Source of the DNA: Bacillota bacterium
GTDB lineage: Bacteria > Bacillota > Sulfobacillia > JAJYWN01 > JAJZPE01
Reading direction: 5' to 3'
DNA: 35,600 nucleotides
Assembly (NCBI GenBank): GCA_036504675.1
Contig: DASXUT010000162.1
Coordinates: 1-35,600 of the forward strand
The notes beneath the pieces were generated by a model. That model saw nothing but the letters and a program-made list of their open reading frames with translations, did not search any database and was not told the DNA's origin. Within the stretch, counting starts at the first letter, position 1; each line of letters starts with the position of its first letter. Positions 1 through 35,600 of this stretch are shown one piece after another. The translations under genes were made by a program, and so were the position numbers.

Positions 1-557
1 CTATAGTAGATGCTCCGGTAGGAGGCGATCCTGCTCAGCCCGGCCACCGAGAACATGGTCATCACGGTGGCCAGCGCCGTCACCGCGTTGATCATCCCGA
101 GGGCGGTGGCTTTCTCGCCCTTCCTCGAGTGCCTCAGGATCATCGATGATTGGACCGGGTAGAAGACGTGGAAGCCCGTGCTCATGACCAGGGTGGCGGC
201 GATGAGTCCGACGAAGCCCGTGACATGGCCGTAAAGGACGAGCCCGAGAGCGACCACGGCCATACAGACGGCGGCCAGGGTGGACTGGGGAAGGGCGAAA
301 GCCACGACGGCCAGGAAGCCGGTGGCCAGCCCGGGGAGTTCGCGAAGGCCCTCGATGGCCCCGACCTGATCCCCGGGGATCCTCATGTCTTTCAGGAAGT
401 TGGGGTAGACCCCCCGGAACAAGCTCTGGCCCAGCTGGAAGAAGAGGGCCGAGAGGGCGACGAGGCCCAGGTCCCTCCCCAAAGAAAAAACGCCCAGGGC
501 CGAACGAGGCCGGGCCGGGCCTTGCGAAGGTACGTCACGGTCAGTGGGATCCGGCAT
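1..557 (-). CDS. MFS transporter, N-terminal part (runs off the window)
   Basis: About 185 residues are visible before the left edge. The ATG at 557 follows an AGGAGG site 7 bases upstream. It overlaps the last 17 bases of the DUF429 gene, which suggests translational coupling. After a short polar N-terminus the chain has alternating hydrophobic segments (for example near LGLVALLSALFFQLGQSLF). A loop of the type seen between MFS helices 2 and 3 contains RHSRKGEKATALG, followed by another hydrophobic stretch. This spacing fits the first half of a 12-helix major facilitator permease in the cytoplasmic membrane. The substrate cannot be read from the sequence. The MFS call is firm at superfamily level only, because the C-terminal half lies outside the window. 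Confidence 0.8.
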   Translation of the reverse strand, partial: MPDPTDRDVPSQGPARPRSALGVFSLGRDLGLVALSALFFQLGQSLFRGVYPNFLKDMRIPGDQVGAIEGLRELPGLATGFLAVVAFALPQSTLAAVCMAVVALGLVLYGHVTGFVGLIAATLVMSTGFHVFYPVQSSMILRHSRKGEKATALGMINAVTALATVMTMFSVAGLSRIASYRSIYY

Positions 558-1293
558 GGTCGGCCCTCCTGGCCAGGGTGATGGTCCCCTCGCCGGGATC
601 GCCCACCTCTTCGGTGACCCCGATGTATCGCAAGTAACCGGTGAAAGCGGAAACCAGAGCGGCGTATTCTCGCCCGTTCTGCGGGAGGCGCGTCTCCGGC
701 GGGATCCGGAGCTGCCGAAGGAGCTTGTCGGGAAGGTCTTCGCGGATCATCCGGCCGTCCTTGAACTCCGCCGGCAGGCTGAGATAGACCAGGCTCGACT
801 GGGGGCAGACCTCGATGAAGTCTTCCCCATAGACCAGGCCCTCCCGGTCGAGCAACTCGCGGATGGCCAGGGCCCGGCAGGTCCTGCCGGTGAGGGTCGC
901 CCGGGCCCGGAGGGTCTTCCTGAAGTCCCGTAACTGCGGGTCCTGGGTGAGGATCCGGTCCGCCAGTCTCAGGTCGTAGCCGGCCCGACCGTCGGGTATG
1001 GACAGCGGGGTGTCGAAGGCGACGATCCCCGGCATGAACTCGATGATCAGGCTGACCAGTTCCTCGTCGGCCCGGGTGACGAAGCGGCCGACGAGATCGA
1101 GCCGTTCCCCTGACCCGACGCCGGGGGCATAGGCTTCGGCCCACAGGCGGGAGGCCTTTCCATCCCGCTCCGGCACGCTCATGCACTCGGCCAGAACCGG
1201 CAGACCCTTTCCGTCCTTCTTCAGGACGCAGAAAGCGGTCGGTTCATAGGCGGAAGCAGTGATCGGCGTCAAGTCGACCCCGATGAAGTTCAT
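541..1293 (-). CDS. DUF429 family protein (predicted RNase H-like fold nuclease)
   Basis: This is a 250-residue protein. I chose the ATG at 1293 because GGAGGT lies 5 bases upstream and the protein then opens MNFIGVDLTP. That is the usual DUF429 beginning, a beta strand ending in an acidic residue as in RNase H-like folds. A longer frame from 1338 has no ribosome site. Further family-like segments are the VAFDTPLSIP stretch and the FIEVCPQSSL stretch, where conserved acidic and polar residues sit. The family is widespread and poorly characterised; a nuclease role is predicted from the fold and has not been shown. The downstream MFS gene overlaps it by 17 bases, and the serine hydrolase gene lies 48 bases upstream on the same strand. 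Confidence 0.75.
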   Translation of the reverse strand: MNFIGVDLTPITASAYEPTAFCVLKKDGKGLPVLAECMSVPERDGKASRLWAEAYAPGVGSGERLDLVGRFVTRADEELVSLIIEFMPGIVAFDTPLSIPDGRAGYDLRLADRILTQDPQLRDFRKTLRARATLTGRTCRALAIRELLDREGLVYGEDFIEVCPQSSLVYLSLPAEFKDGRMIREDLPDKLLRQLRIPPETRLPQNGREYAALVSAFTGYLRYIGVTEEVGDPGEGTITLARRADHAGSH

Positions 1294-1341
1294 CCGGTAC
1301 CTCCGGCGGCCGTCCACGCTCTTCCCGGAGGCCGGCAAACC

Positions 1342-2613
1342 TTAGGGCCGCAAGCCTCCGAGCACCGCGTTGTGGAACTTGGGCCGACAATAAATTATAC
1401 CAGCCTCAGCGCGGGGGTGCAAACGGTTAGTCAAGAGGATCATCGCCAGACGGTGCTCCGGGTCGATCCAGAGGGACGTCCCGGTGAAGCCGGTGTGCCC
1501 GTAAGCCCTGGGGGTCAGGAAGTCGCCGCCCGAGAAGGGGCCGTTCTCGTCCCCCCGGCGAACGCGCAGGGGCGGCTTGCTCCAACCCAGGCCGCGCGGG
1601 GCACCGAGATGGCCGGTCCAGTCCCGGGTGGCCGACTTGACGAGGGCCGGCGAGAGCAGTTGCCCCCGTGGGCCGACTCCGCCGTTCAGCCACATGGCGG
1701 AGAAAGCGGCCAGGTCCCGTCCGGTGGAGAAGAGCCCGGCGTGACCGGCCACGCCTTGCAGACCATAGAAGCAGTTGCCGTCATTCGCTTCGCCGCAGAT
1801 GGTCCCGGTCCGCCAGCCGTTGAAAGCGGCCGCTTCCGCCCCGACGAGCCCCTGTTCGACCAAATTACCCACCTCGGTGGCGGCCGCCCGGGCGGGGTCG
1901 ACCGGGGCCTCCCGGGCATCGTCGGCCGGGGCACTGTCGCCGTGAGCCGGCTTGCGGGCCCCAGGGGCCAGAGCGAAGGCGGTATCCAGCATCTTCAAGG
2001 GCCGGAAGATCTCCTGATCGGCGAAGCCATCCAGCCGCAGGCCGGTGGACCGGTGGACGACCTCACCCAGGAGGATGAAGCCGAGGTCGCTGTAGAGGAC
2101 GCGGGTCCCCGGCTCGTAGGCCAACGGTGTCTGGCAGGTCGCCCGGATGACCTCTTCGGGCGTCCGGCAGTCGAGGTAGAAGGGACGCCAGGCCGGGAGC
2201 CCGGCGGTGTGGGTCAGCAAGTGCTGGAGGGTGACCGAGCGCTTGCCGTCCCCGTCGCCCCCCGCCGCTCGCCACTCCGGGAAGAACTCCCCGATCGGCT
2301 CGTCGAGGGCGATGTGCCCCCGGCCCGCCAAGATGAGGAGCGAGGTCAGAGTGGCCACCGGCTTGGTCAGCGAGGCCAGGTCGAACTGGGTGTCGAGGGT
2401 CATCTCCCGCTCGGTCGGGACGACCATCGCCCGGCCGAAGGCCCGTTGCGTGACGATGCCTTCGGGCCCGACGATGACGGCCACCGCTCCCGGATAGGCC
2501 CCGGTGGCCAGTCCGTCCTGAATCACGCCGAAGGCCCGTTCGAGGCCTCGGGGTAGGAACCGGTCGGCTGGGTTCAACGGCTCTTGCGGCTTGTCAGCGG
2601 GGAAGCCTCGCAT
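1342..2613 (-). CDS. Serine hydrolase, class-C beta-lactamase / DD-peptidase fold
   Basis: This 423-residue protein has the three active-site motifs of the family. SLTK at residues 81-84 holds the nucleophile Ser81 and Lys84. YSD at 174-176 replaces the usual Y-x-N. HTG at 373-375 takes the place of KTG. The final strand (LWIDPEHRLAMILLTNRLHP) is typical of EstB-like esterases and penicillin-binding-protein-like peptidases. No signal peptide is evident, so it is probably cytoplasmic. Esterase, D-aminopeptidase or muropeptide hydrolase roles are all possible. In several bacteria related hydrolases sit beside muropeptide recycling genes, but none is seen here. The nup operon terminator (2731-2767) separates it from the genes upstream, so it probably has its own promoter; I could not identify one. 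Confidence 0.85.
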   Translation of the reverse strand: MRGFPADKPQEPLNPADRFLPRGLERAFGVIQDGLATGAYPGAVAVIVGPEGIVTQRAFGRAMVVPTEREMTLDTQFDLASLTKPVATLTSLLILAGRGHIALDEPIGEFFPEWRAAGGDGDGKRSVTLQHLLTHTAGLPAWRPFYLDCRTPEEVIRATCQTPLAYEPGTRVLYSDLGFILLGEVVHRSTGLRLDGFADQEIFRPLKMLDTAFALAPGARKPAHGDSAPADDAREAPVDPARAAATEVGNLVEQGLVGAEAAAFNGWRTGTICGEANDGNCFYGLQGVAGHAGLFSTGRDLAAFSAMWLNGGVGPRGQLLSPALVKSATRDWTGHLGAPRGLGWSKPPLRVRRGDENGPFSGGDFLTPRAYGHTGFTGTSLWIDPEHRLAMILLTNRLHPRAEAGIIYCRPKFHNAVLGGLRP

Positions 2614-2730
2614 GGCTCCAGCCCCCTACCTTGTCGTGGTATCCCTCGTGGCCATGCCCGCGCGTCGAGGCCGGATTGACGGCCATGAGACACAAGAGGC
2701 ATATTCGTCCGGAGCGGCTCAACTCCTGCC

Positions 2731-2767
2731 GAAAAAAGAACGAGCGACCGCCGTACCGCGGCCGCTC
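2731..2767 (-). terminator. Rho-independent terminator of the nucleoside transporter operon
   Basis: Read on the minus strand, a 10-bp stem (arms 2758-2767 and 2742-2751, one G-T wobble) closes a 6-base loop. It is followed directly by GTTC and a run of six T (2732-2737). It begins 21 bases after the nupQ stop codon. This is the best-formed terminator in the window, and it separates the nup operon from the serine hydrolase gene. Confidence 0.9.
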
Positions 2768-2787
2768 ACCCCGGCGGTCAAGGGCGC

Positions 2788-3699
2788 TCATGCCCCTCCG
2801 CGCTCGTAGGGCTCGCCCTCCTGCGCGGGGGCCTGCGCCCGCCCGACCACGCCGGCCAGCACGGCCAGGGTCAGCAGGTAGGGGATCATCTTGATGAACT
2901 GATAGGGGATCTTGCTGGAGACGACCCGAAAGCTGACCGACTCGGCGAAGCCGAAGAGGAAAGCGGCCCACATCGAGCCGAGGGCGCTCCAGTTGCCGAA
3001 GATCATCGCCGCCAGGGCGATGAAGCCCTTGCCCTGGGTCATCCCCTCGATGTACATCCCGGTGTGCTCGATGGCCAGGAAACTCCCGGCCAAGCCGGCG
3101 AAGGCGCCACCGATCGCCGTGCCGAGATAGCGCATCAGGTAGACGTTGACCCCGAGGGTATCGGCGGCCAGCGGGTTCTCGCCGCATGACCTCAGGCGCA
3201 GTCCAAAGACCGTCCGGTTGAGGACGTAGTGGGTGAAGGGGACAGCCAGCAGGGCCACGACGAGCAACGGCGAGATCCCCGTCACCAGCGGCTTGAGGAC
3301 CTCGATCCGGTCAAGGCCGGGGATGTTCCACTTGGTGAACTGGTGGACCTCCGGGGAGGTCGTCGCCATGTGGAAGATCTGGATGCAGAGGAACCGGGCC
3401 AGACCCGCGGCGAGGATGTTGAGGGCCACGCCGCTGACGATCTGGTTGATCTTGAAGGTCACCGTGGCCACCGCGTGGATGAGGGCGAAGGCCATCCCGG
3501 CCAGCATCCCCAGGATGACCCCGACCATCGGGCCGTAATAGTAGCCCCCGACGGCACCGAAGAAGGTGCCGATGATCATCATCCCTTCGAGGCCGATGTT
3601 GACGATCCCCGATCGTTCGGAGTAGATGGCCCCCAGAGCGGTCAGGAGGACCGGGACGCTCATCCGCAGAGCGGAGGCCAGAAGTTCGCTGACGCTCAT
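2788..3699 (-). CDS. nupQ: Nucleoside ABC transporter, permease subunit (NupQ/YufQ type)
   Basis: This is a 303-residue integral membrane protein of the branched-chain amino-acid/ribose permease class (BPD_transp_2). It has about eight to nine hydrophobic segments. The family-typical opening is ALGAIYSERSGIVNIGLEGM, and the GENPLAADTLGV stretch is the cytoplasmic loop that couples to the ATPase. It would form half of the membrane channel for purine nucleosides together with the upstream NupP-type permease. The two genes overlap by 4 bases (ATGA at 3696-3699). It is the last gene of the operon and is followed by the strong terminator. The length is normal. The exact nucleoside range cannot be read from the sequence. 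Confidence 0.9.
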   Translation of the reverse strand: MSVSELLASALRMSVPVLLTALGAIYSERSGIVNIGLEGMMIIGTFFGAVGGYYYGPMVGVILGMLAGMAFALIHAVATVTFKINQIVSGVALNILAAGLARFLCIQIFHMATTSPEVHQFTKWNIPGLDRIEVLKPLVTGISPLLVVALLAVPFTHYVLNRTVFGLRLRSCGENPLAADTLGVNVYLMRYLGTAIGGAFAGLAGSFLAIEHTGMYIEGMTQGKGFIALAAMIFGNWSALGSMWAAFLFGFAESVSFRVVSSKIPYQFIKMIPYLLTLAVLAGVVGRAQAPAQEGEPYERGGA

Positions 3700-4895
3700 G
3701 CTCCGATGGCCTCCTTCTTCTTCTGGACCCGGATGTAGCGGGTCACGATTTCGTAGGCGACGACGATGGACAGGATCATCACGCCCTGGATGATCGTGAT
3801 CACTTCAGCCGGCACGCCGGAGAAGACCAGGACACCCTCGGACCCCCGGCTCAGGAAGCCGAAGAGGAGCGCGCCCAGGATGACCCCGAAGGGGTCGTTC
3901 TTGCCGAGCAGGGCGACGGCGATGCCATCAAACCCGCGCCCCCTCGGGAAGTCGATGTCCATGTAGCCGAAGAACCCGAGGAGATCGGATAAGCCGACCA
4001 GCCCGGCGATGGCCCCGCTGATCAGGAAGGTCCGGAAGATCTGGCGCTTTGAGTTGATCCCGGCGGCCTCCGCCGCCGTCGGATTCTGGGCCACCGCTCG
4101 GATCTCATAGCCGAACGGCGTCCGCCAGATGACGTAGAAAAGGACCGCGGCCAGGGCGATGCCGATGAAGAGGAACCAGTTCACGTAGACGTGAGGCGGG
4201 AAGTTGACCCCCAGGTGGGCGAAGAAACTATGTAGCGTCGGCATGCGGGCCGAGGCCTCGATGAGGGGCATCCGCATCCGCGGGCTGCCCATCCCACCCT
4301 GTCCGACGACTTGACTCTTGTCCATGAAGACGTTGGCGATGAAGAAGTGGAGGAGAGAGGCGGCCACGTAGTTCAGCATGATCGTGCTGATCACTTCGTG
4401 GACCCCGCGCTTGACCTTCAGGTAGGCCGGGAGGAGGGCCCAGAGGGCTCCGCCGAGCATCGCCGCGACAATGACCAGCGGCAAGTGGATGTAAGCCGGC
4501 AGGCCCTTGACGGTGAACCCGACGATCGAGGCCATCATCGCCCCCATCAGGTACTGGCCCTCGACACCGATGTTGAAGACGTTGATCTTGAAGGCGATGG
4601 CGCTGGCCAGCCCGGCGAAGATCAGCGGGGTCGCCCGGAAGAGGATGGTGGCGATACTGTCGGCTCGCCCGAAGCTGAAACTGAACATCCTGGCGTAGAC
4701 GTTCAGCGGGTCCTTGCCGATGGCCAGCATGATCAGGGAGCCGATGAGCGAAGCGAAGAGGATGGCCAGGAAAGGCGTGGCGATCTGCAACCACATGAAC
4801 CGCCGCGATTGCTTGTCCAGGGGCAACGGGGTGAGGCGCCGGCGCCGCGACCCGGCCGGCTTGGGCTCGTTGGCGCCCGGTGTGGTCTGGCTCAT
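3696..4895 (-). CDS. nupP: Nucleoside ABC transporter, permease subunit (NupP/YufP type)
   Basis: This 399-residue permease has a polar, basic N-terminal tail of about 30 residues, then a first helix near residues 33-58 and several more hydrophobic segments. Family signatures are IFAGLASAIAFKINVFNIGV with the following EGQYLMGA, and AVAQNPTAAEAAGI, the coupling loop. It pairs with the shorter permease encoded just downstream, the pattern known for B. subtilis nupP/nupQ and Lactococcus nupB/nupC. It overlaps the ATPase gene upstream by 4 bases and the second permease downstream by 4 bases, so the three are one translationally coupled unit. Confidence 0.9.
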   Translation of the reverse strand: MSQTTPGANEPKPAGSRRRRLTPLPLDKQSRRFMWLQIATPFLAILFASLIGSLIMLAIGKDPLNVYARMFSFSFGRADSIATILFRATPLIFAGLASAIAFKINVFNIGVEGQYLMGAMMASIVGFTVKGLPAYIHLPLVIVAAMLGGALWALLPAYLKVKRGVHEVISTIMLNYVAASLLHFFIANVFMDKSQVVGQGGMGSPRMRMPLIEASARMPTLHSFFAHLGVNFPPHVYVNWFLFIGIALAAVLFYVIWRTPFGYEIRAVAQNPTAAEAAGINSKRQIFRTFLISGAIAGLVGLSDLLGFFGYMDIDFPRGRGFDGIAVALLGKNDPFGVILGALLFGFLSRGSEGVLVFSGVPAEVITIIQGVMILSIVVAYEIVTRYIRVQKKKEAIGA

Positions 4896-6436
4896 GCGGT
4901 CGCCCCCTCTCCGGCCTGACGCTTGCCGCCGGTCATGTAGAACCCCAGCTCCTGAGGCGTGGCCTGGTCGGCCGGGATCTCGGTGACGATCTGGCCGTTG
5001 TAGATGACGCCGATCCTGTCGGCCAGGGACATCACCTCTTCGAGGTCGGCCGAGACCAGCAGGACGGCTTTCCCGGCCCCCTTGGCCGCTAGGATCTGCT
5101 GATGGACGAATTCGGTGGCCCCGATGTCCAGCCCCCGCGTGGGCTGCGAGGCGATGATCACCTTCGGGTCGTGGGCGAACTCCCGGGCCAGGATGACCTT
5201 CTGCTGGTTCCCGCCGGAGAGGGCCAGGGCCGGGTTACCCAGGTTGGACAGGCGGATATCGAAGCGCTTCCTGAGCTCCTCGGAGTGGCTCATGATGGCC
5301 GCGAACTTCAGGCCGCTCGGTTTGGAGAAGGTCGGGTTACGCTGGAAGCCCAGGATCAGGTTCTCCCAGATGGTCATCGGCAGGACCAGCCCGCGCTTTT
5401 GGCGGTCCTCCGGGATGAAGGCCAGTCCCCTCTGGCGGAGTTCGGCCGGAGAGAGGCCGGTGGCCGCTTGCCCCGCCACCCGGACCGCCCCCGCGCTGAG
5501 CTTGCGGAGGCCCATGATGGCCTCGATCAGTTCGGTCTGCCCGTTGCCCTCGACCCCGGCGATGCCGTAGATCTGGCCCCCTCGGACCTTGAACGAGGCC
5601 CTGTTGACCAACGGCCGGGCGCCGCGCCCGGGGACCGTCAGCCCGTCCGCCTCGAGGAGGACGTCGCCCTCCGCGACCTGGGGCTTGGTCAGGTTGAAGA
5701 GGACCGGCCGGCCGACCATCATCTCGGCCAGGGTCCGCTTGTCGGTGGTCGCCGCCTCGACCGTCCCGACCATCCGTCCCTGCCGAAGGACGCTGACCCG
5801 GTCGGCGATCTCGATCACCTCATCCAGCTTGTGGCTGATGAAGATGATCGTCTTGCCGGACGCCTTCAGGGCCTTCAGGTTGGCGAACAACTCCTCGACC
5901 TCCTGGGGGACGAGGACGGCCGTGGGTTCGTCGAGGATGAGGATTTCGGCCCCGCGATAGAGGACCTTCAGGATCTCCACCCGCTGCTGCTCGCCGACGG
6001 AGAGGGTCGAGACGAAGGCCCCCGGGTCCAGGGCGAAGCCGTACTTCTTGCAGAGCTCGGCGATGTCCGCCTGGATCCGCCCGAAGTTTAGCCAGGCTCG
6101 GGTCGGCTCGTGGCCGAGGACGATGTTCTCGGCGACGGTGAAAGCCGGGATGAGCATGAAGTGCTGGTGGACCATGCCGATGCCGAGGGCCACCGCCCGA
6201 CCGGGGGTGTCGATGGACGCCTTCTGCCCGCGCAAGTGGATTGCCCCCGCGTCCGGCCGGTAGAGGCCGTAGAGGATCTTCATCAGGGTGCTCTTGCCGG
6301 CGCCGTTCTCGCCGACGATGGCGTGGATCTCGCCGGTGTTGACGGTCAGGTCCACCCGATCGTTGGCCAGCACGCCGGGAAACCGCTTGGTGACTCCCTC
6401 AAGCCTGACGATCTCAGCCCCGGTGGTGGGGGTCAC
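4892..6436 (-). CDS. nupO: Nucleoside ABC transporter, twin ATP-binding protein (NupO type)
   Basis: This 514-residue protein has two fused ABC ATPase domains. The first has a canonical Walker A (GENGAGKST, about residues 42-50), the signature LSVGEQQRVEI and Walker B ILILDEPTAVL. The second has a degenerate P-loop (GVEGNGQTE) and the signature LSGGNQQKVI. That asymmetry is normal for the RbsA/MglA/NupO subfamily. It would power uptake through the two permeases encoded downstream. The start codon is ATG at 6436. The 110-base gap to bmpA holds a hairpin that could lower expression of this and the following genes relative to the binding protein. Confidence 0.92.
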   Translation of the reverse strand: MTPTTGAEIVRLEGVTKRFPGVLANDRVDLTVNTGEIHAIVGENGAGKSTLMKILYGLYRPDAGAIHLRGQKASIDTPGRAVALGIGMVHQHFMLIPAFTVAENIVLGHEPTRAWLNFGRIQADIAELCKKYGFALDPGAFVSTLSVGEQQRVEILKVLYRGAEILILDEPTAVLVPQEVEELFANLKALKASGKTIIFISHKLDEVIEIADRVSVLRQGRMVGTVEAATTDKRTLAEMMVGRPVLFNLTKPQVAEGDVLLEADGLTVPGRGARPLVNRASFKVRGGQIYGIAGVEGNGQTELIEAIMGLRKLSAGAVRVAGQAATGLSPAELRQRGLAFIPEDRQKRGLVLPMTIWENLILGFQRNPTFSKPSGLKFAAIMSHSEELRKRFDIRLSNLGNPALALSGGNQQKVILAREFAHDPKVIIASQPTRGLDIGATEFVHQQILAAKGAGKAVLLVSADLEEVMSLADRIGVIYNGQIVTEIPADQATPQELGFYMTGGKRQAGEGATA

Positions 6437-6490
6437 AGCGCATCAGTCCTTTTTCGGCAATTCAGCCAAGCCTTGGTAAATGCCTCTTTA

Positions 6491-6530
6491 GCCAAAATAG
6501 GGGGTAGAGCCCGGGAGGCTCCACCCCCTA
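6491..6530 (-). terminator. Attenuator-like hairpin between bmpA and nupO
   Basis: On the minus strand, arms 6517-6530 and 6498-6511 form a 14-position stem with one mismatch and a 5-base loop. A short TTTT follows at 6494-6497. It starts 17 bases after the bmpA stop. Because the ATPase and permease genes continue on the same strand, it probably causes partial termination or protects the bmpA mRNA. That would give an excess of binding protein, as is common in ABC uptake operons. Confidence 0.8.
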
Positions 6531-6546
6531 TCGTGGAGCTATGGAG

Positions 6547-7647
6547 TTACTTCTTGAGGCCGTCGGCGAAGGTCTTGGCGTCCTTCATCGTCTCGGGGAC
6601 CTTGATCTCGCCGCTGGCAACCTTCTTGGCGATGGCGTCGAGGTCGGCCTTGATGGCCTGCACGCCCGGGTTGTCGGCGTAGCCGACGCCGTTGTTGGCC
6701 AGGCCGAAGGTGGCGTAGCCGCCCTTGTAGGCGTTGTTGATGACGGCCTTGACGGTCTCATAGACGGAGACGTCGACCCGCTTGATCATGCTGGTGACGA
6801 CGTACGGCTGGAGGTCGGCGGAGACGCTCAGGTACTGGTCGGAGTCAACCCCGATGGCCAGCTTCTTCTGGGCCGCGGCGGCCTGGAAGACGCCCATGCC
6901 CGAAGCGCCCGAAGCGTGGTAAACGACGTCGGCCTTCTTCTGGTACTGGCCGAGGGCGAGCTCCTTGCCCTTGGTCGGATCCTTGAAGGCGTCGCCGGTG
7001 GTCCCGATGTAGGCCGACAGGACGTTGATCTTCGGGTTGACGTACTTGGCGCCGGCGTAGTAACCGGCCTCGAACTTCTCGATCAGGGGCATCTTCATCC
7101 CGCCGACGAAGCCGATGATGCCCGTCTTGGACAGCTTGGCGGCGGCGGCGCCGACGAGGAAGGACCCTTCATGTTCCTTGAAGCCGAGGCAGACAATGTT
7201 GGATTTGTCGTCGAGCTTGTCAACAAACCCGTCGACGAGGCCGAACTTGGTACCGGGGAAGTTCTTGGCCACCGCGGACAGGGCGTCGGTGAAGAGGAAG
7301 CCGACCCCGATCTCTAAGGTGTACTTGTCCTCGGCGAGGGTCCGGAGGAGCTGTTCGCGGTTCTCACCGCCGGCCGACGGCTCGAGGTACTTCCACTCGT
7401 ACTTGCCGGTCCAGGTGGTGCCGTCCTGCTTGGCGGCCGGGTCGAACTCCTTGATGGCCCGCTCGAAGCCGGCGAAAGCCGAGTCGTTGAAGGACTTGTC
7501 ACCGCGACCGCCGACGTCGAAGACCAGACCGATGCGGACGTCCGGGCGCTTGGGCGGCTCAAGGGCCTTCTTGCAGCCCGCCGCCAGGACGATAGTTAGT
7601 GCTAAGCTGGCAACGAGGATGAGTGCCAGGAGCTTTCTAGTCCTCAT
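6547..7647 (-). CDS. bmpA: BmpA-family nucleoside-binding lipoprotein
   Basis: This 366-residue protein has a clear lipoprotein signal: a basic start (MRTRKLL), a hydrophobic core and the lipobox LAAGC with the lipidated Cys25. The mature part opens with VRIGLVFDVGGRGDKSFND, the BMP/PnrA-family signature that lines the purine nucleoside pocket. It contains further family blocks such as GIIGFVGGMKMPLIEKFEAG. It would be anchored outside the membrane and deliver nucleosides to the NupP/NupQ channel. It is the first gene of the operon. A GGAGGG site lies 11 bases before the ATG. The 216-base upstream gap is AT-richer than its surroundings and probably holds the promoter, but I found no convincing -35/-10 pair or riboswitch there. 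Confidence 0.93.
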   Translation of the reverse strand: MRTRKLLALILVASLALTIVLAAGCKKALEPPKRPDVRIGLVFDVGGRGDKSFNDSAFAGFERAIKEFDPAAKQDGTTWTGKYEWKYLEPSAGGENREQLLRTLAEDKYTLEIGVGFLFTDALSAVAKNFPGTKFGLVDGFVDKLDDKSNIVCLGFKEHEGSFLVGAAAAKLSKTGIIGFVGGMKMPLIEKFEAGYYAGAKYVNPKINVLSAYIGTTGDAFKDPTKGKELALGQYQKKADVVYHASGASGMGVFQAAAAQKKLAIGVDSDQYLSVSADLQPYVVTSMIKRVDVSVYETVKAVINNAYKGGYATFGLANNGVGYADNPGVQAIKADLDAIAKKVASGEIKVPETMKDAKTFADGLKK

Positions 7648-7863
7648 TTTAAGAATTGCCCTCCTTCAGTCTATCTGGGACTACGTTCCCCCTACTGAGT
7701 CCGCGGTCAACCTCGACTGCGCTCTCACCCCCACAGTATGGCGCGGTCGGGCCGTGGCCCGGCCAAGGATTTGGTCCAATGCCAAATGGAGAGATTCTTT
7801 TTCATTTAGGATGAATCCTGCCCGGTGGCCAAAATTAACCCCGGTTCAAACCCCATAAATGGG

Positions 7864-8532
7864 TCAATATCCCAGTTCAGCTCCCACCAGGATGACGCTA
7901 TAGCTGGACCTCGCCGGCCGCCTTTCATGGATCGTCGTGACCGCGCAGATCCTGTCCGGGGAGGAGCAGTCGGTGCAGCGGCCGGTCACGGCACAGGGGG
8001 TCTTGAGGTGAAGGCGGATGGCGTTCATCGGTGCGGCCACTTCCTTGATCCTCTTGAGGGCCCCGCCAACGTCATCGACCAGCTTGTTGTAGCCGGCGAT
8101 GATGATGGTCCGGCGGGGGCCGAAGATCATCGCCGCGGTCCGGTTGCCGCCGCCGTCCGTGTTGACCAGCTTGCCGTCCAGGGTGACCGCGTTGGAGCTG
8201 GTGATGAAGATGTCGCTGGAGGCCTCTTCGAGATGGATGCGGCGGGCCTCCTCCGCGGAAAGGCCGGGGAGCCAGTGGTGGACCACCCGGTGTCCGCCGT
8301 CCGCGAGCCGTTCGGGGAGGCCCAGTTGTCGGGCGGTCATCGAGCCGGCGACGCCGACCGAGGCACCGTCGGGGATCAGCGCGAGGACCTTGGCCACGGC
8401 CTCTTCCGGGGTGGCCACGTAGGTCGCTTCGAAACCGTTCTTCTTCAGAGCCTTGACGGCCTGCTCCGCACGGGCTCGGGCGTAGGCGGCCGGGACGGCG
8501 CCGAGGAGGTCGGCGGTGATATCCTTGGTCAT
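7864..8532 (-). CDS. LUD-domain protein (YkgG/LutC-like)
   Basis: This 222-residue protein belongs to the LUD (lactate utilisation, formerly DUF162) family. Visible signatures are the Gly-rich VGVAGSMTARQLGL segment, the ITSSNAVTLDGKLVNTDGGG block with the following NRTAAMIFGP, and a C-terminal Cys cluster CTDCSSPDRIC. That cluster occurs in a subset of stand-alone LUD proteins from anaerobes. In LutB/LutC systems the domain belongs to iron-sulfur L-lactate dehydrogenase complexes; for single-domain members the reaction is unknown. The start ATG at 8532 follows an AGGAG site. It is divergent from the AOR pair across about 236 bases, so shared regulation is possible but not shown. Confidence 0.85.
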   Translation of the reverse strand: MTKDITADLLGAVPAAYARARAEQAVKALKKNGFEATYVATPEEAVAKVLALIPDGASVGVAGSMTARQLGLPERLADGGHRVVHHWLPGLSAEEARRIHLEEASSDIFITSSNAVTLDGKLVNTDGGGNRTAAMIFGPRRTIIIAGYNKLVDDVGGALKRIKEVAAPMNAIRLHLKTPCAVTGRCTDCSSPDRICAVTTIHERRPARSSYSVILVGAELGY

Positions 8533-8719
8533 GTCTATCGCTCCTAATGTGTGCCCTTGATCGACCCCAGAAAAGCAGGCCTTTTGGCCTCAGAGAGCAA
8601 AACCCTCGTTGTATTCGAAATAGGGCCGATGTTCTCCTGCCCGGTTCAATCCCCAGTTATTGGCCGACCGTGGGGGCGACCCCAGGCCTCCGAGCCTTCC
8701 CGGCGCCTCGCATTCCCGG

Positions 8720-8748
8720 TTGACGGCCACCGACGACCCTGCTAGATT
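8720..8748 (+). promoter_or_regulatory. Candidate sigma-A promoter for the ferredoxin-AOR operon
   Basis: TTGACG (8720-8725) is separated by exactly 17 bases from TAGATT (8743-8748). This is a good match to the vegetative consensus in an otherwise GC-rich stretch. Transcription would start near 8755. That leaves a very short leader beginning at the AAGGTGG ribosome site (8755-8761), with the ATG at 8769. The short leader is the main reason for caution. Confidence 0.5.
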
Positions 8749-8768
8749 TGAAGCAAGGTGGGATGTCC

Positions 8769-9566
8769 ATGTACGACCTCAGGATCGTCGTTGAAGAGGT
8801 CCGCGGTTTCTGTGACCTGCCGATGCGCCCCGGCGACTACATCGAAGTCAAGGGCGGCCGGATCTGCATCCCGGATGGTGGGTTCTTCTGCCTCTGGGCT
8901 TTGCAGGCCCTGATGCCGATGATTCCCGTCAAACAGCGGCGGGTGGTCGAAGACAATGATTGGCTGCCGGATACGAGCCGGATGGTCTGTCCGGACCCAG
9001 ACGGCCAGGTCATCTTCAGGTTCGAGCGGGTGGCGGCCGATGAAGCGCCGGGCGCGAATGGGGGCGGGAACACGCTCGGGAACGGCGGCCCGACCGCGCC
9101 CAAGACCGCGCCCCGCCGCGAGCCGCCGAAGCGCCTGCTGGTCGACGAGCAGGCCTGTTCCGGCTGCCGTTCCTGCGAGTTGGCCTGCAGCTATGCCCAT
9201 GAGCAAGTCTTCAGCGGCGAGATGGCCCGGGTCGTCGTGACCAAGGCCGAGGCCGCCGGGATCGATCGGCCGACCGTCTGCCGGCAATGCGGGGCCGCCC
9301 GCTGCGTCCAAGCTTGCCCAGAGGGCGCCCTGTCGCGGGACCCCGGGACTCACGCCATCCTCGTCGACGGCCGTCGCTGCACTGGTTGCGGCGACTGCGC
9401 CGAGGCGTGCCCCTTCGGCGCCGTCAGGCTCTCGCCGGCCGGCGGCCGGGCCTTGATCTGCGACCTCTGCGGCGGGTCTCCGGCCTGCGTCGCCGAGTGC
9501 GCCACGGGAGCCCTGACCTACGGCCGGGCCGGTGCCCGGGTCGCGGCCGGGGGTGGCCGAAGATGA
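8769..9566 (+). CDS. TIGR04076 domain fused to a four-cluster ferredoxin (AOR electron-transfer subunit)
   Basis: This is a 265-residue two-part protein. Residues 1-88 form a TIGR04076 domain, a small Cys-containing family of unknown function, with Cys15, Cys41 and Cys74 at its conserved positions. A Gly/Pro/Ala-rich linker follows at about 89-120. Residues 122-265 form a DmsB/HycB-like ferredoxin with 16 cysteines in four groups: 130/133/136/140, 171/174/179/183, 204/207/210/214 and 231/234/240/244. This is enough for four [4Fe-4S] clusters. I prefer the ATG at 8769 because AAGGTGG lies 7 bases upstream; TTG 8748 and ATG 8763 are worse placed. Its stop overlaps the AOR start (ATGA), so it is very probably the electron-carrying partner of that enzyme. 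Confidence 0.85.
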   Translation: MYDLRIVVEEVRGFCDLPMRPGDYIEVKGGRICIPDGGFFCLWALQALMPMIPVKQRRVVEDNDWLPDTSRMVCPDPDGQVIFRFERVAADEAPGANGGGNTLGNGGPTAPKTAPRREPPKRLLVDEQACSGCRSCELACSYAHEQVFSGEMARVVVTKAEAAGIDRPTVCRQCGAARCVQACPEGALSRDPGTHAILVDGRRCTGCGDCAEACPFGAVRLSPAGGRALICDLCGGSPACVAECATGALTYGRAGARVAAGGGRR

Positions 9567-11488
9567 GCGGATCGAGCCACGGGTACGCCGGCCGCATCCT
9601 TCGCATCGACCTGGACCGCCGGGTCTGGCGGGCCGAGCCGCTTGACCACGGCGCCGCCCGGCGTTTCATCGGCGGGCGGGGGTTCAACGTCGCCACGCTT
9701 TACGCCGAGGTGGCCCCGCACACGCCGGGGCTCGACCCGCAAAACCGGCTCTGCTTCGGAGTCGGACCGCTGGTCGGGACCCTTTTCTCCGGGGCCTCCC
9801 GGTTCAACGTCAGCGCCATGTCCCCCCAGACGGGCATCCTCGGGGATTCCAACGCCGGCGGCTTCTTCGGCCCCGAGCTGAAGTTCGCCGGCTGGGACCA
9901 GGTCATCCTGGAAGGCCGGGCCGACTCTCTCATTTACCTGCTGGTGACCGAGGACGGGGTCCAGTTCCGGCCGGCCGACCATTTGCGCGGCCTGGATGTC
10001 TGGGCCACCGACGAGGCCGTCCGCCATGAGCTGGACGACGACCGCGCCCAGGTCGCCGTGGCCGGTCCGGCCGCGGAGAAGGGGGTCAAGTTCGCCGGGA
10101 TCTTCACCAATCTCGTGCGGGCGGCCGCCCGAACGGGGATGGGCACGGTCATGGCGGCCAAGAACGTGAAGGCCATGGCCGTCCGCGGCCGACGGCCGGT
10201 CACGGTGGCCGACCCGACCCGGTTCATGGACCTCGTCCGGACTCTGAACCAGGAGATCAAAGACCACGACCAGTATCAACCCCGCATCGCCCTGGGGACC
10301 ACGCGGCTCCTGGGCTCGCTGAACGAGATGGGCGCCCTGTGCGTCAGGCACTACCAAGTCGGGCGGTTCGAAGCCGCGTCCGAGGTCTCCGGGGAGACCC
10401 TGGCCGGCCGCTACCGGGTCAAGGGAAAGAGCTGCTTCGCCTGCAACATCCCGTGCAGCCGATTCTTCCGCGTGGGCGACGGCAGCTTCGCCGGCCTGGC
10501 CAGCGAGGGCCCGGAGTTCGAGGGGCTGGCCGGCTTCACCTCCAAGCTCGGTCAGACCGACCTGGCCCTAGGCCTGGCGGCCATCGACAAGTGCAATCGT
10601 TACGGCCTGGACGTCATCGGCACGGCCGAGGTCATCGCCTGGGCCATGGAGCTGAGGCAGCGCGGCCTGATGAGCGACCGCGAGGCCGACGGCCTCGAAC
10701 TGACCTGGGGGAATGGCCCGACCATTCTGGCCCTGATCGACAAGATCGCCGTTCGGGAAGGCTTCGGCGACGTCCTCGCCGACGGTGTCCTGGCGGCGGC
10801 CCGGAAGGTCGGGCGGGGCAGCGAGTCTCTGGCCATGCAAGTCAAGGGGCTGGAATTCTTCCAGGCCGATCCGCGCGGGCTCAAGGGCTACGCCCTCGGC
10901 CTGGCCGTCGCCAGCCGGGGCGGGGACCACCTGCGCTCGGAGCCGTCCTTCGAATTCAGCGAGGATGCCCCGGCCGGTCAGCGGCGCTTCGGCGCCGCCG
11001 AGTCGGCCTTCCGCCTGGAGCACAAGGGCAAGGGCCGGCTGGTCAAGCATTTCGAGGAACTGTGCGCCCTGGCCGACTGCCTGGAGGCATGCAAGAACAC
11101 CATCGTCAACATGGAGGTCCTGCCCTTCGACCGGGCGGCCGAAATCCTGCGGGCGGCCACCGGCCTGGACTTCGACGGCAACCAGGTCCAGCAGGCCTGC
11201 GAGCGCCTGATCAACCTGGAACGCCTCTACAATGCCAGGGAGGGTCTGAGCAGAGCCGATGACCGTCTTCCCGAACGCTTCCTGAAGGAGCCCCTGCCCG
11301 CCGGAAGCGGGCCCTCCACCGGCAGCGTCGTTGAGTTGGAGCCGATGCTCGACGAGTATTACTCGGCCCGCGGCTGGGATCTGGCGACCGGCCTGCCTGC
11401 CCCGGAGAAGCTCGCCGAACTCGGGCTCGGCGAAGAAGCCCGCCAGGTCGAGCTGAAGCGGACAGGCCGCGGACGAATCGGCCGCTGA
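9563..11488 (+). CDS. aor: Tungsten-type aldehyde:ferredoxin oxidoreductase
   Basis: This 641-residue enzyme would oxidise aldehydes to carboxylic acids, or run in reverse, using a bis-pterin tungsten or molybdenum centre and ferredoxin. The N-terminal AOR domain opens GYAGRILRIDLDRR and has the FIGGRGFN segment that starts the pterin-binding region. The cluster cysteines are Cys291, Cys294 and Cys298 (C-x2-C-x3-C) plus Cys510 in ADCLEAC. Their positions are close to those of Pyrococcus furiosus AOR (288/291/295/494, from memory). The start is fixed by the 4-base ATGA overlap with the ferredoxin gene; the open frame extending back to 9287 is only readthrough inside that gene. Substrate preference cannot be read. 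A hairpin at 11551-11577 lies 63 bases past the stop. Confidence 0.93.
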   Translation: MSGSSHGYAGRILRIDLDRRVWRAEPLDHGAARRFIGGRGFNVATLYAEVAPHTPGLDPQNRLCFGVGPLVGTLFSGASRFNVSAMSPQTGILGDSNAGGFFGPELKFAGWDQVILEGRADSLIYLLVTEDGVQFRPADHLRGLDVWATDEAVRHELDDDRAQVAVAGPAAEKGVKFAGIFTNLVRAAARTGMGTVMAAKNVKAMAVRGRRPVTVADPTRFMDLVRTLNQEIKDHDQYQPRIALGTTRLLGSLNEMGALCVRHYQVGRFEAASEVSGETLAGRYRVKGKSCFACNIPCSRFFRVGDGSFAGLASEGPEFEGLAGFTSKLGQTDLALGLAAIDKCNRYGLDVIGTAEVIAWAMELRQRGLMSDREADGLELTWGNGPTILALIDKIAVREGFGDVLADGVLAAARKVGRGSESLAMQVKGLEFFQADPRGLKGYALGLAVASRGGDHLRSEPSFEFSEDAPAGQRRFGAAESAFRLEHKGKGRLVKHFEELCALADCLEACKNTIVNMEVLPFDRAAEILRAATGLDFDGNQVQQACERLINLERLYNAREGLSRADDRLPERFLKEPLPAGSGPSTGSVVELEPMLDEYYSARGWDLATGLPAPEKLAELGLGEEARQVELKRTGRGRIGR

Positions 11489-11550
11489 CGGGCCGGCGGG
11501 CAAAGTCCGACCGGTCGGCCGCGGATTGAGCCATCACCGAGAGCAAGCCA

Positions 11551-11583
11551 CGGCGCCCCGCAACGCGCGGGGCGCCGTTATTC
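11551..11583 (+). terminator. Terminator-like GC hairpin between convergent aor and addA
   Basis: A perfect 11-bp GC stem (11551-11561 with 11567-11577) has a 5-base loop and is followed by TTATTC. The genes on both sides converge here, with stops at 11488 and 11607. It can end aor transcription and perhaps addA transcription too, although the T-run on either side is poor. Confidence 0.7.
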
Positions 11584-11606
11584 GTCTCCCCCGGTCCGGC
11601 GGAGGC

Positions 11607-14600
11607 CTATTCCGGCGAGACCTCGACGACCCTGCCCGAATGGAGGAAGACCAGGGCCGTCCGGGTGACCGGGCGCCCCAGGATGGTCGCCACGGCCTTC
11701 CCGTACAGGGCCAGCTGTGGCCGATAAGCCTCGGCCGCGGTCGGCACGGCTTCGGCCGGCAATCGGTCGGTCTTGAAGTCGATGATCGTCTCCCCTTCGT
11801 CCTCCTCCAGCAGGCAGTCGATGATCCCCTGGACGAGGACCGACTCTTGGGCGGCCGGGTGGCCCGGGTAGACCTCGCCGAGCGGCACGGCGAGAGTGAA
11901 CGGGACTTCGCGCTTGGCCCGCGGGCCGGCCGCCCGCACGGCCCGCCCGAGATCGGACTGCCAGAATCTGGCCAGGGAGGGCAGGTCGACCACGGCCGCC
12001 TGCTCCTCGGTGAGGAGGAGGTCGCCGACCATCCTCGTCACCTGGCCGGCCAGGTCCTCCGGATCCAGAGGTCGGGTCAGGTCGAGGTTCTGTAAGACCA
12101 GATGGGTGGCCGAACCTCGCTCGGCGCCCCCCAGTCCCGCTCCCTCGTCGGCGAAGGCCGGCCGGCGCCAGTCCCCCGGGGCCCGCCCAGCGGGACTGAT
12201 CGGCAGGGCCTCTTCGTCTAGACCGAGGGACGCCTCGTCCGTCCCAGCCGGCACGCGGTCACGGTCGGCCCCGGCCCGCAGGAAGGCGCTGACGCTCACC
12301 TTGGCGGCCACGGTGGTCGCCGGTCGCTCGGGATATGACCAGGCCAGGTGGCGCCTGATCGTCTCCCGGAGGCCGGGGTCCGGCGGCTGCGCGGCCGACC
12401 ACGGGCGGAGCTCGGCCAGGTCGTCCCAGGGGAGCCCGGCTTCCCGAGCCGGTGCGGCGGCCTGCAGGACGGCCCTGCCCGGCAGACCATACAGGCTGAC
12501 GGCCCATCGCGAGCCGCCGGCCCCGGCCGGGCGGGGTTCCGCGCTTGTCGGCCGGCCGGCCAGGTCCTGCAGATAGCGCCCGTCGGGGTGCCTGAGGAGA
12601 GCCGAACCCAGCCAGTCGAGCCAGCAGCGGGCGGCAGCCAGCTGATGGTCGGGCAGGGAGCCGCCTTCCGTCCCCCCCATGGCCCAGCCACGGCAGGCGG
12701 CGGCCAGGTCGCGCTTCGACCCGACCAGAATCAGCCGCTCTCTGGCCCGGGTCATCGCGACATAGAGAATCCGCATCTCCTCGGCCAGCGTCTCCAGGGA
12801 CAGGCAGCCTCGCACCGCCAGCCAGGCGATGGTCGGGTAAGCCAGGCGCAGCTCCGGGTCAACCAGGTAAGGTCCGAACCCGAGTTCCCGGTGGAACAAC
12901 CAGTCGGCCTTGAGGTCGTTCAGGTTAAAGAGGTGGCCGAGGTCGGCCAGGATGACCACCGGGAACTCGAGGCCCTTGGCCCCGTGGGCGCTGATGATCC
13001 GGACGACGTCCTCATCCTCGCCGACGGCCCTGGCGGTCCCGAGGTCCCCCAGGGTCTCCCGAAGCCGGTCGATGAAGCGCAGGAAACGGGACAAGCCCTG
13101 GACGGCGAAACGGTCGAACTGCCCAGCCCGGCTGTGGAGGGCCAGGAGGTTGGCCCGCCGTTGCGGCCCACCCGGCAGGCCACCGACATAGGCCAGGTAT
13201 CCGGTGTCTCGATAGAGCCGCCAGACCAGGTCGCCCAGGCCTTCGCGCCGGGCCCAGGTGCGCCAGTCCTCCAGCCGCTCGAGGAAGGCGGCACAGCGGT
13301 CGGCCAGAGAGCCGGCGGGGTCCGCCCCCTTCCCGGCCGCGGCCGCCTGGAGGGCTCCGCAAAAGTCGGCCTCACGGGCAGCCAGCCTGATGGCGGCCAG
13401 ATCGGCCTCGCCAAACCGGCCGACGGGCGAGCGGAGGACGGCCAGGAGCGGGATGTCCTGCCGCGGGTTATCGATCACCCGCAGCAGGGCGAGCACGACC
13501 TCGATCTCGGTGGCCTCGAAATAGCCCGTCCCCAACTGGGCGTGGACCGGCAGGTCGTAGCGGTTGAAGACCTCCTGGAACTTGTTGGCCCGTTCCTTGG
13601 TCGCCCGGAGGATGACGACGATGTCGCGGAAGCGCACCGGCCGGTATGTCCCGGAGCCTCGGTCGAGGACCGAGAACTCGCTTCCGCCGACCATCGCCCG
13701 GATCCGCTCGGCGATGACCACGGCTTCCTTTTCGGCGGCCTCGAGGTCCTCCCGGTCGGCTTGTTCGGTCTGGTCGTCCTCGCCGGGCTCGTCCCCGCCG
13801 CCGGGTTCGTCCCGGTGGGCCGCCTCGTCGCCGTCATCCCTGGTCCCCGGCCCGCGTTCGATGAGGTGCACTTCGACCGGCCCCGGCGGCGTCGGATGAG
13901 CGCCGTAGTCGGCCTTCCCGACCAGGGCGGCCCGGTCGTCGTAGGTGATCTCGCCGATTCGCTTCGTCAGGATGGTCCGGAAAATGAAGTTGACCGCCTC
14001 GACGACCCCCGCCCCGCTGCGGAAGTTGGCCCTCAGGTCGAGGCTCCGGCCGTCCGGCGGGGCCCCCGACTCGGCCCCGCCGCCCTCGGCCGGCCCCCGC
14101 GCGCCCTCCAGCTCGTCGCCAACCCCGCCGTACTGCCGGTACTTGCGCAGGAAGATCCCCGGGTCGGCCAGGCGGAATCGATAGATGCTCTGCTTCACAT
14201 CGCCGACCATGAAGAGGTTCGGGCGGCCCTCCCCCCATTGCCTCGAGACCAGGCGCAGCAAGGCTTCCTGGACTCCATTGATGTCCTGGAACTCGTCGAC
14301 CAGGACCTCGTCGTAGCGGGCCTGGAGCTCATCGGCCAAATCCGTCGGGTGCAGGGGCTGCTCCGCCGAAGGGTCCGCCTGGCCGGCGCCGGGACCGACC
14401 AGGGGCCCTTCATCCGCCCCCTCCACGTCCTTATCGGTCAACAGGTCGAGGGCGTAGTGCTCGAGGTCGGCGAAATCCAGTTGGGCCCGGGCCAGCTTGG
14501 TCTGGCGGTAGGCCCGGGCGAACTCGTTTACCAGCTCGGAGAGGGACCGGGCGGACGGGCGGACGGCCTCGATCTCGGCCAGGAGGTCGGCCTCAGGCCG

Positions 14601-15575
14601 CCCGAAGTAAGCCTGGTGAACATCACCCAGGATCTTCTTGACCGTGTCCCGAGCTTTCTTGACGGCCTCCTTCAGCTCCGGCGAGGCGGCTCCGTCGCGG
14701 GCGGCGGGAAGCCGGGCGAAGTCCGGCGCGGCCTCGAAGGCGGCGTGGGCGGCCGCCCACACCTTGGTCTCCAAGGCCCGGCGCAGGCCGCACAGGATCA
14801 GCCGGTCGCCCTCAAGGGCGGCCTCATAGGCAGCCGGCCCGCCGGGCAGGGTGCAGAGTCCCTTGGCCACGTCGACGAAACCTTCGGCGCGGTCGACGGC
14901 CAGGGAAACCTCTTCCAGGGCGGCCCGGCCCCAGGGGTGGTCGCCCAACCGGAGTCCCGGGGGCAGGTCGAAGCTGGCGGCGGCGCGGCGGAGCCAGGCC
15001 TCCGGGAAGGGGACTGAGCGAGAGAAGTCGTAGGCCTTGAGGACGAGGTTCCTCAGCCCCTCATCGCCGCGGACGCCCCCGTACCGGTCGACCAGGCCGG
15101 TGAACTCGGTCCCGCCGGCCTCGTACCGGCTTTCGAAGAGGGCCTCGAGGACCTCCTGCCGGAGCAGTCCGGCCTCCTGCTCGTCAAGGACCCGGAAGGC
15201 CGGGTCCAACCCTGAGCGGTGGAAGTTGGCCCGCAAAAGTCTCAGGCAGAAGGCGTGCAGGGTCGAGATGGAGGCCCGGTTGACCAGGGCCGCCTGGCGA
15301 CGGAGCCAGGCCTGGTCTGGATCGGCCGCCAGGAGACCAGTTAAGGCCTCACGGATCCGACTTTTCATCTCAGCCGCGGCGGCCTCGGTGAAGGTGACCA
15401 CGAGGAGCCTGTCGATGCTGGTCGGCCCGGCCCCCTGGCGACCGGTGATCCGCCGGACCACCCGTTCGACCAGGACGGCCGTCTTGCCGGCCCCGGCAGC
15501 CGCGGAGAGAAGGACGTTGCTCCCGCGGTGGTCGATGGCCGACGACTGTTCGTCAGTCCATTTGGCCGGGCTCAT
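11607..15575 (-). CDS. addA: AddA helicase-nuclease subunit
   Basis: This 1322-residue UvrD-like superfamily 1 helicase carries a C-terminal RecB-type nuclease. Walker A (AAAGAGKT) lies at residues 25-32, and the Walker B region reads EVLVDEFQDI. Nuclease residues are Asp1253 (GIID), Asp1266 and Lys1268 (IIDFKTD), with the QLALY motif at 1287-1291. With AddB it would resect double-strand ends to a Chi-like site for RecA loading. It overlaps addB by 4 bases. A strongly acidic, Gly-rich insert at about residues 572-618 breaks the helicase core and looks like a disordered linker. The length is slightly above the B. subtilis protein. Confidence 0.95.
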   Translation of the reverse strand: MSPAKWTDEQSSAIDHRGSNVLLSAAAGAGKTAVLVERVVRRITGRQGAGPTSIDRLLVVTFTEAAAAEMKSRIREALTGLLAADPDQAWLRRQAALVNRASISTLHAFCLRLLRANFHRSGLDPAFRVLDEQEAGLLRQEVLEALFESRYEAGGTEFTGLVDRYGGVRGDEGLRNLVLKAYDFSRSVPFPEAWLRRAAASFDLPPGLRLGDHPWGRAALEEVSLAVDRAEGFVDVAKGLCTLPGGPAAYEAALEGDRLILCGLRRALETKVWAAAHAAFEAAPDFARLPAARDGAASPELKEAVKKARDTVKKILGDVHQAYFGRPEADLLAEIEAVRPSARSLSELVNEFARAYRQTKLARAQLDFADLEHYALDLLTDKDVEGADEGPLVGPGAGQADPSAEQPLHPTDLADELQARYDEVLVDEFQDINGVQEALLRLVSRQWGEGRPNLFMVGDVKQSIYRFRLADPGIFLRKYRQYGGVGDELEGARGPAEGGGAESGAPPDGRSLDLRANFRSGAGVVEAVNFIFRTILTKRIGEITYDDRAALVGKADYGAHPTPPGPVEVHLIERGPGTRDDGDEAAHRDEPGGGDEPGEDDQTEQADREDLEAAEKEAVVIAERIRAMVGGSEFSVLDRGSGTYRPVRFRDIVVILRATKERANKFQEVFNRYDLPVHAQLGTGYFEATEIEVVLALLRVIDNPRQDIPLLAVLRSPVGRFGEADLAAIRLAAREADFCGALQAAAAGKGADPAGSLADRCAAFLERLEDWRTWARREGLGDLVWRLYRDTGYLAYVGGLPGGPQRRANLLALHSRAGQFDRFAVQGLSRFLRFIDRLRETLGDLGTARAVGEDEDVVRIISAHGAKGLEFPVVILADLGHLFNLNDLKADWLFHRELGFGPYLVDPELRLAYPTIAWLAVRGCLSLETLAEEMRILYVAMTRARERLILVGSKRDLAAACRGWAMGGTEGGSLPDHQLAAARCWLDWLGSALLRHPDGRYLQDLAGRPTSAEPRPAGAGGSRWAVSLYGLPGRAVLQAAAPAREAGLPWDDLAELRPWSAAQPPDPGLRETIRRHLAWSYPERPATTVAAKVSVSAFLRAGADRDRVPAGTDEASLGLDEEALPISPAGRAPGDWRRPAFADEGAGLGGAERGSATHLVLQNLDLTRPLDPEDLAGQVTRMVGDLLLTEEQAAVVDLPSLARFWQSDLGRAVRAAGPRAKREVPFTLAVPLGEVYPGHPAAQESVLVQGIIDCLLEEDEGETIIDFKTDRLPAEAVPTAAEAYRPQLALYGKAVATILGRPVTRTALVFLHSGRVVEVSPE

Positions 15576-18500
15576 GGGCGATCACCTTTCGGGGTTTCTG
15601 ACTCGTCGGCCGCGGTGATTTGCTTCCAGGCGTCGTCGTCGGACATGGTCAGGCGGCGATAGGCGTTGCCGGGCAGGAGGACGTCGAAGCCGCAGGCCGC
15701 CCGGAACTCGCAATAGGCGCAAGGGCGCTCGGTGCCGCGCCGGTACGGGGCGACCCGGACGTCCCCGCCGACGATGGACCGCCCGGTGCTTCTGATCAGG
15801 CGGCTGGCGAAGGCGATCAGGGCCCCAAGCCGGGCGGCGTCGACGGCTCGGCGGCTCTTGCCCACCGTGCCGTCCTTTCTCAAGCGCAGGGGGACGATGG
15901 GCGATCCGCCGGCCACCTTCTCGTCCATCAGCCGGGCGGCCTCCGGGTCGGCCAGGAACATTCCCCCGGCCCGCAGTTGCTTGAGTAGCTCAGCTTTTCG
16001 CACCTCGTCCGGGAGAGGGCCGGGGGCCTTGAGGAGCGGGTCCCGCACCTTCAAGTACATCAGGCCGGCGGGTTCCTCGGCCCCGCCGAGGTTCTGGCCG
16101 GCCACGGCCAGATAGACCAGGAGTTGTAGGCTGAGCCCGTAGTACACGTCGGCCGCCCGGAGGTCGGCCCGTCCGCTCTTGTAGTCGATCACCCGGAGGA
16201 AGCGGCGCCGGCCGGACTCGGCCAGATCGACTCGGTCGATGCGCCCGCGGACTTCGACGGCCGAACCGTCACCCAGGTCCACGCGGAAGGCCGGCCACGC
16301 CTCGCCTGGGCCGAACCCGACCTCGATCTGGGCCGGGAGGAAGCGCCCGCGACGGGCGTGCTCGAGAAGCACGCCGGAGGTCCGGCGGAGGGTTCGCTCC
16401 AGAAGATGGCCGAGGTAGCGATAGCGGGCCGAGCTCAGGAGGATGCGGTCGCGCAGGCCGGGGGCGACCTCCCTGACCACCGCCCGGATGGCCTCGGAGG
16501 CCTCTTCCGGCGACATGGCGGCCAGGTCGATCCCGTCGGTCATGGCCCGCCCGACGAAGAGCTGAAGGGCCTGGTGATAGAGGCTCCCGAGGTCCGGGGC
16601 GTCGACCTGATGGACCTCCCGCACCTTCAGCCGCAGCCCGTCGGCCAGGAAATGCTTGAATGGGCAGGCGGCGAACCGCTCCAACCGGGTCACGCTGGTC
16701 CGCAGAGGGTCGCCGTAAAGCCGGCGGACTACCTCCGGCGGGAGCGGTCCGGCCGCGTTGCCGTGATTCAGCGATCGCAGCAGCGGGGCAGCCGCCCGAC
16801 GGTAGGCTTCATCATCGGCCAGGACCCCGTAGACCTGAGCCCAGAAGGGCCCGGGGGGCCGGGTGCCGCGGGCGGCGGCCAGCCGGCGAACCAGGTGACC
16901 GGCTGCTCGGCCGGGGTCGGTCAGGTAGCCCAGGGCTTTCTGGGGCTGATCGCCGGGGTCGAGGCCGACCGTCGTCGGCCGGAGTCCGGGGAAGATCAGG
17001 CGCACCCGGTTGACCAGCGGCGAGGGGCCGAGCGGGCGTCCTTCCTCGTCGGCCAGCGCATAGCTCAGGTAGAGCCGTTCACGGGCCCGCGTTAGAGCCA
17101 CATAGCCCAAGTAATCCTCATGGAAGGAGCGCAAGCGAGCCGGCGGTCCGAGCTCGAGCCCGCCCCGGAGGAGGTCGTCGCGGTCCTGGTCGACAAAGAC
17201 GGTGTCCTCGGCGACCACCGCCGGGAACGACCCGTCGTTCAGGCCGAGGACCAGGATGGCCCGGAGCTCCGGTTGACGGGAGCGATCGACCGCTCCCACC
17301 AGCACCTGGTCGAGACTGGGCGGGATGAGGCCCAGACGGAGACTCTCGAGGCCGGTCTCGACGACCCCGGCGAACTCGGCCAGCGTCATCGCCTGATCGC
17401 CGAGGGCCGAATCGATCCGTTCCATCAGCCCGACCAGGCCGTTCCAGACTTGCTCGTGCTGGCGGGCCGGCTCGAGCAACCCGGCGGCGACCAGCTCATC
17501 GCGCCAGGCCGCCAGCCGGGCCGGCACCCTGAGTTCCTCGAGGAAGTGGGCCAGGCTCCTGACCAGTCGGCCGGCGGGCGCGGGGGTGGTGACGGAGGCC
17601 CGGATGCCCTCGACGAAGCGGCCCACCAGGCCGCGCACCGCCCGCCTGGCCCGATTGACCTGGGCCAGTTCCTCGACCTCGGCGGCGGAAGGAGCCGCCC
17701 CGTCCGGACCCAGGGCGACCCGCCGGAAGGTCCACGGCCGGTCTTCCGACCAGAGCCGCCCACGCAAGCCGTGGGCCAGCACGTAGTTCTCCAGTTCATC
17801 GACGGCCCCGCGGTCCAGCGGGACGAGGTCGGTTTTGAGGCTCCGAAAGAGGGGTTCCGGGGCCCAATACGAAATGGCTGTCTCGAGGGTCGAGCGGACC
17901 AGTTCGACCAGCGGGTGATGGGCCGCCGAGCGGCGGCTGTCGACGAAGTGCGGGATCCCGTAGTCGGCGAAGACCGTGCTCACCAAGGCGTGGTAAGGCT
18001 CGATATCCCGGACCAGGACGGCCACGTCACGAAAGCGGTAGCCCTCGTCGCGGCAAAGCCGGATGATCTCCCGGACCGCCGCATCGACCTCGGTCCGACG
18101 GTTGCCCGCGGCGACCAGGCTGACCGCCGCCCCCGGGGGAGCGCTGAAGGGCCTCGGAGACGGTCGGGTGAATTCCCTTTCCAGATGGGTCAGGACATCC
18201 GAGCCGGCGAACCGGGTCGGGGTCGGGCTCGGGCTCGGTCCCCGCCCGCCGGCCGCCGGCAGGACGAGCGGCGGCTCGATCGTTGTCCCGGACGCTTCGG
18301 CCAAGGTGAGCAGTCGCCGGTGGGTCTCCCTGGTCGCGTGGAACAGGTCGACTTCCTGGGGTGGCCGGTCCACCTCCGCCGGGTCGAGGCAAAGCGCGAT
18401 GTCCACTCTGGCCGCCGTCCTGAGGAGGGCGGCGATGACCCCGTACTCCTGCGACGTGAAACCGGCGAAGCCATCGATAAAGACGCTCGCCCCGCGCACC

Positions 18501-19117
18501 GTGGTCGAAGTCTCGAGGCGCTCGGCCAGGAGGGTCAGATAGTCGTCGGGGTCGGTATACTTATCCTTCAGGTAGGCTCGCCACTCCTCGCCGATCAGGG
18601 CCAGGTCGCGGAGCTTGCCGGCCAGCGTCGACTGGCCCAGACCCCGCGCCGCCAAATTCTCCGCCTCGCTTCGCAGGTCCTCGGGGCCGATCCGGTAGGC
18701 TGCCAACTCCTTCAAGGACCCGGCCAGACGGTCGACGAAGCCGGCCTGGGCGGCCGGCCGGCCGAAGACCTCGAGCCCGTCGCGCCTCCTCTGGAGGATA
18801 GCCCGAAGGACAAGCCGCTTGCCCAGGTCATCAAGGTGCGGTCGGGCCGCCCCGCCGGTCTCGCTGAGGACCCGCCAGGCCAGGCGCCGGAAGCTCAGGA
18901 CCTGGGCCCGTAGGCTGCCGGCCCCGCCCGCGGAGGCCCCGGGACCCGAGCCCCCTTCGGCCCAGAGAGCCCGCTCCATTTGGAAGGAAGCCTGCTCGGG
19001 AACGATAAAAATAAGCGCCGGCCCTTCCGGGCTCCGGCGTGACTCGGCCTTGATCTCGCCAAGACAGGTCCAGGTCTTGCCGGTGCCCGCCCGGCCGAGG
19101 ATGAAGCGCAGGGCCAA
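15572..19117 (-). CDS. addB: AddB helicase-nuclease subunit
   Basis: This 1181-residue AddAB partner opens MALRFILGRAGTGKT, with the P-loop at residues 8-15. I chose the TTG at 19117 because GGAGGT sits 8 bases upstream and the usual AddB N-terminus then begins. The frame open to 19204 adds 29 residues with no family likeness. The C-terminal nuclease has VIDYKSG near residue 977. The four iron-sulfur cysteines typical of AddB are present: one at about 816 (FAACPF) and three at about 1132-1141 (CAYCEFRAAC). Together these staple the nuclease domain. The gene lies 28 bases downstream of the EamA gene and overlaps addA, so all three are likely cotranscribed. The AddAB type, rather than RecBCD, supports a Bacillota host. 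Confidence 0.95.
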   Translation of the reverse strand: MALRFILGRAGTGKTWTCLGEIKAESRRSPEGPALIFIVPEQASFQMERALWAEGGSGPGASAGGAGSLRAQVLSFRRLAWRVLSETGGAARPHLDDLGKRLVLRAILQRRRDGLEVFGRPAAQAGFVDRLAGSLKELAAYRIGPEDLRSEAENLAARGLGQSTLAGKLRDLALIGEEWRAYLKDKYTDPDDYLTLLAERLETSTTVRGASVFIDGFAGFTSQEYGVIAALLRTAARVDIALCLDPAEVDRPPQEVDLFHATRETHRRLLTLAEASGTTIEPPLVLPAAGGRGPSPSPTPTRFAGSDVLTHLEREFTRPSPRPFSAPPGAAVSLVAAGNRRTEVDAAVREIIRLCRDEGYRFRDVAVLVRDIEPYHALVSTVFADYGIPHFVDSRRSAAHHPLVELVRSTLETAISYWAPEPLFRSLKTDLVPLDRGAVDELENYVLAHGLRGRLWSEDRPWTFRRVALGPDGAAPSAAEVEELAQVNRARRAVRGLVGRFVEGIRASVTTPAPAGRLVRSLAHFLEELRVPARLAAWRDELVAAGLLEPARQHEQVWNGLVGLMERIDSALGDQAMTLAEFAGVVETGLESLRLGLIPPSLDQVLVGAVDRSRQPELRAILVLGLNDGSFPAVVAEDTVFVDQDRDDLLRGGLELGPPARLRSFHEDYLGYVALTRARERLYLSYALADEEGRPLGPSPLVNRVRLIFPGLRPTTVGLDPGDQPQKALGYLTDPGRAAGHLVRRLAAARGTRPPGPFWAQVYGVLADDEAYRRAAAPLLRSLNHGNAAGPLPPEVVRRLYGDPLRTSVTRLERFAACPFKHFLADGLRLKVREVHQVDAPDLGSLYHQALQLFVGRAMTDGIDLAAMSPEEASEAIRAVVREVAPGLRDRILLSSARYRYLGHLLERTLRRTSGVLLEHARRGRFLPAQIEVGFGPGEAWPAFRVDLGDGSAVEVRGRIDRVDLAESGRRRFLRVIDYKSGRADLRAADVYYGLSLQLLVYLAVAGQNLGGAEEPAGLMYLKVRDPLLKAPGPLPDEVRKAELLKQLRAGGMFLADPEAARLMDEKVAGGSPIVPLRLRKDGTVGKSRRAVDAARLGALIAFASRLIRSTGRSIVGGDVRVAPYRRGTERPCAYCEFRAACGFDVLLPGNAYRRLTMSDDDAWKQITAADESETPKGDRP

Positions 19118-19145
19118 TGCCGCCGACCTCCAATCCTGGAGATGT

Positions 19146-20063
19146 CTAGTGCTTCGACGGTTCCCTCGCGGGTTCCTCCGGCGAGGCTGCCACGGCAGCG
19201 ACAATCAGACACCCACCGAGCACTTGCCAGGCGGTGAGCCGCTCGCCCAGGACGAGGACGGCGAGGACGGCGGTGATGAAGGGCTCGAAGGCCCCGATGA
19301 TCGAGGCCTGGGAGGCCGTGATCATTCTGAGGCTGCCATAGAAGGCGGTCAGGGCGAAGGCCGTCGTGAAGAGGCCCAGGCCGGCGATGGTTGCCCAGGC
19401 CCCCGGGGTGACGCCCGAGAGCCCCACGCCGGAGACCGCACCGACTCCCCCGAAGACGACCGCCGTGCCGATGACGACCAGGGACGACGACACCGGGCCG
19501 GGGATGGCCCCCAGTCGTTTCTTGACCACGATGATCGAGGCCGCGTTGGCCGCCGCGGCGCCCAGGGCCATCAAGGGGCCGAGCAGATTGACCCGGGTGC
19601 CCGGCGACCAGACGACGAGGGCCACCCCCACCAGGGAGAGGGCGAAGGAGACCGCCTTTTTCGGGGTCAGCCTCTCCCCCAGGAACGGGTGGGCCAGGAG
19701 GCCGACCATCGTCGGGAAGGTGAAGAAGCAGATGATCCCGACTGAGGCCGAGACCAGTCGGAGGGCCAGGGCCAAGAGGAATGTGGTGGCAACGTTCCCG
19801 GCCGTGGCGAAGGCGATGGCCGTCCCCTGAGAACGATCCACCCGCCCGCCCCTGACCAAAAAGGGTCCGACCAGTGGCAGCACGGCCAGGCCGGCGACGG
19901 CGAAGCGCAGGGTCACCGCGGTCAGAGCAGTCAGGCCCAGTCCGTAACCAATCTTCATCAGGACGGCCTCGGTGCTGAAACCGCAGGCGGCCAGGAAGGC
20001 CAGGAGCGGACCTTGAAAGTTGGAGCGATGCAGGACAGAGCGACTGTCTTGGGCGAGATTCAC
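19146..20063 (-). CDS. EamA/DMT-family transporter
   Basis: This is an integral membrane protein of the drug/metabolite transporter superfamily with about ten hydrophobic helices in two EamA repeats. Each repeat ends in the usual glycine- and glutamate-containing motif (PFLGERLTPKKA and LVLGERLTAWQV). I propose the GTG at 20063: GGAG lies 9 bases upstream, and it gives 305 residues, the normal family size. ATG codons at 20111 and 20129 in the same frame add a charged, non-homologous leader with weaker ribosome sites. The gene is divergent from the HD-GYP gene across about 110 bases. The substrate is unknown; metabolite export is the usual guess for the family. Confidence 0.85.
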   Translation of the reverse strand: MNLAQDSRSVLHRSNFQGPLLAFLAACGFSTEAVLMKIGYGLGLTALTAVTLRFAVAGLAVLPLVGPFLVRGGRVDRSQGTAIAFATAGNVATTFLLALALRLVSASVGIICFFTFPTMVGLLAHPFLGERLTPKKAVSFALSLVGVALVVWSPGTRVNLLGPLMALGAAAANAASIIVVKKRLGAIPGPVSSSLVVIGTAVVFGGVGAVSGVGLSGVTPGAWATIAGLGLFTTAFALTAFYGSLRMITASQASIIGAFEPFITAVLAVLVLGERLTAWQVLGGCLIVAAVAASPEEPAREPSKH

Positions 20064-20172
20064 CGATTTCTTCTCCGTTTTCTCCGTCGTTCGCGCTCGG
20101 GGTACCCTCATAATTCCACACGGTCTCATCGAAACCTGTTTTGAAGTGTGACCTTTTCCGGGAGGATTGGCA

Positions 20173-21828
20173 GTGACCGCTGACACCGTTGCCAAGCCGG
20201 CCGCCCGTGATCGTCGCCAAAGGGGCAATCACCTCTTCGGGCGGGGTCTTCTCAAGGCAGCCATCGAGGAATTCCAGGTCTGGCTGGACGAAGCCGTCGA
20301 GGTCCAGGACAATCTGGCCGCGGCCCAGGCCGAGAACGCCCTGGGGGTCTCCTACCTCGAGGAGTCAATGGTCGAGAAGGCGGTGCCTCGCTTCCAGGAG
20401 GCCCGCCGGCGGCTCTCCAAGGGGCCCGTGAAGGACCCGGACACCCTCGCCAAAGCCGAGGCCAACCTGGGGTCGGCTCTCTGGCGGCTGGGGCAGTTCG
20501 CCCGGGCCGAAAGGCACCTTCGCCGGGCCCTGTCCCAGGTGAGTGAACTCGGCGACGAGGTCCTCCAGGGGCGGATCTTGATGTGGCTCGGTGGGCTTCA
20601 CCTTGACCAGGGTTCCTACCACGATGCCCTGGGTGAGACGAACCAGGCCCTGATCCGCTTCGAGCGGACGGCCAACCGCTACTTCGAGGCGATGGCCTGC
20701 AACAATCTGGGCATCGCCCACGGCGCCCTTGGCCAGAATCGGCGGGGCCAGGTCTACCTGGAGCGGGCCCTGGCGCTGGCCAAGGGAATAGGCGATCAGA
20801 AACTGGCCGCCTACACTTACACCGAGATGGCCCGGATCTATTATCTGCAGGGTGACCAGCAGCTGGCCATGCACTTCTGCAACCAGTCGCTGATCGCTCT
20901 GTTCTCCGACGTGAACGCGCTGGACCGCGAGGAGGTCGGGCAGGTCTCCCTGATCTTCTCGCTTATTTTTGAGGCCATGGGTCAACCGTCGAAGGCGATG
21001 GTTTACGCCCGCCGAGCCGCTCAGTACTTCAGCAAACTGAAGGTCAGAGCCCACTTGGCCGAAGCCGAGGCGGTCGTCCGGCGGCTCAGGAGCAGGACTC
21101 CCGAGCCTGCTAGGGCGATGGAAGGACACTGCCGGCAGGCCGTCGAAGAGGTTAAGCCCGCCAAGGCCGAGCAGGCCCTACGGGCCCTCTACGGCCGGCC
21201 CGAGTCTCCGTTGAACCCGGAAGGGCCGGACGGCGAGCCGGACGCCGAATTCGCCGAGCAGGAACTGCGCTTCCACTACCTGGACACCTTTCTCCGTTTT
21301 GCCGACGCGATCGAAGCCAAGGACCCCTATACCCGGGGTCATTCGGAGCGAGTGACGGCCTACGCCCTCAAGATCGCCGAGGCCATGGGCCTGAGCGGGA
21401 AGGACCGCGACGTGTTGTCGTTGGCCGGGCGGCTGCACGATGTGGGCAAGGTCTCCGTCGACACGGCCATCCTGAACAAGCCCGGAGCCCTCACGGAAGA
21501 AGAGTATGCGGCCATCCGTCGGCATCCGGAGATTGGCGCCGACATGACCCGCTTCATCCTGACCTCCGAATCGGCCGTTTCCCTGGTCAAGCACCACCAC
21601 GAGCGGTACGACGGGACCGGCTACCCGGGCGGCCTCAGGGGTGACGCAATCCCTCTCTTGACGAGGATCCTCAGCGTCGCCGATGCTTACGACGCGATGA
21701 CCACCGACCGCGCTTACCGCCAGGCTTACCCACATTCACTGGCCCTCTTGAAGTTGAAGGATGAGGCCGGCCGACAGTTCGACCCCGAAGTGATCGCCGC
21801 TTTCGAACGGCTTCACCAGGTCGATTGA
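20173..21828 (+). CDS. TPR-repeat HD-GYP protein (predicted c-di-GMP phosphodiesterase)
   Basis: This 551-residue soluble protein starts at GTG 20173, 7 bases after GGGAGG; the TTG at 20167 is too close to that site. Residues from about 15 to 300 form consecutive tetratricopeptide-like helical pairs, for example LAAAQAENALGVSYLEES. A Pro/Glu-rich hinge follows. Residues from about 370 on form an HD-GYP domain with H390, the HD pair H422-D423 (HDVGK), a triple His (KHHHERYDGTG) and G483-Y484-P485. All metal ligands and the GYP motif look intact, so hydrolysis of cyclic di-GMP is likely. No receiver, PAS or membrane segment is present, so the TPR array is the probable sensory or partner-binding part. 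A terminator lies at 22076-22104. Confidence 0.92.
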   Translation: MTADTVAKPAARDRRQRGNHLFGRGLLKAAIEEFQVWLDEAVEVQDNLAAAQAENALGVSYLEESMVEKAVPRFQEARRRLSKGPVKDPDTLAKAEANLGSALWRLGQFARAERHLRRALSQVSELGDEVLQGRILMWLGGLHLDQGSYHDALGETNQALIRFERTANRYFEAMACNNLGIAHGALGQNRRGQVYLERALALAKGIGDQKLAAYTYTEMARIYYLQGDQQLAMHFCNQSLIALFSDVNALDREEVGQVSLIFSLIFEAMGQPSKAMVYARRAAQYFSKLKVRAHLAEAEAVVRRLRSRTPEPARAMEGHCRQAVEEVKPAKAEQALRALYGRPESPLNPEGPDGEPDAEFAEQELRFHYLDTFLRFADAIEAKDPYTRGHSERVTAYALKIAEAMGLSGKDRDVLSLAGRLHDVGKVSVDTAILNKPGALTEEEYAAIRRHPEIGADMTRFILTSESAVSLVKHHHERYDGTGYPGGLRGDAIPLLTRILSVADAYDAMTTDRAYRQAYPHSLALLKLKDEAGRQFDPEVIAAFERLHQVD

Positions 21829-21885
21829 AGCCCGCCTTCGCCGGTTGACGATGCGTCCAGTCCGCTAAGGAAAGGGGAACTCATC

Positions 21886-22017
21886 GTGAGAAGGGTCAAG
21901 TGGTTGGTGGTCAGCTTCCTTATCGCCGTGGTATTGCTCATACCTCTCGAGGCGTCGGCGGGTATCTGCAAGGGACCGGGGCTGTTGGTCGTCCCCATGT
22001 ACGGCATCGTCGATTGA
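21886..22017 (+). CDS. Short secreted-peptide ORF, possibly an NfeD N-terminal remnant
   Basis: GTG 21886 lies 8 bases after an AAGGAAAGGGG site and opens a 43-residue frame. It encodes a textbook signal peptide: MRRVKW, a hydrophobic core, and EASA as a likely cleavage site. This is followed by only about 18 residues ending LLVVPMYGIVD. That ending resembles the first strand of NfeD-type membrane ClpP-class proteases (consensus like VYVIPVEGTID). After the TGA the frame continues only EIPE before another stop, so no protease follows. It could be a real small exported peptide or the surviving start of a decayed nfeD gene. The resemblance is from memory. Confidence 0.45.
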   Translation: MRRVKWLVVSFLIAVVLLIPLEASAGICKGPGLLVVPMYGIVD

Positions 22018-22075
22018 GAGATCCCGGAATAGACTTCGTCCTGCAGTGACCGCTTTCTGAACCGGTTTGAACGAT

Positions 22076-22112
22076 GGCCCGCGACCGATCATCGGTCACG
22101 GGCCTCTTCTTT
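22076..22112 (+). terminator. Terminator after the HD-GYP / small ORF unit
   Basis: Arms 22076-22088 and 22092-22104 pair over 13 positions with one mismatch and a 3-base loop. The pyrimidine tract TCTTCTTT follows. It lies about 60 bases after the small ORF and ends the plus-strand unit that begins at 20173. Confidence 0.85.
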
Positions 22113-22120
22113 CGGTGGGC

Positions 22121-22167
22121 AAAAAGAGCCCCCGCCCTGTCGCCGTGGGAGCGGTCATAGGGCGGGG
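22121..22167 (-). terminator. Terminator downstream of the MBL-fold gene
   Basis: A perfect 9-bp GC stem (22159-22167 with 22130-22138) encloses a 20-base loop. On the minus strand it runs into GCTCTTTTT (22121-22129). It lies about 205 bases after the MBL stop codon. The stem and T-run are good; the long loop and the distance lower confidence. Confidence 0.6.
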
Positions 22168-22371
22168 TTCAACCCGTGTGGGCAGGTCGGGCGATGTGAT
22201 TGAGACCGGAACTTGGCGCCTGGAACTGAGGCTCACTTGCCGCTTGGAGCTGGGGCCTGTTTGCTCCACCCCTTACATCGAACCCGACCCGGCCAAAGTT
22301 TATGTTTTTGGGCGCTGCCGCTGTGGACCAGTATCGGGTGACTAGGCCCGATGTCACTCGTCCTAGCCCAA

Positions 22372-23175
22372 CTATCCCGACAGTAACAGCGAGAAACGCG
22401 GGAAATCGAAGCATCTCCCCAACCTTGTCCGGCGAAAGGGGTGGCTGCCCGAGAGGGCCAGGCTGAGGCCGGCTTGCACCTCGGTCAGGAGGCTCGAACC
22501 CAGGGGCGCCTCCTCATGCCCCGGAAGCAACTCGCGAATGGGCGGGTCCATGTCGAGGAGCCGTCGCAACCCGGTGGCCAATCGCTCCGGCTCGGCGTCG
22601 GGGGTCTGGACCCAGATCGTCCCGGCATAGGCGCAATCACCGATGAAGAGGCGGCCAGTCGCCTCCTCGAGGTAACAGATGCCGCCGGGGGAGTGGCCCG
22701 GCACCGACAGGCACTTGAGGCTCCGTCCCCCCAGGTCGATGAGTTCGCCCCCGGTCAGCAGCCGGGTGGCCTTCTTCGGCCGGTAGGCGTAGGTCTCGGG
22801 GTCTAACCCCTTTGGCAGAAAGGGCCGCGAGCCTGGGCGCCTGAGGGCCTTGCGGAAATCGTCGAGGTCCGGGGAGCCAAGGAGCAGAGGGGCTTCGAGC
22901 CCATGGATGGCCACCTCGTCGAACTCGGCGTTGCTCCCGCAGTGGTCCCAGTGGCTGTGGGTATTCAGGACCAGCACCGGCAGGTGGGTGATGGTCTCGA
23001 TGATCGGCCGGATGGGGACGAAGCCTAGGCCGCTGTCGATCAGGGCGACCCGCTCGCAGCCGATAACCAGATAGCTGTTCACCCAGAAGACCTTCCAGCT
23101 CGGGTCGACCAGGCCGAGCGGTTCGGCCAGGCGGTAGATATCGCCGGGCAAACGCGTCACCTTGATCCAGTCCAT
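22372..23175 (-). CDS. Metallo-beta-lactamase-fold hydrolase
   Basis: This 267-residue protein has the metal-binding motif H73-S-H75-W-D77-H78, the later ligand in VPGHSPGG, an Asp in FIGDCAY and a final His in LPGHEE. All the usual dinuclear metal ligands appear present. The N-terminal strands (NSYLVIGCERVALIDSG) are typical of glyoxalase-II and lactonase-like MBL enzymes. No signal peptide is seen, so it is probably cytoplasmic. The family includes thioesterases, lactonases and sulfur-metabolism enzymes, and the sequence does not decide between them. The ATG at 23175 follows a G-rich site. The gene is separated from cobO by a strong hairpin. Confidence 0.85.
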   Translation of the reverse strand: MDWIKVTRLPGDIYRLAEPLGLVDPSWKVFWVNSYLVIGCERVALIDSGLGFVPIRPIIETITHLPVLVLNTHSHWDHCGSNAEFDEVAIHGLEAPLLLGSPDLDDFRKALRRPGSRPFLPKGLDPETYAYRPKKATRLLTGGELIDLGGRSLKCLSVPGHSPGGICYLEEATGRLFIGDCAYAGTIWVQTPDAEPERLATGLRRLLDMDPPIRELLPGHEEAPLGSSLLTEVQAGLSLALSGSHPFRRTRLGRCFDFPRFSLLLSG

Positions 23176-23268
23176 TGATCAGCCACCCCCAACCCCTCTG
23201 GTGCCGGCGCGGCCTCGGCCCCGTCAATCCATCTCTGCCACTCGCCGAGAGCAGCCGCGGGCAAAGCA

Positions 23269-23292
23269 CTAGCCCGGCCCCAGCCGGGCTAG
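23269..23292 (-). terminator. Hairpin after cobO
   Basis: A perfect 10-bp stem (23283-23292 with 23269-23278) has a 4-base loop and lies 41 bases past the cobO stop. On the minus strand TGCTTTG follows. It is a plausible terminator with a weak T-run, and it separates cobO from the MBL gene. Confidence 0.65.
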
Positions 23293-23333
23293 ACCAATGC
23301 TCCGGGTTCACCGACGACTCCGGCCGGGGACGG

Positions 23334-23879
23334 CTAGAACTCGATCCCCTCGCGGGCCTGCACTCCGGCCTCGTAGTGGTGCTTGATCTCGAGGACTTCG
23401 CTGACCAGGTCGGCCTCGCGGACCAGTTCCGGCCGGGCGTAGCGACCGGTCAGGACGAGGTCGACGTGGGTCGGCCGCCGGTGGACCAGCTCCAGCACTT
23501 CGTCCAGGGTGATAAGGTTGAAGTCGACGGCGACATTGATCTCGTCCAGGATGACCAGGTCATGCTCGCCGGCGGTGACCACCTCGTTCGCCCGGGCCAG
23601 CCCTTTGGCCGCCAACTCACGGTCTTCCGGCGCAGGGTCGGCCTTGTTGACGAAGGTCTCCAGGCCGAACTGATCGATGGTCACCCCCGGCAGGTACTTC
23701 CGCATCGCGATGACCTCGCCGTAGTTGGCCGAGCCCTTCATGAACTGGATGACGTGGACCGTCAATCCGTGCCCGACCGCCCGCAGGGCCAGCCCCAGAG
23801 CGGCCGTGGTCTTGCCCTTGCCGTTGCCGGTGAAGACCAGGCACAGGCCGCGCTTCCGGCGATCGACCACTGCCCCCAC
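23334..23879 (-). CDS. cobO: Corrinoid adenosyltransferase (CobO/BtuR type)
   Basis: This 181-residue ATP:cob(I)alamin adenosyltransferase forms the Co-C bond of adenosylcobalamin. The family P-loop FTGNGKGKTTAALG is at residues 17-30, oriented as in Salmonella CobA. Other blocks are HVIQFMKG, LVILDEINVAVDF and VLTGRYARPEL, all typical. The length is near the usual 180-200. The start is GTG at 23879; a second in-frame GTG at 23870 is possible and would remove three residues. The gene lies 30 bases downstream of the P1 peptidase gene and is probably cotranscribed with it, with no obvious functional link. It implies use of B12-dependent mutases, eliminases or reductases. Confidence 0.95.
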   Translation of the reverse strand: MGAVVDRRKRGLCLVFTGNGKGKTTAALGLALRAVGHGLTVHVIQFMKGSANYGEVIAMRKYLPGVTIDQFGLETFVNKADPAPEDRELAAKGLARANEVVTAGEHDLVILDEINVAVDFNLITLDEVLELVHRRPTHVDLVLTGRYARPELVREADLVSEVLEIKHHYEAGVQAREGIEF

Positions 23880-23909
23880 CTCACTTCCGAAGCTATCCTT
23901 GCTGCCTCT

Positions 23910-25022
23910 TCACTTGAGGCGTCCGTACTTCCGCAGGACGGCCACCAGTTCGTCGATGGGGATGGCGTAGGCCGTGTTGCCGTCGCGCCCCTCGGCCGTC
24001 TCGGCCATCAGGAGCGAATTGAGGACGGCCTCCTCGACGGCCTCGATGGCCGCCTGGAAGAACGGGTTCATCCTCGACCGCGAGCCGATCATCACCTCGA
24101 GGGGCATCGTGTTGGGCCGGTAGTTGCGGGGGATGGTGCAGCCGGTGCTGAAGGCGATCATGAACTCGCCGCTGCCATAGGAGGCATAGGATCCGGCCCG
24201 GCCGAAGCCCAGGGCGGTCCGCTTGGCCAACTGCCGCAGGTGGTGTGGAAGGAATGGGGCGTCGGTGGCGACGACGATGACCCCCGACCCCTCGACGGTG
24301 TCGGTGGTGGTCAGACCGGATATCTCCTCGCCCACCGGAACCCCCAAGACCTGCATGGCCCAACGTTCTCCGAAGTTGGTCAAGACAAGGACGCCGAGGG
24401 TGTATGTCCTGTCGCCCAGCGTGATCAGCCGGGAAGCCGTACCGATTCCGGACTTGAAGTCGAAGCAGGTCATCCCGAGCCCGGCCCCGACGACGCCTTC
24501 GGCCACCGGGCCGGCGACGGCCGTCTCGATGGCCCTGATCACGTGCTCTTCCTTGATGTGGCCGCCCTGCATGTCGTTGAGGTAGCTGTCATCGCACTCG
24601 GCGACGATGGGCACCACCGGGTCGTGGGTCAGCCCCAGGCTTGGGTATCGCTTGATCATCCAGTGGAGGACGGCGTCGCGGACCACCCCGATGCTGACCG
24701 TGTTGGTCAGGGCGATGGGGGCCTCGATGATCCCCAGTTCCTCGATCATCACGGCGCCGTTAATCTCGCCGGCCGAGGCCAGGACGAAGTGGCCGGCGAA
24801 GAGCCGGTTCAGAAAGCCGTCCTGGAACAACTGGTCGGGCACGACCACGGTGACCCCGGTTCGGGCCGGCCCCTCGCCGGGGACCAGTCTCCCGTATCCA
24901 TGGACAACGTCGCAGTGCCCGACGCGGACGCCGGGAACGTCGGTGATGGCGTTGTGGACTCCGGGCGCGAACCGGCCGATGTTGATCCCCAAGTCCCTAG
25001 CCCGCTTGCGCCGCTCCGCCAT
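23910..25022 (-). CDS. P1 family peptidase (DmpA / beta-aminopeptidase type)
   Basis: This 370-residue Ntn-like hydrolase is of the DmpA/BapA class. The precursor is expected to cleave itself before a Ser that becomes the N-terminal nucleophile. The likely site is Gly245-Ser246 in the sequence VEGSGVIVVATDAP, which matches the family position near residue 250. Family signatures include the N-terminal ITDVPGVRVGHCDV and CDDSYLNDMQGGHI. Relatives cleave N-terminal D- or beta-amino-acid peptides. No signal peptide is seen. The ATG at 25022 has a GGGGG site just upstream. The cobO gene follows after 30 bases. Confidence 0.92.
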   Translation of the reverse strand: MAERRKRARDLGINIGRFAPGVHNAITDVPGVRVGHCDVVHGYGRLVPGEGPARTGVTVVVPDQLFQDGFLNRLFAGHFVLASAGEINGAVMIEELGIIEAPIALTNTVSIGVVRDAVLHWMIKRYPSLGLTHDPVVPIVAECDDSYLNDMQGGHIKEEHVIRAIETAVAGPVAEGVVGAGLGMTCFDFKSGIGTASRLITLGDRTYTLGVLVLTNFGERWAMQVLGVPVGEEISGLTTTDTVEGSGVIVVATDAPFLPHHLRQLAKRTALGFGRAGSYASYGSGEFMIAFSTGCTIPRNYRPNTMPLEVMIGSRSRMNPFFQAAIEAVEEAVLNSLLMAETAEGRDGNTAYAIPIDELVAVLRKYGRLK

Positions 25023-25067
25023 GGTTCCCCCTCTCCCTCGGAAGTTGGAGCTTCCGCAGTTGATTCT

Positions 25068-25091
25068 CGGGCCTGCACTTCGGCAGGCCCG
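25068..25091. repeat. Intergenic inverted repeat between P1 peptidase and TIGR04076 genes
   Basis: A perfect 9-bp stem (25068-25076 with 25083-25091) has a 6-base loop. Neither side has a T-run, so it may be a weak terminator, an mRNA-stabilising hairpin or an operator for the P1 peptidase gene, which begins 46 bases away. Confidence 0.5.
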
Positions 25092-25159
25092 GGGTATACT
25101 CCTTCAGAGCGGGACTGGACCGGCGGAAGTAGGATTCGCGAGGGGTCGGGGCGAAGGAT

Positions 25160-25432
25160 TCATTGTCCGCCCTTGACCGGACGGATTTCGAAGACCACCG
25201 GGTTGGCCGCGTCCGGGCAGGCGACGGTGACCCGACCGGACTCCTTTGCCCACGGAAACGAGCCGCCGAGTTGGATCACCCGAAGCCCCGGGAACATCGC
25301 CTGCCAGGCGGACACACAGATCCCGGCCGGGGTCGTCCCGCGGATCTGCCAGGTGTCGCCGACCTTATGCCCGATCCCGCAGAATCCTTTCTGCTCAATG
25401 ACGGTGACTTCGACTTCCGGCGTTCTCGCCAT
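25160..25432 (-). CDS. TIGR04076 family protein (stand-alone)
   Basis: This 90-residue protein is of the same small family as the first domain of the AOR-linked ferredoxin at 8769. It shares the opening strand, a GFC motif (Cys18), a mid-chain Cys39 ahead of a W-x-A segment, and an A-C-P-D motif (Cys72). The fused copy has the corresponding Cys15, Cys41 and Cys74. The three cysteines could bind a metal or act in redox chemistry, but no function is established for the family. The ATG at 25432 follows AAGGGGG. It is divergent from the small membrane protein gene. Confidence 0.8.
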   Translation of the reverse strand: MARTPEVEVTVIEQKGFCGIGHKVGDTWQIRGTTPAGICVSAWQAMFPGLRVIQLGGSFPWAKESGRVTVACPDAANPVVFEIRPVKGGQ

Positions 25433-25476
25433 CCGGACCTGCCCCCTTGATCTATCCTGGCCACGCAGCTACGGAG

Positions 25477-25656
25477 GTGATTCCCGCGGACCTAGCCTTC
25501 TTCGAGTACGCCTTGTGGACCATCGCCGGCCTGTGGTCGATCCTCTTCGTCGCCAAGGCCACCACCGGTCCTCTGACCTGGGTGGTCCGGGTCGTCGGCG
25601 CCCTTCTGATCGGACTGTCGCTCCTCCGGGCCCTCCTCGAGAAGAACGCGACTTAA
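25477..25656 (+). CDS. Small two-helix membrane protein
   Basis: A short frame ending at 25656 encodes about 59 residues with two hydrophobic segments (YALWTIAGLWSILFVAKA and VVRVVGALLIGLSLL) and a charged tail. I place the start at GTG 25477, although the GGAGGTGA ribosome-like site overlaps it. The alternative TTG at 25447 has no such site, so the true start is uncertain. No family is recognised. A terminator at 25769-25799 downstream supports a plus-strand transcript. The 209-base stretch from 25657 to 25865 holds only that terminator and a shorter imperfect hairpin. Confidence 0.5.
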   Translation: MIPADLAFFEYALWTIAGLWSILFVAKATTGPLTWVVRVVGALLIGLSLLRALLEKNAT

Positions 25657-25768
25657 ATCGCCGATCTTCCCTTCTCGGAGATTCCCCTTGGGCCGGGGGA
25701 TTCCTCCCGGTTGGCGCGACTGAGCTAAGAGAGTGACCGGGAAATCCACGAGAACCTATGGGAAACGA

Positions 25769-25807
25769 GAACGCCGGGCCCGATGAGGGACCGGCGTTCT
25801 TCTTCGT
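25769..25807 (+). terminator. Terminator downstream of the small membrane protein
   Basis: A 9-bp stem (25769-25777 with 25791-25799) has a 13-base loop and is followed by TTCTTCGTC. It points to the plus strand. It also sits 67 bases past the decaheme cytochrome stop on the other strand, where it could act weakly. Confidence 0.75.
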
Positions 25808-25865
25808 CTGCCGCCCGATCGAGCGACGCCGCGATCCAGACCCGCGGTCCGGACGCGGTCGGGGC

Positions 25866-26777
25866 TCAGTCGGTCTCCGCCGTTCCGGCCGCCGTCCCCG
25901 GGCGGAAGCCGTGGCAAGTCCGGCACACCTGGCCGGGGAAGTGGTTCTGCTTGTCGGAGTGACAGGTCTCGCAGGGTGCCCTCGACGGCAAGGCCTCTAA
26001 ATGGACCTGGTGACAGACGTAGCAGTCGGTGCCGGAGTGCATCGGAGCCGCGTGGAGCCCCGCCGTCAGGGCCGGCTGATGGCAACCCAGGCAGGTCGGG
26101 CGGGCCGGCAGGAGCGACCCGGTCTGGCCCAGGTACTGGTGGCATGACCCGCAGGGCAGGTCCTGCATGCCCAGGGTCTTCTCGGCCTTGGCCCCGCCTT
26201 TCTCATAGGGCCCGTGGCACTTCTGACAGATCGCCTCCGGCGCCTGGAAGACATGGAGGCTCGTCCCGTGGCAGTCCGTGCATTGGATCTTCCGGCGCTC
26301 GACGTGGGCGACGTGGATGTCGGTACCGGTGATGTCCGGCGTCCCCCCGGGGCCGCTGTGGCAACGCTGGCAGGCGGCGCCCGGGACGACCGCGTGCTTG
26401 GTCACCTGGATCGGATGGCGGGTGACCGTCTCGAAGACCTGCCTCAGGCTTGTCTTGATCGACGACTCGTGGCAGCTGTGACAGTTGACCGTGGAGTGGA
26501 CGCTGCCTTGCCAGAGTCGGAAGGGTGTCTCCATCAGGTGGCACGACCGGCAGAACTGAGGGTTGTTCTGAGTGTAGCGGTAAGCCCGGAAGCCCACGAC
26601 CAGAAGAACGGCCAGGACGACCGCGCCCCCGGCGAGGAGGCCGGCCCTGAGCCCGGGGGGCAGGCCGGTGATTCCTTCATAGATGGTTCGAAAATGACGA
26701 CGAAACCACTCCATGGCACGGAACGACGGACGTTCCGGACGCCCCCCTTTGCGCCCCGGGGAGACCCGGGTCATCAC
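25866..26777 (-). CDS. Membrane-anchored decaheme cytochrome c
   Basis: This 303-residue protein has ten CxxCH heme motifs, at 76-80, 99-103, 136-140, 166-170, 184-188, 209-213, 229-233, 252-256, 269-273 and 285-289. A basic N-terminus is followed by one hydrophobic helix at about 42-64. This is a signal anchor that places the heme domain outside the membrane, as in NapC/NirT-type quinol dehydrogenases. It could take electrons from menaquinol or a membrane complex and pass them to an external acceptor or partner enzyme. The start is uncertain: GTG 26777, ATG 26774 and ATG 26714 are all in frame, and none has a clear ribosome site. The gene lies 30 bases downstream of the TPR gene, probably in one operon. 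Confidence 0.92.
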   Translation of the reverse strand: MMTRVSPGRKGGRPERPSFRAMEWFRRHFRTIYEGITGLPPGLRAGLLAGGAVVLAVLLVVGFRAYRYTQNNPQFCRSCHLMETPFRLWQGSVHSTVNCHSCHESSIKTSLRQVFETVTRHPIQVTKHAVVPGAACQRCHSGPGGTPDITGTDIHVAHVERRKIQCTDCHGTSLHVFQAPEAICQKCHGPYEKGGAKAEKTLGMQDLPCGSCHQYLGQTGSLLPARPTCLGCHQPALTAGLHAAPMHSGTDCYVCHQVHLEALPSRAPCETCHSDKQNHFPGQVCRTCHGFRPGTAAGTAETD

Positions 26778-26807
26778 GCCGTGCGGCGGGCGGCCTCGCG
26801 GCGGCCT

Positions 26808-28139
26808 CTAAAGGAGGCTCTTGACCATCCGGACGGCCTCGGCGGCCCCGCGATCCCCTCCCTTGGCGGCCGCGGCGAGCCTGGCCAGTTCGTCCTCGTT
26901 GAGGCAGGCCTTGGCCACCGGCTGCAGGTTCAGGGCGAAATTGGGGTCAAGCTCCCTGGCTCGTTTCCAGTGGCCGAGACTCTGCTCCGGGTGACCCAGG
27001 CGGAGATGGGCGATCCCGAGCCCAAAATGAGCCCGTGGGTTATTCTCTCCAATAGAGAGGGCTTTATCGAACTCGGCCGCGGCCTCGTCCGGCCGTCCGA
27101 GGCGCAGGTAGTTCTCGCCGATGCTGCTCGGGACCTCCGGATCCATCGGCCGCAGCTCGGCCAGACGGCGCCAGGCGGCCACCGCTTCTTCGCACCGGCC
27201 GGCCATGGATTGGGCGATGGCCAGGTTTATGTGGGCCCGCTCATAGCCAGGGTCGACGTCGAGGACCCTCCGCCAATCGCCGATGGCTCCCTCGAGGTCC
27301 CCGCTCTGGGCCTTGACCAGACCGACGTTGTAGCGGGCATCGACGTTCCTCTCGTCCTTCTCCAAGGCCCGCTCCCACTGGACCCTGGCGACCGCAAGGT
27401 CTCCCTTCAAGGCCTGGACCTCACCCAGGTTGACCAAGGTCCGGCCATCGTCCGGGGCCATCTCAAGGGTCTTCTGGAAGTGTTCGATGGCCCGGTCGAA
27501 CTGCCGTCGGGCGGTGAAGGCCACCCCCAGGTTATAGTGAACATTGGGGTTGTCGCCGCCGAGTCTCAGAGCCTTCTGGCAGGCCGCGATGCCCTCGTCG
27601 AAACGCCCGGCGTCGACCAAAGCCGCGCCGATGTTCTGGTGGATCGAGGGATCGCCTGGTGTCACCTCGGCCGCCTTCTGCCAAGCCTTCAGGGCCTCAT
27701 CGAGCTTGCCCATGGCCAGGTAGACCTCGCCGAGGTAGTTCTGGGCGAGGCTCGAGCGGCCCTGGGGGTCGAGCTCGATACTCCTCTTGAGTTCGAGGGC
27801 GGCGGCGTCGAGCATCCCCTTGATGGCGTAGATCTTACCGATGAAGAAATGGGCCTGGGCGTGCTTCTGGCTGAGCTTGACCACTTGCTTGAAGTGGCTC
27901 AGGGCCTCATCAAAGAGGCCCTGCTCCGAATAGGCCACGCCCAGGAGATAGCCGGCGCTCACGTTCAAGGGGTCCAGGCATAGGGCCTCCTGGAACTCCC
28001 GGGCAGCCGCCGCGAAGTCCTTCTTCTGCATGTGGGCCACCCCGAGGTCGTGCCGGAAGACCCAGTTCCTGGGCTCCGCCTTGATGCCGTCCAGGCACTT
28101 GCGGATGATCGCCTCGAGCTGTTCATCGGCGAGCTTCAA
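26808..28139 (-). CDS. Tetratricopeptide-repeat protein
   Basis: This 443-residue protein is made almost wholly of about ten to eleven TPR units of 34 residues. Good copies read NWVFRHDLGVAHMQKKDFAA, PNVHYNLGVAFTARRQFDRA and PRAHFGLGIAHLRLGHPEQ. The start is TTG at 28139, with AAGGGGG 8 bases upstream. There is no signal peptide or membrane span, so it should be cytoplasmic and act as a scaffold. It lies immediately upstream of the decaheme cytochrome gene, 30 bases away. A role in assembling or regulating that electron-transfer module is plausible but rests on position only. Confidence 0.92.
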   Translation of the reverse strand: MKLADEQLEAIIRKCLDGIKAEPRNWVFRHDLGVAHMQKKDFAAAAREFQEALCLDPLNVSAGYLLGVAYSEQGLFDEALSHFKQVVKLSQKHAQAHFFIGKIYAIKGMLDAAALELKRSIELDPQGRSSLAQNYLGEVYLAMGKLDEALKAWQKAAEVTPGDPSIHQNIGAALVDAGRFDEGIAACQKALRLGGDNPNVHYNLGVAFTARRQFDRAIEHFQKTLEMAPDDGRTLVNLGEVQALKGDLAVARVQWERALEKDERNVDARYNVGLVKAQSGDLEGAIGDWRRVLDVDPGYERAHINLAIAQSMAGRCEEAVAAWRRLAELRPMDPEVPSSIGENYLRLGRPDEAAAEFDKALSIGENNPRAHFGLGIAHLRLGHPEQSLGHWKRARELDPNFALNLQPVAKACLNEDELARLAAAAKGGDRGAAEAVRMVKSLL

Positions 28140-28175
28140 GCCAAGATCCCCCTTTGAGGCCGCCGCGGCCGCCTG

Positions 28176-28271
28176 CTACTTGCGCTCTTCCTTGGGGCCG
28201 ATCTCTCCGTCGAGATAGGCATGGAGGAAAGTGTAGATCTTGCCCGCCCTACTTCTGCAGGAGAGGGGCAA
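28176..28271 (-). CDS. Tiny ORF with an anti-sigma-like AYLDGE motif
   Basis: A 31-residue frame could start at TTG 28271 behind an AAGGAGG site, but that site is only 2 bases from the codon. It ends FLHAYLDGEIGPKEERK. This resembles the YLDGEL-x-PEER stretch of zinc-finger anti-sigma factors (zf-HC2), without the HxxxC-x2-C that should follow. It may be chance, a remnant, or a short real peptide. It lies in the 199-base gap between the TMEM165 and TPR genes, where nothing else is seen. Confidence 0.2.
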   Translation of the reverse strand: MPLSCRSRAGKIYTFLHAYLDGEIGPKEERK

Positions 28272-28338
28272 AACCTCCTTGGCTCAGCGGGACGGCCGGG
28301 GGCATGGACTCCCCAGGGGACCGGGGTCACCGGCGGGT

Positions 28339-28611
28339 TCAGATCTTCTTGGTGACGAGCAGGATGCCGAGGATGATGAAGGCCATCCCCGCCCCGGTGT
28401 GCAAGTACTGGCGGGGGATGAGCTTGGTCAGGGCCTCGCCGAAGACCACCCCGAGGAGGGAGGTCAGACTCAGGGCGAGGGCCGCGCCGAAAAAGACCGA
28501 CCAGGGAGAACGGCTCTGGGCGGCCAGGGTCATCGTCGTCAGTTGGGTCTTGTCGCCCAGCTCAGCCAGGAAGATCAGACCGAAGGTCGAGAGGAACAGG
28601 CGCCAGTCCAC
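28339..28611 (-). CDS. TMEM165/GDT1 (UPF0016) family half-size cation transporter
   Basis: This 90-residue membrane protein has three hydrophobic segments. The family signature E-x-G-D-K-T is seen as FLAELGDKTQL near residues 14-24, where the acidic residues bind the transported cation. Relatives move Mn2+ or Ca2+ against protons. Full-length members have two such halves; this is a single half and no second copy lies beside it, so a homodimer is expected. The start is GTG at 28611, with GGAGGG 6 bases upstream. The gene follows the DUF421 gene by 73 bases on the same strand. Confidence 0.88.
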   Translation of the reverse strand: MDWRLFLSTFGLIFLAELGDKTQLTTMTLAAQSRSPWSVFFGAALALSLTSLLGVVFGEALTKLIPRQYLHTGAGMAFIILGILLVTKKI

Positions 28612-28684
28612 GCATCACCCTCCAATCCGACTCTGGTGCCCGGCCAACGGGGATAGCCTTCGACTTGGTTCCTTTTGAGGATAT

Positions 28685-29380
28685 TCAGTGACCGGTCGCC
28701 CCTTTCCGCTTCCCTTTTCTCCCCCCGGACTTGGCGGCCCTCTTTTTCTTCTTCACTTCCAGCCGCCCCCCGGGGCCGAGGACGGCCGTCTCCACGTCGA
28801 TCATCCGCTTGATCCCTTGCCGCTGGAGGAGGGCCTTCAGGCGGTCCAGGTCCATCCTGGCCCGGCCTAGATTCTCCCGGTGGATCTTCCCGTCCTGGAT
28901 GAGGCCGAGGCCCCGCAGATCGGCCAGGGTCGCCGGCCGGTCGGCCCGCTTCTTCAGGACGCTGAGGTTGCCGTCGGTCTCGAGGTAGGCCCGGTAGACC
29001 TCGTCGAGGCGGGCGATCCCCTTCTCGCGGAGCCGCTCGGCCAGTTCCTCCCGGCTGACCTTGGCCCGGTTGAGATTCCTCTCGATCAGGCGTCCCCGCC
29101 AGACCACCAGCACCGGGCGGCCTTCCAGGAGCCAGCGCAGGAGGGGGCTGCGTAGACACAGCCAAGCCAAAACCAGCTGCAGGGCGACCAGGGTGACGAT
29201 GGCCAAGAGAGCCGGGCGCGCGTCCAGGCGGGGGTCGGCCAGGGGAGCCCCGAGGATCTCGGCCACGGCGATGACCACGACAAAGTCGAAGGCCTGCATG
29301 TCCCCGAGCGTTCTCTGTCCCATCACCCGGAAAAGGAAGAGCGCGAAGGCATACAGGCCGATGGTCTTCAGGACGGTCAC
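28685..29380 (-). CDS. DUF421 (YetF-like) membrane protein
   Basis: This 231-residue protein has two to three N-terminal helices (to about residue 80), including the family stretch FRVMGQRTLGDMQAFDFVVV. The soluble DUF421 domain follows, with RPVLVVWRGRLIERNLNRAK and a second region of the same fold. The C-terminus is very basic (KKKKRAAKSGGRKGKRKG) and could bind nucleic acid or membrane phosphate. The biochemical role of the family is not firmly known; some members have been linked to spore or membrane functions. The start is GTG at 29380 behind a GAGGA site. The gene lies 22 bases after the GTPase gene and is likely cotranscribed. Confidence 0.85.
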   Translation of the reverse strand: MTVLKTIGLYAFALFLFRVMGQRTLGDMQAFDFVVVIAVAEILGAPLADPRLDARPALLAIVTLVALQLVLAWLCLRSPLLRWLLEGRPVLVVWRGRLIERNLNRAKVSREELAERLREKGIARLDEVYRAYLETDGNLSVLKKRADRPATLADLRGLGLIQDGKIHRENLGRARMDLDRLKALLQRQGIKRMIDVETAVLGPGGRLEVKKKKRAAKSGGRKGKRKGATGH

Positions 29381-29402
29381 CGACTATCTTCCTCGCCTCG
29401 GG

Positions 29403-30833
29403 TCAGCTTTGGAGCGGCCCCTGCCATTGCTCCGGCGTGTAGGCCGGCCTGGGGCCCGGGGCCATCGCCGGCCGCCCCTGCCACCGGGCGCCCTTGACCG
29501 CTTCCCGCCCGATCCCGGGCACCCGGTCGAGAAGGTCGACGAGGTCAGGATGGCCGATCTCCTGGAGCTCGTAGCGGACGCGGACGGCGGGCCGGTTGAT
29601 CTGGACCAGCCGCCGCAAGTCGATCGGCGTGGCGATGACGACGACCTCCGCCGGGCAGGCGTTGATCGTCTCCTGCAGGTCGTGGATCTGCTGGCCGTTG
29701 TAACCCATGGCCGGAAGGAGGGTGCCGATCTTCGGGTACTTCTCGTAGGTCCGGGCGATGGTCCCGACGGCGTAGGGCCGCGGGTCGATCAGCTGGGAGG
29801 CCCCATACTTGCGGGCGGCGATGACCCCGGCCCCGTACTGCATCTCACCGTGGGTGAGGGTCGGGCCATCCTCGATGACCAGGGCCCGTTGACCCCGAAT
29901 GGGCCCGGGGTCGTCGACATAGATGGGTGAGGCGGCGTCGACGATGACGGCATTGGGGTTGACCCGGATTGAGTTGCGGCGGACAGCCTCGATGCCTTCG
30001 CGGTCGGCCGTCTCGACCTTGTTGATAATGACCACGTCGGCCATCCGGAGGTTCGTCTCTCCCGGGTGGAAGGCGACCTCGTGGCCCGGCCGGTGCGGGT
30101 CGACCAGGACGATGTGGAGATCAGGGACGTAGAAGGGGATGTCGTTGTTGCCCCCATCCCAGATGACCACGTCGGCTTCGCGTTCGGCCGCCCTCAGGAT
30201 GCGCTCATAGTCGACGCCGGCGTAGACGATGACCCCGCGGTCGATGAGCGGCTCGAACTCCTCGCGCTCCTCGATGGTGCAGCGGTTGACCTCGAGGTCC
30301 TCGTAGTTGGCGAAGCGTTCGGCGGCTTGGCTCAGGAGGTTGCCGTAGGGCATGGGGTGGCGGACGGCGACGACCCGATGCCCGAAGTCCCTCAGGATGT
30401 CGGCCAGCCGGCGGGTGGTCTGGGACTTGCCGACGCCCGTCCGGACGGCGGTGACGGCGACCACTGGGCGGTTGGCCCGGAGCATCGTCGTCCGCGGGCC
30501 CATCAGGCGGAAGTCGGCCCCGGCCGCCAGGACCTGGGAAGCCCGGTGCATGACGTAATCGAAGGGGACGTCGCTGTAGGCGAAGATGACCTGCTCGGCC
30601 CCGGTCCGCTCGACCAGCTCGGTCAGGTCGGACTCGGGGTAGATGGGGATGCCCTCCGGGTACCCATGACCGGCCAGTTCCGGAGGATAGACCCGGCCCT
30701 CGATGTCCGGGATCTGGGTGGCCGTGAAGGCGATCACCTGGTAGTCCGGATTGTCGCGGAAGTAGACGTTGAAGTTGTGGAAGTCACGACCGGCGGCCCC
30801 CATGATGATGACCTTCCTGACCTGATCTGGCAA
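29403..30833 (-). CDS. Cyclic 2,3-diphosphoglycerate synthetase-like P-loop protein
   Basis: This 476-residue protein resembles the archaeal enzyme that makes cyclic 2,3-diphosphoglycerate from 2,3-bisphosphoglycerate and ATP. I place the start at TTG 30833, because GGGGG lies 9 bases upstream and the protein then opens MPDQVRKVIIMGAAGRDFHN, the usual family start. The same frame stays open for 133 codons upstream without coding character. Residues 1-120 form a Rossmann-like domain. The nucleotide loop VRTGVGKSQTTRR lies near 130-142, and DVVIWDGGNNDIPF follows as the Walker B region. Bacterial homologs exist in several thermophiles and anaerobes, but their product is not established, so a different P-loop kinase or GTPase activity is possible. 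Confidence 0.8.
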   Translation of the reverse strand: MPDQVRKVIIMGAAGRDFHNFNVYFRDNPDYQVIAFTATQIPDIEGRVYPPELAGHGYPEGIPIYPESDLTELVERTGAEQVIFAYSDVPFDYVMHRASQVLAAGADFRLMGPRTTMLRANRPVVAVTAVRTGVGKSQTTRRLADILRDFGHRVVAVRHPMPYGNLLSQAAERFANYEDLEVNRCTIEEREEFEPLIDRGVIVYAGVDYERILRAAEREADVVIWDGGNNDIPFYVPDLHIVLVDPHRPGHEVAFHPGETNLRMADVVIINKVETADREGIEAVRRNSIRVNPNAVIVDAASPIYVDDPGPIRGQRALVIEDGPTLTHGEMQYGAGVIAARKYGASQLIDPRPYAVGTIARTYEKYPKIGTLLPAMGYNGQQIHDLQETINACPAEVVVIATPIDLRRLVQINRPAVRVRYELQEIGHPDLVDLLDRVPGIGREAVKGARWQGRPAMAPGPRPAYTPEQWQGPLQS

Positions 30834-31186
30834 GGCGAAGAACCCCCTTTGAACAACGGCTGCGGCGGCCCGCCCAGGCGGCGCCGTGCTGCTTCGTTTA
30901 GTATCCTCCGGCGAAGAGGCCTTATGCGACGGCTGGTTTAGGGCTCTTGGCACCAGGTCGCCGGCGCGCCCAAGAACCCGGTATGGAAGAAGGAAACCGC
31001 ACCCTCGGAGCCGAATAGAATGGTCACCGGAAGGGCCGTCGCTCCAAGCGTGGCGGCGCCCGTTCAGCAAGAATCCCCTGGGGGGTGAGCCGGCTTGTAC
31101 AGGCGGCTCACAGTCTGGCCCTGGTCCTCCGACGGGCCTCCGAGGGCCGGTCCAGAACGTGTGAGAAAGGTGCAGGTAGATGAGGT

Positions 31187-31215
31187 AAGGCGGGCGAAGC
31201 CCGCCTTCTTGTGTT
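31187..31215 (+). terminator. Hairpin in the HdrA leader region (1)
   Basis: A perfect 9-bp stem (31187-31195 with 31199-31207) has a 3-base loop and is followed by CTTGTGTTC. It could end a short plus-strand transcript or act as an attenuator of the HdrA gene, whose start is 113 bases further on. Confidence 0.5.
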
Positions 31216-31244
31216 CTCAGGTTCACATTCACAAGCGCGGGGAA

Positions 31245-31280
31245 AAAGGCGAGCTATGAAGGCTCGCCTTTGGCATTTTC
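31245..31280 (+). terminator. Hairpin in the HdrA leader region (2)
   Basis: A perfect 10-bp stem (31245-31254 with 31262-31271) has a 7-base loop. It ends 49 bases before the HdrA start, with TGGCATTTTCC on the 3' side. On the minus strand its 3' side is also T-rich (CTTTTTCC). Its arms resemble those of the preceding hairpin, so the two may be a duplicated element. Confidence 0.5.
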
Positions 31281-31319
31281 CAGGGGCCTTTCTCAACCGA
31301 AACGCGGGGGGTGTGTGCA

Positions 31320-34300
31320 GTGGCGAACGAACCGGTCCAGTTTTCCGAGAACCCGGCGGCTGGCGAGACAGGTCCGGTCCCGGCCCGAGATGAGGCGACC
31401 GCGACCGGCGCGGCCACCGGGGCCGTCCTCGTCGTCGGCGGCGGCATCGCCGGCATTCAGGCATCCCTGGACCTGGCCCAGGCGGGGTACCTGGTCCACC
31501 TGGTCACCCGAGACCCCTCGATCGGCGGCAAGATGGCCCAACTGGACAAGACCTTTCCGACCAACGATTGCTCCATGTGCCTCCTGGGTCCGAAAATGAC
31601 CGACTGCCTCAACCATCCGAACATCGTCCTGCACACCCTGGCTGAGGTCACCGGGCTGAGCGGCGAACCGGGACGCTTCCAGGCTGAGGTCCGGAGCCTC
31701 CCGCGCTACGTCGACCTGGCCGCCTGCACCGGCTGCAGCGATTGCGAGGCCGCCTGCCCGGTGGAACTCAGCGACGCCTTCAACCAAGGGCTGAGTAAGC
31801 GCAAGGCCATCTACCGCTTGTTCCCCCAGTCGAGCCCGAACAAGTACGCCATCGACAAGCGGGGCAGGTCGCCCTGCCGAATGGCCTGCCCCTCGGGCAT
31901 CAACACCCAGGGCTTCATCAGCCTCATCGCCCGCGGCAAGTACCGCGAGGCCTGGGAGTTGATCCGCCAGGAGATGCCCTTCCCGATCATCTGCGGGACC
32001 GCCTGCCATCACCCCTGCGAAGGGGTGTGCCAGCGGGGCGAGGTCGACGACCCGATCGCCATCTCCCGGCTGAAGCGCTTCGTCGGCGACCACGTCCTCG
32101 GCCACCTCACCGAATTCTACCCGGAGGGCGTCCCGGTGCCGCCCCGTCTTCATCCAGAACAGGTGGCCGTGGTCGGCTCAGGGCCGGCCGGGCTGGCCGC
32201 CGCCTATCACCTGCGGCGGCGTGGGTATGGGGTGACCATCTTCGAGGCCCTCGGCGTGGCCGGCGGGATGATGCGGGTCGGGATCCCCGAGTACCGGCTG
32301 CCCAAGCGGCTCGTCGAGGCGGAGATCGACCAGATCCTGAAGACCGGCATCGAGCTGCGCACGGGCGTGGCGATCGGCCGCGACCTCGACGTCGACGACC
32401 TCTTCGCCCAGGGCTTCGGGGCCGTGCTCCTGGCGGTCGGGGCCCACGCCCCGCAGAAGATCGGCGTCTACGGCGAGGATCTCGGCGGGGTCTTCCATGG
32501 GGTGACCTTCCTCCGCCAGGTCAACCTGGGTCAGCGGGTGGCCATCGGGGCCCGAGTCGTCGTTATCGGCGGCGGCAACACGGCCATCGACGCCGCCCGG
32601 ACGGCCGTCCGGCTGGGGGCCGAGGAGGTCACCGTGGCCTACCGTCGCTCCGAGGCCGAAATGACGGCCCTCTCCGAAGAGGTCGAGGAAGCCCGCGAGG
32701 AAGGCGTCCGTTTCGAGTTCCTGACCTCGCCGATCCGGATCATCGGCTCGGCCGAAGAGCGGGTCGAAGGCATCGAGTGCCTGCGCAATGCCCTCGGGGA
32801 AACCGGTACTGACGGGCGGCGCCGCCCCGTTCCGATTCCTCGCTCCGAGTTCATCATCCCGGCCGAATCGGTGATCATCGCCGTCAGCCAGGCCCCCGAC
32901 CACACCTTCCTCCATGACACGACCCTCGAGACGACCCGCGGCGGGACGATCATCGCCGACCAGTTGACCCTGGCCACCAAGCTCCCCGGGGTCTTCGCCG
33001 CCGGCGACGCGGTCAGCGGCCCGGCCACCCTGGTCGAGGCGGCGGCCGCGGGCAAGGAGGCGGCCGAGTCCATCCATCGCTACCTGCAGGGGCAGGACCT
33101 GCGGGCCTGGCGCACGCGGCGGCCGCGCCCCGAGGACGCCAGGCGGCTGGAGATCAGTGTCTTGGGGACCCAGCGCCAGAAGCGCGAGGCCCTGCCCCGC
33201 CTCGGGGCCGCCGAGCGGCGTCGCTCCTTCGCCGAAGTCGTCGGAGGCTACACCGCTGAGCGGGCCTCCGCCGAGGCCCAACGCTGCCTGGCCTGCGGCG
33301 GCTGCTCCGAGTGCCGGCAGTGCGAGGCGGTCTGCAAGCCCGTGGCCATCCGCCACGACCAGACGGGGAGCACGACCAGCCTCGAGGTGGGAGCGGTGAT
33401 CCTCGCCCCCGGCTTCTCCCTGACCGACCCGCGAACCCTCGGCGAGTACGGTTATGGCCTTTACCCCAACGTCATCACCGGGCTCGAGTTCGAGCGGCTG
33501 CTCAACGCGACCGGCCCGACTCGCGGCGAGCTCAGGCGCCCCGGCGACGGCGGCCATCCCCGGCGGATCGCCTTCATCCAGTGCGTCGGCTCCCGCGACC
33601 CCGGCCGCGGCAACCCCTACTGTTCCTCGATTTGCTGCATGTCCTCGACCAAGGAAGCGACCATCGCCAAAGAGCACTCCCCGGACTGCGAGAGCACGGT
33701 CTTCTACCTCGACCTGAGGGCCCAGGGGAAGGGCTTCGACCGTTACGTCCAGTCGGCCAAGGACGACTACGGGGTGCGGTACCTGAGGGCCTTCGTCTCC
33801 GGCCTGAAGGAAGACCCGAAGACCGGCGACCTGACCATCCGCTACGCCGCCGACGGCCAGATCAAGGAGGAACGGTTCGACCTCGTCGTCCTGGCCACCG
33901 GCCTGAAACCACCGGCCGGGGCGCGCCAACTGGCCGACACCTTCGGCATCGACCTGGACCGACACGGCTTCGCCGATTGGGACAAGACGTTCCCGGCCCG
34001 AGCCAATAAAGGAGGGATCTTCGTGGCCGGAGGCTTCACCGGACCACATGATATCCCGGAGACGGTGATGGGCGCCGGCGCCGCGGCGGCCGAGGCCAAC
34101 TCGCTCCTGGCCCTCGCCCGCGGGACCCTGACCCGGCCCCGCACTTACCCGCCGGAGCAGGAGGTGTCCGGCAAGACCCCGCGGATCGGCGTCTTCGTCT
34201 GCCGCTGCGGGATCAACATCGCCTCGGTGGTCGACGTCCCGACGGTGGTCGCCCGGGCGGCCAAGGCCCCCGGCGTGATCCATGCCGAGGAGTTCCTCTT

Positions 34301-35600
34301 CACCTGCTCCCAGGACTCACTCAAGAAGATCCGCGAGACCATCGCCGAGAAGGACCTCAACCGGGTGGTCATCGCCTCGTGCACCATCAGGACCCATCTC
34401 CCGCTATTCCGCGATACGCTACGAGAAGCCGGGCTGAACCAGTACCTTTGCGAGATGACCAACATCCGCGAGCAGTGCTCGTGGGTCCACCGCACCGACC
34501 CGGTGGCGGCCACGGCCAAGGCTGTCGACCTGGTCAAGATGGCCGTCGCCAAGGCGGCGACCCTCGAACCCCTGACCACCTTCCCGGTCCCCGTGGTCAA
34601 GCGGGCCCTGGTCGTCGGCGGCGGGCTGGCCGGGCTGCAGGCCTCACTATCACTGGCCGGAATGGGCTTCGGGGTGACCCTCCTCGAGCGGTCGGCGGCC
34701 CTCGGCGGGAACCTGACCAACCTGGCCTGGACCCTCGACATCCCGGACGTCCCGGCCTACCTCGATGAGCTGTTGATGCAGGTCGACCGGCAGCCGGGGA
34801 TAACCGTCCTGACCAACGCGACGGTCAAGGACTTCCATGGTCACGCCGGGCACTTCACCACCCGGGTCGAGGTGGCCACGGGCGATGGCCCCGGCGGGGG
34901 CGGGCGGACGACCACCGACATCGAGCACGGGGTGGTCGTCGTGGCCACCGGCGGGCGCGAGCTGGTCCCCGATGAGTACCTCTATGGCGAGGACTCGCGG
35001 GTCCTCACCCGGCTTGAGTTCGAGCGGCGCCTGAAGCGCTCCGGTGAGCCGATGGTCCCCGTCCGGCGGGCCGTCTTCATCCAGTGCGTCGGGTCGCGCC
35101 AGGCCGGCCGCCTCTACTGCAGCCGAACCTGTTGCGGCGCGGCGATCAAGGACGCCTTGTTGCTCAAGGAGGCCGACCCGGCCTGCGAGACCTACGTCCT
35201 CTACCGCGACGTGCGGGCCTATGGCCTGGCCGAGGAGTACTACCGGTTGGCCCGTGAGCGCGGGGTGGTCTTCATTCGCTACGAGGAGACCGCCAAACCG
35301 GTGGTCAGGGCAACCCCGTCGCAGCTGGACGTGACCGTGGACGACGCCGACAGCGGCCGGGCGATGACCCTCGGGGCCGACCTCGTCGTCCTGGGCGCGG
35401 CGACCCTCCCCTCGGAGGGCACCGCTGAGGCCGCCCGGGCCTTCAAGCTGCCGATGACCGAGGATGGGTTCCTGGCGGAATTGCACGCCAAGCTCGGCCC
35501 GGTCGACTTCCCCAGCCAGGGCCTGTTCTTGTGCGGATTGGCCCATTCCCCCAAGTCGATCCCCGAGACCATCCTGCAGGCCCAGGCGGCCGCTTCGCGG
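31320..35600 (+). CDS. hdrA: Giant HdrA / GltD-NfnB / HdrA fusion flavoprotein (C-terminus outside the window)
   Basis: The frame is open for 1427 codons from GTG 31320 (GGGGGGTG 6 bases upstream) to the window end. Domains in order: an Ala/Thr-rich tail (1-33); an HdrA FAD fold with G40-x-G-x-x-G and Cys84/87/96; a ferredoxin motif Cys136/139/142/146; a GltD/NfnB-type iron-sulfur head (Cys186/190/225/229/233/237); a GltD FAD fold (G286-x-G-x-x-G); an NAD(P)-binding fold (G417GGNTAID); an HdrA cysteine cluster (656-672); and HdrA cysteines 755/768/772/773. A second HdrA module starts near 957 (C961-x-C963), with FAD motif G1100GGLAG and Cys1256/1267/1271/1272. Normal HdrA has about 650 residues. 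It probably links NAD(P)H, ferredoxin and an HdrB- or disulfide-type acceptor by flavin-based bifurcation. The domain calls are strong; the reaction is inferred. Confidence 0.9.
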   Translation, partial: MANEPVQFSENPAAGETGPVPARDEATATGAATGAVLVVGGGIAGIQASLDLAQAGYLVHLVTRDPSIGGKMAQLDKTFPTNDCSMCLLGPKMTDCLNHPNIVLHTLAEVTGLSGEPGRFQAEVRSLPRYVDLAACTGCSDCEAACPVELSDAFNQGLSKRKAIYRLFPQSSPNKYAIDKRGRSPCRMACPSGINTQGFISLIARGKYREAWELIRQEMPFPIICGTACHHPCEGVCQRGEVDDPIAISRLKRFVGDHVLGHLTEFYPEGVPVPPRLHPEQVAVVGSGPAGLAAAYHLRRRGYGVTIFEALGVAGGMMRVGIPEYRLPKRLVEAEIDQILKTGIELRTGVAIGRDLDVDDLFAQGFGAVLLAVGAHAPQKIGVYGEDLGGVFHGVTFLRQVNLGQRVAIGARVVVIGGGNTAIDAARTAVRLGAEEVTVAYRRSEAEMTALSEEVEEAREEGVRFEFLTSPIRIIGSAEERVEGIECLRNALGETGTDGRRRPVPIPRSEFIIPAESVIIAVSQAPDHTFLHDTTLETTRGGTIIADQLTLATKLPGVFAAGDAVSGPATLVEAAAAGKEAAESIHRYLQGQDLRAWRTRRPRPEDARRLEISVLGTQRQKREALPRLGAAERRRSFAEVVGGYTAERASAEAQRCLACGGCSECRQCEAVCKPVAIRHDQTGSTTSLEVGAVILAPGFSLTDPRTLGEYGYGLYPNVITGLEFERLLNATGPTRGELRRPGDGGHPRRIAFIQCVGSRDPGRGNPYCSSICCMSSTKEATIAKEHSPDCESTVFYLDLRAQGKGFDRYVQSAKDDYGVRYLRAFVSGLKEDPKTGDLTIRYAADGQIKEERFDLVVLATGLKPPAGARQLADTFGIDLDRHGFADWDKTFPARANKGGIFVAGGFTGPHDIPETVMGAGAAAAEANSLLALARGTLTRPRTYPPEQEVSGKTPRIGVFVCRCGINIASVVDVPTVVARAAKAPGVIHAEEFLFTCSQDSLKKIRETIAEKDLNRVVIASCTIRTHLPLFRDTLREAGLNQYLCEMTNIREQCSWVHRTDPVAATAKAVDLVKMAVAKAATLEPLTTFPVPVVKRALVVGGGLAGLQASLSLAGMGFGVTLLERSAALGGNLTNLAWTLDIPDVPAYLDELLMQVDRQPGITVLTNATVKDFHGHAGHFTTRVEVATGDGPGGGGRTTTDIEHGVVVVATGGRELVPDEYLYGEDSRVLTRLEFERRLKRSGEPMVPVRRAVFIQCVGSRQAGRLYCSRTCCGAAIKDALLLKEADPACETYVLYRDVRAYGLAEEYYRLARERGVVFIRYEETAKPVVRATPSQLDVTVDDADSGRAMTLGADLVVLGAATLPSEGTAEAARAFKLPMTEDGFLAELHAKLGPVDFPSQGLFLCGLAHSPKSIPETILQAQAAASR

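Follow-up and report, generated by a model that had tools for sequence, protein, structure and literature searches.

The gene at positions 8769-9566 (+) of the window, by which is meant the whole 35,600-nucleotide stretch of Bacillota DNA analysed here, encodes a protein whose predicted domain composition shows it to be the WorS subunit of a two-subunit tungsten oxidoreductase (WOR), carrying a TIGR04076 domain at its N terminus. When homologous loci are compared, this domain (TIG in descriptions of gene layouts; WorT for the proposed component) looks like a third component of the enzymes formed by one clade of the catalytic subunit WorL, occurring as a separate gene, in tandem, or fused to the ferredoxin.

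The TIGR04076-WorS fusion and its operon

The fusion is a 265-residue ORF, the start of which can be aligned at the same position across its homologues; a ribosome-binding-like AAGGTGG lies 5' of the ATG at 8769. A sigma-70-like promoter candidate, proposed from its consensus match alone (TTGACG-17-TAGATT, with TG before the second hexamer, 8720-8748 (+)), agrees with the consensus at 9 of 12 positions, one such site being found compared with 0.3 expected in shuffled sequences. Residues 1-88 (8769-9032 (+)) match the TIGR04076.1 HMM with E 1.9e-19 and 70.0 bits, well above the curated cutoff of 33, confirming the family assignment given in a preliminary description of this DNA; a whole-genome TIGR04076 search gave 72.6 bits at 8769-9032. 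Within this domain, Cys15 (8811-8813), Cys41 (8889-8891), Cys74 (8988-8990) and Asp76 (8994-8996), all on the (+) strand, are picked out by their conservation. A variable linker (residues 89-121, 9033-9131 (+)), the middle of which is modelled with low confidence, leads to the WorS/AorA-type polyferredoxin domain (residues 122-253, 9132-9527 (+)).

The ferredoxin part has four 4Fe-4S motifs with sixteen cysteines (C130/133/136/140, C171/174/179/183, C204/207/210/214 and C231/234/240/244), all invariant in 26 aligned fusions (a first set of 27, one near-copy omitted). Its FS1-FS2 loop (9189-9278 (+)) has 30 residues, as in WorS proteins without TIG encoded beside WorL. Among small subunits of tungsten AORs of solved structure, it matches 8c0z_C (1.5e-29), 6x6u_B (6.5e-26), 9mqx_E (1.3e-25) and 6x1o_B (1.4e-25), and the first five Foldseek matches obtained with a model of the whole fusion (E 4e-14 to 1e-12) are likewise solved WOR small subunits.

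The stop codon of the fusion (TGA, 9564-9566) overlaps the ATG (9563) of the next gene in an ATGA arrangement. This gene (9563-11488 (+)) encodes the 641-residue WorL, a tungsten-type aldehyde ferredoxin oxidoreductase catalytic subunit with both AFOR domains (PF02730 and PF01314; 225 and 406 bits), the best solved relatives of which are 1aor, 9mqx_D, 9g7j_A and 8c0z_A. Its alignment with Pyrococcus furiosus AOR (1aor) spans nearly the full length, and the CxxCxxxC stretch of the latter is kept. The ORF, the HMM match and the ATGA overlap thus bear out the earlier description of a TIGR04076 domain fused to a four-cluster ferredoxin that is coupled to a tungsten-type AOR. Because the ORFs flanking the fusion-WorL pair on both sides sit on the opposite strand, the operon appears to consist of these two genes; the upstream neighbour (7864-8532 (-)) encodes a LUD-domain protein.

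An Rfam search of the window gave no match, and no relative was found in the viral contigs searched. AFOR_C is matched 12 times in the window genome and TIGR04076 five times, twice within the window; the second of the two window copies (25160-25432 (-), 70.6 bits) is free-standing, has no WorL beside it, and adjoins a peptidase S58 gene (23913-25103 (-)).

Recurrence of the link and gene layouts

Altogether, 41 distinct fused TIG-WorS proteins were collected, 30 of them beside WorL, a recurrence that excludes fusion by chance. The first genome set yielded 27 fusion loci including that of the window, with WorL directly beside the fusion in 21 and absent there in 6; C15, C41 and C74 are common to these fusions (26 of 27 aligned). 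Among the fusions, the TIG domain shows high conservation (mean column identity 73% over 22 sequences).

A scan of named-species genomes, using the TIG domain alone as query, gave 80 loci, some of which come from the same genomes as the first set. By local profiles, WorL lies within 1.5 kb on the same strand in 58 of the 80 (24 with fused, 22 with single and 12 with tandem TIG), a proportion which overstates the link for TIGR04076 as a whole, since its loci were ranked by their similarity to WOR-linked domains and do not constitute a sample of that family. The remaining loci have only WorS (4/80) or neither WorS nor WorL (18/80). Tandem TIG domains or gene pairs are present at 14 of the 80 loci.

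The layout in which a TIG-WorS fusion is followed by WorL is found mainly in Bacillota, including Desulforamulus putei DSM 12395 and D. aeronauticus DSM 10349; it is also present in Desulfovibrio cuneatus DSM 11391 (L129), in a Thermotogaceae MAG (L123) and in a Chloroflexi-labelled MAG (L116). TIG, WorS and WorL are three consecutive genes in lineages including Thermodesulfobacteriota, Aminicenantes and KSB1, as well as in a Phycisphaerae MAG, Heimdallarchaeota and Thermoplasmatota. The order TIG-TIG, WorS, WorL occurs in, among others, Gemmatimonadota, a Zixibacteria MAG and an Acidobacteria MAG, and WorS, WorL, TIG-TIG at five loci, four in Chloroflexota (L136, L137, L138, L169) and one in Acidobacteria (L148). 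The TIG-WorL link therefore persists while gene order changes, TIG lying before WorS-WorL or, as TIG-TIG, after WorL. No ORF joining TIG to WorL was seen in the surveyed loci. One genome has a second copy of the operon, on a contig (G261:C74; L076/L130) where WorL is split into several frames, the intact copy being on another contig (L082/L109).

One WorL clade carries the link

Searches starting from WorL covered the window's phylum, the best three candidates per genome being scored, and gave 22 matches at E 1e-150 in 398 genomes. Among the 15 with at least 50% identity to the window WorL (itself included), 13 have the fusion beside them, one (G017) has it 3.4 kb away and one (G136) has none; the seven remaining matches, with 41-43% identity, lack TIG in the 1.5 kb examined. 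The G136 protein, a clade WorL fused to WorS, falls inside the fusion sub-clade. A TIGR04076 search of the G136 genome at E 0.001 found nothing, which shows that a clade member may lack the component.

Eight named genomes together gave 91 WorL matches (up to 34 per genome, fragments included). TIG lies within 1 kb of seven of these, each of which is the closest in its genome to the window WorL; at one more WorL it is 1.3 kb away, on the opposite strand. These genomes were picked for a known TIG locus, and so the result speaks to specificity rather than to frequency. The Desulfobacterales chromosome G447 (the genome of L144) has 34 WorL-like matches, one of which has TIGR04076 within 1 kb. In the Bathyarchaeota genome G445 (that of L151), which has 12 TIGR04076 copies, there is no TIG within 40 kb of the WorL closest to that of the window, and two TIG copies lie 1.9-2.2 kb from another WorL, which is 39% identical; four TIGR04076 genes are consecutive in this genome, at 154468-155644.

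Phylogenetic analysis unites, in one clade, all WorL proteins with TIG on the same strand within 1.8 kb, together with the clade WorL of five genomes that have stand-alone fusions. The clade has 67 rows and local support 100 in a FastTree analysis of 113 rows; an earlier version, in which it had 62 rows, was built from 86 sequences with at least 450 aligned residues and identical sequences removed, 27 being added later. In an IQ-TREE set of 62 of the 113 rows, with 20 of the 61 linked and 5 of the 15 'orphgenome_other' rows, SH-aLRT support is 100 and the clade has 26 rows. The WorL proteins of L192, L194 and L202, where TIG is farther off or on the other strand, fall outside it. WorS and WorL are joined in a single ORF, 867-887 codons from stop to stop, in three clade genomes (L251, L258, L270).

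Fusions apart from WorL

Five of the six non-adjacent fusions of the first 27 are beside housekeeping or unrelated genes, and the sixth (G017) is 3.4 kb from a WorL that has its own WorS. WorL elsewhere in the genome was sought for these six, the other fusions that have no adjacent WorL being L101, L118, L119, L121 and L126; 20 WorL matches from G048, G060, G016, G007 and G030, chosen from a larger number, were examined. A clade WorL is present in all six genomes. It has its own WorS in G048 (L240), G060 (L243) and G017 (L072), and is fused to WorS in G016 (L251) and G030 (L258). The G007 gene (L252) is broken and absent from the trees, its two pieces being 73-76% identical to L243 by BLAST. 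The contig ends 0.8 kb past the fusion at L126 and 2.2 kb past it at L121, such that a WorL there could be missed. The TIG-ferredoxin fusions of L119 (5944-6687 (+)) and L121 (1776-2558 (+)), in records named Ruthenibacterium and Angelakisella, have short FS1-FS2 loops and no adjacent WorL.

The length of the FS1-FS2 loop separates the two kinds of fusion. Every one of the 29 fusions that serve as the sole WorS next to WorL has a loop of 30 residues (29 in one case), and 58 of 59 WorS proteins without TIG beside WorL have one of 30 or 31; in fusions without adjacent WorL its length ranges from 14 to 37, and differs from 30 in 10 of 11. At L123 the loop has 18 residues, and a second, ordinary WorS lies between the fusion and WorL. 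In the AOR of Aromatoleum aromaticum, FS1 and FS2 of AorA face the catalytic subunit (PMC10413684). We read the operon-type fusion as a WorS that would dock to WorL, and the stand-alone type as a probable extra TIG-ferredoxin carrier; TIG accompanies the ferredoxin in both.

The wider TIGR04076 family

Cys15, Cys41 and Cys74 are present in all 175 TIGR04076 domains compared, linked and unlinked, and Asp76 in 173, the set counting some genomes twice. The two domains with Ser/Ala in place of Asp76, L008 316-546 (+) on contig C193 of the window genome and L089 8146-8382 (+), retain all three cysteines. The cysteines are also invariant, and G22, A44, W65 and V81 nearly so, in an alignment of 89 rows, from which the 12 most divergent members of a dereplicated set of 101 were left out. 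A tree of the domain, poorly resolved on its 85 columns, has a group of 100 rows (local support 91) comprising all WorL-adjacent rows, all fusions and 13 unlinked rows.

The other TIGR04076 loci of the window's phylum were sampled at approximately every second remaining match (40 loci, L179-L218, several of which end at contig ends). No WorL is nearby (about 5 kb) at 37 of these; the exceptions are L192, with WorL 0.13 kb away on the opposite strand, and L194 and L202, with WorL at about 3.5 kb. Among the neighbours of free-standing TIGR04076 genes, no Pfam family occurs in more than two of the 59 ORFs scanned (64 found, 5 omitted). Over 398 genomes of the phylum, with the presence lists for TIGR04076, MoeA and WorL assumed to refer to the same genomes, TIGR04076 is associated neither with MoeA (77/106 vs 189/292, p 0.15) nor with WorL (60/106 vs 165/292, p 1.0). 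A general AOR partnership of TIGR04076 is rejected on the 3/40 loci with WorL in reach and the lack of a shared neighbour, and a family-wide Moco link is rejected, at the available sensitivity, for want of MoeA enrichment.

The proposal in the preliminary description that TIGR04076 works near AOR electron transfer is consequently borne out for a single WorL clade and a single TIGR04076 subgroup, and fails for TIGR04076 generally; the survey of genomes that it suggested did reveal a wider link beyond the window, without co-occurrence with WorL or MoeA across the 398 genomes. As unlinked TIGR04076 proteins exist outside the subgroup, a WOR-specific role cannot be that of the whole family, which must have a wider role, the WOR-linked form being one use. 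A table row in a Bilophila study describes TIGR04076 as 'potentially involved in redox reactions or iron cluster metabolism'. Longer TIGR04076 ORFs of 279-305 codons, with shared neighbours and no WorL in the stretch examined, are present in two genomes (L085 1130-1969 (-), L086 8138-9055 (+) and L087 7091-8008 (-)).

Predicted fold of the TIGR04076 domain

Structure searches with the whole fusion are dominated by the ferredoxin part, and the TIG domain (residues 1-92) was therefore modelled alone, with a mean pLDDT of 94.3. VIA-align placed three chains first (2we8_A, Z 8.1; 2we7_A, 7.4; 3on5_A, 7.3), the next chain scoring 3.0. The rmsd to these XdhC N-terminal domains is 2.4-2.8 over 74-78 of the 92 residues, although Z values of 7-8 may arise by chance. 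The top Foldseek matches are 3on5 (prob 0.84) and 2we7 (prob 0.80), with an E of only 0.11, and there is no match at E 0.001. Membership of 3on5 and 2we7/2we8 in the XdhC family is supported by a search with an XdhC_CoxI profile from the same phylum, which at E 0.01 matches exactly these two PDB sequences, in the same regions.

Sequence comparisons do not reproduce this likeness. With hhalign, TIG and XdhC give Prob 0.1 and no sequence relation; XdhC_CoxI (PF02625) is absent from the 14 Pfam families tallied for 89 domains at E 5; and a TIG profile run against the PDB finds no XdhC, only 2jdj at E 0.7. A semi-global profile alignment does pair TIG C41 and C74 with two conserved XdhC cysteines, though weakly (Z 3.2), 3 of 150 shuffles scoring as high and the reversed profile reaching a fairly high 19.8 vs 24.4. 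Homology to XdhC is not supported by sequence on these grounds (the hhalign probability, the lack of a Pfam match and the weak shuffle test), and so the domain is filed as TIGR04076 only, with the XdhC likeness kept as a lead.

Relationship to known systems

Class II WORs consist of WorL plus WorS, examples being PfASOR and CbGOR (Putumbaka et al. 2026, PMC13328260). The window system resembles them in having a WorL with AFOR_N and AFOR_C, a four-cluster WorS that is adjacent and translationally coupled, and neither WorN nor WorABC; the flanking ORFs, of which the upstream one encodes the LUD-domain protein, are on the other strand. It differs in the N-terminal TIGR04076 domain of WorS. By gene content it is a Class II WOR plus an extra domain, its acceptor and metal being predicted. 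The main text of PMC13328260 contains neither the string 4076 nor the words 'fusion' or 'chaperone', and among openly licensed PMC papers, supplements not included, no report of a TIGR04076-WOR fusion or of an XdhC-WOR link was found.

AorA of A. aromaticum (PDB 8c0z) is the closest solved small subunit by sequence and is among the top structural matches, whereas the TIGR04076 profile, at E 10, finds no AorA among the PDB chains, and the AorA filament helix is not recognised in the window protein. With respect to TIGR04076 itself, the window domain scores above the HMM cutoff and shares three cysteines with unlinked members, most sampled members of the phylum differing from it in lacking a nearby WorL or a common neighbour. 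The N-terminal domain of XdhC_CoxI (PF02625) is the closest fold in the PDB comparison, with two cysteines coinciding in one alignment, but no homology to it was found at the sequence level, and TIG lacks the C-terminal half of XdhC.

Discussion

The invariant cysteines of the TIG domain fit a candidate metal or redox site, and TIG joins the ferredoxin, never WorL, in the surveyed loci, which would place it on the electron-exit side. The genomes with a stand-alone fusion retain a clade WorL that has a WorS of its own, whether as a separate gene or fused, and this also favours a ferredoxin-side reading. We tentatively propose, with a confidence that stops somewhat short of even, that TIG is a lineage-specific, permanent WOR component on the electron-exit side, providing a putative Cys3/Asp site and a docking surface. 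By analogy with the families concerned, WorL would oxidise an aldehyde, possibly amino-acid-derived, at a tungsten-bis-pterin site, and electrons would pass from its own cluster to the four WorS clusters. WorT may be retained in the complex, on the side of the ferredoxin; its Cys3/Asp site could be a small metal, Fe-S or thiol site acting at electron exit, and its surface, together with this site, might dock or gate the next electron acceptor. Alongside a separate WorS, the TIG-ferredoxin would serve as an extra dedicated carrier.

The predicted XdhC-like fold, a possibility beyond the metal or redox site and the docking domain suggested in the preliminary description, points rather to cofactor handling. 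XdhC chaperones bind Mo-MPT, retain it while it is sulfurated and then insert it in xanthine dehydrogenase; the XdhC gene is beside that of its enzyme, and one cysteine is conserved in almost all members (PMC2997495). TIG may thus be a tethered, XdhC-like domain that binds tungsten-pterin, or carries sulfur on a cysteine, and aids WorL maturation. In its favour, the confidently modelled TIG fold (pLDDT 94) matches well only XdhC N-terminal domains among the chains compared, Foldseek also puts 3on5 and 2we7 first, the XdhC_CoxI profile supports these sequences as family members, and C41 and C74 fall on two conserved XdhC cysteines in one alignment. We nevertheless consider such a role, though second in probability among the explanations, rather unlikely, given that the Foldseek E is only 0.11 and the Z values are of a size that the tool itself allows to be chance, that hhalign and Pfam find no XdhC relation and the reversed profile scores fairly high, that TIG lacks the C-terminal half of XdhC, and that genomes with TIGR04076 are not enriched in MoeA. 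It would, moreover, be unusual for a chaperone to be fused 1:1 to such a subunit for electron transfer. A combined reading, in which the third component has an XdhC N-terminal fold and would form a cysteine-based cofactor/metal module, built permanently into the electron-transfer subunit, that joins maturation and electron transfer in one protein, we hold to be unlikely.

The tandem TIG domains or gene pairs at 14/80 loci, and the filaments formed in A. aromaticum by a relative of the window WorS (PMC10413684), raise the alternative of an assembly module, in which TIG-TIG contacts dimerise WorSL, or nucleate or cap a WorS filament resembling the AorA nanowire. Those filaments, however, depend on a conserved C-terminal AorA helix (PMC10413684), the end of the window protein is modelled as one short helix (256-260) with falling confidence, and the invariant cysteines suggest more than an interface; of the explanations considered this seems the least probable. 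Scarcely better is the prospect that TIG is a passenger with its own cellular role, fused to or kept beside WOR without contributing to it. TIGR04076 is indeed common without any WorL, and the G136 genome manages without TIGR04076, but the link is kept in separate, tandem, fused and reordered layouts across many phyla within one WorL clade, and the TIG domain of the fusions shows the high column identity given above. The electron-exit component thus remains our preferred, if tentative, reading.

As to substrates, the gene neighbourhoods of several lineages suggest uptake or metabolism of amino acids. ABC genes of the branched-chain amino-acid type lie beside L074, and L144 and L145 each have a Peripla_BP_6 gene as neighbour; amino-acid permeases adjoin L078, L111 and L129, and L111, which is identical with locus L084, is also next to a PLP enzyme gene. 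Amino acids are common ligands of Peripla_BP_6 proteins. Since amino-acid transport genes are neighbours in several lineages, aldehydes derived from amino acids are plausible as substrates, although nothing of the kind is suggested by the ORFs that flank the window operon.

Tungsten oxidoreductases occur widely among bacteria and archaea, human-microbiome members included, yet a physiological role has been defined for a member of only 5 of their 92 clades (PMC13328260). The present findings indicate that one tungsten oxidoreductase lineage is marked by a conserved extra component, and through the link to WOR the uncharacterised TIGR04076 domain gains a first partner whose chemistry is known. 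Should the resemblance to the XdhC fold prove meaningful, it would offer a way into the maturation of WOR-family enzymes.

Follow-up and report, generated by a model that had tools for sequence, protein, structure and literature searches.

The locus and its domain architecture

The window analyzed here is a 35,600-nucleotide stretch of DNA that makes up the whole of contig C162 from a Bacillota bacterium. At its right end, one plus-strand frame starts with a GTG codon at position 31320, downstream of a Shine-Dalgarno-like sequence (GGGGGGTG), and extends to the contig end with zero stops. The uninterrupted frame of at least 1427 residues given in the preliminary description was thus confirmed. 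Since the contig stops at base 35600 within the open frame, the encoded HdrA-GltD-HdrA protein is cut off. A complete orthologue from a related genome (L046) has approximately 1503 amino acids (aa) and ends with a 2x[4Fe-4S] ferredoxin domain. The features of the locus are listed in Table 1. An Rfam search of the window gave no match.

Table 1. Features of the HdrA-GltD-HdrA locus. Positions refer to the window; residues are those of the window protein.
Feature	Position	Strand	Details
Divergent neighbor	29403..31232	-	No Pfam match; syntenic with the L046 locus; not an Hdr/Mvh/Met partner
HdrA-GltD-HdrA gene	31320..35600	+	Cut at contig end; ~70-76 codons short compared to orthologue L046
HdrA1 TrxR-like FAD domain, first half	31425..31709	+	Residues 36-130, including C84/C87
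HdrA1 inserted ferredoxin, first CxxCxxCxxxCP motif	31710..31862	+	C136, C139, C142, C146
GltD iron-sulfur head	31863..32114	+	C186, C190, C225, C229, C233, C237; Pfam Fer4_20
GltD/NfnB FAD and NAD(P) folds	32115..33104	+	Residues 266-595
NAD(P)-binding motif VIGGGNTAIDAARTAVRLGAEEVTVAYRRSEAEMTALS	32562..32675	+	Contains the YRR expected for NADPH
Second HdrA ferredoxin motif	33270..33389	+	C656, C659, C662, C665, C668, C672
HdrA1 second half	33390..34154	+	E725, K778
HdrA2 N-terminal Fe-S domain	34155..34589	+	C961, C963, C996, C1021
HdrA2 TrxR-like FAD domain	34590..35600	+	No inserted ferredoxin; E1235, K1277

Domain searches with Pfam and NCBIfam, which had been proposed in the preliminary description, located the GltD iron-sulfur head, FAD and NAD(P) folds at residues ~184-595. 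On both sides of this module, the protein aligns with HdrA of M. thermolithotrophicus (PDB 5odc): residues 37-181 correspond to HdrA 147-291 and residues 662-965 to HdrA 293-596. The GltD part is therefore inserted between HdrA residues 291 and 293 (5odc numbering), at the second ferredoxin motif, and not fused end to end, as had been suggested. Residues 953-1124 align with HdrA 3-174, supporting the presence of a second HdrA module. The N-terminal Fe-S domain normally found in HdrA is missing from the first module and heads the second one instead, which in turn lacks the inserted ferredoxin. All HdrA segments of 5odc are accounted for and are distributed over two modules, if the C-terminal ferredoxin, which in the window protein lies beyond the contig end, is taken from the orthologues in which it was seen (L046).

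Key residues are conserved in the different parts. In HdrA1, C87 corresponds to Cys197 of M. thermolithotrophicus HdrA, and E725/K778 correspond to the E356/K409 signature of a bifurcating flavin. A second such E/K signature, E1235/K1277, is present in HdrA2. The cysteine ligands of the GltD iron-sulfur head are invariant in A1. Three FAD-type folds and many cysteine groups in a single chain, as described before, were thus recovered. Pfam and NCBIfam revealed no NfnA partner domain ([2Fe-2S] and second FAD) in the chain. The curated NCBIfam cut-offs for HdrA were missed (NF040770, 859.5 versus 1100 bits; NF041778, 633.1 versus 1400; NF041891, 594.9 versus 1300); these models describe single-module HdrA, and the missed cut-offs limit equivalog naming, not homology.

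AlphaFold models were obtained for residues 30-945 (pLDDT 89.1, pTM 0.84) and 946-1427 (pLDDT 88.9, pTM 0.76). The modeled structure matched solved HdrA with TM scores of 0.93 by target (8rvu_a) and 0.88 by query (5odc_A), and solved NfnB with 0.81-0.82 by target. Both the GltD and the HdrA folds are confidently retained despite the insertion, as expected if the parts are intact.

The end of the contig inside the gene could indicate an assembly or binning artifact, or a decaying duplicate of an operon gene. We consider this very improbable, since it is contradicted by orthologues in several genomes, including one in another genus that is 84% identical and shows conserved upstream synteny (L046 locus). 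The absence of stops, a dN/dS of ~0.26 (0.117/0.456), which indicates purifying selection, and an identity of only 54% to the paralogue in the same genome also argue against it. Together, the orthologues, the dN/dS ratio and the confident folds rule out chance or artifact as the source of the frame.

A clade without linked partner genes

In a first census, at least one partner gene was found beside 73 of 77 full-length family members. The window gene is one of 12 orphan paralogues that come from 10 genomes and form a single clade. In the loci of this clade, neither hdrB, hdrC, mvhD, metV nor metF was found within 5-6 kb. Upstream in the window, none of the operon genes hdrBC, mvhD and metVF is present, and the complete orphan loci lack them on either side. 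In the ten orphan genomes, MvhD-family genes located on an orphan contig were detected only at distances of more than 160 kb. Most of the family conforms to the expectation of hdrB, hdrC, mvhD or metVF genes on the downstream side; the clade of the window gene is an exception. A branch with an SH-aLRT support of 100 sets the orphans apart, with operon-bearing Thermincola-like copies next to them, and the sister lineage of the orphans is still located within an hdrCB-mvhD-metVF operon. The orphans are of single origin.

The window genome also encodes a canonical copy inside its Wood-Ljungdahl operon. Operon-type copies were found in nine of the ten orphan genomes, and met genes were observed in seven of these. 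In G030, this copy is accompanied by hdrCB and acs genes before the contig ends; in G150, it is cut by contig ends. Partners acting in trans are possible, because unlinked HdrB-family and MvhD-family genes are encoded in all ten orphan genomes. The orphan could work with such HdrB/HdrC- or MvhD-like proteins, for instance as part of another complex with a respiratory or biosynthetic role: the window genome harbors 18 CCG-family matches and three MvhD-family genes, and its contig C161 carries a further HdrA together with HdrB and MvhD. However, co-localization was not observed in any orphan locus, and no neighbor was common across families, making this explanation quite unlikely. Outside near relatives, the orphan loci have no neighboring partner gene in common. 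Replacement of Nfn by the orphan was not supported, as an NfnA-like gene (DHODB_Fe-S match) adjoins a GltD-like gene on contig C74.

Coenzyme motif, substitution pattern and proposed function

At the coenzyme motif, the window protein has YRRS, in contrast to CLES of Moorella. The YRR motif was found in 9 of 11 readable orphans and in five solved Nfn/Stn chains. The co-resident operon copies carry a Moorella-type CLE/SLE motif, and CLES or CLEK is present in all 12 Moorella-genus copies read. In NfnB, the extra phosphate of NADP+ is bound by two conserved arginines (PMC6405883), and R326 of the window protein aligns with R187 of T. maritima NfnB. Judged from these residues, NADPH and not NADH is the probable electron donor of the window protein, although YRR by itself is no proof of NADPH use. 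The direct use of NAD(P)H that had been suggested earlier appears likely. We rejected the idea that the orphans gained the NADPH preference, because YRR is also present in the operon-bearing sister lineage and in several outgroups. Among these lineages YRR seems to be the ancestral state, and it was apparently the Moorella-type lineage that changed its motif.

In the orphans, substitutions are shifted from the GltD part towards the HdrA parts (pooled odds ratio 0.56; p = 9e-6, an optimistic value, as the substitutions are not independent). Compared with operon copies, divergence is faster in the HdrA parts and the C-terminal ferredoxin and slower in GltD. Every HdrA cysteine and the C-terminal ferredoxin are nevertheless retained.

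This pattern bears on whether the orphan replaces the operon-encoded NADH-type HdrA in the HdrBC-MvhD-MetVF complex, so that one methylene-THF reductase core could be fed by NADPH or NADH. Such a subunit exchange would fit the co-residence of both copies in nine genomes, the operon location of the sister lineage, and the retention of the C-terminal ferredoxin together with all cluster ligands. The faster divergence of the HdrA parts and this ferredoxin, with a slower GltD, is unexpected if the same partners were docked, and we regard the exchange as possible but somewhat unlikely.

Our preferred explanation, to which we assign a probability of roughly 0.45, is that a Moorella-type HdrA from the hdrCB-hdrA-mvhD-metVF operon lineage lost all its partners from the operon in a single event and persisted as a single-gene, NADPH-input hub beside the canonical operon copy. 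In this hub, the GltD module would bind NADPH and pass hydride to its FAD. Single electrons would then move via the GltD [4Fe-4S] clusters and the split ferredoxin domain of HdrA1 to the HdrA1 flavin. Crossing from HdrA1 to HdrA2 may occur via clusters common to both halves, which would form an internal HdrA pseudo-dimer. Electrons would leave, or in the reverse direction enter, via the C-terminal 2x[4Fe-4S] ferredoxin domain, exchanging with a diffusible ferredoxin-like carrier. The cysteine ligands and both E/K signatures are present, and the protein may be a "self-contained" bifurcating or confurcating hub, as previously proposed, in which stable HdrBC partners would be lacking. The retained C-terminal ferredoxin and HdrA cysteines speak against this explanation, as they are expected if HdrC-like partners still dock. 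In its strictest form, one chain carrying three flavins and ~8 [4Fe-4S] clusters would serve as a stand-alone NADPH:ferredoxin oxidoreductase without HdrBC, MvhD or hydrogenase, with internal bifurcation or confurcation between the two HdrA flavins; this we consider unlikely.

The acetogenic methylene-THF reductase complex, of which the giant HdrA is a part, is difficult to purify. By comparison, a lineage in nature that has retained this subunit with no HdrBC, MvhD or MetVF genes linked to it provides a simpler enzyme for purification and a direct test of the HdrA-GltD-HdrA core acting alone. Co-resident paralogues with different coenzyme motifs offer a testable NADPH/NADH contrast in one genome.

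Comparison with known systems

A new architecture was rejected because of the literature and because genomes of bacteria and archaea contain no fewer than 583 related stretches. According to PMC9430772, HdrA of Moorella thermoacetica has the same architecture, and with benzyl viologen its reported activity of NADH oxidation is 190 U/mg; the earlier statement that no biochemical assignment was known is not supported. The same text describes it as a subunit of a hexaheteromeric methylene-THF reductase, HdrCBA-MvhD-MetVF (Mock et al. 2014); for Mock et al. 2014 and Appel et al. 2021, we follow the accounts given in PMC9430772, PMC13391211 and PMC7325909. Like Moorella HdrA (1487 aa; ~1490-aa architecture), the window protein consists of a ferredoxin and TrxR-like HdrA half, the GltD insertion, the remaining HdrA and a second HdrA, which in the complete orthologue ends with the C-terminal ferredoxin. 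Both proteins have two E/K flavin signatures and one NAD(P)H site, and the window protein shares 52-53% identity with the Moorella-genus copies. In contrast to the window gene, whose clade was found without linked partners, the Moorella gene is located in an hdrCB-hdrA-mvhD-metVF operon and its product reportedly oxidizes NADH.

Type III HdrA (HdrA9-11 of ANME-1 and Bathyarchaeota), for which direct NAD(P)H use was proposed, also contains GltD/NfnB within the inserted ferredoxin (PMC12054007; PMC9012536). The archaeal HdrA set spans 302-1182 aa, whereas the window protein adds a second HdrA module. With type II HdrA (tandem HdrA3/4 of ANME; PMC9012536, PMC12054007) it shares two modules per chain and a complementary distribution of the N-terminal Fe-S domain and Cys197. 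However, the order is reversed, with the Cys197 equivalent in the N-terminal half and the Fe-S domain in the C-terminal half, and the inserted GltD is additional. The Nfn/Stn transhydrogenases (NfnB, StnC) have the GltD/NfnB fold, the YRR motif and the equivalent of R326 in common with the window protein, which is without their NfnA or StnA/B partner domain. The HdrA-GltD-HdrA build is thus already known from the acetogen Moorella, and the context of the orphan lineage is the less expected part.

Domain layout of the truncated gene

No stop codon interrupts the HdrA-GltD-HdrA frame (hereafter window gene), and because contig C162 stops exactly at 35600, the encoded protein is truncated. The genome assembly comprises 199 contigs (3.28 Mb, completeness 96%, contamination 1.8%) and probably represents a Bacillota MAG lineage that has the Wood-Ljungdahl pathway. 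Searches with Pfam and NCBIfam placed a GltD/NfnB unit with HdrA sequence on both sides, and the protein was aligned to Methanothermococcus thermolithotrophicus HdrA (PDB 5odc). According to the break points of this alignment, GltD interrupts the HdrA inserted ferredoxin between its two motifs. An N-terminal Fe-S domain is missing from the first HdrA module (HdrA1); the second (HdrA2) has this domain and no inserted ferredoxin. Compared with the truncated window protein, a complete orthologue (L046 in genome G001; 84% identity, about 1503-1506 aa) carries an additional C-terminal 2x[4Fe-4S] ferredoxin.

Features of the window and of the protein encoded at its end
Feature	Position	Strand	Basis
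Aldehyde:ferredoxin oxidoreductase	nt 9287-11488	+	AFOR_N, AFOR_C
Perfect inverted repeat AAAGGCGAGC...GCTCGCCTTT, terminator-like, between divergent genes	nt 31245-31271		
HdrA-GltD-HdrA frame	nt 31320-35600	+	
HdrA1, HdrA 147-291	residues 37-181		alignment to M. thermolithotrophicus HdrA
GltD/NfnB unit (Fer4_20 head, FAD fold, NAD(P) fold)	residues ~184-595		Pfam, NCBIfam
HdrA1, HdrA 293-596	residues 662-965		alignment to M. thermolithotrophicus HdrA
HdrA2, HdrA 3-174	residues 953-1124		alignment to M. thermolithotrophicus HdrA

The window gene is a real gene under selection. Its dN/dS against L046 is ~0.26, synteny with the orthologous locus is present upstream, and all HdrA and GltD cysteine ligands are invariant among 16 full-length relatives. 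The protein was modelled with AlphaFold as two separate halves, residues 30-945 (pLDDT 89.1, pTM 0.84) and 946-1427 (pLDDT 88.9, pTM 0.76), so that the models carry no placement of one half against the other. In Foldseek, the first half matched NfnI/NfnB (TM by target 0.81-0.82) and, across the insertion, HdrA 8rvu_a (TM by target 0.93); the second matched HdrA 5odc_A (TM by query 0.88).

Family spread and genomic context

The architecture is already known. Moorella thermoacetica HdrA (162.8 kDa, residues to 1487) contains an extra ferredoxin and a TrxR-like domain, split by a GltD domain and followed by a second HdrA part (PMC9430772), and archaeal HdrA with GltD/NfnB insertions has been described (PMC9012536, PMC12054007). 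A scan of genome contigs detected at least 583 relatives; the 80 that were kept belong to Bacillota, Desulfobacterota, Chloroflexota and others, archaeal MAGs included. Of 299 genomes sampled from the Thermincola phylum, 41 carry a copy of near full length. The window genome has a second copy on contig C18, in the order hdrC-hdrB-hdrA-mvhD-metV-metF and adjoining acs and CODH genes.

Several variants were observed. A split version, HdrA-GltD (~900 aa) plus a separate HdrA gene, lies on contig C120 of the window genome (L044, 1161-5983) with an mvhD-like gene upstream, and another at G002:C40. At L055, L062, L110, L083 and L118, HdrA-GltD-HdrA adjoins genes for a fumarate-reductase-like flavoprotein, an FrhB-like protein, MvhD and extra HdrA-type proteins, a set that might encode a soluble bifurcating fumarate reductase; sucC-like genes are also present at L055 and L062. 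At L054, L056, L065 and L172-L178, the neighbors are FrhB-like and AsrA/AsrB (Flx-like) genes, often with metVF. An in-frame TGA at the HdrA Cys197 position (LDKTFPTNDCAM-U) in 18 loci, mostly from Desulfobacterota (L076, L078, L079, L085, L087, L089, L090, L093, L097, L098, L099, L102, L109, L119, L122, L127, L128, L130), makes this residue a candidate selenocysteine; PDB 9sfi shows X at the same position.

The unusual feature of the window gene is its genomic context, not its architecture. In a first census, at least one partner-type gene (hdrB, hdrC, mvhD, metV, metF, Flx, Mvh or FrdA-like) was found within 5 kb of 73 of the 77 full-length members. None was found in this range at L046, L047, L049 and L072. 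The first three belong to the clade of the window gene; L072 has hdrC-like and Flx-like genes farther upstream. Partner genes were also absent at seven further loci of this clade and present at all 31 loci added later. The clade comprises 12 paralogues in 10 genomes (hereafter orphans). In these genomes, an MvhD-family gene shares a contig with an orphan only in G060 and G061, at a distance of >160 kb, and among the matches listed, HdrB-family genes followed the same pattern. The orphans form one branch in both FastTree (11 rows, SH 100) and IQ-TREE (12 rows, SH-aLRT 100). Within the group that is sister to them (SH-aLRT 86), a Thermincola-like lineage retains the hdrCB-hdrA-mvhD-metVF operon. 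The simplest reading is a single loss of linkage to the partner genes.

Coenzyme motif, constraint and proposed electron path

In all aligned solved Nfn/Stn chains (9n5u, 9bov, 4ylf, 8oh5, 5jca), the second Rossmann strand is followed by YRR. The extra phosphate of NADP+ is bound in Pyrococcus furiosus NfnI by a pair of conserved arginines (PMC6405883), which we infer to be the YRR arginines. YRR is present in 9 of 11 readable orphans; the others are second copies with FRD (L165, G148:C61) and FKG (L167, G150:C8). In the operon copies of the same genomes and in 12 of 12 copies from the genus Moorella, YRR is replaced by SLE or CLE, which fits the reported NADH use. Since YRR is also found in the Thermincola-like sister group and several outgroups, it appears to be ancestral, the change having probably occurred in the Moorella-type lineage. 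Window R326 aligns with NfnB R187, the N5-flavin arginine, a match that is not decisive because StnC has the same arginine at a non-bifurcating flavin.

Constraint was compared in three species pairs, each carrying both paralogues. In the orphans, GltD changed less than the HdrA parts (ratios 0.52, 0.68 and 0.75), whereas in the operon copies the ratio was 1.0-1.24 (pooled odds ratio 0.56; p 9e-6, which is optimistic, as sites were taken as independent). In the C-terminal ferredoxin region, the orphan pair G060/G061 differed at 18 of 98 sites and the operon pair at 3 of 87. The pattern favors, rather than proves, an enzyme that depends chiefly on its NAD(P)H module and less on docking to HdrBC. 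A serious rival is subunit exchange, with the orphan joining an operon-encoded complex.

From the sites present in the chain, an NADPH-fed path can be proposed. Electrons would pass from NADPH via the GltD FAD and GltD clusters to the split ferredoxin of HdrA1 and its FAD (E725/K778), then to HdrA2 (N-domain cluster and FAD with E1235/K1277), and finally via the C-terminal ferredoxin to an external carrier. The whole path would be reversible, and it may include bifurcation. The halves are complementary: HdrA1 supplies the Cys197 equivalent (C87) and HdrA2 the N-terminal Fe-S domain. The tandem HdrA of ANME shows a like complementarity, but with the halves in the opposite order (PMC9012536).
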